Of a stretch of DNA of 64,000 nt, positions 1 to 64,000 are shown one piece after another. The translations under genes and the position numbers were made by a program. The stretch is from Bradyrhizobium barranii subsp. barranii (lineage in GTDB: Bacteria > Pseudomonadota > Alphaproteobacteria > Rhizobiales > Xanthobacteraceae). Numbering within the stretch: the stretch's first letter is position 1; the number at the start of each line of letters is the position of its first letter. The notes under the pieces were generated by a model. That model was not told where the DNA came from. It did not search any database and saw only the letters and a program-made list of their open reading frames with translations. The DNA is taken from assembly GCF_017565645.3 (NCBI RefSeq), contig NZ_CP086136.1, positions 2,246,001-2,310,000 of the forward strand, in the 5' to 3' direction.

Positions 1-888
<888 letters not shown>

Positions 889-916
889 CGTTCAGTCGCA
901 TGCGGCGTTCTTTCTT

Positions 917-1064
917 CCTCTCTCCCCTTGTGGGAGAGGGTGGATCGCCGCGTAGCGGCGAGACGGGTGAGGGGTCTGCCTCCGCGATTACTCCCTTTCG
1001 AGTTTGCGGAGACATACCCCTCATCCGGCGCTTCGCGCCACCTTCTCCCACAAGGGGAGAAGGG
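917..1064. repeat. Palindromic intergenic repeat, family A copy 1
   Basis: Two arms of the type CTCTCCCCTTGTGGGAGAGG and CTTCTCCCACAAGGGGAGAA flank a centre containing GGGTGAGGGG and CCCTCATCCGGCG. The whole unit is therefore a large imperfect inverted repeat filling the gap between two convergent genes. Related copies occur at 13486-13685 and 39169-39312, and a half copy at 59201-59218. Confidence 0.8.
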
Positions 1065-1083
1065 AAAACAGCAAGCGAGAAGC

Positions 1084-1638
1084 TTACGAAAAATCGCTCC
1101 AGCTCAGATGCCGCGAATCGAGGTCGCCGACTGAAACGGTGCCGCGGATTTCGTGAGGGACGTGGAAGCTGCTGCGCAGATACACCAGCGGCGCGGCCTC
1201 GTCGGAATGCGTGACGCCGCGCACCTCGCCGACGAAGATCGAATGCGTCTTGGTCTCGAATTCCTGCGCCAGCAGGCAGTCGAATGCGGCGACCGCATCC
1301 GTCAGCACCGGAGCGCCGGTTGTGCCGCGCGTCCACTGTCCGAACGCAAATCGGTCGTCGCCGTTGACGCCCTTCTGGCCGCTGAAGGTGAGCGCGAGCA
1401 CGGCGTGGTCCTCGTGCAAGAAGTTGATCGCGAAGGCGCCTTCCTCGCGGATTCGCGCATGTGCGCTGGCGTTACGGTTGACGCAGACGATCAGGGACGG
1501 CGGATTGTCCGATAGCGAGCAGGCTGATGTCACCGTCAGCCCGGTGCGCTTGCCGTGCTCGGCGCCAACCGTGACCAGCGCAACCGCGCCGGCGCATTGG
1601 CGCATTGCAAGTTTGAAATCCTTTGCGTCGACGCTCAC
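1084..1638 (-). CDS. Flavin reductase family protein (FMN-binding split barrel)
   Basis: This 184-residue protein has the length and pattern of the HpaC/NtaB-type flavin reductases, which reduce FMN or FAD with NAD(P)H and hand it to a partner monooxygenase. Visible family features are the early KRTGLTVTSACSLS stretch that binds the isoalloxazine ring (about residues 30-43), the PPSLIVCVNR strand (about 46-55), and FAINFLHEDH (about 68-77). It lies 57 bases downstream of a luciferase-like monooxygenase on the same strand. The pair is therefore probably one two-component flavin monooxygenase, with the oxygenase gene first. The substrate is not evident from sequence. The start is the first ATG of the frame and gives a normal N-terminus. 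Confidence 0.85.
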   Translation of the reverse strand: MSVDAKDFKLAMRQCAGAVALVTVGAEHGKRTGLTVTSACSLSDNPPSLIVCVNRNASAHARIREEGAFAINFLHEDHAVLALTFSGQKGVNGDDRFAFGQWTRGTTGAPVLTDAVAAFDCLLAQEFETKTHSIFVGEVRGVTHSDEAAPLVYLRSSFHVPHEIRGTVSVGDLDSRHLSWSDFS

Positions 1639-1695
1639 GCCGAAATCTCCGAAACGGGGGCGGGTGCGACACGATTGCGCCGCACCCGCCGCGCG

Positions 1696-2793
1696 TCAAG
1701 CGGCCTTCTTCGCGGAGCCGAGATGCTTCAGGCGCGGCATCACCTCTTTGCTGAGCAGCGAGAGCGAATGGCGCCAGGCCTCCGGCTTGTGCTTGTAGTC
1801 GAAGCCGAACACTAGCAGCACGCCGAAGCCGCCGACCTCGTCGTAGATCTTCTCGATCTTCTCGGCGACGGTTGCGGGCGAGCCGACGATCCAGTTCCGC
1901 TTGGCGCAATATTCGACGGTGACGTCGCTGTCGGGCACGTCAGGCGCGTGCTTCAGATAGTCCTTGAAGCCGAAATGGCCGAGCAGCGGCAGGAAGTACT
2001 CGCCCATCATCCGGCCCATCATGTCGCCGGTCGAGAGCTTCCAGGCCTCCTCGTCGGTGTCGGCGACGAACACCTCACGTACGAGGCGCCAATCCGCGCG
2101 GTTCGGCTTGCGGCCGGTCTTGGCGGCGCCGATCTCGACCGAATCCCAATGGCTGCCGACATAGGCCGGATTGAGGTTGAGGCTCATCGGAATGAAGCCG
2201 CGCTCGCCGGCGAGTTTCAGCGTGTCCGAGTTCTTCGAGAGCCCGGCAACGCCGATCGGCGGATGCGGGGCCTGGAGCGGCTTGATGTGGGGCTTGAGGA
2301 AGTCGAACATCGTGTCCGGCTTGGTCACGGTCCAGAACTTGCCCTTGTAGGTGAAGGGCGCGGGATCGGACCACAGCTTCAGGATGATCTCCAGCGCCTC
2401 GCGGGTCATGTCGCGGTTCTGTCCGCTCATGCCGTCGACGTTGAACATCGCCCAGTCGCTCGGCAGACCCGAAGCTGCGACGCCGAAATTGAGCCGGCCC
2501 TCGGAGAGATGGTCGAGCATCGCGACGCGGTTGGCGAGCTCGGCCGGGTGGTGATAGGGCAGCAGGAAGCCGCCCGGCCCGATGCGGATATTCTTAGTCT
2601 GCATCAGCGCCTGTGCGATCAGGAGGTCCGGCGTGGGATTGGGTTCCCAGGGCGCGGTGTGGTGCTCGCCGACCCAGGCTTCCTGGTAGCCGAGCTCGTC
2701 GAGCCAGCGCATGACCTGCAGGTCCCAGTCGTTTCCTTCCTTCAGGCCGCACTCCGGCGGATGCGAAGGCATCGTGAAATAGCCGATCTCCAT
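1696..2793 (-). CDS. Luciferase-like (LLM class) flavin-dependent monooxygenase
   Basis: The product (365 residues) is a TIM-barrel oxidoreductase of the bacterial-luciferase superfamily. The N-terminus reads MEIGYFTMPSHPPE, and WVGEHHTAPWE lies at about residues 41-51. The middle carries HHPAELANRVAMLDHLSEGRLNFGVA-type sequence (read in parts), a strong family hallmark. I chose the start at 2793 because AGGAAACCC precedes it at normal spacing. A longer frame exists upstream but lacks family similarity. The flavin reductase gene follows, so the enzyme probably uses reduced FMN supplied by that partner. The substrate is unknown; relatives oxidise aldehydes, alkanesulfonates or chelators. Upstream lies a 240-base divergent gap shared with dgoK. 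Confidence 0.88.
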   Translation of the reverse strand: MEIGYFTMPSHPPECGLKEGNDWDLQVMRWLDELGYQEAWVGEHHTAPWEPNPTPDLLIAQALMQTKNIRIGPGGFLLPYHHPAELANRVAMLDHLSEGRLNFGVAASGLPSDWAMFNVDGMSGQNRDMTREALEIILKLWSDPAPFTYKGKFWTVTKPDTMFDFLKPHIKPLQAPHPPIGVAGLSKNSDTLKLAGERGFIPMSLNLNPAYVGSHWDSVEIGAAKTGRKPNRADWRLVREVFVADTDEEAWKLSTGDMMGRMMGEYFLPLLGHFGFKDYLKHAPDVPDSDVTVEYCAKRNWIVGSPATVAEKIEKIYDEVGGFGVLLVFGFDYKHKPEAWRHSLSLLSKEVMPRLKHLGSAKKAA

Positions 2794-3033
2794 GGGTTTC
2801 CTCATCTGATGTTGACGCGTCTTGTTGCGCGTTCCTGGACTTGAACAGGACAGCTTTAGCAAGCGGTGTGCCACCGCATCGCAAGCCGTGTGCCAGCGCG
2901 ACGAGCGCCTCAGACCTGCGAAAAATCGCTGGTTTGAGGCGGCAATAGCCGATATCCCGGGGCAGATTTGCGCGCCGTCGTCTCATTGTCGCGAGACGGC
3001 GTCTTAGCCGTGAGACCAAGGATACCCGTTGAG

Positions 3034-3948
3034 ATGACCGAACCCGCCTATGTCGCGGTGGACTGGGGCACCAGCAGTTTTCGGCTGTGGCTGATCGACC
3101 GCGCCGGCCAGGTGCTGGCTGAGCGCCGCAGCGATGAGGGCATGCTGGCCGCGGCCAAGGCCGGCTTTGCCGGTGTGCTGCAGTCGCATCTCACAGCTGT
3201 CGAGGCCCCGGCCCAACTGCCGGTGCTTGTCTGCGGCATGGCTGGCGCCAAGACCGGCTGGGTCGAGGCCGGCTATGTTGACACGCCTGCGCCGCTCTCT
3301 GCTGTGCTGAAGCAGGCCGCGCTTGTGCCCGGCGAGACGCGCGATATTCGTATCCTGCCCGGCATCGCGCAGCGCGATACCAGGGCGCCGGACGTGATGC
3401 GCGGCGAGGAGACGCAGCTACTCGGTGCACTCGGTCTCGAGGCCGCAGGCGAAGCGCTGGTCTGCATGCCCGGCACGCATTCGAAATGGGTGCGCGTGAA
3501 GGACGGCACGGTCGCGCATTTCTCCACCTTCATGACCGGCGAGCTCTTCAGCGTGGTCTCGCGCGAGACGATCCTGTCGCTCGCGGTCGCCGGTGCCGAT
3601 GACGCCGAGGATGTCGCGAGCTTCAAGGCGGCTGTGAAAGTCGCCTATGAAGCGCCGGCCTTCGCGGCCAACCTTCTGTTCACAGCGCGGTCGCGGCAGC
3701 TCCTGTTCGGCGGCACACCGGCCGCCGCGCGCGAAACGCTGTCGGGCACGTTGATCGGCGTCGAGCTGGCGGCAGGGCTCTCCGGCACGGTGCCGAAAGC
3801 GGGCATCACGCTGATTGCCTCCGGGCGGCTCGCGATGCTGTACCGGCTGGCCTTCGATGCGCTGTCGGTCACCGTGCAGTCGATCGATGCCGATGAAGCC
3901 GTTCGCCGCGGCCTGTCGATGGCTGCTGCCGCGATCTGGACGAAATGA
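3034..3948 (+). CDS. dgoK: 2-dehydro-3-deoxygalactonokinase
   Basis: DgoK phosphorylates 2-keto-3-deoxy-galactonate with ATP, the second step of the De Ley-Doudoroff galactonate route in the cytoplasm. The N-terminus AYVAVDWGTSSFRLWLID is the phosphate-1 loop of the ASKHA kinase fold, and family stretches LPVLVCGMAG and CMPGTHSKWV follow. The 304-residue length is normal for DgoK. I start it at the ATG at 3034 (MTEPAY). An upstream in-frame ATG at 2968 adds residues without family character. The aldolase dgoA begins 13 bases after the stop, which supports co-transcription and the specific function. No dehydratase or transporter for the pathway is in the window. Confidence 0.93.
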   Translation: MTEPAYVAVDWGTSSFRLWLIDRAGQVLAERRSDEGMLAAAKAGFAGVLQSHLTAVEAPAQLPVLVCGMAGAKTGWVEAGYVDTPAPLSAVLKQAALVPGETRDIRILPGIAQRDTRAPDVMRGEETQLLGALGLEAAGEALVCMPGTHSKWVRVKDGTVAHFSTFMTGELFSVVSRETILSLAVAGADDAEDVASFKAAVKVAYEAPAFAANLLFTARSRQLLFGGTPAAARETLSGTLIGVELAAGLSGTVPKAGITLIASGRLAMLYRLAFDALSVTVQSIDADEAVRRGLSMAAAAIWTK

Positions 3949-3961
3949 GAGGAATCTTGAG

Positions 3962-4594
3962 ATGAGCGTTCCCTTTCCGCCGATGCAGCGGCCGCTGGTC
4001 GCGATCCTGCGTGGTGTGAAGCCCGAGGAGACCGAGGCGATCGTCGGCGTGCTGATCGAGGCCGGCATGACCGCGATCGAGATCCCCCTGAATTCACCGG
4101 AGCCGTTCCGCTCGATCGCGATTGCCGCGAAGCTCGCGCCGGCCAGCGTCCTGATCGGCGCCGGCACGGTGCTGACCGCCGCAGATGTCGATCGTCTCAA
4201 CGACGTCGGCGGCAAGTTGATGGTCTCGCCGAATGTGGATACGCAGGTGCTCACGCGTGCACATCAGTACGCGATGGTGACGTTGCCGGGCGTGTTCTCG
4301 CCGACCGAGGCGCTGCTCGCGGCGCGCTCCGGCGCATCGGGTCTGAAATTCTTTCCGGCCAGCGTGCTCGGTGCGTCCGGTATTGCCGCGATCCGCGCCG
4401 TGCTGCCGGCGGGCGTGATGATCGCCGCCGTCGGCGGCGTCTCCGACCAGAATTTTGCCGAATACATGAAGGGCGGCGTGACCGCGTTCGGGCTCGGCTC
4501 CAGCCTCTACAAGCCCGGCATGACGGCCGCCGATGTCGCCGCTCGCGCAAAGGTGACAATCGCGGCCTATGATCGGGCGATTGTGAAAGACTGA
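3962..4594 (+). CDS. dgoA: 2-dehydro-3-deoxy-6-phosphogalactonate aldolase
   Basis: This 210-residue class I aldolase of the KDPG/KDPGal family splits the product of DgoK into pyruvate and glyceraldehyde 3-phosphate. Visible family motifs are PLVAILRG near the N-terminus, EIPLNSPEP, IGAGTVLT, and the Schiff-base lysine in GLKFFPA (about residue 126). GGVSDQNFAEYMKGG forms the phosphate-binding end. It follows dgoK by 13 bases, and GAGG lies just before the ATG at 3962. The context with a kinase makes the galactonate isomer more likely than the Entner-Doudoroff gluconate isomer, for which the kinase would be KdgK. That distinction rests on the neighbour, not on the aldolase sequence. Confidence 0.92.
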   Translation: MSVPFPPMQRPLVAILRGVKPEETEAIVGVLIEAGMTAIEIPLNSPEPFRSIAIAAKLAPASVLIGAGTVLTAADVDRLNDVGGKLMVSPNVDTQVLTRAHQYAMVTLPGVFSPTEALLAARSGASGLKFFPASVLGASGIAAIRAVLPAGVMIAAVGGVSDQNFAEYMKGGVTAFGLGSSLYKPGMTAADVAARAKVTIAAYDRAIVKD

Positions 4595-4674
4595 CCCAGC
4601 AATAAACAAGCCGTGATCCCGTCATAGCCGCGCTTTATCCTATCTTGCTGCAGCAGCGAGATCAGGAGACCGAC

Positions 4675-6347
4675 ATGGCGATCAACAACGTAGCCGATCT
4701 GTTCGTGGCAACGCTCGAGCAGGCCGGCGTCAAGCGCATCTACGGCATCGTCGGCGACAGTCTGAACGGTCTCACCGAGGCGCTACGCCGCCGCGGCACC
4801 ATCGAATGGATCCATGTCCGGCACGAGGAGGTCGCGGCCTTCGCGGCCGCCGGCGAAGCCGAGATGACGGGAAGCCTCGCTGTGTGCGCGGGCTCCTGCG
4901 GCCCGGGCAATCTGCACCTGATCAACGGCCTGTTCGATGCGCATCGCAGTCGCGTCCCCGTGCTTGCGATCGCGGCGCAGATCCCTTCGGCCGAGATCGG
5001 CGGTGGTTATTTCCAGGAGACCCATCCGCAAAACCTGTTTAGGGAGTGCAGCCATTATTGTGAGCTGGTGTCGGATGCGAGCCAGCTGCCTTACGTGATC
5101 GAGAACGCCATCCGTGCGGCCGTAGGCCTGCGCGGCGTCGCCGTGATCGCAATGCCCGGCGACGTCGCGTTCCGCAGCCCGCCCAAGCGCGCGCTGTCGA
5201 CGACGCGCGGGCTTGCGCTGTCGGCGCCGAAGGTCGTGCCGCAGGCCGACGAGCTGAAGGTGCTCGCGGACCTCCTGAACGGTGCCGAGCGCATCACCCT
5301 GTTCTGTGGTCGCGGCTGCGCCGGCGCGCACGCGCCGCTGATGCAGCTGGCAGAAGCGCTGAAGAGCCCGATCGTGCATGCACTCGGCGGCAAGGAGCAT
5401 GTCGAGTACGATAACCCCTACGACGTCGGCATGACCGGCTTCATCGGTTTCTCCTCAGGCTATGCCGCCATGCACGCCTGCGACGCGCTGGTCATGCTCG
5501 GCACCAATTTCCCTTACAAGCAGTTCTTCCCGACCGACTGCCAGGTCGCGCAGATCGACATCCGCCCGGAAAATCTGGGACGGCGCTCAAGACCAAGACG
5601 CAGCGGAGGCATCTCGACGACGCCATCGCGCATTACAAGAAGGCGCGCGAAGGGCTCGACTCGCTTGCGAAGGGGACACCGGGCAGCAAGCCGATCCATC
5701 CGCAATATCTGGCAAAAGTCATCAGCGACCATGCCTCCGATGACGCCGTGTTCACCGCCGATGTCGGCACACCCACGGTGTGGGCCGCGCGCTATCTCGA
5801 CATGAACGGCCGCCGCCGGCTGATCGGCTCGTTCGTGCACGGCTCGATGGCCAACGCGATGCCGCAGGCGATCGGCGCGCAGGCCTCGCAGCCCGGCCGC
5901 CAGATCATCTCGCTCTCCGGCGACGGCGGCTTCACCATGCTGATGGGTGACCTCATTACGCTGACGCAGATGAAGCTGCCGGTGAAAATCGTGGTCTTCA
6001 ACAATGGCGTGCTTGGCTTCGTTGCGCTGGGGATGAAGGCGGCCGGTTTCGTCGACACTAATGTCGATCTCGAGAATCCCGATTTCGCGGCGATGGCGCG
6101 CGCAATGGGTATTTTCGCCAAACGCGTCGAGGACCCCGGCGAGCTCCCGGGCGCCGTGAAGGAGATGCTGGCTCATGACGGACCCGCGCTGCTCGATGTC
6201 GTCACGGCGAAGCAGGAGCTGTCGATGCCGCCGACCATCACGCCCGAGCAGATCAAGGGCTTCAGCCTCTGGGTGCTGCGCGCGGTGATGAACGGTCGTG
6301 GCGACGAGGTGCTCGATCTCGCTAAAACAAATCTGCTACCGCGCTAG
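4675..6347 (+). pseudogene. Pyruvate-oxidase/quinone-type pyruvate dehydrogenase (TPP enzyme), disrupted by internal deletion
   Basis: The gene starts at 4675 ([10 protein letters not shown]) behind AGGAGA and encodes a PoxB-like TPP enzyme that would decarboxylate pyruvate oxidatively. The N-terminal TPP domain is clear ([25 protein letters not shown]). Family sequence runs in frame 1 to [12 protein letters not shown] at about 5586. It resumes in frame 3 from [13 protein letters not shown], and the C-terminal TPP domain ([20 protein letters not shown]) ends at 6347. The family normally has about 20 residues between these points, so roughly 60 bases are missing and the frame is lost. A CGGCGC lies exactly at the junction, as expected for a deletion between short direct repeats. 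As written the protein would end at 5805 without its TPP-binding half. A sequencing error is possible but must span more than one base. Confidence 0.82.
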
Positions 6348-6709
6348 CCCCGCTTCACCGAAGGCGCGGGCAGCCGCTCGTGGCGGTGCTGGAAGCGCTG
6401 CCAGTGCAGCACGATGCCGATCAGCAGGGCCGGCACGAAGCCGAGTGCGATCAGGAAATACGGCAGCTGCGTCGGCGAGATGAATGCAATGGCGATATCG
6501 GAGATCAGCCAGAGCGCTGCGAACATCACCGCGAAATCGGTGCGCGGGCAGCGCAAATAATAGAACACGGCGGTGATGACGATGGCGGGCCCGATCGCGA
6601 TGCCGATCATCACCGCGGTCAGCTCCTTCGGCGTCAGCGCGTCGAGCACCATCGACGCCAGCAGCCAGAGCGCGGCGAACATGGCGATGATGTCGAGCGG
6701 ATGCCGCAA
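6344..6709 (-). CDS. Small four-helix membrane protein of unknown function
   Basis: The product has 121 residues and about four hydrophobic segments (roughly residues 4-22, 31-50, 58-78 and 83-101), then a basic tail ending PAPSVKRG. An internal similarity ([12 protein letters not shown] near residue 9 and [12 protein letters not shown] near residue 60) suggests a duplicated two-helix unit. The start is TTG at 6709, preceded by GAGAGG seven bases upstream. There is no in-frame ATG nearer than residue 10. Its stop overlaps the stop of the convergent TPP-enzyme pseudogene by four bases. I recognise no named family. Confidence 0.7.
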
Positions 6710-6777
6710 TCCAATACCTCTCGCAGGAACCGCGCTATCGTTGTGGCCGGAACTCCGGTCGTCAAGGGAAAATACGC

Positions 6778-7686
6778 CTATTCCTCGTCACTTCCGGGCG
6801 TTGGCCGCAGCATGAAATGGCCGAAAGCGGTGGCGATCGGCTTGTTCGCATCGTCCTGCCAGGCCCGCGCCTCGAAGGCGACGATGCGCCGGCCCTGTTT
6901 CACGATCGAGACATTGGCGACGGTATCGAGGGCACGTCCGGAACGCAGATAGTTGACGGTGAGTCCGATCGGCTTGGGCAGCGCCGCGATGCCGAGCTCG
7001 CGCCTCACGCCGAGGATCGCGGAGGTCTCGAGGAAGGCACCGGTCATGCCACCATGGATCGCGGGCAGGATCGGATTGCCGATGATCTGCGGCGAGAACG
7101 GCATCGTCAGCGTACCGTCGTTATTGACGCGAATGCCGAGGCAGCGCGCGAACGGGCTGTTGGCGAACGGGCCGTCCGGATCGTCGGGCGCCTCCAGCGT
7201 CGGGATGCTGCGCGAATCCATCCTGCGGTCCGCGAGCATGTTGGTGCGGTTGGCGCCGATCATGAAGCAGGCGGTCGCGGTTGCGACCGGATCGTCCTCG
7301 GAGTCCTGATAGGCGGTGGAGCGCACGAAGGCGATCGAGCGCGTGGTGCGGTAGCAGACCGAATGCGCCTTGATGTCGAGGCCCGGCGTTGCCGGCTTCT
7401 GATAATCGATGCGCAGGTCCAGGGTTGCGATCGCGCGCGTGCCGTCGAGTGCAAGTTGCACCGCCATGCCGCAGCTCTCGTCCAGCATTGCCGTGACGAC
7501 GCCGCCATGCAGCACGCCGGTCTCGGTGTCGCCGACGAAGACCGGACGATAGGGCAGGCTGGACCAGGCCTCGGCGAGCGCGAAGCGGTCGAGCTGGAGC
7601 CCGCTGATATGGCCGTAGTCGGAGCGGCGGCCCTTGATCGCCTCGGCGAGTTCCTCGAACGGCAGCGTGGTGGGTGAAGTGGACAT
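6778..7686 (-). CDS. PaaI-like thioesterase with two hotdog domains
   Basis: The 302-residue protein consists of two consecutive hotdog folds of the PaaI/4HBT type, which hydrolyse acyl-CoA thioesters. The first domain (about residues 45-155) carries VLHGGVVTAMLDESCGMA, and the second (about 175-295) carries AIHGGMTGAFLETSAILG. Both keep the HGG signature at the start of the central helix. The usual family member has one domain and forms dimers, so the fused form probably folds as an internal dimer. The two halves differ, so one active site may be lost. The substrate is unknown; the surroundings show no single pathway. Confidence 0.85.
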   Translation of the reverse strand: MSTSPTTLPFEELAEAIKGRRSDYGHISGLQLDRFALAEAWSSLPYRPVFVGDTETGVLHGGVVTAMLDESCGMAVQLALDGTRAIATLDLRIDYQKPATPGLDIKAHSVCYRTTRSIAFVRSTAYQDSEDDPVATATACFMIGANRTNMLADRRMDSRSIPTLEAPDDPDGPFANSPFARCLGIRVNNDGTLTMPFSPQIIGNPILPAIHGGMTGAFLETSAILGVRRELGIAALPKPIGLTVNYLRSGRALDTVANVSIVKQGRRIVAFEARAWQDDANKPIATAFGHFMLRPTPGSDEE

Positions 7687-7835
7687 GACGACGTTCTAGA
7701 CCAGTGTCGGTCGCCGCGCAAAACCCCGAAAGGGGCTCATTAGGCAGGTCTGTCTGGGCCGGTTTGGCCTCGACATGGTGTGCCGAAGCAACGATGGTGG
7801 GCGCTTCGTCCGTCGACTAGCCCCAAGGAGTGCCC

Positions 7836-8153
7836 ATGGCCGACCCCGAAACACCCGCCACCAATCAGGGGCCCGTGACCATTTCGAGCTCCAGCTCGGA
7901 ACGGGCACCGATCATCTATTTCGACGGCGCATCCTGCTTCGGACACCACAACGGCGCGATCCAGATCGAGCTCGCCGCGAACCTGCTGATGCCGGTCGGT
8001 GCCGCCGTCAGGGTCGACGTGGTCCAGACCGCGCACTTGCGTTGCAGCGTGGCCGCAGCGCTGGCGCTACGCGAGGCCCTCGACAAGGCGCTGGCGATGT
8101 ACAGGCAGGGGCAGCAGCAGCCGGCGGAGGTGATCCCGACGGTGAAGAACTGA
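7836..8153 (+). CDS. Conserved hypothetical protein, 105 residues
   Basis: An ideal ribosome site AAGGAG (7825-7830) sits five bases before the ATG at 7836, and this decides the start over a GTG six bases upstream. The soluble product has a low-complexity N-terminus (PETPATNQGPVTISSSSS), then a compact part containing IIYFDGASCFGHHNGAIQI, ELAANLLMPVG and a helical end. No membrane segment or signal peptide is seen. The middle section reads like a small beta-rich domain followed by helix. I do not recognise the family. It stands alone between a divergent thioesterase gene and a convergent amidase gene. Confidence 0.72.
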   Translation: MADPETPATNQGPVTISSSSSERAPIIYFDGASCFGHHNGAIQIELAANLLMPVGAAVRVDVVQTAHLRCSVAAALALREALDKALAMYRQGQQQPAEVIPTVKN

Positions 8154-8191
8154 GATCGCGGGCGATCGCTTTTGAATGCGATCGCAATCTC

Positions 8192-9661
8192 TCAGCCCAC
8201 ATGCACCTTCGGCTTCTTGCCGCCGTTCCACTTGCCGTCGAGCGCGCGCTCGATCTGGGCGGCGAGTTGCAGGAGCAGGCCGTCATTGGCCTGCTTGGCG
8301 ATGGCCTGGATACCGAGCGGCAGGCCGTGGTCTTGCTCTGCCATCGGCATCGAGATCGCGGGCATGCCGCAGAGATTGGCCAGCGGCGTGAAGGCGAAGA
8401 AGCGCCAGAGATTGCCGAACCAGTCGAGGACGTCAGGATTGTCGGAGATGGTGAGATATTCCCTGGTGCCGACTTTCGGCGTCGGCAGCGCGGTGATCGG
8501 CGTCAGGATCACGTCCCACTGCTCGAAGAACGCGCCGAAGCCGCGCGAGGTCGTGTTGAACACGCCTTGCATCTTCGCGCGTTCCGCGAAGGTCGTGTGG
8601 CGACCGGCCTCCCAGATCCGGATGTTCATGGGCTCGATCAGATCCTCCGGCGGCTTTTCCAGCCCGCGTGCGGCGAGCATGTTGGAGATCACCACGGCAA
8701 AATTGCTGATGTAGCAGGTGGTCTGTGCCGCGAACGCGGCGCGGAAGTCGAGCTCGGGCAGCGCGTATTCGACGTGATGGCCGAGGCCTTCGAGGAAGCG
8801 GCCGGTTTTCTCCAGCTCGGCGGCGATCTCCGGCGTTGCGGTGTAGTCGCCCCAGGTGTGCGACAGCGCGATGCGAAGCTTTGACGGGTCGCGCTTGATC
8901 ATCTCCGAATACGGCTGCGCCGTGGTCCAGAACGGCATGAACTCGCCGGGCGCAGGCCCGCGCGCGTGATCGACGAAGGCAGCGGTGTCGCGCACCGAGC
9001 GCGATTGACAGCCCTGGATCGAGACGAGACCGGTGAGGTCGGACATGTGTGGGGCCAGCGAGAACACGCCGCGCGACACTTTCAGCCCGATATTGCCGTT
9101 GACGCCGGCGGGAATGCGGATCGAGCCGCCACCGTCGGTCGCATGCGCGATCGGGACGACGCCGGCCGCGACCATCGCCGCGCTGCCCGCCGACGAGCCG
9201 CAGGTGGTGTAGTCGGTATTCCAGGGATTGCGCGTCACGTAGACGGCGGGATTGTCGGCCGAGCTGCACACGCCGAATTCCGGCGTCGTGGTGCGTCCGA
9301 TCAGGTTGAGGCCTGCCTGGCGGAATTTACCGGTGAGGAACGTGTCGGCCGCGGCGCGATTGCCGCGCATCAGCAGCGAGCCCATTTCCTGGAGCCGGCC
9401 CTTCATGGTCGGTCCGAGGTCCTTCATCAGGAAGGGCAGGCCGGCGAACGGGCCGGCGAGATTGGCGCCGTCCTTGGCCGGATCGGCGATCACGTCCTCG
9501 AACAGCTCGACCACGCCCGACAGTGCCGGATTGACCTTGGCCACGCCCGCCGCGGCCTGGCGCGCCAGCTCCTTCGCCGTCAGCTCGCCCTTGCGGACGC
9601 GCGCCGCCAGTCCGACGCCATCGTGCTGCGCCCATTCGTTCCAGCTCATCGGCAAAGTCAT
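8192..9661 (-). CDS. Amidase signature family hydrolase
   Basis: This 489-residue enzyme shows the complete amidase-signature triad: the catalytic lysine in LPFLMKDLGP, the bridging cis-serine in TTCGSSAGSAAM, and the nucleophilic serine in DGGGSIRIPAG. Members cut amides, ureido groups or carbamoyl compounds in the cytoplasm. I start it at MTLPMSWNEW (9661); the frame extends further upstream without family similarity. It follows a ring-opening amidohydrolase on the same strand after a gap of 112 bases. In the pyrimidine-oxidation route, barbiturase is followed by ureidomalonase. In the cyanurate route, ring opening is followed by hydrolysis of biuret or allophanate. A role in finishing either route is an inference from the pairing only. 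Confidence 0.88.
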   Translation of the reverse strand: MTLPMSWNEWAQHDGVGLAARVRKGELTAKELARQAAAGVAKVNPALSGVVELFEDVIADPAKDGANLAGPFAGLPFLMKDLGPTMKGRLQEMGSLLMRGNRAAADTFLTGKFRQAGLNLIGRTTTPEFGVCSSADNPAVYVTRNPWNTDYTTCGSSAGSAAMVAAGVVPIAHATDGGGSIRIPAGVNGNIGLKVSRGVFSLAPHMSDLTGLVSIQGCQSRSVRDTAAFVDHARGPAPGEFMPFWTTAQPYSEMIKRDPSKLRIALSHTWGDYTATPEIAAELEKTGRFLEGLGHHVEYALPELDFRAAFAAQTTCYISNFAVVISNMLAARGLEKPPEDLIEPMNIRIWEAGRHTTFAERAKMQGVFNTTSRGFGAFFEQWDVILTPITALPTPKVGTREYLTISDNPDVLDWFGNLWRFFAFTPLANLCGMPAISMPMAEQDHGLPLGIQAIAKQANDGLLLQLAAQIERALDGKWNGGKKPKVHVG

Positions 9662-9773
9662 GAAGTCCAAATCCCCGTGGGTAGCGGCGTCACCTTTTTC
9701 GCAAGGGCCCGCGTGAATCAACTGAGCCGGCGCGAAGGGCAGGGTTGCGCCGGGCGGAGAGGTCGCCGCGTCA

Positions 9774-10892
9774 TTAAGACAGCCGTGCGATCACCGCAAC
9801 CGGGCCGCCGCCCGCCGGCCCCTGATGCTCGGCGCCGCCGGAGACATAGACCGCGCCGGTGCCGGCAAGGCCTGCGATCAGGCCGCCGACGGCTGCGCGG
9901 GCGTGGCGCGTCGAGCTGATGTCGGTATCCTCCAGCATGGTGTGGCGGAAGCCGCGCACGCTGCCATCAGGCGAGGCCTCGGCCTTGGCGAATATATTGA
10001 CGAGCTCGCGGTCCTCGGTGGCTAGCGGCGCGACGCCAAGCCCAACACCAAGGCCAACACATTTCAACGCCGACACCACCGCCGGAGCATCGATCGCATC
10101 GTTCATCACGGCGTGGCCGATCTCGAACTCGCTAGCTGAAGACGCCGAGTTGCCGAGCACGATGATGACGTTGTGCATCAGCTCGATCCCAGACGAGGTG
10201 GACGCAACCGACGAGAACAGATCGTAGCGCCGCAGCACGTCGTCGTCGCCAACATCGGAAGCGATCTCGCCGAGCGCGACCGCGACCCCAAGCGCGGAGG
10301 CGCCGCGCGAATAGGCCATCGAGCTGTAGGCGCTGGTCGTGGCCGTCTTGTTGCCGCGCGCGTTTGCCGCTTCGACGCGGTCGCTGGTGAGCAGCGGGCA
10401 TTTGATCTGCACGAAATGGACGTCAGCGGGATCGGTGATGCCGGCATCCGCCATCGCGGCAGTCACCGCCTTGGCCGTTTCCATGATCTGTGCGGAGCGG
10501 CCGATCTCTTCGGGGAGGAAGTCCCGCGTGTGCGCCATGCCGATGCTCAAGCGCTTGCCGGACATGCCTGCCGGGCGCTCAGCCTGGCGCCGCGTGAACA
10601 CCGTGATATGCGGGCTGAGCACGCCTTCGGTGCCGCCCGACATCACGAAGGCGATGCGCTGCTCGACTGCCTCTGGCGAAAGGCCGAGTTCTGGCGCCAG
10701 CGCGGTGCACAACGCTGCAACGGCATACTCCCGCGTAAAATCGTTGACGCCGCCATTGCCTTCGGTCTTGCCGAGGATGGCCAAAATCGTTGTCGGGTCG
10801 ATCGCGCCGGAGCCGATCATGGCCATGAGGCCGGAGACGTCGCCGGGGCCGGTGGTGGCGACCCTGAAGACGCCGACCGATGCTGTCCGCAT
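9774..10892 (-). CDS. Ring-opening amidohydrolase (cyanuric acid hydrolase / barbiturase family)
   Basis: The protein (372 residues from the ATG at 10892, preceded by GAGGA) belongs to the small family of AtzD/TrzD and barbiturase, which open cyanuric acid or barbituric acid rings. The fold has three related domains, each giving one Lys and one Ser to the active site. All are visible: K42 in LGKTEGNGG with S85 in VMSGGTEG; K164 in VQIKCPLLT with a serine in SMAYSRGASALGVA; and K303 in FAKAEASPDG with S351 in YVSGGAEHQGPAGGG. The C-terminal glycine-rich loop is typical. Which ring is used cannot be settled by eye. An amidase gene follows on the same strand. Confidence 0.9.
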   Translation of the reverse strand: MRTASVGVFRVATTGPGDVSGLMAMIGSGAIDPTTILAILGKTEGNGGVNDFTREYAVAALCTALAPELGLSPEAVEQRIAFVMSGGTEGVLSPHITVFTRRQAERPAGMSGKRLSIGMAHTRDFLPEEIGRSAQIMETAKAVTAAMADAGITDPADVHFVQIKCPLLTSDRVEAANARGNKTATTSAYSSMAYSRGASALGVAVALGEIASDVGDDDVLRRYDLFSSVASTSSGIELMHNVIIVLGNSASSASEFEIGHAVMNDAIDAPAVVSALKCVGLGVGLGVAPLATEDRELVNIFAKAEASPDGSVRGFRHTMLEDTDISSTRHARAAVGGLIAGLAGTGAVYVSGGAEHQGPAGGGPVAVIARLS

Positions 10893-11140
10893 TGCAGTCC
10901 TCGTGTGGAGTTCGGTGGTCCGGCGGGTCAACCAGCCGTGGAACGGAGGCGCATGTCAAGGCGCAAGCGGGGGTGCAGGCACCCACGAATGTGGCGAGAT
11001 CGCATCCGGTTCAACAAAAAAATCCTCTGTCGACGGTTGCGCGCCGCACCTTGATGAATCAACCTCGGTTGGTCCATAAGCGGCGTCCCGCTGCCGGTGG
11101 TTCGCCCCCGCGTCGCGTGCTTGGATAGAGGGATTCTCGC

Positions 11141-13477
11141 GTGGCAAATATCAACCAGAAAATTGCGCAGGAGCTTGGGGTACGGGCGGAGCAGGTCGAG
11201 GCGACGGTGACGTTGCTCGACGGCGGCGCCACGGTTCCCTTCATCGCCCGCTACCGCAAGGAAGCAACCGGTGCGCTCGACGACGCGCAATTGCGCACCC
11301 TGGAGGAGCGCCTGGGCTATTTGCGCGAGCTCGAAGACCGCCGCAAAGCGATCCTCGAATCGGTCCGCGAGCAGGGCAAGCTCGATGCCGCGCTCGAAGC
11401 CTCCATTCTCGCCGCCGACAGCAAGGCGCGTCTGGAAGACATCTACCTGCCGTTCAAGCCGAAGCGCCGCACCAAGGCCGAGATCGCCAAGGAAGCCGGG
11501 CTCGAGCCGCTCGCCAATCAGCTGATGGCGGAGTCGGGCAACGATCCGAAGGTCGTGGCCGAAACCTTCATCAATGCTGAGAAGGGCGTGGCCGATGCCG
11601 CTGCCGCGCTCGATGGCGCCCGCGCCATCCTGGTCGAGCGCTTCGACGAGGACGCCGACCTGATCGGTGCTTTGCGCGAGGAGGTGTGGACCAACGCGCG
11701 CATGGCCTCTAAGGTGCGCGACGGCAAGAAGACCGAGGGCGAGAAGTTCGCCGACTATTTCGAGTTCTCCGAGCCGCTGACGAAGCTCCCGTCGCACCGC
11801 ATCCTCGCGATGTTTCGCGGCGAGAAGGAAGAGATCCTCGATCTCCAGATCCAGGCTGAGGCCGAAGCGCCGCCGCCGGGCGTGCCGAGCGCTTATGAAT
11901 TGAAGATCATGAAGCGGTTCGGCATCGCCGACCTCAAGCGCGCCGGCGACCGCTGGCTGATCGATACCGTGCGCTGGGCCTGGCGTACCAAGATCCAGGT
12001 GCATCTCAACATCGACCTGCGCATGCGGCTGTGGAATGCGGCCGAGACCGAGGCCGTGCGCGTCTTCGCCTCCAATTTGCGCGACCTGCTGCTCGCGGCA
12101 CCCGCCGGCACCCGCGTCACCATGGGCCTCGATCCCGGTTATCGCACCGGCGTCAAGGTCGCCGTCACCGACGCGACCGGCAAGGTGGTCGATACCGCAG
12201 TGATCTATCCGCACGAGCCGCAGCGGCAGTGGAACGAGGCGCTCGCGATCCTCGGCAAGCTTGCCCTGAAGCATCGTGTCGAGCTGATCGCGATCGGCAA
12301 CGGCACCGCCTCGCGTGAAACCGACAAGCTCGCAGGCGATCTCGTCAAGGGCCTGGCCGAGCTGAAGATGACCAAGATCGTGGTGTCGGAAGCCGGCGCG
12401 TCGGTCTATTCGGCCTCGGCCTTCGCCTCGGAGGAGTTGCCGGGTCTCGACGTCACCCTGCGCGGCGCGGTCTCGATCGCGCGGCGGCTCCAGGATCCGC
12501 TCGCCGAGCTCGTCAAGATCGAGCCCAAGGCGATCGGCGTCGGCCAGTACCAGCACGACCTCGGCCAGGCCAAGCTCGCCAAGTCGCTCGATGCCGTGGT
12601 CGAAGACTGCGTGAACGCGGTCGGCGTTGACGTCAACACCGCCTCGGCACCGCTTCTGGCCCGCGTGTCGGGCGTCGGCTCCGGCCTTGCCTCGAGCATC
12701 GTGGCACACCGCGACGCCAACGGCCCGTTCAAGTCGCGCAAGGCGCTCAAGGACGTGCCGCGGCTCGGGCCGAAGGCGTTCGAGCAGTGTGCCGGCTTCC
12801 TGCGCATCCTCGGCGGCGAGGACCCGCTCGATGCGTCCGGCGTGCATCCGGAAGCCTATCCCGTGGTGCGCCGGATTCTCAGCGCCACCAAGAGTGACAT
12901 CAAGGCACTGATCGGCAGCAGCGAGATCGTGCGTACGCTGAAGCCCAAGGATTTCGTCGACGAGACCTTCGGTCTGCCGACCGTCACCGACATCCTGCGC
13001 GAGCTCGAGAAGCCCGGCCGCGACCCGCGTCCAGCGTTTAAGGCCGCGGTGTTCAAGGAGGGCGTCGAGGAGATCAAGCATCTCCAGAAGGGCATGATCC
13101 TCGAGGGGACCGTGACCAACGTTGCCGCCTTCGGCGCCTTCGTCGATATCGGCGTGCACCAGGACGGCCTGGTTCACATCTCGGCGATGTCCAGGAACTA
13201 CATCAAGGATCCGCGCGAGGTGGTGAAGCCCGGCGACATCGTCAAGGTGAAGGTGCTGGACTTCGAGGTCGCCCGCAAGCGCATCTCGCTGACATTGCGC
13301 CTCGACGACGAGGTCGGCGCCAAGAAGGATGCGCCCGGCATGCAGCGGGACAACAGCTCGCGAAACCCCGCGCGCATGACGTCGTCGGCCCCGCGCAACC
13401 AGGAATCCTCCGGCGGCGGTGCCCTCGCGGAGGCCATGCGCCGCGCAGCCGAGAAGAACGGCGGCAAGCGGGCGTGA
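11141..13477 (+). CDS. tex: Tex family RNA-binding protein
   Basis: Tex is a cytoplasmic nucleic-acid-binding protein that affects transcription and RNA turnover. All parts are present in 778 residues: the helical N-terminus with [16 protein letters not shown], the YqgF-like core beginning [15 protein letters not shown] (about residue 328), and the helix-hairpin-helix region around [20 protein letters not shown] (about 506-525). The S1 domain follows ([28 protein letters not shown] in parts, about 652-680), with a basic tail. The start is GTG at 11141, with GAGGGATT ahead of it. The 248 bases upstream (10893-11140) hold no gene I can support. The tail after the S1 domain (about 60 residues rich in S, R and A) is longer than the minimal family form. 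Confidence 0.95.
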
Positions 13478-13485
13478 TATTTTAA

Positions 13486-13685
13486 CCTCTCCCCGCTCTT
13501 TGCGGGGAGAGGCCGGATCGCGCCAGCGATCCGGGTGAGGGGCAAGGCATGCGGCTGACCAGATCAAAGGTCCCTCCGGCTCGTAACTTGACGGTGCACG
13601 GGACAAGCGTTGCGATCACTTTTTAGATCGCATTCGCGGACGCAGCCCCTCACCCCACCTTCTCGCCGTCAGAGCGGGGCGAGGG
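13486..13685. repeat. Palindromic intergenic repeat, family A copy 2
   Basis: The left arm CCTCTCCCCGCTC...GCGGGGAGAGG with GGTGAGGGGC and the right arm CCCCTCACCCC...GAGCGGGGCGAGGG form inverted halves around a 60-base centre. It begins nine bases after the tex stop codon and may act in transcript ending. Nothing else is visible between 13478 and 13819. Confidence 0.78.
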
Positions 13686-13819
13686 AGCGAAAGAGCGTTC
13701 GTCCCTAACACCTGCGTCAGAATCTGGCGCGGTTGTAAGTTGAAGGTGCCTGTCCCTTCCTCTCATCTGATCCTCCTCGCGCGGCAGAAAGATCGCCGCG
13801 CAGCACGGAGGATGCTTCG

Positions 13820-14386
13820 ATGGACAACAGGCTTCTCAAAGGCGTCACTGCGGTGACGCTCGCCGCAATGATGGCGCTCGCTTCACCTGTGCTTGCCCGT
13901 GGCGGTGGCGGCGGCGGTGGCGGAGGGCATGGCGGTGGTGGCTTTGGCGGTGGCGGCCACGGTGGCTTTGGCGGCGGCGGGCATTTCGGCGGCGGCGGAA
14001 TGCATGCGGGCGGCTTCGGCGGTATGCGCGCGAGTGGTTTCGGTGGCATGGGCGGCGCACGCTTTGCTGGCGGCCCGGGCTTCGGTGGCGCCCGCTTCGC
14101 CGGTTCGCCAATGGCCGCCCGTGGTGCCATGGGGCCGCGCTTTGTCGGTGCACCATTGGCGACCCGCGCCGCTTTCGGCCCGCGGTTTGCTGGCCCGGGC
14201 TGGCACGGCAGGCCGTTCATTGGCCGCCATGCCTTCTTCCACCGTCACCGCTTCAACCGGTTCGCTTTCGTCGGCGCGCCGTTCTTCTATGCCAACTATG
14301 CCAACTATTACGACGATGGTTGCTGGCGCAGGAGCTTGACGCCCTATGGATGGCAATGGGTCAATGTGTGCGGAGACTATTGGTAG
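13820..14386 (+). CDS. Secreted glycine-rich protein
   Basis: The start at 13820 follows GGAGGATG. Residues 1-26 form a classic signal peptide (KGVTAVTLAAMMALASPVLA, then cleavage). The mature part is a glycine-rich tract with GGGGHGG and GGFGGM repeats, then Met/Ala/Arg/Phe-rich repeats of the type GARFAG and GPRFVG. A conserved-looking end with two cysteines follows (DDGCWRRSLTPYGWQWVNVCGDYW in parts). Such proteins are common in Bradyrhizobium envelopes, with no known function. The C-terminal CW...VCGDYW module is shared by many short secreted rhizobial proteins, which I recall but cannot test here. The gene stands alone. Confidence 0.85.
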   Translation: MDNRLLKGVTAVTLAAMMALASPVLARGGGGGGGGGHGGGGFGGGGHGGFGGGGHFGGGGMHAGGFGGMRASGFGGMGGARFAGGPGFGGARFAGSPMAARGAMGPRFVGAPLATRAAFGPRFAGPGWHGRPFIGRHAFFHRHRFNRFAFVGAPFFYANYANYYDDGCWRRSLTPYGWQWVNVCGDYW

Positions 14387-14486
14387 TCGCATCGCGGTAC
14401 CGCACCATTGTCGCGATCGCCACCGGGCGGTTCCGCTCAGCCCCGGAACGGGATAGTCTGGTGGCGATCGTCGCGCGGAGTTTTGC

Positions 14487-15179
14487 ATGACCGGAGGTCA
14501 CCGCCGCATCCTGGTCGTCGAGGACGATCCGGAAACCGCAGGCCAGCTCGTCGAGGAACTGACCACCTCGGGCTACGACGTCGATCTTGCCGCGACAGGT
14601 CGTGAAGCTCTGAGCCACGGCGTCGCCCGCGACTACGCCGTGATCACCATCGATCGCATGCTGCCCGACATCGACGGCATCACCGTGATGCGCCAGTTGC
14701 GCGACGACGGCATCGCCGCACCCTTCCTGATCATCTCCGCGCTCGGCGAGGTCGACGACCGCGTGCGCGGTTTGCGCGCCGGCGGCGATGACTATCTCGT
14801 CAAGCCGTTCTCCTTCGTCGAGCTGCTGGCGCGCCTCGAGGCGCTCGGCCGCCGCAGCGAGACCGTCGCCAAGGAAACGATTTTGCGGGTCGGCGATCTC
14901 GCCATCGACCTGATCGCGCGCAACGCCAGCCGGCGCGGCCGGAAAATTCCGCTGCTGCCGCGCGAGTTTCAGCTGCTCGAATATCTCGTCCGCAACGAGG
15001 GCCGCGTCGTCTCCCGGGCGATGCTGCTCCAGCATGTCTGGGACCTGCATTTCGACCCCTCCACCAACATCATTGACGTCTATGTCGGGCGGGTCCGACG
15101 CAAGGTCGACGACGCCCAAGCCTATCCGCTGATCCATACCATCCGCGGCATCGGATATTGCATCCGTGCTCCTGGCTAA
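14487..15179 (+). CDS. OmpR-family two-component response regulator
   Basis: The 230-residue protein has a receiver domain (VVEDDPETAG; phosphoacceptor aspartate in ITIDRMLPDIDG at about residue 57; switch residue S in LIISALGE; K in YLVKPFSF). A winged-helix DNA-binding domain follows (about 135-228, with RNEGRVVSRAMLLQHVWD and IDVYVGRVRRKVDD). The histidine kinase gene begins 14 bases before the stop, so the two are translationally coupled. The regulated genes are not evident; the adjacent genes are a glycine-rich secreted protein and convergent regulators. The overall form resembles the copper/metal or envelope-stress OmpR groups, but that is not decisive. Confidence 0.93.
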   Translation: MTGGHRRILVVEDDPETAGQLVEELTTSGYDVDLAATGREALSHGVARDYAVITIDRMLPDIDGITVMRQLRDDGIAAPFLIISALGEVDDRVRGLRAGGDDYLVKPFSFVELLARLEALGRRSETVAKETILRVGDLAIDLIARNASRRGRKIPLLPREFQLLEYLVRNEGRVVSRAMLLQHVWDLHFDPSTNIIDVYVGRVRRKVDDAQAYPLIHTIRGIGYCIRAPG

Positions 15180-16242
15180 GACGCTCCGCTCCTCCACCTT
15201 CCGTCTGGCGCTGATCGCGATCGCGACGTTCGGGCTGATCGTCGCGGCGATCATGGCCTATGTCTATTTCGGCACGATTGCCTATGTGCAGGGCCGGGTC
15301 GGCGACGCCGGCGATCACAGCGGCTTCACCGCGATGATCGAGCTCGCGATGGTCGCCGTCGCCGTGCTGCTGGCCGTGCTGGCCGGGGTCGCGGCCGTGC
15401 TGGTGACGCGGCGCACGGTCGGACGGATCGAGGAGATCAATGCGACCAGCCGCGCCATCATGCTGTCGGGGCTCGACCGGCGCATTCCCTTGCGCGGCAG
15501 TCACGACGAGTGGGACCGCGTCGCCGAAAACCTCAATCAGATGCTCGACCGCATCGAGACGCTGATGGGTGAGGTCAAGCAGGTCAGCGACAACGTCGCC
15601 CACGATCTGCGCACGCCGCTGACGCGCATGCGCGGCCGGCTGGAAAAGGCCTATCACACCCCGCGAAATGGCGAGGCCGATGCGACGCTGATTGGCGATA
15701 CCATCGCCGATCTCGATTCGGTGCTCGGGATGTTCGCTTCCATCACGCGGATCTCGGAGATCGAGACTCGCGCCCGCCGGAGTGCGTTTCGCAAGCTCGA
15801 TCTCGCTGAAATTGCCGGCGAGGTCGTCGAGCTCTACGACGCCGCGGCCGAGCAGGTCGCGACCCGCCTCAGCCTTGACGGCGACCGCGAGGTGGCAATT
15901 ACGGGGGACCGCGACCTGCTGTTCGACGCCATCGCCAATCTGGTCGACAACGCGATCAAGCACGGCCGCGCGGGCGGGCAGGTCACGGTGACCTGTCGCA
16001 GCGCCGGCGCCGGGGCGGTGATCGCGATCGCCGACGATGGTCCGGGCATTCCCACCGGAGAGCGCGATCACGTCTTCAAGCGCTTCTACCGACTCGAACA
16101 GAGCCGTTACACGCCGGGCAACGGTCTGGGCTTGAGCCTGGTCGCGGCCGTTGCCGGTCTCCATGGCGCCGAGATTGCACTGCACGACAATGCGCCGGGC
16201 CTCACGGTCCGGCTCAGCTTCCCGGCGACATCAGCGCGATAG
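15166..16242 (+). CDS. Sensor histidine kinase (HAMP/HisKA/HATPase)
   Basis: Translation starts at GTG 15166 inside the regulator gene. The 358-residue kinase has two membrane helices (about residues 13-34 and 54-77), with only about 20 residues between them. There is therefore no real periplasmic sensor domain, and sensing probably occurs in the membrane or at its face. A HAMP linker follows (TVGRIEEINATSRAI). Next come the H-box NVAHDLRTPLTRM (phospho-His about residue 147), the N-box LVDNAIKHG, and the G1 and G2 boxes IADDGPGIP and GNGLGLSLV. It is the cognate partner of the preceding OmpR regulator. The signal is unknown. Confidence 0.92.
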   Translation: MLLAKTLRSSTFRLALIAIATFGLIVAAIMAYVYFGTIAYVQGRVGDAGDHSGFTAMIELAMVAVAVLLAVLAGVAAVLVTRRTVGRIEEINATSRAIMLSGLDRRIPLRGSHDEWDRVAENLNQMLDRIETLMGEVKQVSDNVAHDLRTPLTRMRGRLEKAYHTPRNGEADATLIGDTIADLDSVLGMFASITRISEIETRARRSAFRKLDLAEIAGEVVELYDAAAEQVATRLSLDGDREVAITGDRDLLFDAIANLVDNAIKHGRAGGQVTVTCRSAGAGAVIAIADDGPGIPTGERDHVFKRFYRLEQSRYTPGNGLGLSLVAAVAGLHGAEIALHDNAPGLTVRLSFPATSAR

Positions 16243-16254
16243 GAGCTGACGGCG

Positions 16255-16626
16255 TCATAGCTCGATCACGCCGCGGCGTGCCGCATGCGCGACCGCGTCG
16301 GTGCGGCCGGTGGCATCCAGCTTATCGAGCAGCGAGCCGACGTGGAATTTGACCGTGTGCACGGAAATGCCGAGCTGGCGCGCGATCAGCTTGTTGGACG
16401 CGCCTTCCGCCATCAGCGCCAGGACATCGAGCTCGCGCTGTGTCAGTGCGATGTCTTCCGGCATGCTGCGCGGATCGCGGGCCATGATCGTTGCCGTGGC
16501 GGCCTCGCCGGGCGCGGCGAGCCGAAGCCCGGCGATGTTGCCGAGCAGGACCGCCAGGCGATCGGCGAGGGCGGGATCGTCGATCTCCAGGGCGAGCACG
16601 ATCTCGGGCGCGTTGTCCTCGCTCAC
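16255..16626 (-). CDS. Short LuxR-type HTH regulator with truncated receiver-like N-terminus
   Basis: The 123-residue protein ends in a full GerE/LuxR helix-turn-helix (about residues 59-120: LTQRELDVLALMAEGASNKL, then IARQLGISVHTVKFHVGSLL). The first 55 residues resemble only the opening of a receiver domain (IVLALEIDDPALADRLAVLL...IAGLRL). They lack a phosphoacceptor aspartate in the right place, the rest of the receiver and the switch residues. It cannot be a normal response regulator. It starts inside the upstream pseudoprotease gene (ATGA overlap at 16623-16626), so both are probably made together. It converges on the histidine kinase gene with 12 bases between stops. It may regulate its own operon; the target is unknown. 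Confidence 0.85.
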   Translation of the reverse strand: MSEDNAPEIVLALEIDDPALADRLAVLLGNIAGLRLAAPGEAATATIMARDPRSMPEDIALTQRELDVLALMAEGASNKLIARQLGISVHTVKFHVGSLLDKLDATGRTDAVAHAARRGVIEL

Positions 16627-17489
16627 GCCTCGGGCCTCTCGCCGATCGTGACCTTGAAGCTGACCGGCTCGCCGCCGCGGCGCACCGCGACATCGACCAC
16701 CGTGCCGACGCTCGCAGGTCCCAGCGTCCGCGACAGCGCACGCACGCCGGAGAGCTTCTGGTCGTTGACCGCCACGATGACGTCGCCCTGGCGGATGCCG
16801 GCTGCAGCCGAAGGACCGGAATTGTCGACATTCATCACCATCGCGCCGATGCCATCGTCGAGCCGCACCGGCTGGAGCCCGAGGCCGAGATATCCGCGGG
16901 CGATGCGGCCGCGCGTCTCGAGTTGTGCCGCGACCCGCTCGATTGTCGCCGTCGGGATCACCAGGACCCGCCGCGGCCCGAGCACGGCCATGCCGAAGGC
17001 GTCGCCTGATGCATCGAGTGCGAGCCCGCCTTGCTGCGCGAAGCGCAGGCGCACGTCGAGCTCGATACGCGCATCGATGTCGCCGCCGCGCAAGGAGCGC
17101 CAGCTCTTGCCGGACAGTGATACCATGCCGAGCGCCGCGCTCGGCGCATCGCGATCGGTGGCGACGACGACCGACAGCGTGCCGAGGGGCGGAACGGTCG
17201 CGGCCAGCTTGACCGGCGCAAGACTGGCATCGGTGCGCAACAGCGCGATGTCGGTCGTATGGTCGCGGCCGACGATTGTGGCGGCAGCATTGCTGCCGTC
17301 GGGGAGGCTGATCTGGATATCGCCCTCATCGGCCAGCGCTTCGTCCGCGGTGACGATCAAGCCGGGTTTCCAGACGAAGCCGGTGGCGCGGGAGCGATGC
17401 GAATGCACGGCGACGACGGATGGCGCGGTGCGCGTCACGACATCCGCGAGCGCGGACGAAAGGGACGACAGAGGAGTGGGGTCGGTCAT
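16623..17489 (-). CDS. HtrA/DegP-like pseudoprotease with PDZ domain, apparently cytoplasmic
   Basis: The 288-residue protein aligns over its length with the trypsin-like plus PDZ arrangement of HtrA proteases, but its catalytic residues are lost. In GLIVTADEALAD (43-54) the position of the catalytic His is E50. In the Asp motif GRDHTTDIALL the acid D80 is kept. In FAQQGGLALD (150-159) the nucleophilic Ser position is Q153. The PDZ domain (about 199-282) has an intact carboxylate loop GYLGLGLQPV and the GIRQGDVIVAVNDQ turn. No signal peptide or membrane segment precedes the protease-like domain, unlike periplasmic DegP. It overlaps the LuxR-type gene by four bases. A binding or sensing role is my inference. 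Confidence 0.85.
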   Translation of the reverse strand: MTDPTPLSSLSSALADVVTRTAPSVVAVHSHRSRATGFVWKPGLIVTADEALADEGDIQISLPDGSNAAATIVGRDHTTDIALLRTDASLAPVKLAATVPPLGTLSVVVATDRDAPSAALGMVSLSGKSWRSLRGGDIDARIELDVRLRFAQQGGLALDASGDAFGMAVLGPRRVLVIPTATIERVAAQLETRGRIARGYLGLGLQPVRLDDGIGAMVMNVDNSGPSAAAGIRQGDVIVAVNDQKLSGVRALSRTLGPASVGTVVDVAVRRGGEPVSFKVTIGERPEA

Positions 17490-17689
17490 GGAAGGCTCCT
17501 GTAAATTGTCCTCAATCTGGGATGTCGCGGGCGATAGCGAAACTGGCCGGGTGGCCAGGACAGACGGGGCGGACCGGCTTCCGCAGGACTACGGCCGACG
17601 AACATGTGATTGGGAGGCGCTCACGGGAACGTGTAGCAATCCAGGAATTGCACTGTACGACCTCCAGCGTTTCCAGCGAGCCCCGACCG

Positions 17690-18655
17690 ATGACCGTCGA
17701 CCTCACCCGCCGCACCCTGCTTCAACTCGCCGGTGCGACCTCGCTCGCGATGGCGGCCGCCGCCGCCGCTCGGGCCGAGGGCATGCCGCAAGGCGGTGGG
17801 CCGACCTATGCCAGCCGCACGCCGATGCGGGTGGGCATGGTGACGCTCCGGGTCAAGAACCTCGACAAGGCCGCGGACTACTACCGCGACGTGATCGGGC
17901 TGACCGTGATGGAGCGCTCCGCGACCGCCGCGACGCTCGGCACGGCCGGCATCACGCTGCTCGTGCTGGAAGCCCGTCCCGAGGCCGCGATCGAGCCGCG
18001 CAATGCCGCGGGCCTCTACCACACCGCCTTCCTGATGCCGTCGCGAAAAGATCTCGCGCGCTGGCTGGTGCACGCAGCCTCGCATCGCGTGCCGCTGTCG
18101 GGCTTCGCCGATCATCTCGTCAGCGAATCCGTCTATCTCGACGACCCCGAAGGCAACGGCATCGAGGTCTATGCCGACCGCGATCCCTCGCAATGGCAGT
18201 GGAGCGAGGGCAGCGTGAAGATGGCGAGCGACGAGCTCAACATCCCTGACCTCTTGTCTCTCACCAACACGCGCGTCACAGACTATGCCAAGGCGCCGGA
18301 CGGTCTGCGCGTCGGCCACATGCATCTGCGCGTCGGCGATCTCGCCGAGGCCGAACGGTTCTATCACGGCGCTGTCGGCCTCGATCCGACCCGCCGCCGT
18401 GGCGGCGCCGCGTTCCTGTCGTCGGGCCGCTATCACCATCACCTCGGCATGAACGTCTGGCAGAGCCAGGGGGCCGGCCAACGTGACGATCAGACGACGG
18501 GGCTTGCCTGGTTCTCGCTGGTGATGGCGAAGCAGGACATTCTCGCCGCGCAGGAGGAACGCCTGCGCAAAGGCGGTGCGCAGGTCACAGCGCTCGCCAA
18601 CGGTCTGGAGGCCGTCGATCCCTGGGGCACGCGGGTGCGCCTGATCAGGGTTTGA
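17690..18655 (+). CDS. Tat-exported VOC-family protein (catechol 2,3-dioxygenase/CatE-like)
   Basis: I place the start at ATG 17690, because residues 6-31 then form a Tat signal ([10 protein letters not shown], a hydrophobic run, AARAEG). The frame is open further upstream without family sequence. The mature 290 residues hold two vicinal-oxygen-chelate modules. The first begins [20 protein letters not shown] and ends [18 protein letters not shown]; the second begins [20 protein letters not shown]. Metal-ligand candidates are H in GLYHTAFL, E in GIEVY, and H in GHMHLR. The closest known type is CatE of bacilli, a ring-cleaving dioxygenase in the cytoplasm. A Tat-exported version is odd, and its substrate is unknown. 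Confidence 0.82.
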
Positions 18656-18719
18656 TCGCCGGCGCGGGCATTGCTATGACCGGTCAGGCGCTAGCCAATT
18701 TTCCGGGGTTCAGCCTGAC

Positions 18720-19597
18720 ATGCCCGACTTTCACGGCGTCTTTCCCTACCTCGTTTCGCCTGTCGATGCCGATGGCACGGTGCGCACCGAGGTCCTCGGC
18801 AGGCTCTGCGACGATTTGATCGGCGCAGGCGTGCACGGGCTGACGCCGCTGGGTTCGACTGGTGAGTTCGCCTATCTCAATGCCGCGCAACGCACCGCGA
18901 TCGTGCAGACCACCATCCAGGCCGCGAACGGCCGCGTGCCGGTTGTGGCCGGCGTCGCATCCACCTCGACGGCGGACGCAGTGGCGCAGGCGAGGGCGTA
19001 TCAGAAGTGTGGTGCCAACGGCATCCTGGCGATCCTGGAAGCGTACTTTCCGCTCGCGATGCCCAGGTCGAATCCTACTTCCGCAGCATCGCGGATGCCG
19101 TCGACATCCCGGTCGTCATCTACACCAATCCGCAATTCCAGCGCTCCGACCTCACGCTCGACATCATCGCGCGCCTCGCTGAACATCCGCGCATCGGCTA
19201 CATCAAGGACGCCTCGACCAATACCGGCCGGCTGCTCTCGATCATGAACCGCTGCGGCGATGCCTTGCGCGTGTTCTCGGCTTCCGCCCATATCCCGGCG
19301 GCGGTGATGCTGATCGGCGGGCTCGGCTGGATGGCGGGACCGGCCTGCATCATCCCGCGCCAGAGCGTCGCGCTCTACGACCTCTGCAAGGCCGGCCGCT
19401 GGGACGAGGCCATGGCGCTCCAGCGCAGGCTGTGGCGGATCAACGAGGCTTTCGCTCGCTTCAACCTCGCCGCCTGCATCAAGGCGGGGCTGGCGATCCA
19501 GGGCTACGACGTCGGCGATCCCGTCCCGCCGCAGGCCGCGCTGTCGGCCGACGCCCGCAAGGTGGTGGAAGCGGCGTTGAGAGAGCTTTCTCCGTAG
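18720..19597 (+). pseudogene. Dihydrodipicolinate synthase/N-acetylneuraminate lyase family protein, frameshifted
   Basis: The start ATG at 18720 opens a class I aldolase ([28 protein letters not shown] with the family GSTGE loop). Frame 3 stays family-like to LEAYFPL at about 19053. It then turns to nonsense ([10 protein letters not shown]) and stops at 19247. Family sequence resumes in frame 2 as [19 protein letters not shown], with the catalytic Tyr in VIYTNPQF and the Schiff-base Lys in GYIKDAS, and runs to the stop at 19597. Loss of one base near 19053 (reading CCGCTCGCGATGCC where CCGCTCCGCGATGCC would restore the frame) explains it. All catalytic residues survive in the joined reading, so this is a recent mutation or a sequencing error. 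The reaction is not assigned. Confidence 0.82.
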
Positions 19598-19602
19598 CAG
19601 TG

Positions 19603-19698
19603 CCGTAGGGTGGGCAAAGCGTAGCGTGCCCACCGTCCTGGTCGCGTCCGTTGGATGATGGTGGGCACGGCGCAAGCGCGCCTTTGCCCACCCTACGG
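19603..19698. repeat. Palindromic intergenic repeat, family F copy 1
   Basis: Outer arms CCGTAGGGTGGGCAAAG and CTTTGCCCACCCTACGG are perfect inverted copies. Inner arms GCGTGCCCACC and GGTGGGCACGG pair as well. The unit starts six bases after the preceding stop codon and could fold as a long hairpin in the transcript. A degraded half copy is at 41151-41186. Confidence 0.88.
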
Positions 19699-19826
19699 AA
19701 TCGCGGATTTGCGAGACGGCATGCCGAAATCGTGGATATCCCGCCCAAAACCGCGGCTGGTATGCCTCCGATCGATCCGCTAAAAGGCTGCCCGCAGTTT
19801 CGAAAAGACCCTGAGGACCCCACGGA

Positions 19827-22151
19827 ATGAACATTCTTCCCGGCAATTTGCGTTTCGGAGCGGGCCAGCCCGTCAAGCGTTTGGAAGACCAGCGGCTGCT
19901 CACCGGGAAGGGTCAGTTCATCGACGACAAGCCGGAGGAGGGCGCGCTGTGGTTGCATGTGCTGCGCTCGCCGCATGCCCACGCGAAGATCGTCTCGATC
20001 GACACCGGCGCTGCGGCATCGATGCCGGGCGTCACCGCGATCTACACCGGCGCTGACCTCGTCAAGGACGATATCGGCACCATTCCGACCCTGAGCATCT
20101 TTAAGCGCCCCGACGGCAAGCCGATGACGGTGCCGCCGCGCCGCCTGCTCGCCCATGAGATCGTCCGCTACGCCGGCGAAGCGATTGCGGCGGTGGTTGC
20201 TTCCTCCCGCGCGGAAGCACAGAGCGCGGCCGAAGCGATCGTGATCGAATACGACGTGCAGCCCGCGGTGGTCGATCCCGTCGAGGCGGTCAAGCCCGGC
20301 GCGCCCGTGGTGTGGCCCGAGGCGCCCGACAACATCGTCGGTGCGATGAGCTATGGCGATGCCGCCAAGGCGGACGAGGCGTTTGCCAAGGCTGCGCATA
20401 CGGTCGAGCTCGACATCGTCAGCCAGCGTCTGGTGCCCTCCGCGATGGAGCCGCGCTCGACCATTGCCGAGATCGACAAGAAGACCGGCCGTCTTCTCCT
20501 GCATGTGCAGTCGCAGACCCCGGCCTCGACCCGCGACGTGCTCGCGGAAGCCGTGCTCAAGCGCCCCAAGGACAGCGTCCGCGTGCTGGTCGGCGACATC
20601 GGCGGCGGCTTTGGCCAGAAGACGAATCTCTATCCTGAGGACGGCATCGTCGCCTACGCCGCGACCAAGCTGAACCGGAAGATCCGCTGGCGCGGCGATC
20701 GCACCGACGAATTCGTCGGCGGCACCCACGGCCGCGATCTCACCTCGACCGCCTCCTTCGCGCTCGACGAGAAGGGCAAGGTGCTGGCCTATCGCGTCAA
20801 GTCGATCGGCTGCACGGGCGCTTACTCGTCGGGGGCGGCGAACATCATTCCGCTGGTGCTCGGGCCGTTCGTGCAGACCGGCGTCTACGATCTGCCGCTG
20901 GTGCATTTTGAGGTGCAGTCGGTGATGACTCACACCGCGCCGGTCGGCGCCTATCGCGGCGCGGGCCGGCCCGAGGCTGTGTTCATTGTCGAGCGCCTGT
21001 TCGACGCCGCCGCGCGAAAGATCGGCATGGATCCGCGTGCGATCCGCAAAGCGAACTACATCAAGCCGGCGCAGCTGCCCTACACCAACGCCGCCGGTCA
21101 GGTTTACGATTCCGGCGCCTTCGCCCACATGCTCGACCGTGCCGTGAAGCTTGCGGACTGGGACGGCTTTGCCGCGCGCAAGAAGGCGGCGAAGAAGAAG
21201 GGCCTGCTCTACGGCCGTGGGCTCACGTCCTACATCGAGTGGACCGGCGGCCGCGCGCACACCGAGAAGGTCAGCCTGCACGCGACGTCGCAGGGTCGCG
21301 TCGTGCTGCATTCCGGCACCATGGCGATGGGGCAGGGGCTGCAGACCACCTACACCCAGATGATCTCAGACACGCTCGGCATTGCCATGGACAAGATCGA
21401 CGTCGTCCAGGGCGACACTGATCTTGCGATGGGCTTCGGCAGCGTCGGCTCGCGCTCGCTGTTCGTCGGCGGCACGGCGGTCGCGGTCTCGTCCAACGAT
21501 CTGATCCAGAAGGCGCGCGAGAAGGCTGCCAACGTGCTCGAGACCTCGGTCGAGGACATCGAATATCAGGGCGGCATGCTCACCGTGGTCGGCACCGACC
21601 GCCGCATCAGCCTGTTCGATCTCGCCGAGAAGGAAGGCGGCGCCAAGCTGAGCGTCGATTCCGAGGGCGAAGTCGATGGCCCCAGCTGGCCGAACGGCAC
21701 GCATATCTGCGAGGTCGAGATCGATCCGGAGACCGGCGTGTCCAAGGTCGTGCGCTATACCACCGTCGACGACGTCGGCGTCGCCGTGAACCCGATGCTG
21801 GTCACCGGCCAGATCCATGGCGGCGTCGCGCAGGGCATCGGTCAGGCGTTGTATGAAGGCGTCTCCTATGATGCCGACGGTCAGCTCCTCACCGCGAGCT
21901 ACCAGGATTACTGCATCCCGCGGGCCGACGACGTTCCGCCGATCGTGGTGACGCTGGACGATTCCGCGCCCTGCCGCACCAATCCGCTTGGCGCCAAGGG
22001 CTGCGGCGAATCCGGTGCCATCGGCGGCCCGCCCTGCGTCACCAACGGCGTGATGGACGCGCTCGCCGAGCTCGGCATCACCCAGCTGAATACGCCGCTG
22101 ACGCCGCAGAAGATCTGGAAGGCGATCAGGGACGCGAAGGTGGGCGCCTAA
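19827..22151 (+). CDS. Xanthine dehydrogenase-family molybdopterin subunit, CoxL-like (form II active-site loop)
   Basis: The 774-residue protein is the large, molybdenum-cofactor-binding subunit of the CO dehydrogenase/xanthine oxidase family. It begins RFGAGQPVKRLEDQRLLTGKG, as CoxL proteins do (read in parts). It contains VGDIGGGFGQKTN, the loop AYRGAGR at residues 375-381, and the catalytic glutamate in GAKGCGESGAIGG (E728). True form I CO dehydrogenases carry AYRCSFR in that loop; the AYRGAGR version marks form II enzymes, whose physiological substrate is often uncertain. The FAD (CoxM) and 2Fe-2S (CoxS) subunits are not next to it, so it must use subunits encoded elsewhere. The start at 19827 follows a GAGGA-type site. 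Confidence 0.9.
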   Translation: MNILPGNLRFGAGQPVKRLEDQRLLTGKGQFIDDKPEEGALWLHVLRSPHAHAKIVSIDTGAAASMPGVTAIYTGADLVKDDIGTIPTLSIFKRPDGKPMTVPPRRLLAHEIVRYAGEAIAAVVASSRAEAQSAAEAIVIEYDVQPAVVDPVEAVKPGAPVVWPEAPDNIVGAMSYGDAAKADEAFAKAAHTVELDIVSQRLVPSAMEPRSTIAEIDKKTGRLLLHVQSQTPASTRDVLAEAVLKRPKDSVRVLVGDIGGGFGQKTNLYPEDGIVAYAATKLNRKIRWRGDRTDEFVGGTHGRDLTSTASFALDEKGKVLAYRVKSIGCTGAYSSGAANIIPLVLGPFVQTGVYDLPLVHFEVQSVMTHTAPVGAYRGAGRPEAVFIVERLFDAAARKIGMDPRAIRKANYIKPAQLPYTNAAGQVYDSGAFAHMLDRAVKLADWDGFAARKKAAKKKGLLYGRGLTSYIEWTGGRAHTEKVSLHATSQGRVVLHSGTMAMGQGLQTTYTQMISDTLGIAMDKIDVVQGDTDLAMGFGSVGSRSLFVGGTAVAVSSNDLIQKAREKAANVLETSVEDIEYQGGMLTVVGTDRRISLFDLAEKEGGAKLSVDSEGEVDGPSWPNGTHICEVEIDPETGVSKVVRYTTVDDVGVAVNPMLVTGQIHGGVAQGIGQALYEGVSYDADGQLLTASYQDYCIPRADDVPPIVVTLDDSAPCRTNPLGAKGCGESGAIGGPPCVTNGVMDALAELGITQLNTPLTPQKIWKAIRDAKVGA

Positions 22152-22158
22152 CATTCCA

Positions 22159-22306
22159 CTGTCGTCCCGGGGCGCGCAACGCGCGAACCCGGGACCCATA
22201 ACCACAGGACGTTGTTTGACGAAGACTCGTGGTGACCATCTCGCGCTATAACCTCACCCTGTGGTTATGGGTCCCGGATCTGCGCTTCGCTTGTCCGGGA
22301 CGACAG
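22159..22306. repeat. Long inverted repeat element, family B copy 1
   Basis: The unit begins CTGTCGTCCCGG and ends CCGGGACGACAG. Inner arms GGGACCCATAACCACAGG and CCTGTGGTTATGGGTCCC pair over the same axis, around a centre with GACGAAGACTCGTGGT. Copies at 31825-31971 and 41187-41345 share ends, inner arms and the GACTCGT centre. Length is about 150 bases, and no reading frame is apparent. Confidence 0.9.
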
Positions 22307-22330
22307 CGAGTGCGAGGCGCCAGCTCGCCC

Positions 22331-23527
22331 TCAAATCCCCAGCATCATCTTCGCGATGATGTCGCGCTGGATCTCCGAGGTGCCGCCGAAGATCGTGTAG
22401 GCCCGGCCGTTGAGATATTCCGGCACCACCGTCAGCATCTCCTCAGGCGTCGCCGGCGCGTGGTTGAGCTTGTAGAGCGGGCGCATCGGCTCGACCGCGA
22501 GGGCGTCGTGGCCGATCACGTCGGCGCCGAGCCGTGTCACGGCCTGCCGGATCTCGCTGTTGCGCAGCTTCAGGATCGACGACACTGCGCCGGGATTTTG
22601 CCCGGTCTGAAGTGCGGAGAGCACGCGCAGCTCGGTCATCTCCAGTGCGTCGATGTCGATTTCGACCTCGGAGATGCGCACGGCGATATCGGGGCTGTCG
22701 ATCGCGCGGCCGGTCAGGTCCGACTCGGCCAGCTCCGCGATCGCCTTCAGTCCCTCGCGCAGCTTCGCTGACGCAATGCCGGAGCCCCGCTCGAACTCGA
22801 GCAGATATTTGCCGTAGGTCCAGCCTTTGCCTTCGTCGCCGACGCGGTTGGCCACGGGCACGCGCACATCGTCGAAGAACACCTGGTTGACCTCGTGGTC
22901 ACCGCCGATGGTTAGGATCGGTCGTGTCGTGATTCCGGGCGTCTTCATGTCGATCAGAATAAAACTGATGCCGTCCTGCTGCCGCGGTCCGTCGCTGGTG
23001 CGCACCAGCGCGAACATGCGGTTGGCGTGGTGGGCGTGCGTGGTCCAGATTTTTGTGCCGTTGATAATGTAGTCCTCGCCGTCGCGCGCCGCGCGCGTCT
23101 TCAGCGACGAGAGATCGGAGCCGGAGCCCGGTTCGGAATAGCCCTGGCACCAATAATCCTCGCCGGAGAGGATGCGTGGCAGATAAAAATTCTTCTGCGC
23201 CGCCGAGCCGAAACCGATGATGACGGGTCCCACCATCTTGACGCCCATCACGTTGACATTGGGCACGCCGGCCCGAGCGCTTTCGGTCTCGAAAATCCAG
23301 CGCTGCGCCGGCGTCCAGTCCGGACCGCCATATTCGACCGGCCAGCCCGGTGCGCCCCAGCCCTGCCGGTGCAGCGCGCGCTGCCAGGCCATGCCGATAT
23401 CAGGGTCGGAGAATACCGACGGCGTCAGCGCGGTTGCGCGCTTCATCTCCTCGGTGAGATTCTTGGCGATGAAGCCGCGCACCTCGTCCTGGAAGGCGCG
23501 CTCCTCGGTGTTGAACGAGAGGTCCAT
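22331..23527 (-). CDS. Acyl-CoA dehydrogenase (FadE-like)
   Basis: This 398-residue flavoprotein would introduce the alpha-beta double bond in an acyl-CoA. Family signs are the N-terminal helix start MDLSFNTEERAFQDEVRGF, the FAD/substrate segment CQGYSEPGSGSDLSSLKTRA (about residues 127-146), IINGTKIWTTHAHHANRM, and the C-terminal FGGTSEIQRDIIAKMML. It is the last gene of an operon with a second, shorter acyl-CoA dehydrogenase (15 bases upstream) and an enoyl-CoA hydratase. Two unlike dehydrogenases side by side are typical of heteromeric enzymes such as PimC/PimD or those used for branched and cyclic acids. The actual acyl group is unknown. Confidence 0.9.
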   Translation of the reverse strand: MDLSFNTEERAFQDEVRGFIAKNLTEEMKRATALTPSVFSDPDIGMAWQRALHRQGWGAPGWPVEYGGPDWTPAQRWIFETESARAGVPNVNVMGVKMVGPVIIGFGSAAQKNFYLPRILSGEDYWCQGYSEPGSGSDLSSLKTRAARDGEDYIINGTKIWTTHAHHANRMFALVRTSDGPRQQDGISFILIDMKTPGITTRPILTIGGDHEVNQVFFDDVRVPVANRVGDEGKGWTYGKYLLEFERGSGIASAKLREGLKAIAELAESDLTGRAIDSPDIAVRISEVEIDIDALEMTELRVLSALQTGQNPGAVSSILKLRNSEIRQAVTRLGADVIGHDALAVEPMRPLYKLNHAPATPEEMLTVVPEYLNGRAYTIFGGTSEIQRDIIAKMMLGI

Positions 23528-23542
23528 GATGCGCTCCTTGTG

Positions 23543-24682
23543 TCAGGCCGTGTGGCCGAGCTGGGCGTGGCGGCTGTAATGGTGCGCGCTGCCGCCGAAC
23601 AGCGTGTCGAAGGCGACCAGCCGCTTGAAATAGGCGCCGACCTCGAGCTCCTCGGTGACGCCCATGCCGCCATGAAGCTGGATCGACTGCTCGCCGACGA
23701 AGCGCGCGCATTTGCCGATCTTCGCTTTCGCACCGGAGGCGGCGCGGGCGCGCTCGACCGGCGGGCTATCTGCCTTCAGCGCGGCGCGCAGCGCCATCGA
23801 GCGCGCCTCGTCGACCTGCATCGCCATGTCGGCGAGGCGGTGGCGGATCACCTGGTTGGCCGAGAGCGGCCGGCCAAACTGCTTTCGGATCTTGGTGTAT
23901 TCCAAGGTGGTGTCGAGCAGCGTCTGCATGATGCCGACGGCTTCGGCACCGAGCGCAGCCATGGCGCGGTCAACGGCCCATTCGATCGCGGGCAGGGCGT
24001 CGTGTCCGTCGCCGAGCAGGGCATCCTCCGGCAGCTCGACGCCTGATAGTTCGATGTTGCAGGCCCGTCCGCCGCCGAGACGCTCATAGTCGCTGATGGC
24101 GAGGCTCGGCGTCTTCGCCGGAACCAGGAACAGGCCGATCCGCCCCGAAGGTCCCTGATGGTCGTGGACATGCGCGGAGACGATGATCTCGTCGGCGGCG
24201 TGGCCGTCGAGCACCGCGATCTTGTTGCCGGCAAGGCGCCAGCCTCGCGCCGTCTTGTGGGCGACGGTCGCGACTTTTGCGAGATCGAACCGCGCCGCGC
24301 GCTCGGAATGCGCAAAGGCGAGCTTCAGCGATCCATCCGCGACCTTGGGCAGCCGCGCCTGCTTCTGAGCGGTACTGCCGCATTTGTCGATCAGCGAGGC
24401 TCCAAGCACCACCGTTGCAACATACGGCTCCGACACCAGCCCGCGGCCAAAGGCTTCCATCAATATGCCGATCTCGACCGCGCCGCCACCGAGCCCGTCG
24501 AACTCTTCGGGAATCGGCAGCGCCAGCCAACCAAGCTCGGCGAACTGCTTCCACACCGCAGGGCTGAAGCCAAACGAGTCCTTCGCCATTTTGCGGCGAT
24601 GATCGGCGTCGTAGCTTTCGGCCACAAAGCGCTCTGCGCTTTCGCGCAGCAGCCGTTGCTCGTCACTCAGGTTGAGGTCCAT
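23543..24682 (-). CDS. Acyl-CoA dehydrogenase, divergent small partner subunit
   Basis: The 379-residue protein begins MDLNLSDEQRLLRESAERFV and ends FDTLFGGSAHHYSRH. The C-terminal QLHGGMGVTEELEVGAYFKR is a family hallmark. The central FAD part (LKLAFAHSERAARFDL) is less conserved than in its neighbour. Its pairing with a canonical dehydrogenase 15 bases downstream suggests an alpha-beta heteromer in which only one subunit may be active. I chose the start at 24682 (MDLNLS); the longer frame upstream reads as noise and overlaps the hydratase gene. The hydratase stop lies four bases ahead of this start, so the genes are probably co-transcribed. Confidence 0.88.
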   Translation of the reverse strand: MDLNLSDEQRLLRESAERFVAESYDADHRRKMAKDSFGFSPAVWKQFAELGWLALPIPEEFDGLGGGAVEIGILMEAFGRGLVSEPYVATVVLGASLIDKCGSTAQKQARLPKVADGSLKLAFAHSERAARFDLAKVATVAHKTARGWRLAGNKIAVLDGHAADEIIVSAHVHDHQGPSGRIGLFLVPAKTPSLAISDYERLGGGRACNIELSGVELPEDALLGDGHDALPAIEWAVDRAMAALGAEAVGIMQTLLDTTLEYTKIRKQFGRPLSANQVIRHRLADMAMQVDEARSMALRAALKADSPPVERARAASGAKAKIGKCARFVGEQSIQLHGGMGVTEELEVGAYFKRLVAFDTLFGGSAHHYSRHAQLGHTA

Positions 24683-24686
24683 GTCG

Positions 24687-25541
24687 TTACTCCGCGGCCG
24701 CCGGCGGCTTGCGCACGGAGGGATGCAGTCCTGATGGATCGACCACCATGCCGAACTGCTGAAGGTTGTGGGCGTGACAGAGCTGATGCAGCGCAAAGGC
24801 CTGGTCGATCGCGGCGGGCTGGCCCATCACATCGACCGAGCGATTTACCGCCTCCTTGGTCAGCTTCAGCGCGAAGGACGGCTTTGATGCGATCCGGCGC
24901 GCCAGCTCCAGCACCGACGCTGAAAGCTCCGCGCGCGGCACGACCCGATTGACCATGCCGAGCTGATGCGCCTCCTGCGCACTCCATGCGTCGGCGGTGA
25001 ACAGGAATTCCTTGGCCTTGCGCGGGCCGAGCTCCCAGGGATGCACGAACCATTCGACCCCGCAGACGCCCATGGTCACCACGGGATCGCAGAACTGCGC
25101 GTCGTCGCTGGCGACGATGAGGTCGCAGGCCCAGGCCAGCATCAATCCGCCGGCGATGCACTTGCCGTGCACCTCGGCAATGGTCGGCTTGGCCAGGTTG
25201 CGCCAGCGCCGCGTGATCTGGAGATATATTTCCTGCTCGCGCGCGAAGCGGCCATGCGCGTTCGCCTCCGCAAAGCCACCCCAATTTCCGATCGGCGGAA
25301 AATCGACGCCTGCGGCGTTCTTGCCGCCGGGGCGCAGATCGTGGCCCGATGAGAAATGCGGCCCGTTGCCGGCGAGGATGATGACCTTGACCGCGTCGTC
25401 CTGCACCGCGGCGTCGAAGGCGGCGTTGAGGTCGTAGGTCATCTGCAGGTTCTGCGCGTTGCGCGCCTCGGGCCGGTTCATCACGATCCGGGCAATCGCC
25501 GGCTCGGGCCTCTCCACGAGGATGGTCTCGAACGAGCTCAT
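24687..25541 (-). CDS. Enoyl-CoA hydratase/isomerase family protein
   Basis: The 284-residue crotonase-fold protein would hydrate an enoyl-CoA made by the dehydrogenases behind it. Motifs seen are RIVMNRPEARNAQNLQMTYD near residue 20, the first oxyanion loop IILAGNGPHFSSGHDLR, and the second KPTIAEVHGKCIAGGLMLAWACD (in parts). GAEWF-type sequence appears as MGVCGVEWFVHPWELG, so one of the two catalytic glutamates of ordinary hydratases is not clearly present. The reaction could therefore be isomerisation or another crotonase reaction. The start at 25541 gives a normal N-terminus (MSSFETILVERPEP). It is the first gene of the three-gene acyl-CoA operon, which diverges from lemA. Confidence 0.9.
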   Translation of the reverse strand: MSSFETILVERPEPAIARIVMNRPEARNAQNLQMTYDLNAAFDAAVQDDAVKVIILAGNGPHFSSGHDLRPGGKNAAGVDFPPIGNWGGFAEANAHGRFAREQEIYLQITRRWRNLAKPTIAEVHGKCIAGGLMLAWACDLIVASDDAQFCDPVVTMGVCGVEWFVHPWELGPRKAKEFLFTADAWSAQEAHQLGMVNRVVPRAELSASVLELARRIASKPSFALKLTKEAVNRSVDVMGQPAAIDQAFALHQLCHAHNLQQFGMVVDPSGLHPSVRKPPAAAE

Positions 25542-25712
25542 CGCGTTCCCCTTGGCGTTTCCGTTCTTGTTTTGCTCAAGTTGACTATGTCGGCCAGGGA
25601 TAGGCAAGGGGCTTGCGTCAGGCGGTTGCTTTTCGCGTCGCCGGCACAAGATGTCTGGCACCGCGCGCGTTCAATCTGATAGTTTACGCCAGATTTCACC
25701 GGGAGGAATTTG

Positions 25713-26321
25713 ATGCGCAAGATCCTGACCGTGCTGGCGGCTCTGGCCTCGCTGAGCCTGACCAATTGCGGCTACAACGCGATCCAGAGCGAGGACGAGC
25801 AGATCAAGGGCAACTGGTCCGAGGTCGTGAACCAGTATCAGCGCCGCGCCGATCTCGTGCCCAATCTCGTCAACTCGGTAAAGGGCTTTGCGCAGCAGGA
25901 GAAGGACGTGCTGCTCGGCGTCACTAATGCGCGCGCCAAGGTCGGCAGCATCCAGGCGACGCCTGAGGTGCTGAACGACCCCGCCGCCTTCCAGAAGTTC
26001 CAGGCCGCCCAGGGCGAGCTCTCCAGCGCGCTGTCACGTCTCTTGGTCGTCACCGAGAACTATCCGCAGCTTAAGTCCGATGCGCTGTTCAAGGATTTGA
26101 TGTCGCAGCTCGAAGGCACCGAGAACCGCATCACGGTCGCGCGCAACCGCTACATCAAGGCGGTGCAGGACTATAACGTCACCATTCGCTCCTTCCCGAG
26201 CAACCTCACCGCGATGATGTTCGGCTACAAGGAGAAGCCGAATTTCGCGGTCGAGAACGAAAAGGAGATCTCGACCGCGCCGAAGGTCGATTTCAACCCG
26301 GCGCCCGCGCCGTCGAAGTAA
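25713..26321 (+). CDS. lemA: LemA family lipoprotein
   Basis: GGGAGGA at 25701-25707 sets the start at ATG 25713. The 202-residue protein opens with a hydrophobic leader and a lipobox-like LTNC, with C19 as the probable lipidated residue; asparagine before the cysteine is less usual. The core NWSEVVNQYQRRADLVPNLV and the later AQGELSSALSRLLVVTENYP are characteristic of LemA, a helical bundle at the cell surface or periplasm. VARNRYIKAVQDYN and FPSNLTAMMFGYKEKPNF close the domain. It heads a lemA-TPM-TPM gene set of the kind often found together. The function of LemA is not established; roles in envelope or phospholipid stress have been suggested for such clusters. Confidence 0.93.
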   Translation: MRKILTVLAALASLSLTNCGYNAIQSEDEQIKGNWSEVVNQYQRRADLVPNLVNSVKGFAQQEKDVLLGVTNARAKVGSIQATPEVLNDPAAFQKFQAAQGELSSALSRLLVVTENYPQLKSDALFKDLMSQLEGTENRITVARNRYIKAVQDYNVTIRSFPSNLTAMMFGYKEKPNFAVENEKEISTAPKVDFNPAPAPSK

Positions 26322-26363
26322 GTGCGTTCGATTTTGCGAATGCGCCCAGCCCCACCCACCGCC

Positions 26364-26465
26364 GTCATTCCCCGCGAAGGCGGGGAATCCAGTACGCCGC
26401 GGCTCCTCCGTAGTCCTCTGGCGTCTCTGGAATACTGGATCGCCCGGTCAAGCCGGGCGATGACA
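26364..26465. repeat. Palindromic intergenic repeat, family C copy 1
   Basis: The left arm GTCATTCCCCGCGAAGGCGG and right arm CCGGTCAAGCCGGGCGATGAC share the axis, with inner arms GGAATCCAGTAC and ATACTGGATCG. The last bases GCGATGACAG overlap the start codon (26460) of the next gene. Copies occur at 49044-49145 and 57791-57894. Confidence 0.9.
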
Positions 26466-27356
26466 GCGAATGTGTGGCGGGCGCTTATCGCATTCGTGCT
26501 GCTGATTGGCTGCTCGTTACCCACCTTCGCCGATGTCGCCATCCCCCAACTCACCGGTCGCGTGGTCGACCAGACCGGCACGCTGTCGAGCGCCGACATC
26601 GCCGCGTTGTCGCAAAAGCTACGTGATTTCGAGACGCGCAAGGGCAGCCAGGTCGCCGTCCTGATTGTACCGACGACCCAGCCGGAGACGATCGAGCAGT
26701 TCTCGATCCGCGTCGCCGACGCCTGGAAGGTCGGCCGCAAGAAGGTGGACGACGGCGCGATCCTCGTCGTTGCCAAGAACGATCGCCATTTGCGCATCGA
26801 GGTCGGTTACGGCCTCGAGGGCGCGCTCACCGACGTGACGTCCCGGCGCATCATCGACGAGATCATCACGCCGAAATTCAGGACGGGCGATTTCGCCGGC
26901 GGCATCTCGGATGGCGTCGATCGCATGATCCGCGTGATCGACGGCGAGCCGCTGCCGGTACCTTCGCCGACTGTGAATTTCGGCAATCTGGACGATATTG
27001 CGCCGCTGTTCATTGTGACGCTGTTCGCCTCGATCGGGGTCGGCGGCTTCTTCCGGGCCATGCTGGGGCGGCTGCTTGGCTCATTGGCGACCGGCGGCAT
27101 CATCGCAGCGCTGGCCTGGCTCATTCTCGGGTCCTTTGCAATCGCGCTCGCGCTCGGAGCGCTGGGCTTCGTCATAGGCTTCATCGCCGATCTGTTTGCG
27201 GCGATGGCGCCAAGCTCGGGATCGTCGCGCGGCGGCTCGTGGTCGAGCGGCTCTTCGGGGGGCGGCTGGAGCAGCGGATCGTCGTCCAGCGACAGCGGCG
27301 GCTTCAGCGGCGGTGGTGGCAGTTTTGGCGGCGGCGGCGCCTCGGGGAGCTGGTAG
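26460..27356 (+). CDS. TPM-domain membrane protein (YgcG-like) with glycine/serine-rich tail
   Basis: The 298-residue protein has a signal peptide (residues 1-24, ending LPTFA before DVAIPQL). A TPM domain follows (about 28-150, beginning LTGRVVDQTGTLSSADIAAL and containing QVAVLIVPTTQPETIEQFS). Two to three hydrophobic helices lie at about 175-245. The tail is built from SSGSS, GGGW and GGGGSFGGGG. This order is that of YgcG proteins that accompany lemA. The start is odd. ATG 26460 lies in the right end of a palindromic repeat, and the frame stays open through the whole repeat back to 26322. GTG 26472 is the alternative. The repeat separates this gene from lemA. Confidence 0.88.
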   Translation: MTANVWRALIAFVLLIGCSLPTFADVAIPQLTGRVVDQTGTLSSADIAALSQKLRDFETRKGSQVAVLIVPTTQPETIEQFSIRVADAWKVGRKKVDDGAILVVAKNDRHLRIEVGYGLEGALTDVTSRRIIDEIITPKFRTGDFAGGISDGVDRMIRVIDGEPLPVPSPTVNFGNLDDIAPLFIVTLFASIGVGGFFRAMLGRLLGSLATGGIIAALAWLILGSFAIALALGALGFVIGFIADLFAAMAPSSGSSRGGSWSSGSSGGGWSSGSSSSDSGGFSGGGGSFGGGGASGSW

Positions 27357-27361
27357 CGGTC

Positions 27362-27859
27362 ATGAGCATCAAGCGCATTGCCAGACACCTCGTGCAGCAT
27401 CATTGGCGCGCGAAGCAGATCTTTCCGCCAAAGGTGCTCGCCCGCATCGAGCAGGCGATCAAGCAGGGTGAGAGCACACATTCCGGCCAGGTCCGCTTCG
27501 TCGTCGAGGGCGCGCTCGACGGGCGACCGCTGTTCCGCAACCAGCCGGCCCGCGAGCGCGCGCTCGATGTGTTCTCTCACTTGCGTATCTGGGACACCGC
27601 GCACAACAACGGCGTCCTGATCTATCTCCTGCTCGCCGACCGCGACGTCGAGATCGTTGCCGATCGCGGCATCGATGCGAAGGTTGGTGCGGAGGGCTGG
27701 GAGAGCATCTGCCGCGCGATGGAGGCCGAGTTCGCCTCCGGCCAGTTCGAGCACGGCGTGATCGGCGGCATCGCGACGGTGTCGCGCGAGCTGGCGCGGC
27801 ATTTCCCGCCGCAGGGCCCGCATGCGAACGAGCTGCCGGATACGCCGGTGGTGATGTGA
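27362..27859 (+). CDS. Cytoplasmic TPM-domain protein
   Basis: Starting five bases after the previous stop, at ATG 27362, this 165-residue protein consists almost entirely of a second TPM domain. It shows HSGQVRFVVEGALDGRPLF, ERALDVFSHLRIWDTAHNNG, VLIYLLLADRDVEIVADRGI, and a final ARHFPPQGPHANELPD. There is no signal peptide or membrane helix, so it differs from its upstream neighbour in location. lemA, membrane TPM and small TPM genes commonly form one transcription unit. The TPM domain of plant TLP18.3 has phosphatase activity, but that is not shown for bacterial members. A palindromic repeat of family D follows the stop. Confidence 0.9.
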   Translation: MSIKRIARHLVQHHWRAKQIFPPKVLARIEQAIKQGESTHSGQVRFVVEGALDGRPLFRNQPARERALDVFSHLRIWDTAHNNGVLIYLLLADRDVEIVADRGIDAKVGAEGWESICRAMEAEFASGQFEHGVIGGIATVSRELARHFPPQGPHANELPDTPVVM

Positions 27860-27881
27860 ACGGAGGCCGATGATCCACATT

Positions 27882-27961
27882 CCGTCATTGCGAGCGTAGC
27901 GAAGCAATCCAGAGCCTTTCCGCAGTGCCTCTGGATTGCTTCGCTGCGCTCGCAATGACGG
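27882..27961. repeat. Palindromic intergenic repeat, family D copy 1
   Basis: The arms CCGTCATTGCGAGCGTAGCG and CGCTGCGCTCGCAATGACGG are near-perfect inverted copies with inner arms AAGCAATCCAGAG and CTCTGGATTGCTT. The resulting hairpin of about 80 bases follows the end of the lemA-TPM set. Related sequences are at 31762-31806 and 53346-53461. Confidence 0.92.
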
Positions 27962-28158
27962 TGTGGAGGCAGCCATTCCGCGGCCGTTCATCTTCCCCCG
28001 CTTACAATTTGTTTCACGCCCGCCACACCGGTTCCACGTTCCCGGCCAAATTCGGCCCCGGATGACTTCCTAAAATTTCGGTAAGCGGGTCCCGAAGTAA
28101 GGATTTCGCAAGCAATGAAAGTTACCAAAAGGTCAATCCAGAGTGGAGTATTCGAACT

Positions 28159-29154
28159 GTGAGCGAACCAATGGCTGAGCAGGCTGCCCAAGATACGAGC
28201 GTCGAAGCCGCGGTGACCGCGCCGAAGGCCGTCGAGGCTGCCGGCATCGAGGCTCCCTCGATTGCGCCCGACCATGAAGCGCCGCCCAAAGCTGATCCGG
28301 TGAAGGCTGAAGCCCCCAAGGTCGAGCCGCCCCGGATCGAAGTGCCGAAGTTCGAAGCCAAGGTTGAACCGAAGGCCGAGACCAAGCCCGAGCCGAAGCC
28401 CGGCAAGCTCATCGTCATGGCACCGTCGGAGCGCTCCTGGGAGCGCGAAGAGTTTGCCCCGCATGTGAAGGCGGACGAGCCGCGCGAGACCGGCGGCAAG
28501 CGCCGCCTGTCGGCGATGGCCGCGGTGGTGGCGATCGCGGCCAGCGTCGGCGCCATCAGCGGCGCGCTCGCGACTGCCGGCATGATGCACTTCGCAGCCC
28601 CGGCCCCCGCGCCGGCGCAGGTCGCCGACACCAGCGCGCTGGAATCCTCGGTTGCCCGGATCGATGCCGATGTCGTCGCACTGAAGGCGAATGTCGAGCA
28701 CACCTCCAAGACTAGCCTCAGCCAGTTCAACCGGGCCAATGACCGCCTCGACAAGCTCGAGAAGGCCCAGGCCGAGCCGATGGCCAAAATCGCAAAGCTG
28801 TCCGAGACCGTCGACAAGCTCCGCGCCACGCCGCCCGCGGCCCCCGCGCAGGCCGCAGCGGCTGCCGCAAAGGAGACCACCGGCTCGATCGCGCCGACCC
28901 AGGTTGCGACCGCCGCCGCCGCGCCGGTTCCGGCCCCTGCCGCGCCCAAGACCGAGGTCGGCCGGTTGCCGACGATCGACGGCTGGGTTCTGCGCGACGT
29001 CGCCAATGGCGGTGCGCTGATCGAGGGCCGCGGCGGCCTCTACGAGGTCTATGCCGGTGACCCCATCCCCGGAATTGGCCGCGTCGATGCGATCCGCCGT
29101 CAGGACGGCCGCTGGGTCGTCGTCACCAGCAAGGGCCTGATCGTCGCGCGCTGA
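28159..29154 (+). CDS. Single-pass membrane protein with Pro/Ala/Lys-rich N-terminus and small C-terminal domain
   Basis: A GGAG at 28145 precedes GTG 28159; an ATG at 28171 is the alternative start. The 331 residues divide into four parts. First comes a cytoplasmic low-complexity stretch (VEPKAETKPEPKPGKLIVMA type, residues 40-95). One membrane helix follows (SAMAAVVAIAASVGAISGAL, about 115-140). A heptad-like helical stretch comes next (about 155-220), then a Pro/Ala linker. A compact end closes the protein (GRLPTIDGWVLRDVANGGAL, then YEVYAGDPIPGIGRVDAI). That end resembles the short beta domains of PilP-type or Bradyrhizobium envelope proteins. I do not recognise a named family. A strong terminator hairpin follows. 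Confidence 0.82.
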   Translation: MSEPMAEQAAQDTSVEAAVTAPKAVEAAGIEAPSIAPDHEAPPKADPVKAEAPKVEPPRIEVPKFEAKVEPKAETKPEPKPGKLIVMAPSERSWEREEFAPHVKADEPRETGGKRRLSAMAAVVAIAASVGAISGALATAGMMHFAAPAPAPAQVADTSALESSVARIDADVVALKANVEHTSKTSLSQFNRANDRLDKLEKAQAEPMAKIAKLSETVDKLRATPPAAPAQAAAAAAKETTGSIAPTQVATAAAAPVPAPAAPKTEVGRLPTIDGWVLRDVANGGALIEGRGGLYEVYAGDPIPGIGRVDAIRRQDGRWVVVTSKGLIVAR

Positions 29155-29178
29155 GCGTTCGATATCCGATCTTCAAAG

Positions 29179-29212
29179 AGGCGCTTCACCACCATGTGAG
29201 GCGCCTTTTTAC
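29179..29212 (+). terminator. Rho-independent terminator after the 28159-29154 gene
   Basis: AGGCGCTTCAC and GTGAGGCGCCT pair (one G-T pair) around a six-base loop and are followed by TTTTTA. It sits 25 bases past the stop codon. This is the clearest intrinsic terminator in the window. Confidence 0.85.
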
Positions 29213-29247
29213 TTGAATAGGCCGGCTCACGCGGTGTTACTGAAGGC

Positions 29248-30798
29248 ATGAGCCGCGCGTTGCGAATTCTCTTTGCTGCCGCCGTCTTGCTTGGCGGGAC
29301 TGTTTCGCTTTTCGCAGCGGAGAACGCGCCGTTGACGCGCGGCACGGCGATCATCGATCCCGATCTGCTCCGCAAGCTCGACCAGAACGATTCGCTCACG
29401 ATCTCGCGCCTGCTATGGCCGGAGCGGAACGCAAACGTTCCGCTGACGACCGACCTGCTTTTCTCGTCGCTGTCCCCGCTCAACGAGATTCCGCCGGCGA
29501 TCGACGCGGAGTTCGACCACTACATCGCGCAGCAGAAAGCGGCGTACCCGACCGAGACCATCGGCGTCGGTGAAGGCTTTGACGTGCAGCTGTTCGATCG
29601 GGCCAATCTCAAATCGCGCGACACCCGTTTCGTGCTGGCCGGCATCGTCAATCGCATGGACCGCGCCTATGTCTCGGAGGAGGCGTGCGGCGAGATCAGG
29701 CTGATCTATCGGCTGGTGCGTTTCGAGAGTAAGCCGGAAGGTGGCAAGACCGCAACGCGTCTGCCGATGACGTTCAATCTGGTGATGAAGGCACGCGATG
29801 CGCGCCAGACCGACGCGAACGGAAAGGCTGTTACTTGCGCCGAGGTCGCGCGGCGCTGGCTCGACAATGGCGACTGGCAGGGGCTGATCGACGGCGGCAT
29901 CTCTCCTTCCGACGCCATGCTCGATCGCATCGAGACCAATATCCAGATCTCGATCGCGCCGAAATCGGCATTGCACGATTTCCGTTCCGACTATCTGCTC
30001 AAGGTGTTCAAATATAACGCCGCGACGAAGACGTTCGAGGAATCGACGCTGGAGAACCAGATCGACCGCGACCGCATCCTCGCCGACAACGATCTTCGAC
30101 GTGATTTCAAAGCCTGGCTGCTTGCGCCGGAAAATCTCCGCGAGTTCGATCGCGGCACGGTACTGATCCCCGAGACATTCCTGGCCAAGGCCGCGGTGGT
30201 GCCGACGCCGGCGGGCCTTGACGCTTCGCCGTTGCAACCGGAGTTCGGCATGGTGCAAGGGGAGGACAGGGACAGCAACAAGGGCGAGCCGGTCTTCACC
30301 GACAACGAGGTGGTCGGCGCGCTGAAGCAGGCGGCGGCGCGTGGCATCGACATGCAGAACATCCGCTCGATCGCGGGCTTCCAGCGCCGCCTCAACGACG
30401 TCACCTGCGCCGGCTGCCACCAGACCCGCGGTATCGGCGGCTTCCACTTCCCCGGCGTCGACTGGCTTGCGGACAAGCCGTCGAACTCCACCATCGTGCC
30501 GGCTTCGCCGCATTTCTTCGGCGACCAGGTCCGCCGCCGCGACATCCTGACCGCATTCGCCGCGGGCAAACGCCCTGATTTCTCACGCGGATTTGCCAGC
30601 CGGCCGCAGACCCGCGGCAGCGGCGTGCTGGCCGGCACCGAATATCAGGATGGCTGGGGTGCCCATTGTGCCCTGCAAAATACGGGATCGGGAGCGCCGG
30701 ATAAGAGTTTTACGTCATGGAGCTGTGCTAAAGGTCTCACCTGTCAGGCTGCCGCGGCATCGAGCCGCATCGGCATGTGCTTCATCAAGACGCGTTAG
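29248..30798 (+). CDS. Secreted protein with single c-type heme motif near the C-terminus
   Basis: The 516-residue protein has a signal peptide (ALRILFAAAVLLGGTVSLFA, cleavage near residue 24). The large mature region of about 360 residues carries no family I know. A heme-attachment motif CAGCH lies at residues 387-391 (in NDVTCAGCHQTRGIGGFHFPG). Two more cysteine pairs appear near the end (GAHCALQ, WSCAKGLTCQAAA, GMCFIKTR). Family-like stretches are VLAGIVNRMDRAYVSEEACG and ETNIQISIAPKSALHDFRSD. It is probably a periplasmic or outer-membrane-associated cytochrome-like protein, but one CxxCH in a long domain is unlike ordinary cytochrome c. The function is unknown. Confidence 0.82.
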   Translation: MSRALRILFAAAVLLGGTVSLFAAENAPLTRGTAIIDPDLLRKLDQNDSLTISRLLWPERNANVPLTTDLLFSSLSPLNEIPPAIDAEFDHYIAQQKAAYPTETIGVGEGFDVQLFDRANLKSRDTRFVLAGIVNRMDRAYVSEEACGEIRLIYRLVRFESKPEGGKTATRLPMTFNLVMKARDARQTDANGKAVTCAEVARRWLDNGDWQGLIDGGISPSDAMLDRIETNIQISIAPKSALHDFRSDYLLKVFKYNAATKTFEESTLENQIDRDRILADNDLRRDFKAWLLAPENLREFDRGTVLIPETFLAKAAVVPTPAGLDASPLQPEFGMVQGEDRDSNKGEPVFTDNEVVGALKQAAARGIDMQNIRSIAGFQRRLNDVTCAGCHQTRGIGGFHFPGVDWLADKPSNSTIVPASPHFFGDQVRRRDILTAFAAGKRPDFSRGFASRPQTRGSGVLAGTEYQDGWGAHCALQNTGSGAPDKSFTSWSCAKGLTCQAAAASSRIGMCFIKTR

Positions 30799-30846
30799 CG
30801 CGTGATCCGAAAAAGCGTGTGGCGGTTTTTCGAAAAGATCACGCGC
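30799..30846. repeat. Short palindromic repeat, family G copy 1
   Basis: The ends GCGCGTGATC and GATCACGCGC are perfect inverted copies around AAAAAGCGTG...TTTTTCGAAAA. It starts directly after the stop codon at 30798. A relative (GCGTTTTCGAGCGAAGTGG...GAAAACGCGTC) lies at 63156-63219. Confidence 0.75.
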
Positions 30847-30878
30847 AAGATAAAATCAGCAACCGGTTTGGATGACCC

Positions 30879-31046
30879 ATGACTGAGACCAGCGACGCCG
30901 ACAAGGAGCGCAATCGCGAGATCGCGCGCAATGAGGAAGCCAAGCAGGTCACCGGCAGCATCCGCGTCAGCACCTGGGCGGTCGCGGTGGTCGTGATCGT
31001 CGGCGGGATTCTGTTCACGCTGGGGTGGCTGGCGCTGAGGGGGTAG
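30879..31046 (+). CDS. Small single-pass membrane protein, 55 residues
   Basis: ATG 30879 opens a 55-residue frame ending TAG at 31046. The first 30 residues are highly charged (TSDADKERNREIARNEEAKQ). They are followed by one membrane helix (TWAVAVVVIVGGILFTLGWL, about residues 32-51) and an RG end. Translation probably uses GGATGAC just before the start. The charged helix plus one membrane span is typical of real small membrane proteins, and codon use matches the surroundings. It lies between a palindromic repeat and a convergent glutathione transferase gene. The function is unknown. Confidence 0.7.
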   Translation: MTETSDADKERNREIARNEEAKQVTGSIRVSTWAVAVVVIVGGILFTLGWLALRG

Positions 31047-31059
31047 TGCCAGCGCCCCC

Positions 31060-31707
31060 TCACTTCGCGTAGTTCGTCATCCGCTTGCCGGGCAAGAGCT
31101 CATAGGCCGGCTTCCAGCCGGGCAGCGCGGCCATGCGGCCGAGCCAGGCGTGGATGGCAGGGTAGCTCGCCGCGAAATCAAAACCGTGCTCGTCGCTCGG
31201 ATAGTGCAGATAGGCCATCATCGAGATATCGGCGACCGTCGGCTTCGCCCCGATCGCAAAGGCATTATGCTGGAGATGTCCGTCGAGAATGCCGAGGAAG
31301 TCCTCGAGCCGCCGGCGAAAATGCTTCAACACCTGCGGATCGTTTTTCTCAGTGAACGCCCGCATGAAGCGATAGGTCGCCATGTAGCCGGTGAGCTTGT
31401 GGTTGTCCCAGAACAGCCAGCGCAGCAGCTCGAACTTCTCGTCCTCGGTCTCGGCGCCGAAGCGCCCGTACTGCTCGGCAAGCTTCAGCAGCAATGGCGC
31501 GGTCTGCGTCATCTTCACGCCGTCGACCTCGAGCACGGGAATCTCCCCCATCGCGTTCACGGCCTTGCGCCATTCCGCCGTGCGCGTGACGCCGCCGCCG
31601 AAATCGGTCCACACCGGTTCGAACCTCTCGCCGCAAAGCGTCAGCATCAGCGCAAGCTTGTAGCTGTTGCCGGATTCCGGGAAGTAGTGCAGGCGGTAGT
31701 TGGGCAT
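31060..31707 (-). CDS. Glutathione S-transferase family protein
   Basis: The 215-residue cytosolic protein has the two-part GST plan. The thioredoxin-like N-terminal domain begins YRLHYFPESGNSYKLALML and contains the cis-proline segment EIPVLEVDG and the gamma-glutamyl contact TQTAPLLLKLAEQYG. The helical C-terminal domain contains KPTVADISMMAYLHYPSDE with the usual N-capping ADIS element. S13 or S15 in SGNSYK is the likely thiol-activating residue. The substrate is unknown. The gene is monocistronic, facing the small membrane protein, with repeat elements upstream. Confidence 0.92.
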   Translation of the reverse strand: MPNYRLHYFPESGNSYKLALMLTLCGERFEPVWTDFGGGVTRTAEWRKAVNAMGEIPVLEVDGVKMTQTAPLLLKLAEQYGRFGAETEDEKFELLRWLFWDNHKLTGYMATYRFMRAFTEKNDPQVLKHFRRRLEDFLGILDGHLQHNAFAIGAKPTVADISMMAYLHYPSDEHGFDFAASYPAIHAWLGRMAALPGWKPAYELLPGKRMTNYAK

Positions 31708-31761
31708 GAGGGCCTCACGGGACGCGATGTTGTCGTGAGTTTATAGCGAGATCATCCCGCG

Positions 31762-31806
31762 CCGTCATTGCGAGCGAAGCGAAGCAATCCAGCAATGTAT
31801 CTGGAG
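31762..31806. repeat. Family D repeat, half copy
   Basis: GCCGTCATTGCGAGCGAAGC and GAAGCAATCCAG match the left arm of the family D repeats, but the right arm is lost after CTGGAGACGCGAG. It directly precedes a family B element. Confidence 0.7.
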
Positions 31807-31824
31807 ACGCGAGCTATCTCCCCA

Positions 31825-31971
31825 CCGTCGTCCCGGACAAGCGCAGCGCAGATCCGGGACCCATAACCACAGGCCGTGGTTTGGCGATGACTCGTAGTTA
31901 CCAGGGAGTGCGGCAACCACTCCCCGTGGTTATGGTCCCGGGCTCGCGCCTTGCGCGCCCCGGGACGACAG
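31825..31971. repeat. Long inverted repeat element, family B copy 2
   Basis: It runs from CCGTCGTCCCGGACAAGCGC to GCGCCCCGGGACGACAGG. Inner arms GGGACCCATAACCACAGG and CCCCGTGGTTATGGTCCC flank a centre with GATGACTCGTAGTTACC. Same architecture as 22159-22306 and 41187-41345. Confidence 0.88.
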
Positions 31972-31990
31972 GGGAGTTTGTGGCGCCGCC

Positions 31991-33196
<1,206 letters not shown>

Positions 33197-33312
33197 CGCG
33201 GCGTAGCTCCCTCGCTCTTGTTGTTTCCCGCGCGCTGGAATTGGCGCGGGCCAAGTCATGGCAGCATTAGACCGATGTTTCGGCGGGATGCAACGGCGCC
33301 AGGCGCAGGGCT

Positions 33313-36309
33313 TCACTCCTCCCCCGCAAGCAGCGCGGCATTGCCGCCGGCTGCCGCGGTGTTGATCGTCACGGTCTGCTCCGTCGCAAAGCGTGCGAGG
33401 TAATGCGGGCCGCCCGCTTTCGGGCCGGTTCCGGACAGCCCGTTGCCGCCGAATGGCTGCACGCCGACCACGGCGCCGATCATGTTGCGGTTGACATAGA
33501 TGTTGCCGACCTGCACGCGATCGATGATCGCCTCGATAGTGTCGTCGATCCGGGAGTGAATGCCGAGCGTGAGTCCATATCCGCTGCGCTCGATCGCCTG
33601 CAGCAAGCGGTCGAGGTTTTCCGGGCGATAGCGCACGACGTGCAGGATCGGGCCGAACACCTCCTCGGTGAGCTGGCCGGCGTCCTTGAGCTCGAAAATG
33701 TGCGGGGCGACGAAGCAGCCGTCGGGCACAGTGCCGGCAAAGTGCAGCCGCGCCTCCAACTTCATCCGCGCGATGTGCGCATCGAGGCGCTGCCTGGCCT
33801 CGGCGTCGATCACCGGACCGACATGAGTCGCGACATCAGCGGGATCACCAATCCTGAGTTCGCGCGCCGCGCCGGCGATCATCTCGATCATGCGGTCGGC
33901 GACATCCTCCTGCACGAACAGCAGCCGCAGCGCCGAGCAGCGCTGGCCGGCGGAGCGGAAGGCCGAGGTGACGACGTCGTCGGCGACCTGCTCGGGCAGC
34001 GCGGTTGCATCCGCGATCATGGCGTTGATGCCGCCGGTCTCCGCGATCAGCGGCACGATCGGCCCGTCCTTGGCGGCGAGCGTCCGGTTGATCAGGCGCG
34101 CGACCTCGGTCGAGCCGGTGAAGACGACGCCGGCGATGTCGGCATGCGCGGTCAGCACGGCGCCGATGCGGCCGTCGCCGGTGACGAGATGCAGCGCGCT
34201 CTTGGGAATGCCTGCTTCGTGCAGCAGCGCTACGGCCTCACGGGCGATGCGCGGCGTCTGCTCGGCGGGTTTTGCGACGACGCTGTTGCCGGCCATCAAT
34301 GCCGCCGTGACCTGGCCCAGGAAGATCGCCAGCGGGAAATTCCACGGCGAGATCGCGACGAAGGTGCCGCGCCCGCGCATGGCGAGCGCATTGCTCTCGC
34401 CGGTCGGGCCCGGCATGGCGGCATCAACGCCGAACAGCTTTCGACCCTGCGCGGCATAGTAGCGGCAGAAGTCGGCGGCCTCGCGCAGCTCCGACAGCGC
34501 ATCGTCCAGCGTCTTGCCGCCCTCGGCTTGCAGCAGCGCGATGAAATGGGCGCTCCGGCTCTCCAGAAGATGCGCGGCCTGCTCCAGTGTGGCCGCGCGC
34601 GTGCCCGCCGGCGTTCGGCTCCAGGCGGCAAAACCGGCGTGCGCAGCAGTCACCGCCGCATTGGCACGATCCACCGTTGCATCCGCGATCGGCTTGAGGC
34701 CGGCCGCCTCGGCCTTCACGTCTGCCAGCAACCGGTCGAGCGCGGCGCGCGCGCCGAATTCGACGCCGCGCGAATTGCGCCGCTCCGGCGCGAACAGATC
34801 GCCCGGCAGCGGAATTCTGGGATGGGCCGCCGCTTGCGGCCGGACGATGGCATCGGCCGGACGCTGCAACAGCGCCACAACCGGCACACGATAGTCGGCC
34901 GCCTGCGCCACGAACGACGAGTTGGCGCCGTTCTCCAGCAGCCGCCGCACCAGGTAGGCGAGCAGGTCGCGATGGCTGCCGACCGGGGCATAGGTGCGGT
35001 AGGCGATGTCAGGATGATCCTTGGCGAGCTGTTCGTAGAGCGCCTCGCCCATGCCGTGCAGGCGCTGGAATTCGAAGCCGCCGCCATCTTGGGCAAGCTC
35101 CAGCACGGTCGCGACTGTCAGCGCGTTGTGGGTGGCGAATTGCGGAAAGATGCGCGGCCGCAAGCCGAGCAGTTTTGACGCGCAGGCGACGTAGTTCAGA
35201 TCTGTCATCGCCTTGCGCGTGAACACGGGATAGCCGTCCAGCCCGCGCTCCTGCGCGCGCTTGATCTCGGTGTCCCAATAGGCGCCCTTGACCAGCCGCA
35301 CCATCAGCTTGCGGTCATGCGCGCGGGCGAGCGCGTCGACATAGTCGATCACGGCGCTCGCGCGCTTCTGATAGGCCTGGATCGCCAGGCCGAAGCCGTC
35401 CCAGCCGCTGAGCGAGGGGTCGGCGAGCGTCGCCGCGATCACGTCGAGCGACAGCTCCAGCCGGTCGGCTTCCTCGGCGTCGACGGTGAAGTTCAGATCA
35501 TGGGCCTTGGCGCGCTGCGCCAGATCGAGCAGCTGCGGCACCAGCTCGGCCATCACGCGCGCGCGGCTGATCGCCTCGAAGCGCGGATGCAGCGCCGAGA
35601 GCTTGACCGAGATGCCGGGACGGTCGGGCAGGGGATGGCTGCCCGCTGCCTTGCCGATGGTCTCGATCGCACTGGCATAGGCGTCGAAATAGCGCCTGGC
35701 GTCCGCCGCGGTGCGCGCGCCTTCGCCGAGCATGTCGAAGGAGTAGCGCGTCTTCTGACCGGAGCGCGGCTTACCCCGCTCCAGCGCCTGCTCGATGGTC
35801 TCCCCCAGCACGAAATGGTTACCCATCAGCCGCATCGCCTGGCGCGTGGCGGTGCGCACCGCCGGCGCGCCCAGCCGCTTCACCAGCCGGCCGATGGTGC
35901 CGTTGGGCGTCTCGCCGGGCTGGATCACCCGCGCCGAGAGGCCGAGCGCCCAGGCCGAGGCGTTGACCAGGAAGGCCGTGGACTTGGTCTCGTGGTGGAT
36001 GAAGTCGCCCTCGCCGAGCTTGTCCTCGATGAACTGGTCGGCGGTGCGCGCGTCGGGCACGCGGAGCAGCGCCTCGGCCAGCACCATCAGGGCGAGCCCC
36101 TCCTTGGTCGAGAGCGCGAACTCCCGCAGCATGTCCTCGACACCGCCAAGCCGGTCGTCGCGCTTGCGGATCGCCTCGATCAGCCGCGTCGCGGTGCGGT
36201 CGATCCGCGCCTGCGGCGGGCCGAGATGCGAAGCGGGCAAGAGCCGCGTGGCAATCTCGGCATCGTCGGGCGCGTAGGGGGCGGTGAAGGGCGGCGGGAT
36301 GTTCGGCAT
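33313..36309 (-). CDS. putA: Bifunctional proline dehydrogenase / L-glutamate gamma-semialdehyde dehydrogenase
   Basis: PutA oxidises proline to glutamate in two channelled steps. This 998-residue form has the proline dehydrogenase barrel first (about residues 150-450, with ISVKLSALHPRFE, FTVDAEEADRLELSLDVI, MVRLVKGAYWDTEIKRAQ). The aldehyde dehydrogenase follows (about 500-980, with PWNFPLAIFLGQVTAALMAG, the cofactor loop VFTGSTEVARLINRTL, and the catalytic cysteine in SAGQRCSALR near residue 790). GEVFGP appears as TEEVFGPILHVV. No ribbon-helix-helix domain is present at the N-terminus, so it is not a self-regulating trifunctional PutA. A divergent Lrp-type gene takes that role. It acts at the membrane face and passes electrons to quinone. 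Confidence 0.96.
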   Translation of the reverse strand: MPNIPPPFTAPYAPDDAEIATRLLPASHLGPPQARIDRTATRLIEAIRKRDDRLGGVEDMLREFALSTKEGLALMVLAEALLRVPDARTADQFIEDKLGEGDFIHHETKSTAFLVNASAWALGLSARVIQPGETPNGTIGRLVKRLGAPAVRTATRQAMRLMGNHFVLGETIEQALERGKPRSGQKTRYSFDMLGEGARTAADARRYFDAYASAIETIGKAAGSHPLPDRPGISVKLSALHPRFEAISRARVMAELVPQLLDLAQRAKAHDLNFTVDAEEADRLELSLDVIAATLADPSLSGWDGFGLAIQAYQKRASAVIDYVDALARAHDRKLMVRLVKGAYWDTEIKRAQERGLDGYPVFTRKAMTDLNYVACASKLLGLRPRIFPQFATHNALTVATVLELAQDGGGFEFQRLHGMGEALYEQLAKDHPDIAYRTYAPVGSHRDLLAYLVRRLLENGANSSFVAQAADYRVPVVALLQRPADAIVRPQAAAHPRIPLPGDLFAPERRNSRGVEFGARAALDRLLADVKAEAAGLKPIADATVDRANAAVTAAHAGFAAWSRTPAGTRAATLEQAAHLLESRSAHFIALLQAEGGKTLDDALSELREAADFCRYYAAQGRKLFGVDAAMPGPTGESNALAMRGRGTFVAISPWNFPLAIFLGQVTAALMAGNSVVAKPAEQTPRIAREAVALLHEAGIPKSALHLVTGDGRIGAVLTAHADIAGVVFTGSTEVARLINRTLAAKDGPIVPLIAETGGINAMIADATALPEQVADDVVTSAFRSAGQRCSALRLLFVQEDVADRMIEMIAGAARELRIGDPADVATHVGPVIDAEARQRLDAHIARMKLEARLHFAGTVPDGCFVAPHIFELKDAGQLTEEVFGPILHVVRYRPENLDRLLQAIERSGYGLTLGIHSRIDDTIEAIIDRVQVGNIYVNRNMIGAVVGVQPFGGNGLSGTGPKAGGPHYLARFATEQTVTINTAAAGGNAALLAGEE

Positions 36310-36423
36310 GGCGTGTCCTGTGGCTAAAATCGAGGATAAGGCCCGCTAGACCGTAGTTCGATAGACAAATTAGCCATTTTACCTTAGGAAATGAAGATCA
36401 TTGGCGTATCGGCCACATAAAAT
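36310..36423. promoter_or_regulatory. Divergent putA-putR control region
   Basis: The 114-base gap is less GC-rich than its surroundings and serves both divergent genes. It contains an inverted pair TGGCTAA (36321-36327) and TTAGCCA (36370-36376), 42 bases apart, a plausible double site for the Lrp-type protein. The putR ATG at 36424 has only ACATAAAAT in front and no clear ribosome site. Confidence 0.55.
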
Positions 36424-36885
36424 ATGGAACTCGATCGAATCGACCGGAAGATCCTCTCAATTCTGCAGCAGGACGGGCGCATCGCCAATGTCGAGCTCGC
36501 CGAACGCATCGGGCTGTCGCCGACCTCGGTCGGCGAGCGGCTGAAGCGGTTGCAGCGGGAGGGCTTTGTCGAGGGCTACGGCGCGCGGCTCAATCCGCAC
36601 CGGCTCGGCCTGGGTCTTCTGGTGTTCGTCGAGGTGCTGCTCGACAAGACCACGCCGGACAATTTCGAGCGGTTCGCGCGCGCGGTGAAACTCGCACCCG
36701 AGGTGCTGGAGTGTCACATGGTTGCAGGAGGCTTCGACTATCTTGTGAAGGCGCGGCTTGCGGACATGACCGCCTATCGACGCTTCCTCGGCGAGACGTT
36801 GCTGTCGATGCCGGGCGTGCGCGAGACGCGAACCTATGCGGTGATGGAAGAGATCAAGCGCGACGCACCATTGCCGGTGGACTAA
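36424..36885 (+). CDS. putR: Lrp/AsnC-family regulator of proline catabolism
   Basis: The 153-residue protein has the Lrp layout. An N-terminal helix-turn-helix (about residues 4-52: ELDRIDRKILSILQQDGRIA, then AERIGLSPTSVGERLKRLQ) is followed by a RAM/ligand domain (about 65-145). That domain contains LECHMVAGGFDYLVKARLAD and the ending RETRTYAVMEEIK. It diverges from putA with 114 bases between starts. In Agrobacterium, Rhodobacter and Bradyrhizobium the gene in this position (PutR) activates putA in response to proline. That knowledge and the arrangement justify the symbol. It probably also controls itself. Confidence 0.9.
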   Translation: MELDRIDRKILSILQQDGRIANVELAERIGLSPTSVGERLKRLQREGFVEGYGARLNPHRLGLGLLVFVEVLLDKTTPDNFERFARAVKLAPEVLECHMVAGGFDYLVKARLADMTAYRRFLGETLLSMPGVRETRTYAVMEEIKRDAPLPVD

Positions 36886-37010
36886 CGAAGGGCCGTCGCG
36901 ATTGTCATTGCTGTGGCGTTGAACGAGCGGTCTTCGCGGGAAAATAGCTCTCCGTGTGCAATCGCAACGCCCGTCGTCGAATGCACTGGCCGTCTTCTAA
37001 AATTTTTTTG

Positions 37011-37055
37011 GCCCGGCTCCCGGACAGATCCGGGAGGCAGCAAAGGCTGCCGGGC
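37011..37055 (-). terminator. Compound hairpin directly after the cold-shock gene
   Basis: Read on the minus strand, GCCCGGC directly after the stop codon pairs with GCCGGGC (37011-37017). Inside, TCCCGGA pairs with TCCGGGA around a four-base loop, and GGCAGC can pair with GCTGCC. The sequence that follows is AAAAAAATTTT, not a pure U run. It probably ends the cold-shock transcript or protects its 3' end. Confidence 0.6.
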
Positions 37056-37256
37056 TTATACTTTGAGGTTCTCTGCGGAGGTCTTGCCCCGGTTTGCGAT
37101 CTCTTCGTATTCCACTGTCTGTCCTTCGTTCAGGGACGACAGACCGGCTTTCTGCACTGCCGAGATATGCACGAACACATCCTTGCCGCCCGACGCAGGC
37201 TGGATAAATCCATAACCCTTCGTCGGGTTGAACCACTTGACCGTACCTTTAGCCAT
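37056..37256 (-). CDS. Cold-shock protein, CspA family
   Basis: This 66-residue single-stranded nucleic-acid-binding protein shows both RNA-binding motifs, KGYGFIQP and [10 protein letters not shown], after the N-terminus [12 protein letters not shown]. Its length is normal. The start at 37256 is fixed by this N-terminus; an upstream in-frame ATG would add basic noise. The transcript leader (37257 to about 37460) has no gene and could carry the temperature-responsive leader common in csp genes, though I see no defined element. A strong hairpin follows the stop immediately. It is monocistronic. Confidence 0.95.
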
Positions 37257-37464
37257 CACGTCTTCTCCGCGGGTCTTCCTCCGAGATCTCGAACCGCCAG
37301 TCCCCGCCAACCGGCCGGTTCGGTCCTAACAGGATACGCGGAATGTGGCCGGCTTGGTAGCTCAAACCATATCGGCATTTCGCCGAATTCCGCTCAACTT
37401 CGCAGCGTTTTTGCCGATTTTGCCCGTTTCGCGGTCAATTGATCGGCACGCCGCACGTCATCCG

Positions 37465-37779
37465 TCAATAAGTCGCCGCCACATAATCGACAATCTTGCC
37501 GACATCAGCATCGTCGATCGGGGCGCCATAGACCTTGATCATCTTGGTCACCTCGGCCTGCCAAAAACCTTTCTTGTCCTTCATCGGCGGTTGCGTGTTG
37601 ACGTAATCGGCCGAGTGGCAGGCGCTGCAATTGCCCTGCACCACCTCGAGATTGGGGCCTGGCTTGAAGGCCGCGACCTCGTCGGGCGTCTTGTAGTTGA
37701 GCGGCGCTGCAAGTGCCGAGCCGACCATTGCGGCGAAGGCGAGTGAGATGGCGAGGAGAACGGTGCGCTGCATGATCAT
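37465..37779 (-). CDS. sorB: Sulfite dehydrogenase cytochrome c subunit
   Basis: The 104-residue protein has a signal peptide (residues 1-25, ending GSALA before APLNYK) and one heme c motif CSACH at residues 51-55. M66 in NTQPPMKDKKGF is the likely second axial ligand. It follows the molybdenum subunit by six bases on the same strand. SorAB enzymes oxidise sulfite to sulfate in the periplasm, and SorB passes the electrons to a soluble cytochrome. Size and context match SorB of Starkeya and related rhizobial proteins. No further genes of sulfur oxidation are adjacent, so the system probably removes sulfite made from sulfonates or host sources. Confidence 0.9.
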   Translation of the reverse strand: MIMQRTVLLAISLAFAAMVGSALAAPLNYKTPDEVAAFKPGPNLEVVQGNCSACHSADYVNTQPPMKDKKGFWQAEVTKMIKVYGAPIDDADVGKIVDYVAATY

Positions 37780-37785
37780 TCTCCC

Positions 37786-38985
37786 TCAGGCCACGGTGAC
37801 GCGGACGGTTTCGACGACGTTGCGTAGATAACCCGCAGGGTTCCAGCGTGGCGCATCCGGCTGGGTCTCGCCACCATTGCCGGTGGCGCGCACCTTGAGC
37901 TCGTGGGCGCCCGCAGCGAGCTTCACCGGCAGCTTCCATTCACGGAATGAGTATTTGCCGAGATCCTTGCCGAGCTTGGCGCTGACCCAGGTCTTGCCGC
38001 CGTCGGTGGAAACCTGGACGTCCTTGATGCCCTTGCCGCCGTCGAAGGCGATGCCGCGCAGCGTCGTGCCGCCGGCCTTCAGCTTGGCGCCATCGGGAAC
38101 GCTGGTGATGAAGGATCGGATGGTGAAGCGGTTGATCGGGATCGTCGCCTTCGGCGCGGTGCCCGGCTCGACCGCATTGTTCGGCGTGTCCGGAATGCGA
38201 TAGGCCGACTTCATCCAGAAGCCGTCATAGACATTGTCGATGACGGTGATCTCGTTGAGGTGCTTGACCCAGTAGGTGCCGTAATAGCCGGGGACGATCA
38301 GGCGCAGCGGAAAGCCGTTGAGGAACGGCAGGTCCTCGCCGTTCATGCCATAGGCCAGCATCACCTCGCCGTCGGTGGCGTGATCGAGATCGAGCGCCTT
38401 GACGAAATCCGGCGTCTTGTCGCTGACGGGGCCGTCCATGCCGTTGAAGGTGACCTGCTTGGCGCCGCTCTGCACGCCCGCCATCTCCAGCACGGCCTTC
38501 AGCGGCACGCCGCGCCAGCGCGCATTGCCCATCGCGCCATTGGCGAGCTGGCCACCGGCGACACGCGGCTCGGAGAAGCCGCGGCTGTTGCCGGAGCACT
38601 GGTTGACGGCGACGATCTCGGTCGCCTTCATTTTCCTGATGTCCTTGAGCGACAGCTTGAGCGGCTTGTCGACCTTGCCCTTGACCTCGAGCGTGAACTT
38701 GTCGGGATCGAGATTGTAAGGCAGGTCCGAGAGGTGATAGCGCACGAAGAACGCGTTATTCGGCGTGATCGGACCGTCGTTGAAGATCGCGAACGGCGTC
38801 TCGAGCTGCGGCGGCCGGCTGGTCAGGCCGATCATCGGCCGCTTCTGCGGATATTTCACCAGCGGCCGCTCGCCATTGGCGAAGGGAAGCGTGACGGTGT
38901 CGAGTGCCAGCGCCTTGGTGGAATTCAGTGTGGCCGCCATAGCGGCAAGGCCCGCTCCTTTGAGCAGGTCGCGTCGATCGAACAT
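37786..38985 (-). CDS. sorA: Sulfite dehydrogenase molybdenum subunit
   Basis: SorA is the molybdopterin subunit that oxidises sulfite in the periplasm. The 399-residue precursor has a Tat signal (DRRDLLKGAGLAAMAATLNS). The molybdenum-binding cysteine is C130 in AVNQCSGNSRG, the signature of the sulfite oxidase family. YYGTYWVKHLNEITVI and the C-terminal dimer domain with VQVSTDGGKTWVSAKLG follow. Folding with cofactor before Tat export fits the signal. sorB follows at six bases. The upstream gap (38986-39168) would hold the promoter; no site can be named. Confidence 0.93.
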   Translation of the reverse strand: MFDRRDLLKGAGLAAMAATLNSTKALALDTVTLPFANGERPLVKYPQKRPMIGLTSRPPQLETPFAIFNDGPITPNNAFFVRYHLSDLPYNLDPDKFTLEVKGKVDKPLKLSLKDIRKMKATEIVAVNQCSGNSRGFSEPRVAGGQLANGAMGNARWRGVPLKAVLEMAGVQSGAKQVTFNGMDGPVSDKTPDFVKALDLDHATDGEVMLAYGMNGEDLPFLNGFPLRLIVPGYYGTYWVKHLNEITVIDNVYDGFWMKSAYRIPDTPNNAVEPGTAPKATIPINRFTIRSFITSVPDGAKLKAGGTTLRGIAFDGGKGIKDVQVSTDGGKTWVSAKLGKDLGKYSFREWKLPVKLAAGAHELKVRATGNGGETQPDAPRWNPAGYLRNVVETVRVTVA

Positions 38986-39168
38986 TCTCGTCTCCTCCCG
39001 GAGCTTTTCGTTGGACCGCGGTCATCACCGCGATCCCGCGCTCATCTGTCGCAACGATTGAGATGAAGTCAATTCGTGCTTTCGCAGCAGGCCCATGTCG
39101 CTGCGTTGCAGCAAGCCGGTGTTACGTTCGTAACGAGATTGCCGAGCTGTAGCCGCAGTGACAGTGCA

Positions 39169-39312
39169 CTCCCTCGCCCCGCCTGCGGGGAGAGGGTTGG
39201 GGTGAGGGCGAGTCTCCGCGAGCGAGGTGAGAGTTGGATTCGCGGAGGCTCCCCCTCACCCGGAATCCGCGCTGCGCGCGCATTCCGACCTCTCCCCGCA
39301 AGCGGGGAGAGG
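39169..39312. repeat. Palindromic intergenic repeat, family A copy 3
   Basis: CTCCCTCGCCCCGCCTGCGG with GGTTGGGGTGAGG and the opposite arms CCCCTCACCCGG and CTCTCCCCGCAAGCGGGGAG form the usual two-arm inverted unit. It lies between sorA and the stop of the cyclase gene, which is eight bases away. Confidence 0.85.
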
Positions 39313-39319
39313 TGAAGAA

Positions 39320-41050
39320 TCAAGCTGCGACGCGCTCGCTTCGGTCAACCAGCGCCGACAGCTGCCTCGTGTCCGCAACCACGCGCACGGCCAGGGGCTC
39401 GTCGCGGCCGCGGATCGCGACCTCCTGCTGCGGCAGCGCATCGTCGGCAAGTCCCGCGGTACGGCGAACCTCCTCCGAGACGATCGCCTCGCAGGCCAGC
39501 GTCTTGGTCATGTCCTGGAGCCGGGCCGCGACGTTGACGGCATCGCCGAGCGCGGTGAAGACGATGTGATCGCGATAGCCGATGTCGCCGATGATGACCT
39601 CGCCGCCGTGAATGCCGATGCCGAAGCGGATCGGCTGACGGAGATCGTGGCTCAGGAGCTCGTTGAGCTCGTCGATATGCGTGGCGATGCCGGCGGCAGC
39701 CTTCAGCGCTTGCCGGCAGGCGGTCTCCGGATCGGCTGACAGCCCGAACAGCGCCAGCATGCCGTCGCCGACGAACTGGTTCGGCTGGCCGCCGTTCTCG
39801 ATCACGGCCCGCGAGACGGCGCCGAGGAAACGGTTGACGATGAAAACGGTGTCGAACGGCAGCCGCTTCTCGGCAAGCTGCGTCGAGCCGCGCATGTCTA
39901 CGAACAGGCTGACGAGGTAGCGCTCCTGGCCGATTCTGGCCGATGTCGAGGTCTGCCCGTCCGCCGAATGCGTGTGGGGCGTGAACAGCTGGAAGAAGGA
40001 GAGGTCGGAGTCCGGTCGCAGCTGGCAGGCAAGCCGGATCGAGGGATCGGCGGTGCCGACGCGCGCGAGCACGAAGGCCTCGCGCTGCGACGGCTCGGGC
40101 AGGGCGGCATGGTCACCGATGATGCGGATGCGGCAGGTCGAGCAGCGGGCGCGGCCGCCACAGACGCTGGCATGCGGCACATTGTGGCGCAGGCTCGCCT
40201 CCAGCACGGAGAGACCCTTCGGCACGCGCACCGTCTTGCCGTTGCCGTAGGACAGCGCGATCATGCCGCGGCGCCGCTCGCGCAAGGCGCGCACGCCGCG
40301 TGCCGCCAGCGCCAGTCCGAGCAGGCCGACATAGCCGATGGTGAGGCCGCCGGTGATGAGGTCGAGCGTCGCCGCTTCCGCGGTCGAGCCGAGCTGGCGG
40401 CGGGTGAGATTGTGCGTGCGCCATTCGCCGTCGTCGACCTCGACCTGGACGCTGCGTCCGCCCTGGTAGACGCCGAGCAGCGACAGCGTCGGGATCAGCA
40501 CGGCGGCGGCGAGCAGATAAGGCGCGGCGCGCGCGAAGAACGGTTTCAGGCGCAGCCAGAAATAGATGCCGATGCAGCCATGGACCCAGGCGATGATCAG
40601 CAGGACCGTCATGGTCCAGATCCGGTTCGAGGTGACGAAGAACAGATAGAGTTCCTGCGGATAGAGTTTCTGGTGTCCGTACAGCGTGTGGCCGAGCCGG
40701 ACGCCGATCACATGCGCCATGACGAGGGCGGGGATGCTCAGCCCCAGCACGAGCTGGAGCGGCTCGATCGTCCGCCAGCGGAACTGGCGGCGCTGATAGA
40801 GCGCGTAGATGCCGAGCCCCATATGCGTGAGCGCGGCCGTATAGAACACGATCGCGATGGGGAGGAACCGCCAGAACGCCGTGTGATAGTAGACCCCGAT
40901 CTCCATGGCATCGACCGAGATGTTGCCGAGTGCATGGTTGAGGAAATGGCTCACCACGTAGGAGAACAGGATGACGCCGCAGACCAGCCGAACCTGCCGC
41001 ATGCTGGTCGCGCGGGACAGTTCGGACAATCGTGAGGATGCAGTGGCCAT
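39320..41050 (-). CDS. cyaC: CyaC-like membrane adenylate cyclase with diheme-b-type anchor and 2Fe-2S domain
   Basis: The 576-residue protein joins three units. Residues 20-252 form six membrane helices with paired histidines (H35, H39, H56, H76, H113, H121, H157), like a succinate-dehydrogenase-type cytochrome b. Residues 264-350 are a plant-type ferredoxin fold with cysteines C297, C303, C306 and C342 (VCGGRARCSTCR, ACQ). Residues 378-555 are a class III cyclase with metal aspartates D385 (FVDMRGST) and D429 (FVGDGMLALFG) and the NVAAR segment. This architecture is that of CyaC of Sinorhizobium meliloti, a redox- and quinone-responsive adenylate cyclase. The usual adenine-selecting lysine before FVGDG reads Gln (PNQFVGDG). 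It probably makes cAMP in step with the respiratory-chain redox state. Confidence 0.9.
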   Translation of the reverse strand: MATASSRLSELSRATSMRQVRLVCGVILFSYVVSHFLNHALGNISVDAMEIGVYYHTAFWRFLPIAIVFYTAALTHMGLGIYALYQRRQFRWRTIEPLQLVLGLSIPALVMAHVIGVRLGHTLYGHQKLYPQELYLFFVTSNRIWTMTVLLIIAWVHGCIGIYFWLRLKPFFARAAPYLLAAAVLIPTLSLLGVYQGGRSVQVEVDDGEWRTHNLTRRQLGSTAEAATLDLITGGLTIGYVGLLGLALAARGVRALRERRRGMIALSYGNGKTVRVPKGLSVLEASLRHNVPHASVCGGRARCSTCRIRIIGDHAALPEPSQREAFVLARVGTADPSIRLACQLRPDSDLSFFQLFTPHTHSADGQTSTSARIGQERYLVSLFVDMRGSTQLAEKRLPFDTVFIVNRFLGAVSRAVIENGGQPNQFVGDGMLALFGLSADPETACRQALKAAAGIATHIDELNELLSHDLRQPIRFGIGIHGGEVIIGDIGYRDHIVFTALGDAVNVAARLQDMTKTLACEAIVSEEVRRTAGLADDALPQQEVAIRGRDEPLAVRVVADTRQLSALVDRSERVAA

Positions 41051-41150
41051 GATTCGGTTTGTATCAGTTCATGAAGGAGAACAGCCAGCGTAGCGTTTAA
41101 TTCCAGGGGCGGACAGCTGGCCTGATCACATGCGCGGCAAGGTTACCGAA

Positions 41151-41186
41151 CCGTAGGGTGGGCAAAGGCGCGCGCCAGACCCACCG
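41151..41186. repeat. Family F repeat, half copy
   Basis: CCGTAGGGTGGGCAAAGGCG matches the left arm of 19603-19698, but the right arm is lost. It abuts the family B element that begins at 41187. Confidence 0.7.
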
Positions 41187-41345
41187 CTGTCGTCCCGGAC
41201 AAGCGCCGCGAAGCGGCGCGGCGATCCGGGATCCATAGCCACAGGATCGGATTTGACGAAGACTCGTGGTTACCAGTTCGCGCCACGACTCCTCCCTGTG
41301 GCTATGGGTCCCGGGCTCGCGACTATGTCGCGCCCCGGACGACAG
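41187..41345. repeat. Long inverted repeat element, family B copy 3
   Basis: It runs from CTGTCGTCCCGGACAAGCGC to CGCCCCGGACGACAG. Inner arms GGGATCCATAGCCACAGG and CCCTGTGGCTATGGGTCCC carry two matched changes relative to the other copies (AGCC and GGCT in place of AACC and GGTT), so pairing is preserved. The centre shares GACGAAGACTCGTGGTTACC with copy 1. Confidence 0.92.
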
Positions 41346-41403
41346 CGATATGCGCGGCGCCCCCGCATTGACTCCCCCTCCCAGGTTGGCGAAAAGCGCG
41401 GCC

Positions 41404-42993
41404 GTGACGACAGCCCCTGATATCACCGTGTCCCCAGCCGGCGCCGCGCGCCGTCCCCTCGTTATGGCCGTGCTCGTCATCGCCGCGATGACGCTGCTGC
41501 GGATCATCTACGCCTCCGCGATCGAGCTGCGCACCGACGAGGCCTATTACTGGACCTGGTCGAAGGAGGGAGCGCTCAGCTTCCTCGATCATCCTCCCAT
41601 GATCGCCTGGTTCATCCGTTTTGGTACCGCGATCTTCGGCGACACCGTGCTCGGCGTCCGTTTCGGCGGCATCGTCGCGATGCTGGTCACGCAGCTGCTG
41701 CTCGCCGACATCGTCCGCCGCCTCACTCATGATGCGCGCGCCATCATGTTCGCGGTGCTGATGCCGGAGGCTGCGCTCTATTACGGCCTGCTGATGGCCA
41801 AGGTCGCGCCGGACGTTGCCATGATCCCGTTCGCGGTGGCGATGATGTGGGCCCTGGTGCGGCTCGCGCAGAGTGGCGATGGATGCTGGTGGCTGGCGGC
41901 GGGCCTGTTTGCCGGGCTGTCGATGTTGTCGAAATTCACCGCGATCATGTTCGCGCCGGCGGTCGCCGCGTTTCTGCTGGTGCCGGATTGGCGCTGGCGC
42001 TGGCTGCGCAGTCCTTACCCCTATCTCGCGGTGCTGATCGCGATTGTCGTGTTCTCCCCGGTGCTGATCTGGAACGCGCAGCACGACTGGGCCTCGTTCC
42101 GTTTCCAGGGTGTGCGGGCCACCGCCAATTACGGCATCTCGCTGCGCACGATCGGCGACTACATCGGCCTGCAATTCGGCCTGGTCGGCTTCGTCATGCT
42201 GCCGGTGGTGCTGTCAGGCCTCGTGATGACGGCGTGGCGCGGCTATCGCACGCGCGAGCCGGTCGCGATCCTGCTGTCGACCGCGGTGCTGGTGCCGTTC
42301 CTCTATTTCTTGTTCAAGTCGACGACGCTCAGGGTCGGCGACACCTGGCCGATGTTCATGTGGCCGGTCGGCTTTGCTGTCGCGGCGGTCAACCTCGTCA
42401 TGCTGTCGCGCGAGCACTGGTCGGCGCGGATGATCCGGTCGAGCATTTTCTGGCTCAACACGGCGGTCGTCTCCGGGATCGCCTTCGTCGTCATCGTATT
42501 CCTGTACTACGTCGCCGCGCCCTGGAATCTCCTCGGCAAGATCGATCCGATCGGCGCCGAAGCCGGCTACGAGCAGGTCGCTGTGCGTGCGCAGGCCGCG
42601 CTCGACGAGACTGGCGCGACCTGGATCGCGACCACGGACTATCGCACCTACGCGATGATGCGCTGGCTGTTCAGGGGCCGCGTGCCCGTCATCGAGATCA
42701 ACGAACGCGGCCGCTTCCAGGGTTTTCGCGATCCCGGCATGGATCGGATCAGCGGGCATGCGGGCATCTATGTCGGGCGAGAGCCGGACAATCGCGCACC
42801 GGTGTGGGGATCGATCCCTGCGAAGCGCGAGCAGCTCGGCCAGGTCGAACGCCGCTGGCGCGGCGTTCTGACGGATACCTACGTGATTGAGAAGCTCACC
42901 GGCTGGACGCCGGAACTCTCGCCGTCAACGGATTCGCCGCTGTTTCAATGGCGGGTGCTGGCGGGGGAATTCGAGAAGCGTACGCTCGCCTAG
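41404..42993 (+). CDS. GT39-family membrane glycosyltransferase (ArnT/dolichyl-phosphate-mannosyltransferase type)
   Basis: This integral membrane enzyme uses polyprenyl-phosphate sugars. It has the family start after the first helix (IELRTDEAYYWTWSKE, with the catalytic Asp-Glu pair), a following FLDHPPMIAWFIRFG loop, about ten membrane helices and a periplasmic tail of about 150 residues. The start is uncertain. The frame is open from 41266 through a family B repeat; GTG 41404 (VTTAPDITV) is the first start clear of the repeat, and ATG 41350 lies just behind it. Acceptor and sugar are unknown; relatives modify lipid A or other envelope glycolipids. The gene is alone. Confidence 0.85.
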   Translation: MTTAPDITVSPAGAARRPLVMAVLVIAAMTLLRIIYASAIELRTDEAYYWTWSKEGALSFLDHPPMIAWFIRFGTAIFGDTVLGVRFGGIVAMLVTQLLLADIVRRLTHDARAIMFAVLMPEAALYYGLLMAKVAPDVAMIPFAVAMMWALVRLAQSGDGCWWLAAGLFAGLSMLSKFTAIMFAPAVAAFLLVPDWRWRWLRSPYPYLAVLIAIVVFSPVLIWNAQHDWASFRFQGVRATANYGISLRTIGDYIGLQFGLVGFVMLPVVLSGLVMTAWRGYRTREPVAILLSTAVLVPFLYFLFKSTTLRVGDTWPMFMWPVGFAVAAVNLVMLSREHWSARMIRSSIFWLNTAVVSGIAFVVIVFLYYVAAPWNLLGKIDPIGAEAGYEQVAVRAQAALDETGATWIATTDYRTYAMMRWLFRGRVPVIEINERGRFQGFRDPGMDRISGHAGIYVGREPDNRAPVWGSIPAKREQLGQVERRWRGVLTDTYVIEKLTGWTPELSPSTDSPLFQWRVLAGEFEKRTLA

Positions 42994-43280
42994 CGAGGCA
43001 CCCTTCTTCCCTTGCGGGAGAAGCGGCTGACCATCACCGTCGCCAGGCATTGCAAATGTCCCAAGTGCAATCGAGGCCACGCGTTGAAGCGGCTTGGCGT
43101 GGCATGATAACAACATAGAGCAGAAATCTGAGCTGATCGCTTAGCTGCAACCAGCATTTTTCCCGACATTCACAGGCCGCCATCCCAGATTACCACCCGC
43201 TCAAGCATTTAAGCCACTAAGCTGGAGCTATCGTGACGAAACATATTTTCTCTTATTGATATTATCTACGGGGATAGGAC

Positions 43281-43523
43281 ATGTTTGATGTCTATCGCAA
43301 TGGCAAGCGGGACTTCCTCGTCGTCAGCAACGGCTCTCCGATGCCCGCGCTCTACTCTTCCAACAAATGGCGCAAGAGCAGAGCGAGAGTTCTCAAGGTC
43401 AGCGACGAGATCAAGGCAGCCGTCCAGGAGCGAGGTTATTATCTTGGCAGCGTGCGAGTGACCAAGAAGGACCTGATCCGCACCGAGTGCAGCGTTGCCG
43501 ATACGACACCGGGCAATCTCTGA
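43281..43523 (+). CDS. Small basic hypothetical protein, 80 residues
   Basis: ATG 43281 is preceded by GGGGATAGGAC. The product starts [20 protein letters not shown] and continues as a basic, mixed alpha/beta-looking chain without membrane segments or cysteine clusters (one Cys). The 280 bases upstream (42994-43280) are clearly less GC-rich than the rest of the window and hold only a probable promoter. It is the first of a patch of very small genes (43281-44703) with weaker codon bias. I know of no function. The frame and ribosome site are moderate support. Confidence 0.55.
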
Positions 43524-43535
43524 GCATCCGGCCGA

Positions 43536-43739
43536 CTAGGCCGCCAACCGCACCAGCCCGGCCTCAATCACGACGATGTCTTCCTCGATTTGCCGGATCG
43601 TACTCCTGCAGTCGATCCCGGTACATGCATCGAGATCTGCGATAAGTTTGCGACGCTGTGTTCGAAGCTCATCAAGAGCTGCTTGGTCCCTGAGGGAAAC
43701 GTAGCCCTCCACGATCAGCTCAATTGCACCTGCCGCCAT
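43536..43739 (-). CDS. Small helical hypothetical protein, 67 residues
   Basis: GGGGAGTTTG directly before ATG 43739 is a good ribosome site and decides this start over one four codons upstream. The product is almost fully helical with regular heptads (AIELIVEGYVSLRDQAALDE, RRKLIADLDA, IRQIEEDIVVIEAGLVRLAA). It also has a CTGIDC pair that could form a disulfide or hairpin. A short antiparallel coiled coil is likely. It converges on the preceding gene with 12 bases between them. No family is recognised. Confidence 0.65.
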   Translation of the reverse strand: MAAGAIELIVEGYVSLRDQAALDELRTQRRKLIADLDACTGIDCRSTIRQIEEDIVVIEAGLVRLAA

Positions 43740-43818
43740 CAAACTCCCCACGCCTTGTTAGCCCCGTCAAGGCACTCCCGACCAGGCGAGGATCGAGCGT
43801 GCCAATTGGTTACGCGGC

Positions 43819-44025
43819 TCAATCCCGCGCACTGAGTTCTTCCAGAACAACGCGCCTCCGCAGCTCGTGCGCAGCAGCGGTCAAATGAGACCCTGCGATC
43901 AGCCCGAGCCGCCTCAATCTTGGCAGAGCGACGGGGTCGCACAGCTCGATCGGGAGCCCGGCTCCCAATATCGCGATGGCGCGTTGCTCCTCCGCGTCGA
44001 GATCAGTCCATGGGATGCCCTTCAT
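43819..44025 (-). CDS. Small hypothetical protein with winged-helix-like look, 68 residues
   Basis: GAGGCCGGTG precedes ATG 44025; the frame ends TGA at 43819. The sequence KGIPWTDLDAEEQRAIAILG, then LPRLRRLGLIAGSHLTAAAHELRRR, has the helix-turn-helix-wing rhythm of very small winged-helix domains. A final helix VLEELSARD follows. DNA binding is possible but unproven. It starts 27 bases after the end of another very small gene on the same strand, which suggests a co-transcribed set. Confidence 0.62.
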   Translation of the reverse strand: MKGIPWTDLDAEEQRAIAILGAGLPIELCDPVALPRLRRLGLIAGSHLTAAAHELRRRVVLEELSARD

Positions 44026-44052
44026 CACCGGCCTCAAATCGTCCAGTGCACC

Positions 44053-44187
44053 TCAAAATCCAAACGCGCGCCTGATTTGCCGCAGCATATCCGCGGCCGC
44101 GTCGGTGTACCGACCGTTGGTCAGGTATCGATCCAGTTGCAGTGTGCTGATCAGCGCCACAAGCGCTGCCATTAAGCCCTTAAACAT
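44053..44187 (-). CDS. Very small protein with N-terminal hydrophobic helix, 44 residues
   Basis: CAGGAGAGGCCCA in front of ATG 44187 is one of the best ribosome sites in the area. The 44-residue product is FKGLMAALVALISTLQLDRY, then LTNGRYTDAAADMLRQIRRA, then FGF. It has a hydrophobic N-terminal helix and an amphipathic basic second helix, a shape seen in membrane-surface peptides and in type I toxin-like proteins. It is the first gene of a minus-strand set (44187 down to 43536). It is short enough to be missed by standard gene calling. Confidence 0.6.
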   Translation of the reverse strand: MFKGLMAALVALISTLQLDRYLTNGRYTDAAADMLRQIRRAFGF

Positions 44188-44763
44188 TGGGCCTCTCCTG
44201 AAAGAGACCGCCAACCGGGCGTGTCGAAATATTGAGACGTTCTCAGAATGCGCGCCGCATATGGCGGCCTAATATGCAAATGGTGACATCGACTGGTAAC
44301 CAGTTTCTTAACGGGGTGATGCGCCGTGGTATGGGGCAGCCAGAGGCTGACTTAAAAGCGACGACTTGAATTGCCGCCTCCTTGTGCTCAGTTGCCATAA
44401 ACCGCGGCAGATAATCCTCCAATACTCGAAAGGGCTAACTCGATAGTTCGCTTGCGAGGCGCGGCTTGACTGAGCAAGGTCATTTTTACCGGACAATTGC
44501 CCTTTAACCCCGTCCGGATCTGCCTCAGATCAGCCGGCGAGGGATGATATTCCGCTCGTTGGCTCGATTGGGTGGCACTCAGCTGCTCGGAGCCTTTCGT
44601 GTGGTCCTTTGCTGTTGCGGCACTGTTCCTGGCGCTGTTGGTGTTTGGTGCGGTCGGGTTTATCATTGTGAGCTTCGACTTTCCCGATGAACCGCGAGCT
44701 TAAGCTTCGCTCATTCAGGCGCCGCGCCATGTGTCGGTCCGGCGAACGGCGCGGATAGCGCCG
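44188..44763. other. Less GC-rich intergenic stretch with weak coding signals
   Basis: This 576-base stretch separates the small-gene patch from ycjF. It has stop codons in all frames and no palindromic repeat like those elsewhere. The only candidate is a 34-residue frame at 44599-44703. It should contain the promoter for the 44187 gene on the minus strand; no further feature can be supported. Confidence 0.5.
44599..44703 (+). CDS. Candidate 34-residue single-pass membrane peptide
   Basis: GTG 44599 with GGAG seven bases upstream opens a frame ending TAA at 44703. It encodes one strong membrane helix (FAVAALFLALLVFGAVGFII) followed by VSFDFPDEPRA. Hydrophobic frames can arise by chance in GC-rich DNA, so this is only a candidate. 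Its place beside other very small genes makes it worth keeping. Confidence 0.35.
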   Translation: MWSFAVAALFLALLVFGAVGFIIVSFDFPDEPRA

Positions 44764-45789
44764 CTACTCCTCGTCCTTCTTCCGCAGCAGATCCGTCGCG
44801 AGGTCCGACAGTTTTGGCGGCGGCAGCGCCGCGAATGGCAGCGGCCGCGTCACGTCGATCGCGGCCAGACCCAGTCGCGCGGTCAGCAATCCGTTCAGCA
44901 CACCTTCACCGAGCCGCTGCGACAGCTTTGCCGCGATGCCATGGCCGAGCATCTGCTGCACCAGGCTGTCGCTCGCGGCCATGCCGCCGGTGATGGCGAG
45001 ATGGGCGATCACGTGGCGGAGCAGGCGGATCATGCCAAGCGCGCCGGGGCGGCCGCCATAGAGAAAAGCGAGCTGACGGATCAGGCGCAACGCGGCCACG
45101 AACACGAACAATACGTCGATCGCGGCGCGCGGCGAAACTGCGGTCACGATCGAGACCTTTTGCGCGGCCGACGACACCAGCCGCCGCGCTTCCGCATCCA
45201 GCGGCGACATCAATTCGCGCTCGGCAAGCCGGATCATGTCGGCGCCGTCGATGATATCGCCGGTGTGGCTTTCCAGCGTCGCGCGTGCGCGCGCAAGCTG
45301 CGGGTTCTGGTGCGCGATCTTGAGCAGGTCCTGCACGATGACGCGGCTCTCCTTGCGGTCGTCGCTGGCAAGGACTGCGGCGGCGCGCGCATGCAGCTTC
45401 TCGATGGTCGCAAGGCGCGCCAGACCAAAGGCCTCGCGCCCGATCACCACCGCGAGCGCCAGTGCGGTGACGAAGGCGAATGCGAGGCCGACGAAGCCGA
45501 GCGTTTCGCTGCGCGCAAACAGATCCTCGATCAGACGGACCACGCCGAGCCCGGTGCCGAGCAGCGTCAGCCCGGCGAGGCCGGACCAGAACAGCGTGCC
45601 CCAGGGAAAGCCGCGCCGCGCGGGGAGCGCCGCCTCGATCGGCACCGGCAGCGCCTGCGGATCGTGCTCCGGCGTGATCTGGATGGTGGTGCGGCCAAGC
45701 CGCGCCGCTTCGTCGGCTTCGGTGACGACGACGCCGGGATCGTCGAGCCGGAACGTCGCCGGCCGCCGCGGCTTGGATCGGTCGTTCAT
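44764..45789 (-). CDS. YcjF-like membrane protein (TIGR01620/DUF697 type)
   Basis: The 341-residue protein starts four bases inside the end of the ycjX gene (ATGA overlap at 45786-45789) and is its usual partner. It has two membrane helices (about residues 64-84 and 98-118), a long helical middle part, and a C-terminal hydrophobic domain (AIDVLFVFVAALRLIRQLAF, then HVIAHLAITGGMAASDSLVQ) typical of the YcjF family. The function is unknown; the pair is linked to envelope or phage-shock-type stress in enterobacteria. The position and domain pattern make the family call reliable. Confidence 0.9.
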   Translation of the reverse strand: MNDRSKPRRPATFRLDDPGVVVTEADEAARLGRTTIQITPEHDPQALPVPIEAALPARRGFPWGTLFWSGLAGLTLLGTGLGVVRLIEDLFARSETLGFVGLAFAFVTALALAVVIGREAFGLARLATIEKLHARAAAVLASDDRKESRVIVQDLLKIAHQNPQLARARATLESHTGDIIDGADMIRLAERELMSPLDAEARRLVSSAAQKVSIVTAVSPRAAIDVLFVFVAALRLIRQLAFLYGGRPGALGMIRLLRHVIAHLAITGGMAASDSLVQQMLGHGIAAKLSQRLGEGVLNGLLTARLGLAAIDVTRPLPFAALPPPKLSDLATDLLRKKDEE

Positions 45790-47255
45790 GACAGCTTGTC
45801 TCCGATCAGGAACTGCAGGGCACGGTCGAGGCGGATGTGTGGCAGCGCCGGCTCGTCATTGCCCTCGCGCTCGAGCTTTGGCGGACGGAAGCGCAGGAAG
45901 CGAAAATCGCTCTTCTCGGCGGCCTCGGTCGCGAGGCCGCGGAATGCGTCGGTGCCGTTGAACAGCGGCTCGGGATCCGGCGGCAGGTCACCCGGAAAGG
46001 TCGCAACCTCCGTGTTGCCGTCGAAGAACTCGCCGCCCGCGCTTTCGCCGGCCGCCGGCGTTCCCAGGATCGACGGCAATTTGTCGCGGCCATGCGCGAC
46101 CTGGGCCTCGCGCGTGGCGCGAACGGCGGCGAGCGCCACCACGTCGATCTCCGCGCCGGTATCTTCCGCGCGCACCACCGCGCGGGTGACCGCGCGGCGC
46201 AGCACCGCCTCGAGCCGGTCGTGACTGGAATGATGCAGATGGTCCGCTTTGGTCGCCGCGAACAGGATGCGGTCGATACGCGGCCGGAACAGGCTGGAGA
46301 GGAACGTGCTGCGACCGATGCGGAAGCAGTCGAGAATTCCGGCAAGCGCGGCTTCGAGATCGTGCAGCGCTTCGGGGCCGGAGTTGAATGCGGCGAGCGC
46401 GTCGGCCAGCACGATCTGGCGATCGAGCCGGGCAAAATGATCATGGAAGAACGGCCGCACCACGACGTCCTTGTAGGCCTCGAAGCGGCGGACCATCATC
46501 GCCCACAGCGATCCGTCCGGTGCCTGGCCGCCCACGGGCACGTCGAGCGGCGCAAAAGTCAGCGCCGGCGTGTCGGCGAGATTGCCGGGCATCAGGAAGC
46601 GGCCGGGCGGCAGCAGGCTCATCGCGAAGCGCTCGTCCCGGCAGGCGCGCAAATAGCCGGTGAAGAGCTTTGCCGCCGTCAGCGTCGCCTGCTCGTCCTC
46701 GCGCGCCTCGGGCTTGAGCGTCGCGAGATGCGCGTGCCAATCCGCCGCAAGATGCGCGCGCGGCGCCTCGCGCGACAGCGCGAGGCTTTCGGCCGACCAT
46801 TGCTCATAGCTCTTCTGGAGCAGCGGCAGGTCGAGCAACCACTCGCCGGGATAATCGACGATGTCGAGCGTCAATGTGCGATCGGCGCCGTTCTGGCGCT
46901 GATAGTCGATGACGAGCCTGAGTTCGCTGATGTCGACGGTCGAGTTCGGCCAGCGCCGCTCCTCGAGCAGCGCGCGCAAATGGTTCTCATAGGCGAAGCG
47001 CGGCACGGCGTCGTCCGGCTGCGGCGCCAGATGCGCCCGCGCGATCCGGCCCGAGGCATAGGCCTCGAACACCGGAAAGCGGCCGCCACGGGTGAGGCCG
47101 TGGATCAGCGCGGTGATGAATACGGTCTTACCGGCCCGTGACAGGCCGGTGACCCCGAGACGCACCGTCGGGTTGAAGAAGTGCTCACCATAGTCGATCA
47201 GCGCCCTTGCCGACAGCCGCGCTTCTTCGACCATATCCTGGAAACTGAATGCCAT
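45786..47255 (-). CDS. ycjX: YcjX-family GTPase/ATPase (DUF463)
   Basis: The 489-residue P-loop protein begins with helices and a Walker A GLSRAGKT (residues 37-44 in VRLGVTGLSRAGKTVFITAL). It continues with the DUF463 features LTLDIVDYPGEWLLDLPLLQ (switch/Walker B region) and ILFAATKADHLHHSSHDRLE (base-recognition TKAD motif, about 360-380). YcjX proteins resemble dynamin-like and Ras-like GTPases and act with YcjF at the inner membrane. It is the first gene of the two-gene unit. The 180 bases between it and the divergent hemolysin III gene would hold both promoters. Confidence 0.93.
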   Translation of the reverse strand: MAFSFQDMVEEARLSARALIDYGEHFFNPTVRLGVTGLSRAGKTVFITALIHGLTRGGRFPVFEAYASGRIARAHLAPQPDDAVPRFAYENHLRALLEERRWPNSTVDISELRLVIDYQRQNGADRTLTLDIVDYPGEWLLDLPLLQKSYEQWSAESLALSREAPRAHLAADWHAHLATLKPEAREDEQATLTAAKLFTGYLRACRDERFAMSLLPPGRFLMPGNLADTPALTFAPLDVPVGGQAPDGSLWAMMVRRFEAYKDVVVRPFFHDHFARLDRQIVLADALAAFNSGPEALHDLEAALAGILDCFRIGRSTFLSSLFRPRIDRILFAATKADHLHHSSHDRLEAVLRRAVTRAVVRAEDTGAEIDVVALAAVRATREAQVAHGRDKLPSILGTPAAGESAGGEFFDGNTEVATFPGDLPPDPEPLFNGTDAFRGLATEAAEKSDFRFLRFRPPKLEREGNDEPALPHIRLDRALQFLIGDKLS

Positions 47256-47434
47256 ATGAACGTGATTGATCTCGGGGCGGGCGGAACAGTGAAGCCGTTC
47301 ACAAAAGTGGCAATTGCGTAGGGAAAATCAAGCTTCATACTTCCACCGCCTTTGTCGGCAAATCAGCCGTTTGAACGATGCGCCGATCGCGAAAGACCCT
47401 ACAAGAGGGCATTGTCTGAGCCTTGCGGATTGCC

Positions 47435-48130
47435 ATGACCGTCTTCCAGCTGAAACAGCTCGCATCCACCTCCGTCCACGCCGCGGCCGACGCGATCGGC
47501 TGGAACTACGACCGTGCCGAATTGATCGCGGACGGCGTGATCCACGCGATCGGCGTGTTCTGCGGCATCGTCGCCGCCACGGTCCTGGTGGTGCTGACGG
47601 CGGTTTATGCCGACGCCACCAACATCGTCGGGGTCTCGATCTATGTCGCCGGCCTGCTCTCGATGCTGGTGCTGTCGGCGACCTATAATCTCTGGCCGGT
47701 CTCGCCGGCCAAATGGCTGCTGCGGCGGTTCGACCATTGCGCGATCTATCTGCTGATCGCGGCGACCTATACGCCGTTCATCCTCGAGGTGAGGGACAGT
47801 GTGTTCGCGCTGGTGCTGCTCGGCGGCGTCTGGTGCGTCGCGATCCTCGGTATCGTGCTGAAACTTCTCTACCCCGGCCGGTTCGACCGCGTCGCAGTCG
47901 GAATCTATCTCGCGATGGGCTGGAGCGGCGTGATGGTCTACGACGCCGTGGTCAAGGCGCTGCCTGCGCTGGTGCTGGGCTTCATCCTTGCGGGCGGCCT
48001 GCTCTACAGCTTTGGCGTGATCTTCCATGCCTGGCGGCGGCTGCGCTTCCAGAATGCGATCTGGCACGGCTTTGTCTTGGCCGGCGCGGCGTGCCATTAT
48101 ACCGCGGTGCTCGACCTCGTGTTGAGCTGA
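47435..48130 (+). CDS. Hemolysin III / PAQR-family membrane protein
   Basis: The 231-residue protein has seven membrane helices and the three PAQR signatures: a first conserved stretch with ELIADGVIHAIGV, then RRFDHCAIYLLIAATYTPF in the middle, and a last IWHGFVLAGAACHYTAVL. The conserved Asp and His residues (D in RFDH, H in VIHAI, H in IWHG, H in CHY) form the putative zinc site. Bacterial members (YqfA, HlyIII) lie in the inner membrane; a hemolytic role is doubtful and ceramidase-like hydrolysis is suggested for the superfamily. I use ATG 47435 in place of an upstream TTG. The gene is probably monocistronic. Confidence 0.9.
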   Translation: MTVFQLKQLASTSVHAAADAIGWNYDRAELIADGVIHAIGVFCGIVAATVLVVLTAVYADATNIVGVSIYVAGLLSMLVLSATYNLWPVSPAKWLLRRFDHCAIYLLIAATYTPFILEVRDSVFALVLLGGVWCVAILGIVLKLLYPGRFDRVAVGIYLAMGWSGVMVYDAVVKALPALVLGFILAGGLLYSFGVIFHAWRRLRFQNAIWHGFVLAGAACHYTAVLDLVLS

Positions 48131-48223
48131 GCAAGATCCGCGAAGCGGAATAAGCGAAGTGGTATAAGATAGCGAAGCGCTATCCGAAAAGAGAAGCGCT
48201 ACAAGACAAAGAGGAGACGTCGC

Positions 48224-49018
48224 ATGCAGGTGACCGGCAAGGTCGTGGTCGTCACGGGCGGCGCAAACGGCATCGGCAAGGCGCTGTGCGAGGCCTTCCA
48301 CAAGGCGGGTGCCGCCAAGGTCGTCGTCGCGGACATGGACGCCGCCAATGCAAGGGCCGTCGCCGCCACGGTGGATGGCGCGGCCTTCAGATGCGACGTC
48401 GCGCAGGAAAAAGAGATCGCCCACGTCATCGAGGAGACCGAACGGCAGTTCGGCCCGATCGACCTGTTCTGCTCCAATGCCGGCATCGGCGGCGGCTTCG
48501 ATCCGATGTCGGTCAATGCCGGCGGCGCCTCCGACGAGCCGTGGCAGCGGAGCTGGGCGATCCATGTCATGGCCCATGTCTATGCGGCGCGGTATCTCAT
48601 TCCCCGCATGAAGGCGCGCGGCGGCGGCTATTTCCTCAACACGATCTCGGCGGCAGGTCTGCTGTCGCAGGTCGGAAGCCCGGCCTATTCCACCACCAAG
48701 CACGCCGCGGTCGGCTTTGCCGAAAATCTCGCGATCTCGCACAAGGCGGACAATATCAAGGTCTCGATCCTCTGCCCGCAGGGCGTCGACACCAACATGC
48801 TGCGCTCGATCCCGAAGGGCCCGCAATCCGGCGATGGTGATCTCACGCCGGAGCAGGTCGCCAGGGACGTGCTTGCTGGTCTCGAGCAGGAGACGTTTTT
48901 GATCCTGCCGCACCCGCAGGTGCTCGGTTACATGCGCAAGAAGACCGAGAACTACGACCGCTGGATCGGCGGCATGGCCAAGATCCAGGCCAAGATGCGG
49001 GAGGAGTTCGGGAAGTAA
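48224..49018 (+). CDS. Short-chain dehydrogenase/reductase
   Basis: The 264-residue Rossmann enzyme shows VVVTGGANGIGKALCEAF (cofactor loop TGGxxGIG), CSNAGIGGG (NAG motif), a catalytic serine in NTISAAGLL, and YSTTKHAAVGFAEN with the Tyr-x3-Lys pair. PQGVDTNML marks the substrate end, and the C-terminal YMRKKTENYDRWIGGMAKIQ extends beyond minimal SDRs. An aspartate after strand two (VVVADMDAAN) suggests NAD rather than NADP. GAGGAGAC precedes the start. The short GCGAAGCG-rich spacer before the gene (48125-48200) looks repetitive. The substrate is unknown. Confidence 0.93.
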   Translation: MQVTGKVVVVTGGANGIGKALCEAFHKAGAAKVVVADMDAANARAVAATVDGAAFRCDVAQEKEIAHVIEETERQFGPIDLFCSNAGIGGGFDPMSVNAGGASDEPWQRSWAIHVMAHVYAARYLIPRMKARGGGYFLNTISAAGLLSQVGSPAYSTTKHAAVGFAENLAISHKADNIKVSILCPQGVDTNMLRSIPKGPQSGDGDLTPEQVARDVLAGLEQETFLILPHPQVLGYMRKKTENYDRWIGGMAKIQAKMREEFGK

Positions 49019-49043
49019 GGTAGGCTGGTGCCACCCGCACCGC

Positions 49044-49145
49044 TGTCATTCCCCGCGGAAGCGGGGAATCCAGTACGCCGCTGCCTGTCGGTTCAACCAC
49101 AACCGTCTCGGAGTACTGGATCGCCCGCCTTCGCGGGCGATGACA
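49044..49145. repeat. Palindromic intergenic repeat, family C copy 2
   Basis: The outer arms TGTCATTCCCCGCGGAAGCG and CGCCCGCCTTCGCGGGCGAT pair imperfectly, and the inner arms GGGAATCCAGTACGCCG and CGGAGTACTGGATCG share the axis. It ends four bases before the left end of the IS630-type element. Confidence 0.88.
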
Positions 49146-49149
49146 CCTA

Positions 49150-50267
49150 GTACCCGGAATCAGAGCTGAGTGATACGGCGGCCTTTGAAACGGCGTTGAC
49201 GGACCTTTTTCTTGGTCCAGACGAAGGGCTCGGCTCTGTCGTTGTATGCGTTGACGTAGGCATCGATGTGTTCCTGAAGCTGCTTGAGGCTCGTGAAGGA
49301 GGTGCCGCTGAGCGACTGCCCCTGCAAGATGGAAAACCATACTTCGACCTGATTGAGCCATGACGCACTTGTCGGCGTGAAATGAAATTGCACGTTGGGG
49401 TGGGCCTTGAGCCAGTCCTCGTTCTTTTTATGGGTGTTGAGGTTGTCGAGGATGACGTGAAGCTTGCGGTTCGGAAAAGCCGCGGTGACGCTGTTCATGA
49501 AATCGAGAAACTCGACGCGGCGCCGGCGTTTTGAATGGGTCGCGATGATCTTTCCGGTGGCGACTTCGAGCGCCGCAAACAATGTTGTGGTGCCATGCCG
49601 CTTGTAATCGTGGCTTTGGCCGGTTAAGGCGCCGCCATTGGGCAACTTCAGATAACCCTGCGCTCGCTCCAAAGCCTGGATCGAGGGCTTCTCGTCCACG
49701 CACAGCACAATGGCCTTCGCCGGCGGCGCGACATAGAGGCCGACAACATCGGCGGCTTTGGCCGTAAAGTTCGGGTCGTTGCTCTCGCACCAGGACTTGC
49801 GAGCCACCAGGTCAATCTTGTGGCTGCGCAGGAACCGCCAGACATATTGGACATCGACATCGCCCAGCGCCTCGGCCAGCAGGGGGCCGGTCCAGCGCGC
49901 AAACCCTTGCGGTGGCGGCTTATCCAGCAGCTTCAGAATCCGCTTGTCGGTCGTCTTCGTATAGATCGGCTGCTTGCCAGGCCGCGGCTTGTCTTGCAGC
50001 CCTTCAAGGCCATGGTCGGCATAGCGATGCCGCCAAAGGCTGACAATCCGCGGCTGGACCCCAACTTCCTTGGCGATCGACCGGGTGCTGCGCCCATCCG
50101 CCGCCAACAGAACTATCCGCGCCCGCTTCAAATCGCGCTGCAACGTCACCGGTGAGCGACAGCACGCCTCAAGCACCTTGCGATCTTTCCTCGAAAGGTG
50201 GACTTCTCTTGCTTCGGGTATCATCCCGACCTTGAATCACGACTCACGTTCCAAGAAAAGTGGGTAC
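49150..50267 (-). mobile_element. IS630-family insertion sequence
   Basis: The element spans about 1118 bases between duplicated TA dinucleotides (49148-49149 and 50268-50269), the target used by IS630 elements. The ends are inverted: GTACCC on the left and GGGTAC on the right, with weaker similarity further in. It carries one intact transposase gene. If excised, the flanks would join as GACACCTAGTTACGCC, which puts the marR stop codon beside the family C repeat. It therefore inserted directly downstream of marR without damage to the gene. Intact coding suggests a fairly recent insertion. Confidence 0.82.
49160..50224 (-). CDS. IS630-family transposase
   Basis: The 354-residue transposase begins with a helix-turn-helix region (about residues 25-75: RDLKRARIVLLAADGRSTRS, then KEVGVQPRIVSLWRHRY). 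A DDE catalytic domain follows. The first Asp is in IVLCVDEKPSIQALER, the second in LHVILDNLNTHKK, and the acidic third in SASWLNQVEVWFSILQG. All three are present in one uninterrupted frame, so the enzyme may be active. The fused single-frame form (no programmed frameshift) is typical of the IS630 group found in rhizobia. It almost fills the element. Confidence 0.95.
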   Translation of the reverse strand: MIPEAREVHLSRKDRKVLEACCRSPVTLQRDLKRARIVLLAADGRSTRSIAKEVGVQPRIVSLWRHRYADHGLEGLQDKPRPGKQPIYTKTTDKRILKLLDKPPPQGFARWTGPLLAEALGDVDVQYVWRFLRSHKIDLVARKSWCESNDPNFTAKAADVVGLYVAPPAKAIVLCVDEKPSIQALERAQGYLKLPNGGALTGQSHDYKRHGTTTLFAALEVATGKIIATHSKRRRRVEFLDFMNSVTAAFPNRKLHVILDNLNTHKKNEDWLKAHPNVQFHFTPTSASWLNQVEVWFSILQGQSLSGTSFTSLKQLQEHIDAYVNAYNDRAEPFVWTKKKVRQRRFKGRRITQL

Positions 50268-50270
50268 TAG

Positions 50271-50732
50271 TTACGCCGCCGACTCCCCCTCATCGTCCAT
50301 GCGGCTCTGCCGCAGCGCCCGGGCATAGAGCATCATGCCCTCGCGCACCGTGCGCTGCTCGGCCTCTGTCAGCGCGGCCAGCGCGCCGCGCACCTGCTGG
50401 CGTCCGAACGCGTGCAGCGCCTCCAGCGTGCGCCGGCCCTTCGCCGTGAGCGACAGGAGCTTGCTGCGCGCATCGGCTTCGTCAGGCGTCTCCCGCAGCT
50501 CGCCGCAATCGACCATCTTGCGCACCATACGGCTGACGCTGGATTTCTCCAGGCGCAGGAAATCGCCGAGCTCGCCTGAATTCATCGGGCCGCGGATCCC
50601 GATCTCCAGGATCGTGTGCACGGCCGAGGGCGGATAGTCCGAGGCCGCCACCGTCGCATCCATGAAGCCGAGCTCCCGCACCATCAATCGCGAGGCGGCG
50701 CGGATGTCGTCGATCAACGCAAGCTCGGCCAT
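50271..50732 (-). CDS. MarR-family transcriptional regulator
   Basis: The 153-residue protein has the winged-helix MarR fold. ILEIGIRGPMNSGELGDFLR, then EKSSVSRMVRKMVDCGELRE, form the helix-turn-helix region, followed by the wing DEADARSKLLSLTAKGRRTL and dimer helices at both ends. I start at ATG 50732 because GGGAGTCAAG precedes it; a codon 15 bases upstream is the alternative. It diverges from a short-chain dehydrogenase gene. A perfect palindrome lies between the two genes, so it probably represses both until an effector binds. The IS630 element follows its stop codon by three bases, and may have removed its natural downstream context. Confidence 0.92.
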   Translation of the reverse strand: MAELALIDDIRAASRLMVRELGFMDATVAASDYPPSAVHTILEIGIRGPMNSGELGDFLRLEKSSVSRMVRKMVDCGELRETPDEADARSKLLSLTAKGRRTLEALHAFGRQQVRGALAALTEAEQRTVREGMMLYARALRQSRMDDEGESAA

Positions 50733-50749
50733 CTTGACTCCCGGCATAT

Positions 50750-50766
50750 AGTTGTATCATACAACT
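50750..50766. promoter_or_regulatory. Perfect palindromic operator for the divergent MarR protein
   Basis: AGTTGTATCATACAACT is an 8-1-8 perfect palindrome, the typical size and form of a MarR-family site. It lies 18 bases upstream of the marR start and 42 bases before the divergent dehydrogenase start, where it can cover both promoters. Confidence 0.8.
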
Positions 50767-50807
50767 AAATGCACGCAACGTCGCGCGCAAGCGTTTTGGA
50801 GTGAGCT

Positions 50808-51573
50808 ATGAGCGGAACTTTGCCGGCCGGGATGCGGATGACAGGCAAGGTCTGCCTCGTCACGGGCGGCGGCAGCGGCATCGGCCGCGCCACGGCGCTG
50901 CGGATGGCCTCGGAAGGCGCCGAGGCGATCGTCGTTGCGGGGCGGCGCGAAGCCGAAATCAAGGACACCGCCGCAGTGTGCCGGGAGCTCGGCGCTGACG
51001 CGATCGCGATCCAAACCGACATCACGCAAGAGGATGACGTCGAACGTCTGGTTCGCACGGCGGTCGAGCGTTGCGGCCGGCTCGATGTCGCCTTCAACAA
51101 TGCCGGATTCCAGGAGCGCCGCGCGCCGCTGGAAGAGCAGGGCACGGAGATCTACGACACGGTGTTCGACACTGTTGTTCTTGTGCCTGCGCCATCAATT
51201 GCCGGCGATGCTGGCGCAGGGACGCGGCAGCATCGTCGTCAACGCCTCCGTCAGCGGCGTGCGCAATCCCAATCCCGGCTTCTCGCTCTACTCGGCCTCG
51301 AAGGCGGCGGCGATCTCGCTGACACGCTCGGCCGCGATGGAGAACGCCCCGCGCGGCATCCGCATCAACGCCATCGCGCCCGGCCGCGTCGTCACCGACA
51401 TGATGCTGCGCGCCGGCGTCGGCGATGTCGCAACCGTCAGTGCGGGCCTGCCGCTGCGGCGGATGGGGAGCCCGGAGGAAGTGGCGGAGGCCGTGGTGTG
51501 GCTGTCGTCCGACGCGTCATCCTATGTCGTCGGGCACGTGCTGGCGGCGGACGGGGAATTTTTGGCGTCGTGA
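50808..51573 (+). pseudogene. Short-chain dehydrogenase/reductase, frameshifted
   Basis: From ATG 50808 the frame gives a normal SDR front (VCLVTGGGSGIGRATALRMA; NNAGFQERRAPLEEQ) to YDTVFDT at about 51173. After that the reading turns to noise. The adjacent frame continues the family as LFLCLRHQLPAMLAQGRGSI, then the catalytic Ser in VVNASVSG, Tyr and Lys in YSASKAAAISL, and the end GHVLAADGEF at 51573. SDRs normally have four more residues (NVRS or similar) at the junction, so about 11 bases seem to be missing. The product would lack its catalytic Tyr and Lys. Its divergent MarR gene and operator remain intact. Error in sequencing or assembly cannot be excluded. Confidence 0.82.
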
Positions 51574-51590
51574 TGTCGTAGTCGTAGTTC

Positions 51591-51675
51591 GTAGCCCGGA
51601 TGGAGCGCAGCGTAATCCGGGTCGACTCGCTTGTGGCACGATTCCCGGATTTCGCTTCGCTCCATCCGGGCTACG
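51591..51675. repeat. Palindromic intergenic repeat, family E copy 1
   Basis: GTAGCCCGGATGGAGCGCAG and CGCTCCATCCGGGCTAC are inverted outer arms; CGTAATCCGGG and CCCGGATTTCG are inverted inner arms. It lies eight bases from the stop codon of the next gene. A second, more decayed copy is at 60636-60722. Confidence 0.9.
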
Positions 51676-51682
51676 CGCCCCC

Positions 51683-53305
<1,623 letters not shown>

Positions 53306-53345
53306 GGATTCCGTCCCTGTTGTTGATTGCCGCTACTAGCCTCAC

Positions 53346-53461
53346 CCGTCATTGCGAGCGAAGCGAAGCAATCCAGACTGCCTCTGCGGTGACAGTATTG
53401 CTTCGTCGCTTCAGTGCAAAATTGCTCCGCAATTTTGTCACGAGCTCCTCGCAATGACGAG
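53346..53461. repeat. Palindromic intergenic repeat, family D copy 3, with extended centre
   Basis: CCGTCATTGCGAGCGAAGCG and CTCCTCGCAATGACGAGG mark the ends. The centre is longer than in the copy at 27882 and includes a second small palindrome, GCAAAATTGCTCCGCAATTTTG. It separates mdlC from the end of the next operon. Confidence 0.82.
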
Positions 53462-53470
53462 GAGAGAGCG

Positions 53471-54322
53471 TCACCACACCGCCGTGCCCTTCATCGTCGG
53501 CTGTCCCTCCGCATTCGCGGTCCACAGCTCCAGGCCCGCCTCAGTCTCGTTGGCGTTGATGGAGAACTCGGTGCCCTCGAACAGCGGCTGAAGGCCGCGA
53601 TACGAACACTTCTTCGGCGCCTTGCCGTCGTGCAGCTTCGCCGCCATCTCCACGATCAGCGCCGCCTGCAGCGGCCCGTGGAAGATCAGGCCCGGGTAAC
53701 CCTCGACCTTGGTGACGTAGTCGCGGTCGTAGTGGATGCGGTGGCCATTGAAGGTCAGCGCGGAATAACGAAACAGCAGCACGGGATCGGACACATGCGT
53801 CTCGCGGCGCTGCGCCTTGGGCGGCGGAGGCGGGGCCTTTGCCGTCGCAGGCGCGCTCGTCGTCATCTCGCGATAGACGATGTCCTGCCGCTCGCGGATG
53901 GCAACGCCCCGCGGCGAGGAGATGCTGTGCTCGACCGAGACGAAGCACAGCGTGCCGGTCGAGCCGGATTTCACCTGCACATCGGCGATGCGCGAGGTCC
54001 GCGTCGATTCATCGCCGACGCGCAAGGGCTGCAGGAATTCGATCTCGCCGCCGGCCCACATCCGGCGCGGCAGCGGCACCGGCGGCAGGAAGCCGCCGCG
54101 GGTCGGATGGCCGTCGGGTCCCAGCATCGACATCGGAAACACCGGCTGCGCCAGGCACCAGTGCACCGTGAACGGCGCGGCATCACCCTTTTTGGGCTCG
54201 CCGACTTCTTGGAACAGCGTCGCGCGCAGGCCCTTCACGAGCTGCGCGGTGACGATGTCGGTGGCCTCGGTGCTGCGGCCGATCCATTGCCGCAAGTGAT
54301 CTATGTCGAGCTTCTCGGTCAT
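53471..54322 (-). CDS. Bidomain MaoC/FAS1-like dehydratase (mesaconyl/itaconyl-CoA hydratase type)
   Basis: The 283-residue protein has two hotdog halves. The N-terminal half (FAS1-like dehydratase domain) includes FLPPVPLPRRMWAGGEIEFL, and the C-terminal half includes FRYSALTFNGHRIHYDRDYV and YPGLIFHGPLQAALIVEMAA. The FNxHRIHYD pattern is the hydratase active-site segment, with Asp and His in the expected places. Proteins of this build include mesaconyl-C4-CoA hydratase and mitochondrial Htd2-like enzymes. It is the last gene of an operon with a class III CoA-transferase (15 bases upstream) and an acyl-CoA dehydrogenase. Hydration of a dicarboxylic enoyl-CoA is the best guess. Confidence 0.87.
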   Translation of the reverse strand: MTEKLDIDHLRQWIGRSTEATDIVTAQLVKGLRATLFQEVGEPKKGDAAPFTVHWCLAQPVFPMSMLGPDGHPTRGGFLPPVPLPRRMWAGGEIEFLQPLRVGDESTRTSRIADVQVKSGSTGTLCFVSVEHSISSPRGVAIRERQDIVYREMTTSAPATAKAPPPPPKAQRRETHVSDPVLLFRYSALTFNGHRIHYDRDYVTKVEGYPGLIFHGPLQAALIVEMAAKLHDGKAPKKCSYRGLQPLFEGTEFSINANETEAGLELWTANAEGQPTMKGTAVW

Positions 54323-54337
54323 GACGCCTCGCTCTTG

Positions 54338-55441
54338 TTATGACTTCTTGGCCGGCCGCTCGCCGATGCCCGGCACGGCGCCGTAGCTGCGGGTCTCGCC
54401 GACGATGATCGGCGCCGGCGCGGGATAGCTGACACGTCCCTGCGGCGTGTCGACCTCGATGCGGCGCAGATGCGGATGGTTGGTGAGGTCGGCCATGGTG
54501 TTGACCTCGGCAAAGGCGATGTCGGCGTCCGACAGCCGCTTCAGCAGCTCATCGCGCGTCATCTTGCCGAAAATGTTCGCGACCGTCGTGTCGGTGAAAT
54601 CGCGATTGCGCACGCGCTCGACCATGTTGGCGACGCGCGGATCGGCCGGCAAATCGGGCTGGTCGAGCACCTTGACGCATAGCGTCTTCCACTCGCGCTC
54701 GCTCTGGATCGAGATCAGGATGTCCTTGCCGTCCTTCGAGGTGAACACGCCGTAGGGCGCGATCGAGGGATGGCGCAGGCCCATCCGCTTGGGCGGATTG
54801 CCGGCTTCGGAATTGAACAGCGGCACGGTGCACCAGTCCGCCATCACGTCGAACATGGAGATGCGGATGTCACAGCCCTTGCCGGTGCGCTCGCGCGCGA
54901 TCAGCGCTTCCAGGATCGCCGCATGCGCGGTGGCACCGGTCGCGACGTCGACGATCGACATGCCGACGCGCGATGCTCCGTCAGAATTGCCGGTGATCGA
55001 GGCAAGGCCGCTCTCGGCCTGGATCAGCAGGTCATAGGCCTTGCGGTGGGCGTAGGGGCCTTCGTCGCCATAGCCGGTGATCGTGCATGAGATCAGCTTC
55101 GGATAGTCCTTCAGCAGCCGTTCGCGCGAAAAGCCGAGCTTGTCCATCGAGCCCGGCTTGAGGTTCTGGATCAGCACGTCCGCGCTCGCGATCAGCTTTT
55201 CCAGCTCGGCGCAGCCTTCTTTCGTTGCGAGATCGACCACCGCCGATTGCTTGCCGCGGTTGAGCCACACGAAATAGCTGCTCTGGCCCTTGGCCGCCGC
55301 GTCATAGCCGCGGGCGAAATCGCCCTCGGGCCGCTCGATCTTGATCACTTCCGCGCCGGCGTCTGCCAGCCGCGACGAGCAGAACGGCGCCGCGACCGCC
55401 TGCTCGACCGCAATCACCCTGATCCCGTCCAATGCTCCCAT
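54338..55441 (-). CDS. CaiB/BaiF-type (class III) CoA-transferase
   Basis: This 367-residue protein shows the family start LDGIRVIAVEQAVAAPFCSS and ADAGAEVIKIERPEGDFARG. The region YAHRKAYDLLIQAESGLASI contains the catalytic aspartate (D in AYDLL, near residue 138). It would activate the substrate acid by CoA transfer, so that the operon's dehydrogenase and hydratase can act on the ester. It lies nine bases after the acyl-CoA dehydrogenase stop. It differs in length and sequence from the CoA-transferase at 31991-33196 and is not a recent duplicate. Donor and acceptor are unknown. Confidence 0.9.
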   Translation of the reverse strand: MGALDGIRVIAVEQAVAAPFCSSRLADAGAEVIKIERPEGDFARGYDAAAKGQSSYFVWLNRGKQSAVVDLATKEGCAELEKLIASADVLIQNLKPGSMDKLGFSRERLLKDYPKLISCTITGYGDEGPYAHRKAYDLLIQAESGLASITGNSDGASRVGMSIVDVATGATAHAAILEALIARERTGKGCDIRISMFDVMADWCTVPLFNSEAGNPPKRMGLRHPSIAPYGVFTSKDGKDILISIQSEREWKTLCVKVLDQPDLPADPRVANMVERVRNRDFTDTTVANIFGKMTRDELLKRLSDADIAFAEVNTMADLTNHPHLRRIEVDTPQGRVSYPAPAPIIVGETRSYGAVPGIGERPAKKS

Positions 55442-55450
55442 GATGCGACC

Positions 55451-56620
55451 TCAGTACGAGCGGGGCATGCCGAGCACGTGCTCGGCGACGTAGGACAGCA
55501 CCAGGTTGGTCGAGATCGGCGCCACCTGGTAAAGCCGCGTCTCGCGGAATTTGCGCTCGACATCGTACTCCTCGGCGAAGCCGAAGCCGCCATGGGTCTG
55601 GATGCAGGCGTTTGCCGCTTCCCACGACGCATCCGCCGCCAGCATTTTTGCCATGTTGGCCTCCGCGCCGCAGTCGAGCCCGGCCTCGTATTTGCGCGTG
55701 GCTTCCTTCACCATCAGCTCGGCCGCGCGCATCGAGGCGTAGACCTTGGCGATCGGAAACTGAATGCCCTGGTTCTGGCCGATCGGCCGGCCAAACACCG
55801 CGCGCTCCTTGGCGTAGTTCGTGGCCTTAGCGATGAACCACTTTGCGTCGCCGACGCATTCGGCCGCGATCAGGATGCGCTCGGCATTCATGCCGGAGAG
55901 GATGTAGCGGAACCCCTTGCCTTCCTCGCCGATCAGATTCTCCGCCGGCACCTTCATGTCGGTAAAGAACACTTCGGTCGTGGCGTGGTTCATCATGGTG
56001 CGGATCGGTCGGATCTCGAGGCCGTTGTTCTTGGCCTCGCGCATATCGACGATGAAGACCGAGAGACCATCGGTGCGCTTCTTGCTCTGGTCCTTCGGCG
56101 TGGTGCGCGCCAGCAGCACCATCAGGTCGGAATGCTCGGCCCGGCTGGTCCAGATCTTCTGGCCGTTGACGATGTAGCTGTCGTTGCCTTCCTTGCGCGC
56201 AAACGTCTTCAGCGAAGACGTATCGGTGCCGCTGGTCGGCTCGGTGACGCCGAACGCCTGAAGCCGCAATTCGCCGCTCGCGATCTTCGGCAGGTACTTC
56301 GCCTTCTGCTCGTCATTGCCGTGCCGCAGCACGGTGCCCATCGTGTACATCTGGGCATGGCAGCCGCCGCCGTTGCAGCCCGCGCGCTGGATCTCTTCGA
56401 GGATCGCCGCCGCGGCCGAAAGCTTCAGGCCCGCGCCGCCATATTCCTCGGGGATCAGCACCGAGAGATAGCCGGCCTGCGTCAGCGCATCGACGAAGGC
56501 CTTGGGATAGGCCATCTCGCGATCGAGCTTGCGCCAGTATTCGCCGGGAAACTGCGCGCAGAGCTTTGCGACGGCCTCGCGGATGTCGGCGTGATCTTCG
56601 GTGTGGTGTTGTTCACTCAT
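55451..56620 (-). CDS. Acyl-CoA dehydrogenase
   Basis: The 389-residue enzyme is a standard acyl-CoA dehydrogenase. It shows LIPEEYGGAGLKLSAAAAIL, AFGVTEPTSGTDTSSLKTFA (FAD-binding), YIVNGQKIWTSRAEHSDLMV, and AYECVGDAK-type sequence as AAECVGDAKWF. The end is CIQTHGGFGFAEEYDVERKF, then YQVAPISTNLVLSYVAEHVLG. I use ATG 56620 with GGAAAACGCC in front; a start four codons upstream is possible. It opens the operon shared with a CoA-transferase and a bidomain hydratase. It faces a LysR-type regulator gene across 125 bases, so expression is probably induced by the pathway acid. Confidence 0.92.
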   Translation of the reverse strand: MSEQHHTEDHADIREAVAKLCAQFPGEYWRKLDREMAYPKAFVDALTQAGYLSVLIPEEYGGAGLKLSAAAAILEEIQRAGCNGGGCHAQMYTMGTVLRHGNDEQKAKYLPKIASGELRLQAFGVTEPTSGTDTSSLKTFARKEGNDSYIVNGQKIWTSRAEHSDLMVLLARTTPKDQSKKRTDGLSVFIVDMREAKNNGLEIRPIRTMMNHATTEVFFTDMKVPAENLIGEEGKGFRYILSGMNAERILIAAECVGDAKWFIAKATNYAKERAVFGRPIGQNQGIQFPIAKVYASMRAAELMVKEATRKYEAGLDCGAEANMAKMLAADASWEAANACIQTHGGFGFAEEYDVERKFRETRLYQVAPISTNLVLSYVAEHVLGMPRSY

Positions 56621-56745
56621 GGCGTTTTCCATCGATAGCGGCAGTCAAGATAACGCCGGCCGATCCCCTGGCGTTGTGAAAACATCGCCAGCCCCCTATG
56701 CTCATTTGCTATAGCGTATGAAGTAGCCTTCGAGGATTGGCAAGC
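56621..56745. promoter_or_regulatory. Divergent control region between the LysR gene and the acyl-CoA operon
   Basis: The 125-base gap contains CATTTGCTATAGCGTATGAA, an AT-richer stretch where a LysR site of the T-N11-A kind could fit. The layout is the classic one of a LysR-type gene regulating the operon transcribed away from it. No exact site can be fixed by eye. Confidence 0.45.
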
Positions 56746-57666
56746 ATGGATTTCCGGCAGCTCAGGACCTTCAGTTGCGTGGCGGAGCTCGGCAGCCTCT
56801 CCAAGGCCTCCGACACGTTGCGCGTGGCGCAGCCGGCGCTGAGCCGGCAGATCAAGCTGCTGGAACACGAGCTGCGCACGGAGCTGTTCACGCGCAACGG
56901 ACGCGGCATGGTGCTGACGGAAGCCGGCCGTCTCTTGCTGGCACGCACCTCCGGCATCGTGCGGCAGATCGACCAGATCCGCGACGATATCCAGTCGACC
57001 AAGGGGCCGCCGTCCGGCCAGGTCGTGCTCGGCCTGGTTCCGACCGTGAGCTGTGTGCTGTCGGCGCGCTTCGCGCGGCGCTGCGTCGAAAAATTTCCCG
57101 GCATTTCGCTGCGCATCGTCGAGAGCTACAGCGGTCATCTCGTCGAATGGCTGCATCGCGGCGAGATGGATCTGGCCATTCTCTACGGCCGCTCCGCCGA
57201 TCTGCATCTCAACGTGGAGAGCCTTGGCCGCGACAACATCGTCGCGGTTGGCCCGCGCGGCTGCGGCCTCGCGCGCAAGAAGAGCGTCGATGTCGGCTGG
57301 CTGCTGCGCCAGCGGCTGGTGCTGCCCAGTCATTCCCACGGTCTCCGCGCGCTGATCGAGCACGCCGCCGCCCAGCGCAAGATCAAGCTCAACGTCCAGC
57401 TCGAGGCGGATTCCTTCCGCGTGCTGACGAGCCTGGTCGAGGAAGGCCTCGGCTTCGCGCTGCTGCCGCCCTCGTCGGTCCACGGCGAGGTCGCCGACGG
57501 GCGGCTGGAGACCGCGCCCGTATCCAAGCCGATGACGCGCGAGCTCATTTTCGCCTCTCCGATCGACCGCCCGGCCTCGACGGCCTCGCTCGCCATCACG
57601 ACGCTATTGCGCGAGGAAGTCGCGGCCTGCCGCAAGGAAGGCCTGTGGGACATCAAGTTGAGTTAG
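56746..57666 (+). CDS. LysR-type transcriptional regulator
   Basis: The 306-residue protein starts at ATG 56746 behind GAGGA. Residues 1-60 are the LysR helix-turn-helix (DFRQLRTFSCVAELGSLSKA, then AQPALSRQIKLLEHELRTEL). The effector domain follows with VVLGLVPTVSCVLSARFARR, MDLAILYG and VEEGLGFALLPPSSV. The PTVS...VLSARF type of effector domain is that of the CbbR/NAC-like group that binds small organic acids or CoA esters, although the ligand cannot be named. It diverges from the acyl-CoA dehydrogenase/CoA-transferase/hydratase operon, which is its probable target. Confidence 0.92.
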   Translation: MDFRQLRTFSCVAELGSLSKASDTLRVAQPALSRQIKLLEHELRTELFTRNGRGMVLTEAGRLLLARTSGIVRQIDQIRDDIQSTKGPPSGQVVLGLVPTVSCVLSARFARRCVEKFPGISLRIVESYSGHLVEWLHRGEMDLAILYGRSADLHLNVESLGRDNIVAVGPRGCGLARKKSVDVGWLLRQRLVLPSHSHGLRALIEHAAAQRKIKLNVQLEADSFRVLTSLVEEGLGFALLPPSSVHGEVADGRLETAPVSKPMTRELIFASPIDRPASTASLAITTLLREEVAACRKEGLWDIKLS

Positions 57667-57790
57667 ATGCACGCGTGTCCTAGAACAGCCGCGCGCCAAC
57701 TTGCCTTCGCATCTGGCGCGACCTGTCATGCCGGAATTTTATAGCTGGGCTGGACGATGCGTGAGCGTGCGCTCCCAGCCTCACCCTCAG

Positions 57791-57894
57791 TGTCATCGCC
57801 CGCGAAGGCGGGCGATCCAGTACTCCAGAGGCTGCAGTGGTCGAGCCGAGAGGCCGCGGCGTACTGGATGCCCCGCCTTCGCGGGGCATGACAG
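57791..57894. repeat. Palindromic intergenic repeat, family C copy 3 (arms exchanged)
   Basis: It begins TGTCATCGCCCGCGAAGGCG and ends CGCCTTCGCGGGGCATGACA, with inner arms GATCCAGTACTCC and GTACTGGATG. Compared with copies 1 and 2 it is in the opposite orientation. It lies seven bases from the stop codon of the first P450 gene. Confidence 0.9.
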
Positions 57895-57900
57895 TGGGGC

Positions 57901-59175
57901 CTACCCCGGAATCCGCACCGGCAACGACTCATATCCCTTGATGAAGCTCGAATAGATCCGCTTGGGTTCCCCGACGACCTCGATGCGGTCGAAGCGCTTC
58001 AGCATCTCCTCCCAGACGATCCGCAGCTGCAGCTCGGCCAGCCGCATGCCGACGCAGCGGTGGATGCCGAAGCCGAAGGAGAGATGGGTGCGCGGCCGCG
58101 GGCGGTCGATGATGAAGTCGTTCGGCTTCTCGAACATCTCCTCGTCGCGGTTGCCCGAGACGTACCACATCACGACGCGGTCGCCCTTCTTGATATGCTT
58201 GCCGCCGATTTCGGTGTCCTGTAGCGCGGTACGCCGCATATGCGCCAGCGGCGTCTGCCAGCGGATCACCTCGGGCACCATGGAGTCGATCAGCTCCGGA
58301 TTGGCGCGCAGCCTGTCGAACTGGTCCGGGTTCTCGCTCAGCGCCAGCACCGAGCCGCTCATGGTGTTGCGCGTGGTGTCGTTGCCGCCGACGATGAGCA
58401 GGATGATGTTGCCCATGAGATTGTCGGGGTCCATGAAGCGCGTCGCGTCGTTATGCGCCATCAGCGACAGCAAATCGTTGCGCGGCGCGGAGTTGACGCG
58501 CTCGTTCCAGAGCTTGGACATGTAGGCGTAGCACTCGTCCATCTCGCGGCGGCGCTCTTCGGCCGAGGCGACGATGCCGCTCTTGGGCAGCGCGGTCGCG
58601 ACATCGGACCAGCGCGTCAGCTTGCGGCGTTCTTCCCAGGGGAAGTCGAACAGGGTCGCCAGCATCTGCGTCGTCAGCTCGATCGAGACGCGCTCGACGA
58701 AATTGAAGGTCTCGTTGCGGGGCAGATTGTCGAGCACGGTCTGCGAGCGCTGGCGGATCAGTTTTGCCAGCTCGTCCAGATGCGTCGGCGTGAACATCGG
58801 CGACACCGTCTTGCGCTGCGCCGAGTGCTGCGGCTGGTCCATGGCGATGAAGCTCGGCCAGTCATAGCCCTGCGGCACGTCGCGGATCCCGATGCCGCCG
58901 AGCGTCGAGTCCGAGGAGAAGATGCCGTGACTGGTGTCGACATGCATGATGTCGTTGTACTTCACCACCGACCAGTATGGCTCGATCGGCGCATTGGTGC
59001 AGTAATGCACCGGCTCTTCCTTGCGCAGCCGCTCGAACCACGGCCACAAGGTGTCGTCCTGGAACAGCCGGGGCGCGCCGGGGTGAAACTGCGCCAGCGG
59101 CGTCGCATAGGCCTCCTCGCGGGCCCTGCGCATGCGTTCGGCGTTGTCGGTTTTGACCGGAGTCTGGATGTTCAT
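57901..59175 (-). CDS. Cytochrome P450, CYP153-type (alkane/fatty-acid terminal hydroxylase)
   Basis: The 424-residue soluble P450 has the oxygen-activation helix motif VGGNDTTRN, the ExxR motif in PEVIRWQTP, and the heme-ligand loop FGFGIHRCVG with C374. The segments LAHMRRTALQDTEIGGK, VVMWYVSGNRDEEMFEKP and PKRIYSSFIKGYESLPVRI are those I know from CYP153 enzymes, which hydroxylate the end carbon of alkanes and terpenoids. GGAGCTACTACC precedes the start. A second CYP153-type gene is 54 bases upstream on the same strand. No ferredoxin or ferredoxin reductase gene is adjacent, so electrons must come from elsewhere. Confidence 0.92.
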   Translation of the reverse strand: MNIQTPVKTDNAERMRRAREEAYATPLAQFHPGAPRLFQDDTLWPWFERLRKEEPVHYCTNAPIEPYWSVVKYNDIMHVDTSHGIFSSDSTLGGIGIRDVPQGYDWPSFIAMDQPQHSAQRKTVSPMFTPTHLDELAKLIRQRSQTVLDNLPRNETFNFVERVSIELTTQMLATLFDFPWEERRKLTRWSDVATALPKSGIVASAEERRREMDECYAYMSKLWNERVNSAPRNDLLSLMAHNDATRFMDPDNLMGNIILLIVGGNDTTRNTMSGSVLALSENPDQFDRLRANPELIDSMVPEVIRWQTPLAHMRRTALQDTEIGGKHIKKGDRVVMWYVSGNRDEEMFEKPNDFIIDRPRPRTHLSFGFGIHRCVGMRLAELQLRIVWEEMLKRFDRIEVVGEPKRIYSSFIKGYESLPVRIPG

Positions 59176-59200
59176 GGTAGTAGCTCCAGTGTTTCTCTTT

Positions 59201-59218
59201 CTCCCCGCAAGCGGGGAG
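59201..59218. repeat. Short hairpin, fragment of family A repeat
   Basis: CTCCCCGCAAGCGGGGAG is a perfect hairpin of eight base pairs and a two-base loop between the two P450 genes. It matches one arm of the family A repeats. Confidence 0.75.
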
Positions 59219-59229
59219 AGGGAGTGATC

Positions 59230-60495
59230 TCACGCCGTAATCTTCACCGGCAAGGTTTCAAGTCCCTTTACGAAACTCGAATAGACCCGTTTGGGTTCGC
59301 CGACCACGTCGATATGGTCGAAGCGCTTGAGGATCTCTTCCCAGATAATCTTGAGCTGAAGTTCGGCAAGCCGCAAGCCGACGCAACGGTGAATGCCGAA
59401 GCCGAAGGACAGATGCGTGCGCGGGCGGGCGCGGTCGATGATGAAATCGTAGGGCTTTTCGATCGCTTCCTCGTCGCGGTTGCCCGAGACGTACCACATC
59501 ACGACCTTGTCACCTTGCTTGATCTGCTTGCCGCGGAACTCGAAGTCGGCAAGTGCGGTGCGCCGCATATGCGCCAGCGGCGTCTGCCAGCGGATCACCT
59601 CCGGCACGAAACTGTCGAGCAGGCCGGGGTTCTCGCGCAGCTTGCGATACTGCTCCGGATGCTGGCTCAGCGCGTAGATCGATCCCGACATCGTGTTGCG
59701 GGTGGTGTCGTTGCCGCCGACGATCAAAAGGATGAGATTGCCGAGGAAGTTTTTCGCATCCATGTCGCGCGTCGCGGCGCCATGCGCCATCATCGAGAGC
59801 AGGTCGCTCTTCGGCGGCTGCTCGATGCGCTCCTTCCATAGCCGCGCGAAATAGCCCGCACATTCGGTCAGCTCGGCCTGCCGCTCGTCTTCGGTCGCAA
59901 CGAGGCCGTCGGGGCCGGGAATGGTGGTGGCGATATCGGACCAGCGCGTCAGCTTGCGGCGGTCTTCCCAGGGGAAGTCGAATAGCACCGCGAGCATCTG
60001 CGTGGTGAGCTCGATCGAGACACGATCGACCCAGTCGAACACCTCACCGCGCGGCAGATTGTCCAGGCACTCGGCCGAACGCTCGCGGATGCTGAGCGCG
60101 AGATTGTCCAGATGCGTCGGTGTGAACATCGGCGCCACGGTCTTGCGCTGCGCCGCGTGGCGCGGCGGATCCATCGAGATGAAACTCTCGCGGCGCAGGT
60201 CCGGGTCGATGTCGCGGATGGTGATGCCGCCGAGCGCGGAGGCCGAGGAGAACACCGAATGGTTGGTCTCGATCTCCATGATGTCGTTGTAGCGCGTCAC
60301 CGACCAGTACGGCCCGAACATCGAGTCCCTGCAATAGTGCACGGGATCTTCGCGGCGCAGCCGATCGAAATACGGCCAGAACGTATCGGTCCTGAACAAC
60401 TCGGGATCGCCCGGATCGAACTGCTCCAGCGGCAGTGACGTGGCGCGCGCGCGTAGCTCGTCGAGCTTCGCCGCGCTCTCGATGGTCCCATGCAT
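59230..60495 (-). CDS. Cytochrome P450, CYP153-type, second copy
   Basis: This 421-residue paralogue of the next gene shares VGGNDTTRN, PEVIRWQTPLAHMRRTAL, VVMWYVSGNRDEE and the heme loop FGFGIHRCVG with C371. It differs strongly in the first 120 residues, which line the substrate pocket. The start at 60495 (MHGTIESAAKL) follows GGGAGAGCGGTC. Two similar genes in tandem suggest duplication followed by different substrate range or regulation. It comes first in the pair; a family A half repeat lies in the 54-base gap. Confidence 0.92.
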   Translation of the reverse strand: MHGTIESAAKLDELRARATSLPLEQFDPGDPELFRTDTFWPYFDRLRREDPVHYCRDSMFGPYWSVTRYNDIMEIETNHSVFSSASALGGITIRDIDPDLRRESFISMDPPRHAAQRKTVAPMFTPTHLDNLALSIRERSAECLDNLPRGEVFDWVDRVSIELTTQMLAVLFDFPWEDRRKLTRWSDIATTIPGPDGLVATEDERQAELTECAGYFARLWKERIEQPPKSDLLSMMAHGAATRDMDAKNFLGNLILLIVGGNDTTRNTMSGSIYALSQHPEQYRKLRENPGLLDSFVPEVIRWQTPLAHMRRTALADFEFRGKQIKQGDKVVMWYVSGNRDEEAIEKPYDFIIDRARPRTHLSFGFGIHRCVGLRLAELQLKIIWEEILKRFDHIDVVGEPKRVYSSFVKGLETLPVKITA

Positions 60496-60635
60496 GACCG
60501 CTCTCCCTGACATGAACCGCGCGTTCTCGTTGAATTCTGCGCTGCGGTATTTGATTTGCAATTACAGCCGGTTGTCTGCGTCGGAGCAAGGGAGACTTTT
60601 GCCACATCCAACCTTTGCGAGAGGTGGCTAGATGC

Positions 60636-60722
60636 GTAGCCCGGATGGAGCGGAGCGAAATCCGGGATTGGGGCCGCCATTGGCGCTGTCCCGGATGACG
60701 CGGAGCCTGTCATCGGGCTACG
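60636..60722. repeat. Palindromic intergenic repeat, family E copy 2
   Basis: GTAGCCCGGATGGAGCGGAG opens the unit, and TCATCGGGCTACGG closes it; inner arms are AATCCGGGATTG and TGTCCCGGATGAC. The right arm has lost several bases relative to the copy at 51591. Confidence 0.82.
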
Positions 60723-60886
60723 GATCAGCAACCGTCACGCAGATGTGTCAACGTGATCTCCCGCACCCCCGCGCCTACGGAATCATGCGAGAAATCGAGG
60801 TAAATCGAACCCAGCCATCTTGGGGATCGACCAAATCTCTGATCTATAGTTTGACCGTATCAGGTCCGCACCCCGAGGTTGCCGCC

Positions 60887-62041
60887 GTGAACGACATGCA
60901 ATGGGCCCCCATCGGCTCCGAACCCTTACCCCCGCCGCTGCCGCCCACGCGGGTCGACTTCACCGGCAACCGCTCCGAGTTCCGCAAAATGGTCACCAAG
61001 GGTGCCATGCTTGAGCTCGTCACCTTCGGCTTCTACCGGTTCTGGCTGGTCACCGACATCCGCCGTCATTTGTGGACGAACACCGCGGTCGACGGCGATG
61101 CGGCCGAATACACCGGCCGGGCCAAGGAGCTGCTGGTCGGCTTCCTGTTCGCGCTCGCGATCCTGGTGCCGATCTACCTCGCTTATTTTCTCATCGGCAT
61201 CGAGTTCGAGCGCTGGCAGGGCTTTGCCTCGACGCCGCTGTTCATCAGCTTCTATGCCTTCGGCCAGTTCGCGAGTTTTCGCGCGCGGCGCTATCGCCTG
61301 ACGCGCACGGTCTGGCGCGGCGTCCGGTTCTGGATGGACGGCTCGGGCTGGGCCTATTCGTTCCGCGCCATGGCGTGGGGCCTGCTGGTGTTCCTCACCC
61401 TCGGCCTGGCGCTGCCCTGGCGCGAGGCGTCGCTCGAACGCTACAAGATGCGGCACACCCATTACGGCGATCTCTCCGGCGACTTCGAAGGCGACGGCTG
61501 GACCTTCTTCAAGCGCGGCTGGTGGCTGTGGCTCTTGAGCCCGATCGCAATCGTGATCTTCCCGCTCGCCCCGTTCTTCTATGCCGAGTTCAAGGCGCGT
61601 GAATGGCGCTGGTGGCTCGACGGCATCCGCATCGGCGGTGTCAGTCTGTCCTCGGAGTTGCCGCACAACGCGTTCTACGGCCTGTACTGGAAAGTGATCG
61701 GCTGGGGGATGCTGCTTTCGACCATTTTCGCCGCCTATGTGGGCGGCGGTGCCTTGCTCGTCGTCCAGCTGAGCGGCGTTCCGGCTGATCAGGTGTTCGG
61801 CCCCGGAAATGCGGGCAAGAGCATCCCGATGCTGGTCATGATGGTGATCGGCTATTTCGCCGTGGCCCTTGCGATCAACATCGTCATGCGGGTCTATCTG
61901 CAGCGCGATCTCTGGGCCAAGGTGCTGGAAACCGTCGAGGTGCACAACATCGGGGCCGCGGCGGATGTCCGCGGCAGCGGTGAGCTTGCCAGCGCGCTCG
62001 GCGAAGGCTTTGCCGATGGGCTCGATGTCGCGGGATTCTGA
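60887..62041 (+). CDS. DUF898 (YjgN-type) membrane protein
   Basis: The 384-residue protein has the DUF898 pattern: a start FTGNRSEFRKMVTKGAMLEL, then TFGFYRFWLVTDIRRHLWTN, a second unit DGSGWAYSFRAMAWGLLVFL, and WRWWLDGIRIGGVSLSSEL. About six membrane helices are seen. The start is GTG 60887 with GAGG eight bases before it; ATG 60896 is three codons later. An open frame extends back through the family E repeat but has no family sequence there. The M48 protease gene begins three bases after the stop, so the two proteins are probably made together and act at the membrane. The function is unknown. Confidence 0.88.
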   Translation: MNDMQWAPIGSEPLPPPLPPTRVDFTGNRSEFRKMVTKGAMLELVTFGFYRFWLVTDIRRHLWTNTAVDGDAAEYTGRAKELLVGFLFALAILVPIYLAYFLIGIEFERWQGFASTPLFISFYAFGQFASFRARRYRLTRTVWRGVRFWMDGSGWAYSFRAMAWGLLVFLTLGLALPWREASLERYKMRHTHYGDLSGDFEGDGWTFFKRGWWLWLLSPIAIVIFPLAPFFYAEFKAREWRWWLDGIRIGGVSLSSELPHNAFYGLYWKVIGWGMLLSTIFAAYVGGGALLVVQLSGVPADQVFGPGNAGKSIPMLVMMVIGYFAVALAINIVMRVYLQRDLWAKVLETVEVHNIGAAADVRGSGELASALGEGFADGLDVAGF

Positions 62042-62044
62042 TCT

Positions 62045-63157
62045 GTGAGTGAGTTGTCCACCGAGGTTCCGGCGCAGTCTGCCAAGCCGACGATCTTCTT
62101 CGACGGCGTGTCGAGCCGCAGGCGGGAGGTGTCGCTGGCGCTCGGTGACGCGCTCGACATCGTCGAGGACGGCGGAGCGCCGGTTCGCTGGACCTATGCC
62201 GACATTCGCCGCGCCGACAGTCCGGCCGGGATATTGCGCTTGGCCTCGACATCCGCGCCGCCGCTGGCGCGGCTTGAAATTCGCGACGCCGCGCTCGCCG
62301 CCGATGTGACCGCCCGCTGCATGCGTCTCGACGAGCACCAGACGTCGCGCCGCGGTGTCGCAAAAATCGTCAGCTGGTCGGTGGCCGCCGCCGTCTCCAT
62401 CGTTTGCGTCGTACTGTTCGGTGTGCCGCTCGCTGCCGACCGGCTCGCGCCGCTGGTGCCCAAGCCGATCGAACGGCGCATCGGCGACGCCTCCGAAGTC
62501 CAGGTGAAAACCATCTTCGGCCGCAAAGCATGCGAAGACCCCGCGGGCAAGGCCGCGTTCACAAAACTGGTCAATCGTCTGCGCGATGCCGCCGGCCTCG
62601 ACGACGATTCCATGACGGCCGGTGTGCTGCCGACCTCGGTGCCGAATGCATTCGCGCTGCCCGGCGGCAAGGTGTACGTGCTGAGGGGCCTAGTCGACAA
62701 GGCCGAAAACCCCGACGAGCTCGCCGGCATCCTTGCCCATGAGCTCGGCCATCTCAAGCATTACGACAACATGCGCGGGCTGATCTACAACGGCGGCACC
62801 TCGTTCCTGATCGGCCTGTTGTTCGGCGACGTCACCGGCTCGAGCGCCGTGATCTTCGCCTCGCGCAGCGTGGTCGAAGCCTCCTATTCGCGCGAGGCCG
62901 AGACCGCTGCCGATACGTTCGCGATCGAGATCATGCACAAGCTCGGCCGCTCGCCGAAACCCGCGGCCGAATTGATGTTCCGCATCACCGGCAAGGAAGG
63001 CGGCTCCGGCCTCACCACGATCCTGGCGAGCCACCCGCTCACCGAAGACCGCCTCGTGCGCATGACGAAGGTAGATCGTCCCGCCAGCGGCCCCCCTCTG
63101 CTGACGGACAAGGAATGGCAGTCGCTCAAGCTGATTTGCGGCAGCGGGAAGATCTAG
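62045..63157 (+). CDS. M48-family zinc metalloprotease, membrane-anchored
   Basis: The 370-residue protein has an N-terminal domain of about 100 residues (TIFFDGVSSRRREVSLALGD). One membrane helix follows (about 109-130), then an M48 peptidase domain with the zinc motif HELGH at residues 232-236. The third ligand is expected in SREAETAADTFA, near residue 285. FALPGGKVYVLRGLVDKAEN precedes the motif as usual. The C-terminal SHPLTEDRLVRM is the family end. It starts at GTG 62045, three bases after the DUF898 gene. The N-terminal domain is shared by proteins next to DUF898 genes, as far as I recall. It may clear misfolded or lipidated envelope proteins; the substrate is unknown. Confidence 0.9.
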   Translation: MSELSTEVPAQSAKPTIFFDGVSSRRREVSLALGDALDIVEDGGAPVRWTYADIRRADSPAGILRLASTSAPPLARLEIRDAALAADVTARCMRLDEHQTSRRGVAKIVSWSVAAAVSIVCVVLFGVPLAADRLAPLVPKPIERRIGDASEVQVKTIFGRKACEDPAGKAAFTKLVNRLRDAAGLDDDSMTAGVLPTSVPNAFALPGGKVYVLRGLVDKAENPDELAGILAHELGHLKHYDNMRGLIYNGGTSFLIGLLFGDVTGSSAVIFASRSVVEASYSREAETAADTFAIEIMHKLGRSPKPAAELMFRITGKEGGSGLTTILASHPLTEDRLVRMTKVDRPASGPPLLTDKEWQSLKLICGSGKI

Positions 63158-63219
63158 AGCGTTTTCGAGCGAAGTGGCGACCGGTTCGCGTGAAGAAAAC
63201 GCGTCAAAAAAAGAGCTTT
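63156..63219. repeat. Short palindromic repeat, family G copy 2
   Basis: GAGCGTTTTCGAGCGAAGTG with GAAGAAAACGCGTC repeats the GCGTTTTC/GAAAACGC pairing seen in the family G repeats. The end AAAAAAAGAGCTTTT follows. It fills the convergent gap between the protease and upp genes and may end both transcripts. Confidence 0.65.
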
Positions 63220-63223
63220 TCGC

Positions 63224-63853
63224 CTACCGCGTCCCGTAAGCGCGGTCGCCGGCATCGCCGAGGCCCGGCAGGATAAAGCCGTTCTCGTCGAGACCTTCGT
63301 CCACTGCAGCCGTCCAGATCGGAACGTCGGGATGCAGTCCACGCAGCCGTTCGAGCCCCTCAGGGGCCGCGATCAGGCAGGCGAGGCGGATGTCCCTGGC
63401 GCCGCGCTCCTTCAGCCGGTCGATTGCGGCGACGGCCGTGTTGGCGGTGGCAACCACCGGGGTCACCACGATCGCCAGGCGCTCGCTGAGGTCGGACGGC
63501 GATTTGAAGAAATACTCGACCGCGGCAAAACTGAGCGGCTCGCGGTAGAGGCCGATATGGGCGACGCGCGCGGTCGGCACCAGATCCATCATGCCGTCGA
63601 CGAAGGTCGTGCCGGCCCGCAGCATAGGCACGAACACCAGCTTCTTGCCGGCGATCTTGGCCGAATGCATCGTCGCCAGCGGCGTCTCGATGACGGTATC
63701 GGCGAGCGGCAGATCCCGCGTGATCTCGTAGCACAGCAGCATGCCGATCTCCTTGATCAGCTCGCGGAAGGACTTGGTCGAGATGGACTTGTCCCGCACC
63801 AGCGTCAGCTTGTGCTGCACCAGCGGATGATCGACGATCGTGACGCCTTCCAT
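63224..63853 (-). CDS. upp: Uracil phosphoribosyltransferase
   Basis: Upp salvages uracil to UMP with PRPP in the cytoplasm. The 209-residue protein has the UPRT start [40 protein letters not shown], and the uracil-binding end [20 protein letters not shown], all standard. The PRPP loop is unusual. Where most enzymes read VDPMLATGGS, this one has [10 protein letters not shown], so the acidic residue that opens the loop and the two glycines are replaced. Whether this is common in Bradyrhizobium I cannot verify; the rest of the sequence shows no decay. The partial gene upstream ends 53 bases before it and may be co-transcribed. Confidence 0.92.
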
Positions 63854-63905
63854 GATGGGATGCTCCTGAAATTCATCGATATGGACTACGCTGCGGACGA
63901 ATGGA

Positions 63906-64000
63906 TTAAAAAACCGTGCCGTCGCTGATCACCTTGAGCGGCGGTGCGCCGTCGGGCCGGAGCGCGAAGGCGATGGCGCGGCCGGCAGCCCAGCTGCCAC
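63906..64000 (-). CDS. 3' end of an unidentified gene
   Basis: The minus-strand frame entering the window at base 64000 stays open for 30 codons (ending [18 protein letters not shown]) and stops with TAA at 63906. It lies 53 bases upstream of upp in the same direction, which is a plausible operon position. The fragment is too short to name a family. The frame has the same codon bias as the neighbours. Confidence 0.5.

Follow-up and report, generated by a model that had tools for sequence, protein, structure and literature searches.

A conserved, catalytically dead HtrA protein paired with a LuxR/NarL-type regulator in Bradyrhizobium: a candidate autoregulated cytosolic switch

In DegS, which works with RseA and σE, and in AlgW, a PDZ domain senses protein C-termini and the output is transcription; both proteins are exported, membrane-linked and catalytically active. 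The locus described here lies within a 64,000-nucleotide stretch of the Bradyrhizobium barranii subsp. barranii genome (the window) and encodes a protein that shares the HtrA and PDZ fold of DegS and AlgW, but is signal-less and lacks the catalytic His and Ser (hereafter pseudo-HtrA). Another described system is MamO, an HtrA pseudoprotease of magnetotactic bacteria that acts with an active paralogue and has roles in magnetite biomineralization and metal binding; the parts of that account drawn on here name no transcription factor partner (PMC4794232). Pseudo-HtrA resembles MamO in having a degenerate triad within an HtrA fold, yet is paired with the gene of a transcriptional regulator. This regulator has the GerE helix-turn-helix of the NarL/FixJ family, and a full-length relative folds as VraR, LiaR and NarL do. 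Unlike in that family, however, the phosphorylation site is incomplete in relatives, the receiver ends after β3 in Bradyrhizobium, and the gene partner is a dead HtrA, with no kinase gene fixed alongside. Pseudo-HtrA also resembles signal-less HtrA proteins of the S1C family, such as the one encoded elsewhere in its own genome (C1:3240950–3241966; L171:7951–8967), in combining a protease domain and a PDZ domain with no evident signal peptide, whereas these retain an intact His/Asp/Ser triad and lie on a separate branch of the tree. A search of open-licence papers returned no description of a dead-HtrA/LuxR pair.

Both genes are on the minus strand, where a first-pass annotation of the window had placed them: the pseudo-HtrA gene at 16623–17489 (288 residues) and the regulator gene at 16255–16626 (123 residues, GTG start), the stop of the former and the start of the latter sharing the four bases GTGA. 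The HtrA fold and complete PDZ domain attributed to the larger protein are borne out by Pfam matches to Trypsin_2 (residues 35–167; 16989–17387, minus strand) and PDZ_2 (residues 203–282; 16644–16883, minus strand), and by an AF2 model (mean pLDDT 93, pTM 0.83) whose nearest solved folds are DegS, DegP and MucD, with DegS as the best match and AlgW within the first 50. The RGYLG segment directly N-terminal of the PDZ domain (residues 198–202) is unchanged in all 43 rows of a wider alignment. Against the NCBIfam Do-family model TIGR02037, the protein scores 94.2 bits, below the curated cut-off of 416.2, and its own sequence gives no support for the name serine protease that it bears in public records. 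Its own genome (11.4 Mb) contains pseudo-HtrA once, plus six further matches, from which five HtrA/DegP paralogues were taken for alignment.

All five paralogues have His, Asp and Ser at the catalytic positions. Alignment with them places Glu50, Asp80 and Gln153 of the window protein at these positions, as the first-pass annotation had read them, so that pseudo-HtrA does not carry the catalytic set of HtrA/DegP (S1C) proteases. In a 96-row alignment (the window, 80 Bradyrhizobium loci and 15 further loci of the family, with some species present twice), Glu occupies the His position in 95 rows and Asp in one, the Asp position is Asp in 95 and Ala in one, and the Ser position is Gln in 52, Glu in 42 and His in two; catalytic His and Ser, the retention of which in close relatives had been named as a sign of simple decay, occur in none of the 96 aligned rows. 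A wider 43-row set has Glu (41) or Asp (2) at the His position, Asp (34), Gly (7) or Ala (2) at the Asp80 position, which is therefore not universal, and Glu (29), Gln (11), His (2) or Gly (1) at position 153. Of the two replaced positions, the conservation of which had been put forward as a check, 50 is always Glu or Asp, and 153 varies between Glu, Gln, His and, once, Gly. An acidic cation site composed of Glu50, Asp80 and residue 153 was considered as a general feature and dropped, because Asp80 is replaced by Gly or Ala in 9 of the 43 rows. W40 and W130 are identical in 96/96 and 43/43 rows and are not found in the active paralogues; the position of W130 is one that we take to be the L3 sensor loop of DegS and DegP.

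In all 96 aligned sequences an acidic residue (Glu or Asp) stands at the His position and a residue other than Ser at the Ser position, so the loss of the catalytic residues is not decay. Seven pairwise comparisons gave dN/dS values of 0.148–0.274 for the pseudo-HtrA gene, indicating purifying selection, and seven for the regulator gene gave 0.093–0.276. In a quick IQ-TREE tree of 46 rows, with SH-aLRT support only and with L106 and L151 as long branches, a single branch (SH-aLRT 99) separates all pseudoproteases from the other rows, and those whose partner regulator is truncated cluster together (SH-aLRT 97); the loss of the catalytic site and the loss of the receiver therefore probably each happened once.

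No signal peptide is evident in pseudo-HtrA, and the possibility raised earlier that a start further upstream might supply one finds no evident counterpart in the frame, which is open for only 33 codons further 5′ and, as judged by eye, contains no hydrophobic segment. The N-terminal hydropathy peak has a median of 1.39 (range 0.41–2.19) in 95 relatives and lies at 1.85–2.49 in four exported-looking paralogues; since these ranges overlap, hydropathy alone cannot exclude a signal peptide in the top-scoring relatives. It is on this combination of sequence reading and overlapping hydropathy ranges that pseudo-HtrA is considered to be without the signal peptide or anchor of exported HtrA proteins.

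The regulator consists of a GerE helix-turn-helix DNA-binding domain (residues 61–115; 16282–16446, minus strand; Pfam, E = 1.1e-19), as in NarL/FixJ proteins, preceded by a receiver remnant at about residues 9–52 (16471–16602, minus strand; boundaries set by eye from the alignment and the AF2 model of a relative). In agreement with the earlier reading of a LuxR-type protein retaining only the start of a receiver, this remnant corresponds to β1-α1-β2-β3 of the full-length receivers of relatives and ends after β3. Only GerE passes the Pfam cut-off in the 123-residue protein, with no match to Response_reg and no autoinducer-binding domain, and neither Pfam nor alignment revealed another recognised sensor domain in the Bradyrhizobium regulator. 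The truncated form is found in Bradyrhizobium and at four loci of other genera (L093, L094, L095 and L138). Many of the more distant relatives have full-length but degenerate receivers, the regulators of sixteen relatives being about 190–225 residues long. The full-length regulator of L101 (AF2 mean pLDDT 90) matches VraR, LiaR and NarL in fold, and receiver-only targets among its first 50 fold matches have TM scores of 0.83–0.87. Of eight full-length regulators searched with Pfam, two matched Response_reg, in each case below the cut-off (E = 0.003 and 0.091). Of the 16 full-length regulators, all have an acid at the end of β1, 2 have a second acid before it, 14 have the β3 Asp and 1 has Lys at the β5 position; with the functional roles that we assume for these β1, β3 and β5 columns, the phosphoacceptor Asp, acid pair and Lys that characterize NarL/FixJ receivers are not found as a set.

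The pairing of the two genes, the conservation of which had been called for as a check, is strict: a regulator homologue adjoins the pseudo-HtrA gene on the same strand in 96/96 rows (including the window's own copy, L001), and a regulator gene is adjacent in 16/16 further loci, in reverse order at L106. The overlap is exactly four bases in 86/96 rows (start codons being guessed), and the four bases at the pseudo-HtrA stop are GTGA in 86/95 and TTGA in 5/95; one or the other in 91/95 suggests that the two genes are translationally coupled. One database protein, P0071 (411 residues), is a fusion of pseudo-HtrA and regulator. Its residues resemble the product of a one-base shift ahead of the overlap, and it may be either a real fusion or a sequencing error; that it is a single record is counted against the best explanation.

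A profile search at E up to 1e-58 found pseudo-HtrA in 97 of the 117 genus genomes searched (96 of the 109 of good quality), in 23/397 genomes of an order sample, in 17/398 of a phylum sample, all 17 also being within the order sample, and in 4/385 of a class sample; the genus count is for the pseudo-HtrA protein, the pairing counts for the 96 rows and 16 further loci. Within the family, a single-sequence search found it in 16/149 at E up to 1e-30, and outside the family eight matches in the order come from one genus (g382). Conserved neighbours were considered as a functional clue and set aside, since outside Bradyrhizobium the sole neighbour seen to recur beside the pair is an active HtrA. 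Around the window's copy lie a divergent gene with a VOC/glyoxalase fold and an apparent Tat signal, as judged by eye (17690–18655, plus strand), and a convergent two-component system comprising an OmpR-type regulator near the CopR/CzcR subfamily and a sensor kinase (14487–16242, plus strand). Homologues of the VOC gene, the kinase gene and its cognate regulator gene occur near the pair in 62/80, 61/80 and 60/80 Bradyrhizobium loci, respectively; the kinase and VOC neighbours were not seen in 24 other loci, inspected over flanks of about 1.5 kb (a single one from the same genus; L152–L167 left out).

Upstream of the pair lies a 16-bp palindromic operator candidate, CTGGCCACCCGGCCAG (17543–17558, minus strand), its 5′ end 69 nt before the ATG. 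An aligned palindrome is present upstream of the pair in 86 genus sequences, CTGGCCACCCGGCCAG being the commonest form (50/86). A symmetrised weight matrix built on these 86 sites was run over 23 loci, two of which (L168 and L169) form part of the training set, and a locus was counted when its top-scoring site fell no more than 220 nt ahead of the start of the pseudo-HtrA gene. By this measure, 20 of the 21 loci not used for training have the palindrome, which is kept in other families, as their best 16-mer anywhere in the locus. Because four of the 21 share the genus of L166, 16/17 is the fairer count; the 17 include L170, from the genus of the window, and a few of the rest are congeneric with one another. 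Counted against the operator are L165, which has the reverse gene order and where the palindrome is missing upstream of the pair (best site there, rank 59), and the small margins over the next-best site at L158 (9.2 versus 6.2), L160 (10.7 versus 9.1) and L162 (8.4 versus 7.1). When up to two mismatches were tolerated in a search of the 64-kb window, the number of matches was at chance level (30, with 32.4 expected).

A −10-like hexamer, CAGATT (17514–17519, minus strand), starts at the 24th base past the operator. An operator-anchored comparison of 19 loci (window, L168 and L169 included) shows preferred letters at base 24 (C in 14), base 25 (A in 16), base 27 (A in 12) and base 28 (T in 15); [CG]ANAT begins 22–25 bases past the operator in 15/19 loci, and at base 24 in 10. 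The other side of this count is that four of the 19 have no −10-like hexamer at that distance. Scans of 16200–17720 for σ70 promoters and terminators found nothing. If the hexamer is taken as the −10 element, the operator would be centred near −43, where class II activators bind, and positive autoregulation would be the natural reading. Palindrome and −10-like spacing together suggest, at the level of sequence, that the operon is activated by its own product, though a different regulator might recognise the palindrome.

The same palindrome occurs at genes for active HtrA proteins. In nine loci (eight of g382, and G748), the divergent neighbour of the pair encodes an HtrA in which the HVV and GNSGG motifs are intact and no signal peptide is evident, and all nine have two palindromes in the intergenic space: one lies 73–87 nt before the pseudo-HtrA start; the other, 75–83 nt ahead of the active gene as measured from its outer edge, is followed by CACATA at base 25 in 9/9. 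Active HtrA is next in the operon at L163 and L164, and a more divergent active HtrA is found at L165; 11 of 16 wide non-Bradyrhizobium loci (L152–L162, three of them on contigs shorter than 10 kb) have none adjacent. The L165 cluster that contains pseudo-HtrA and regulator also includes a single frame (L165:7204–7986, minus strand) that reads by eye as the first half of a signal-less HtrA followed by an XRE-like helix-turn-helix.

In Bradyrhizobium, the active HtrA gene is unlinked to the pair, and the palindrome (rank 1, score >8) precedes it in 14 of 27 unlinked loci scored, namely L180–L191, which hold the twelve most similar active HtrAs including that of the window's own genome, together with L196 and L199. 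The score at L186 is only 8.5, and the own-genome site is imperfect (score 11.9, two mismatches), the latter being counted against the link, as are the lack of the palindrome at active HtrA in 10 of 23 scored pair-bearing Bradyrhizobium genomes and the case of G1248, where the palindrome is present and the pair was not found in an 89% complete assembly. Three near-complete pairless genomes (G1244, G1247 and G1252) have no palindrome at active HtrA. In a second set, G064, which is close to the window's genome, has it (score 15.4), and it is absent from 10/10 other scored pair-bearing genomes, which likewise counts against the link, and from 7/7 scored pairless ones. The link between palindrome and active HtrA is lineage-dependent.

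Genome-wide, a stringent pattern, CTRSCCRNNYGGSYAG, gave 3 to 6 matches per genome in six genomes, with 30–42 for the reversed control. The pair's own site is among the matches in 5/6 genomes, that of active HtrA in 4/6 and a site between clpS and clpA in 3/6 (clpS, clpA and hemN-like gene names were assigned by eye). The three stringent sites of G024 (8.0 Mb) lie at the pair, at active HtrA and inside a hemN-like gene; the five of the window's own genome lie at the pair, the clpA site, the hemN-like gene and two copies of another sequence, the inspected copy of which is inside a gene, the active-HtrA site there being too imperfect for this pattern. The clpS–clpA palindrome (L220:1501–1516; C1:6405599–6405614 in the own genome) may tie the regulator to ClpAP. 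It lies 184–188 nt before clpA and is strong in six of the nine closest genomes scored; no site above 6.2 was found in 20 other scored loci, and clpA was thus set aside as a general target and is regarded as tentative. The perfect match within the hemN-like gene of several genomes (L222:1501–1516; C1:9007594 in the own genome) probably reflects coding constraint, and matches inside coding genes such as this were not counted as targets.

Computation thus gives a conserved dead site, strict pairing, a palindrome with its usual spacing and, in certain lineages, the same palindrome at active HtrA, and the pair seems to regulate its own expression as well as, in some species, that of a working intracellular HtrA. 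Our preferred reading, to which we assign a probability of roughly 0.43, is that the pair constitutes a positively autoregulated cytosolic switch with the dead HtrA as the regulator's input. The DNA binding of the regulator, the activation, the physical contact and the nature of the ligand and signal are steps that we infer. The LuxR/NarL-type protein would bind the 16-bp CTRGCCAYNNGGCYAG-like palindrome centred near −43 and, once bound, would activate the operon that encodes it; the gene of active signal-less HtrA may, in some lineages, be served by this kind of site as well. Its receiver seems to have lost the chemistry of phosphorylation, being degenerate in relatives and cut after β3 in Bradyrhizobium and a few others, and the input would for this reason come from the translationally coupled dead HtrA, with no histidine kinase. 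The PDZ ligand would most likely be the exposed C-termini of damaged or cleaved cytosolic proteins, and PDZ occupancy would be relayed to the regulator through direct contact. We favour a sign in which the dead HtrA would act as an anti-activator that releases the regulator on PDZ occupancy, though the sign could be the opposite. Such a use of the dead HtrA is the simplest mechanism in that it employs the dead site, the unusable receiver, the probable coupling and the palindrome together, and the palindrome link to active HtrA points to damage of cytosolic proteins as the probable subject of the signal. A broader formulation, which we regard as less likely than not, would make the pair an example of a class of signalling systems that use no kinase. 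A NarL-type protein would there take its input from a catalytically dead HtrA of the cytosol and not from phosphorylation, and PDZ occupancy by the C-termini of damaged proteins would control a self-amplifying operon and a cytosolic-proteolysis regulon; that regulon would contain active signal-less HtrA and, in the nearest relatives of the window's genome, tentatively clpA.

In the main rival explanation, the dead HtrA would serve its active cytosolic paralogue as a regulatory subunit that joins or activates it, in the manner of MamO and MamE, with the LuxR protein setting the levels of both and no contact between regulator and dead HtrA needed. MamO offers a precedent for this arrangement, as far as the source goes (PMC4794232), and the genomic context is consistent with it: active signal-less HtrA is the divergent neighbour in 9/9 loci of g382 and G748, it is next in the operon at L163 and L164 and more divergent at L165, and the palindrome is common to the pair and to active HtrA. 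We nevertheless consider this explanation unlikely, as many lineages have the pair but no linked or palindrome-bearing active HtrA, and regulator and dead HtrA are separate in no locus examined.

In a further reading, the dead HtrA would bind peptides as a chaperone or adaptor and have no part in signalling, being merely co-transcribed with a regulator that senses another ligand or its own level. The retained PDZ domain and RGYLG loop would suit such a role, and short overlaps are common among genes of one pathway. The pairing, however, outlasts the truncation of the receiver, the Bradyrhizobium regulator has no other recognised sensor domain, and one natural fusion (P0071) is on record; we regard this reading, too, as unlikely. 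That the two genes are decaying, functionless duplicates would account for the lost catalytic residues and the loss of most of the receiver, yet is highly improbable given that 97/117 genus genomes retain pseudo-HtrA, that dN/dS is 0.15–0.27 and that the palindrome is conserved in other families.

Compared with the one-output sensor envisaged in the first-pass annotation, what is new is an operator candidate in a likely activator position, together with the tie to active signal-less HtrA, and these make the autoregulated proteolysis switch that we favour the more specific proposal. The operator candidate makes the idea directly testable. If the switch is real, a response regulator can lose its receiver and yet retain a dedicated input through a recruited dead protease, and the pair would be a concrete candidate for the sensing of cytosolic protein damage in some alphaproteobacteria, its hosts being soil bacteria related to soybean symbionts.
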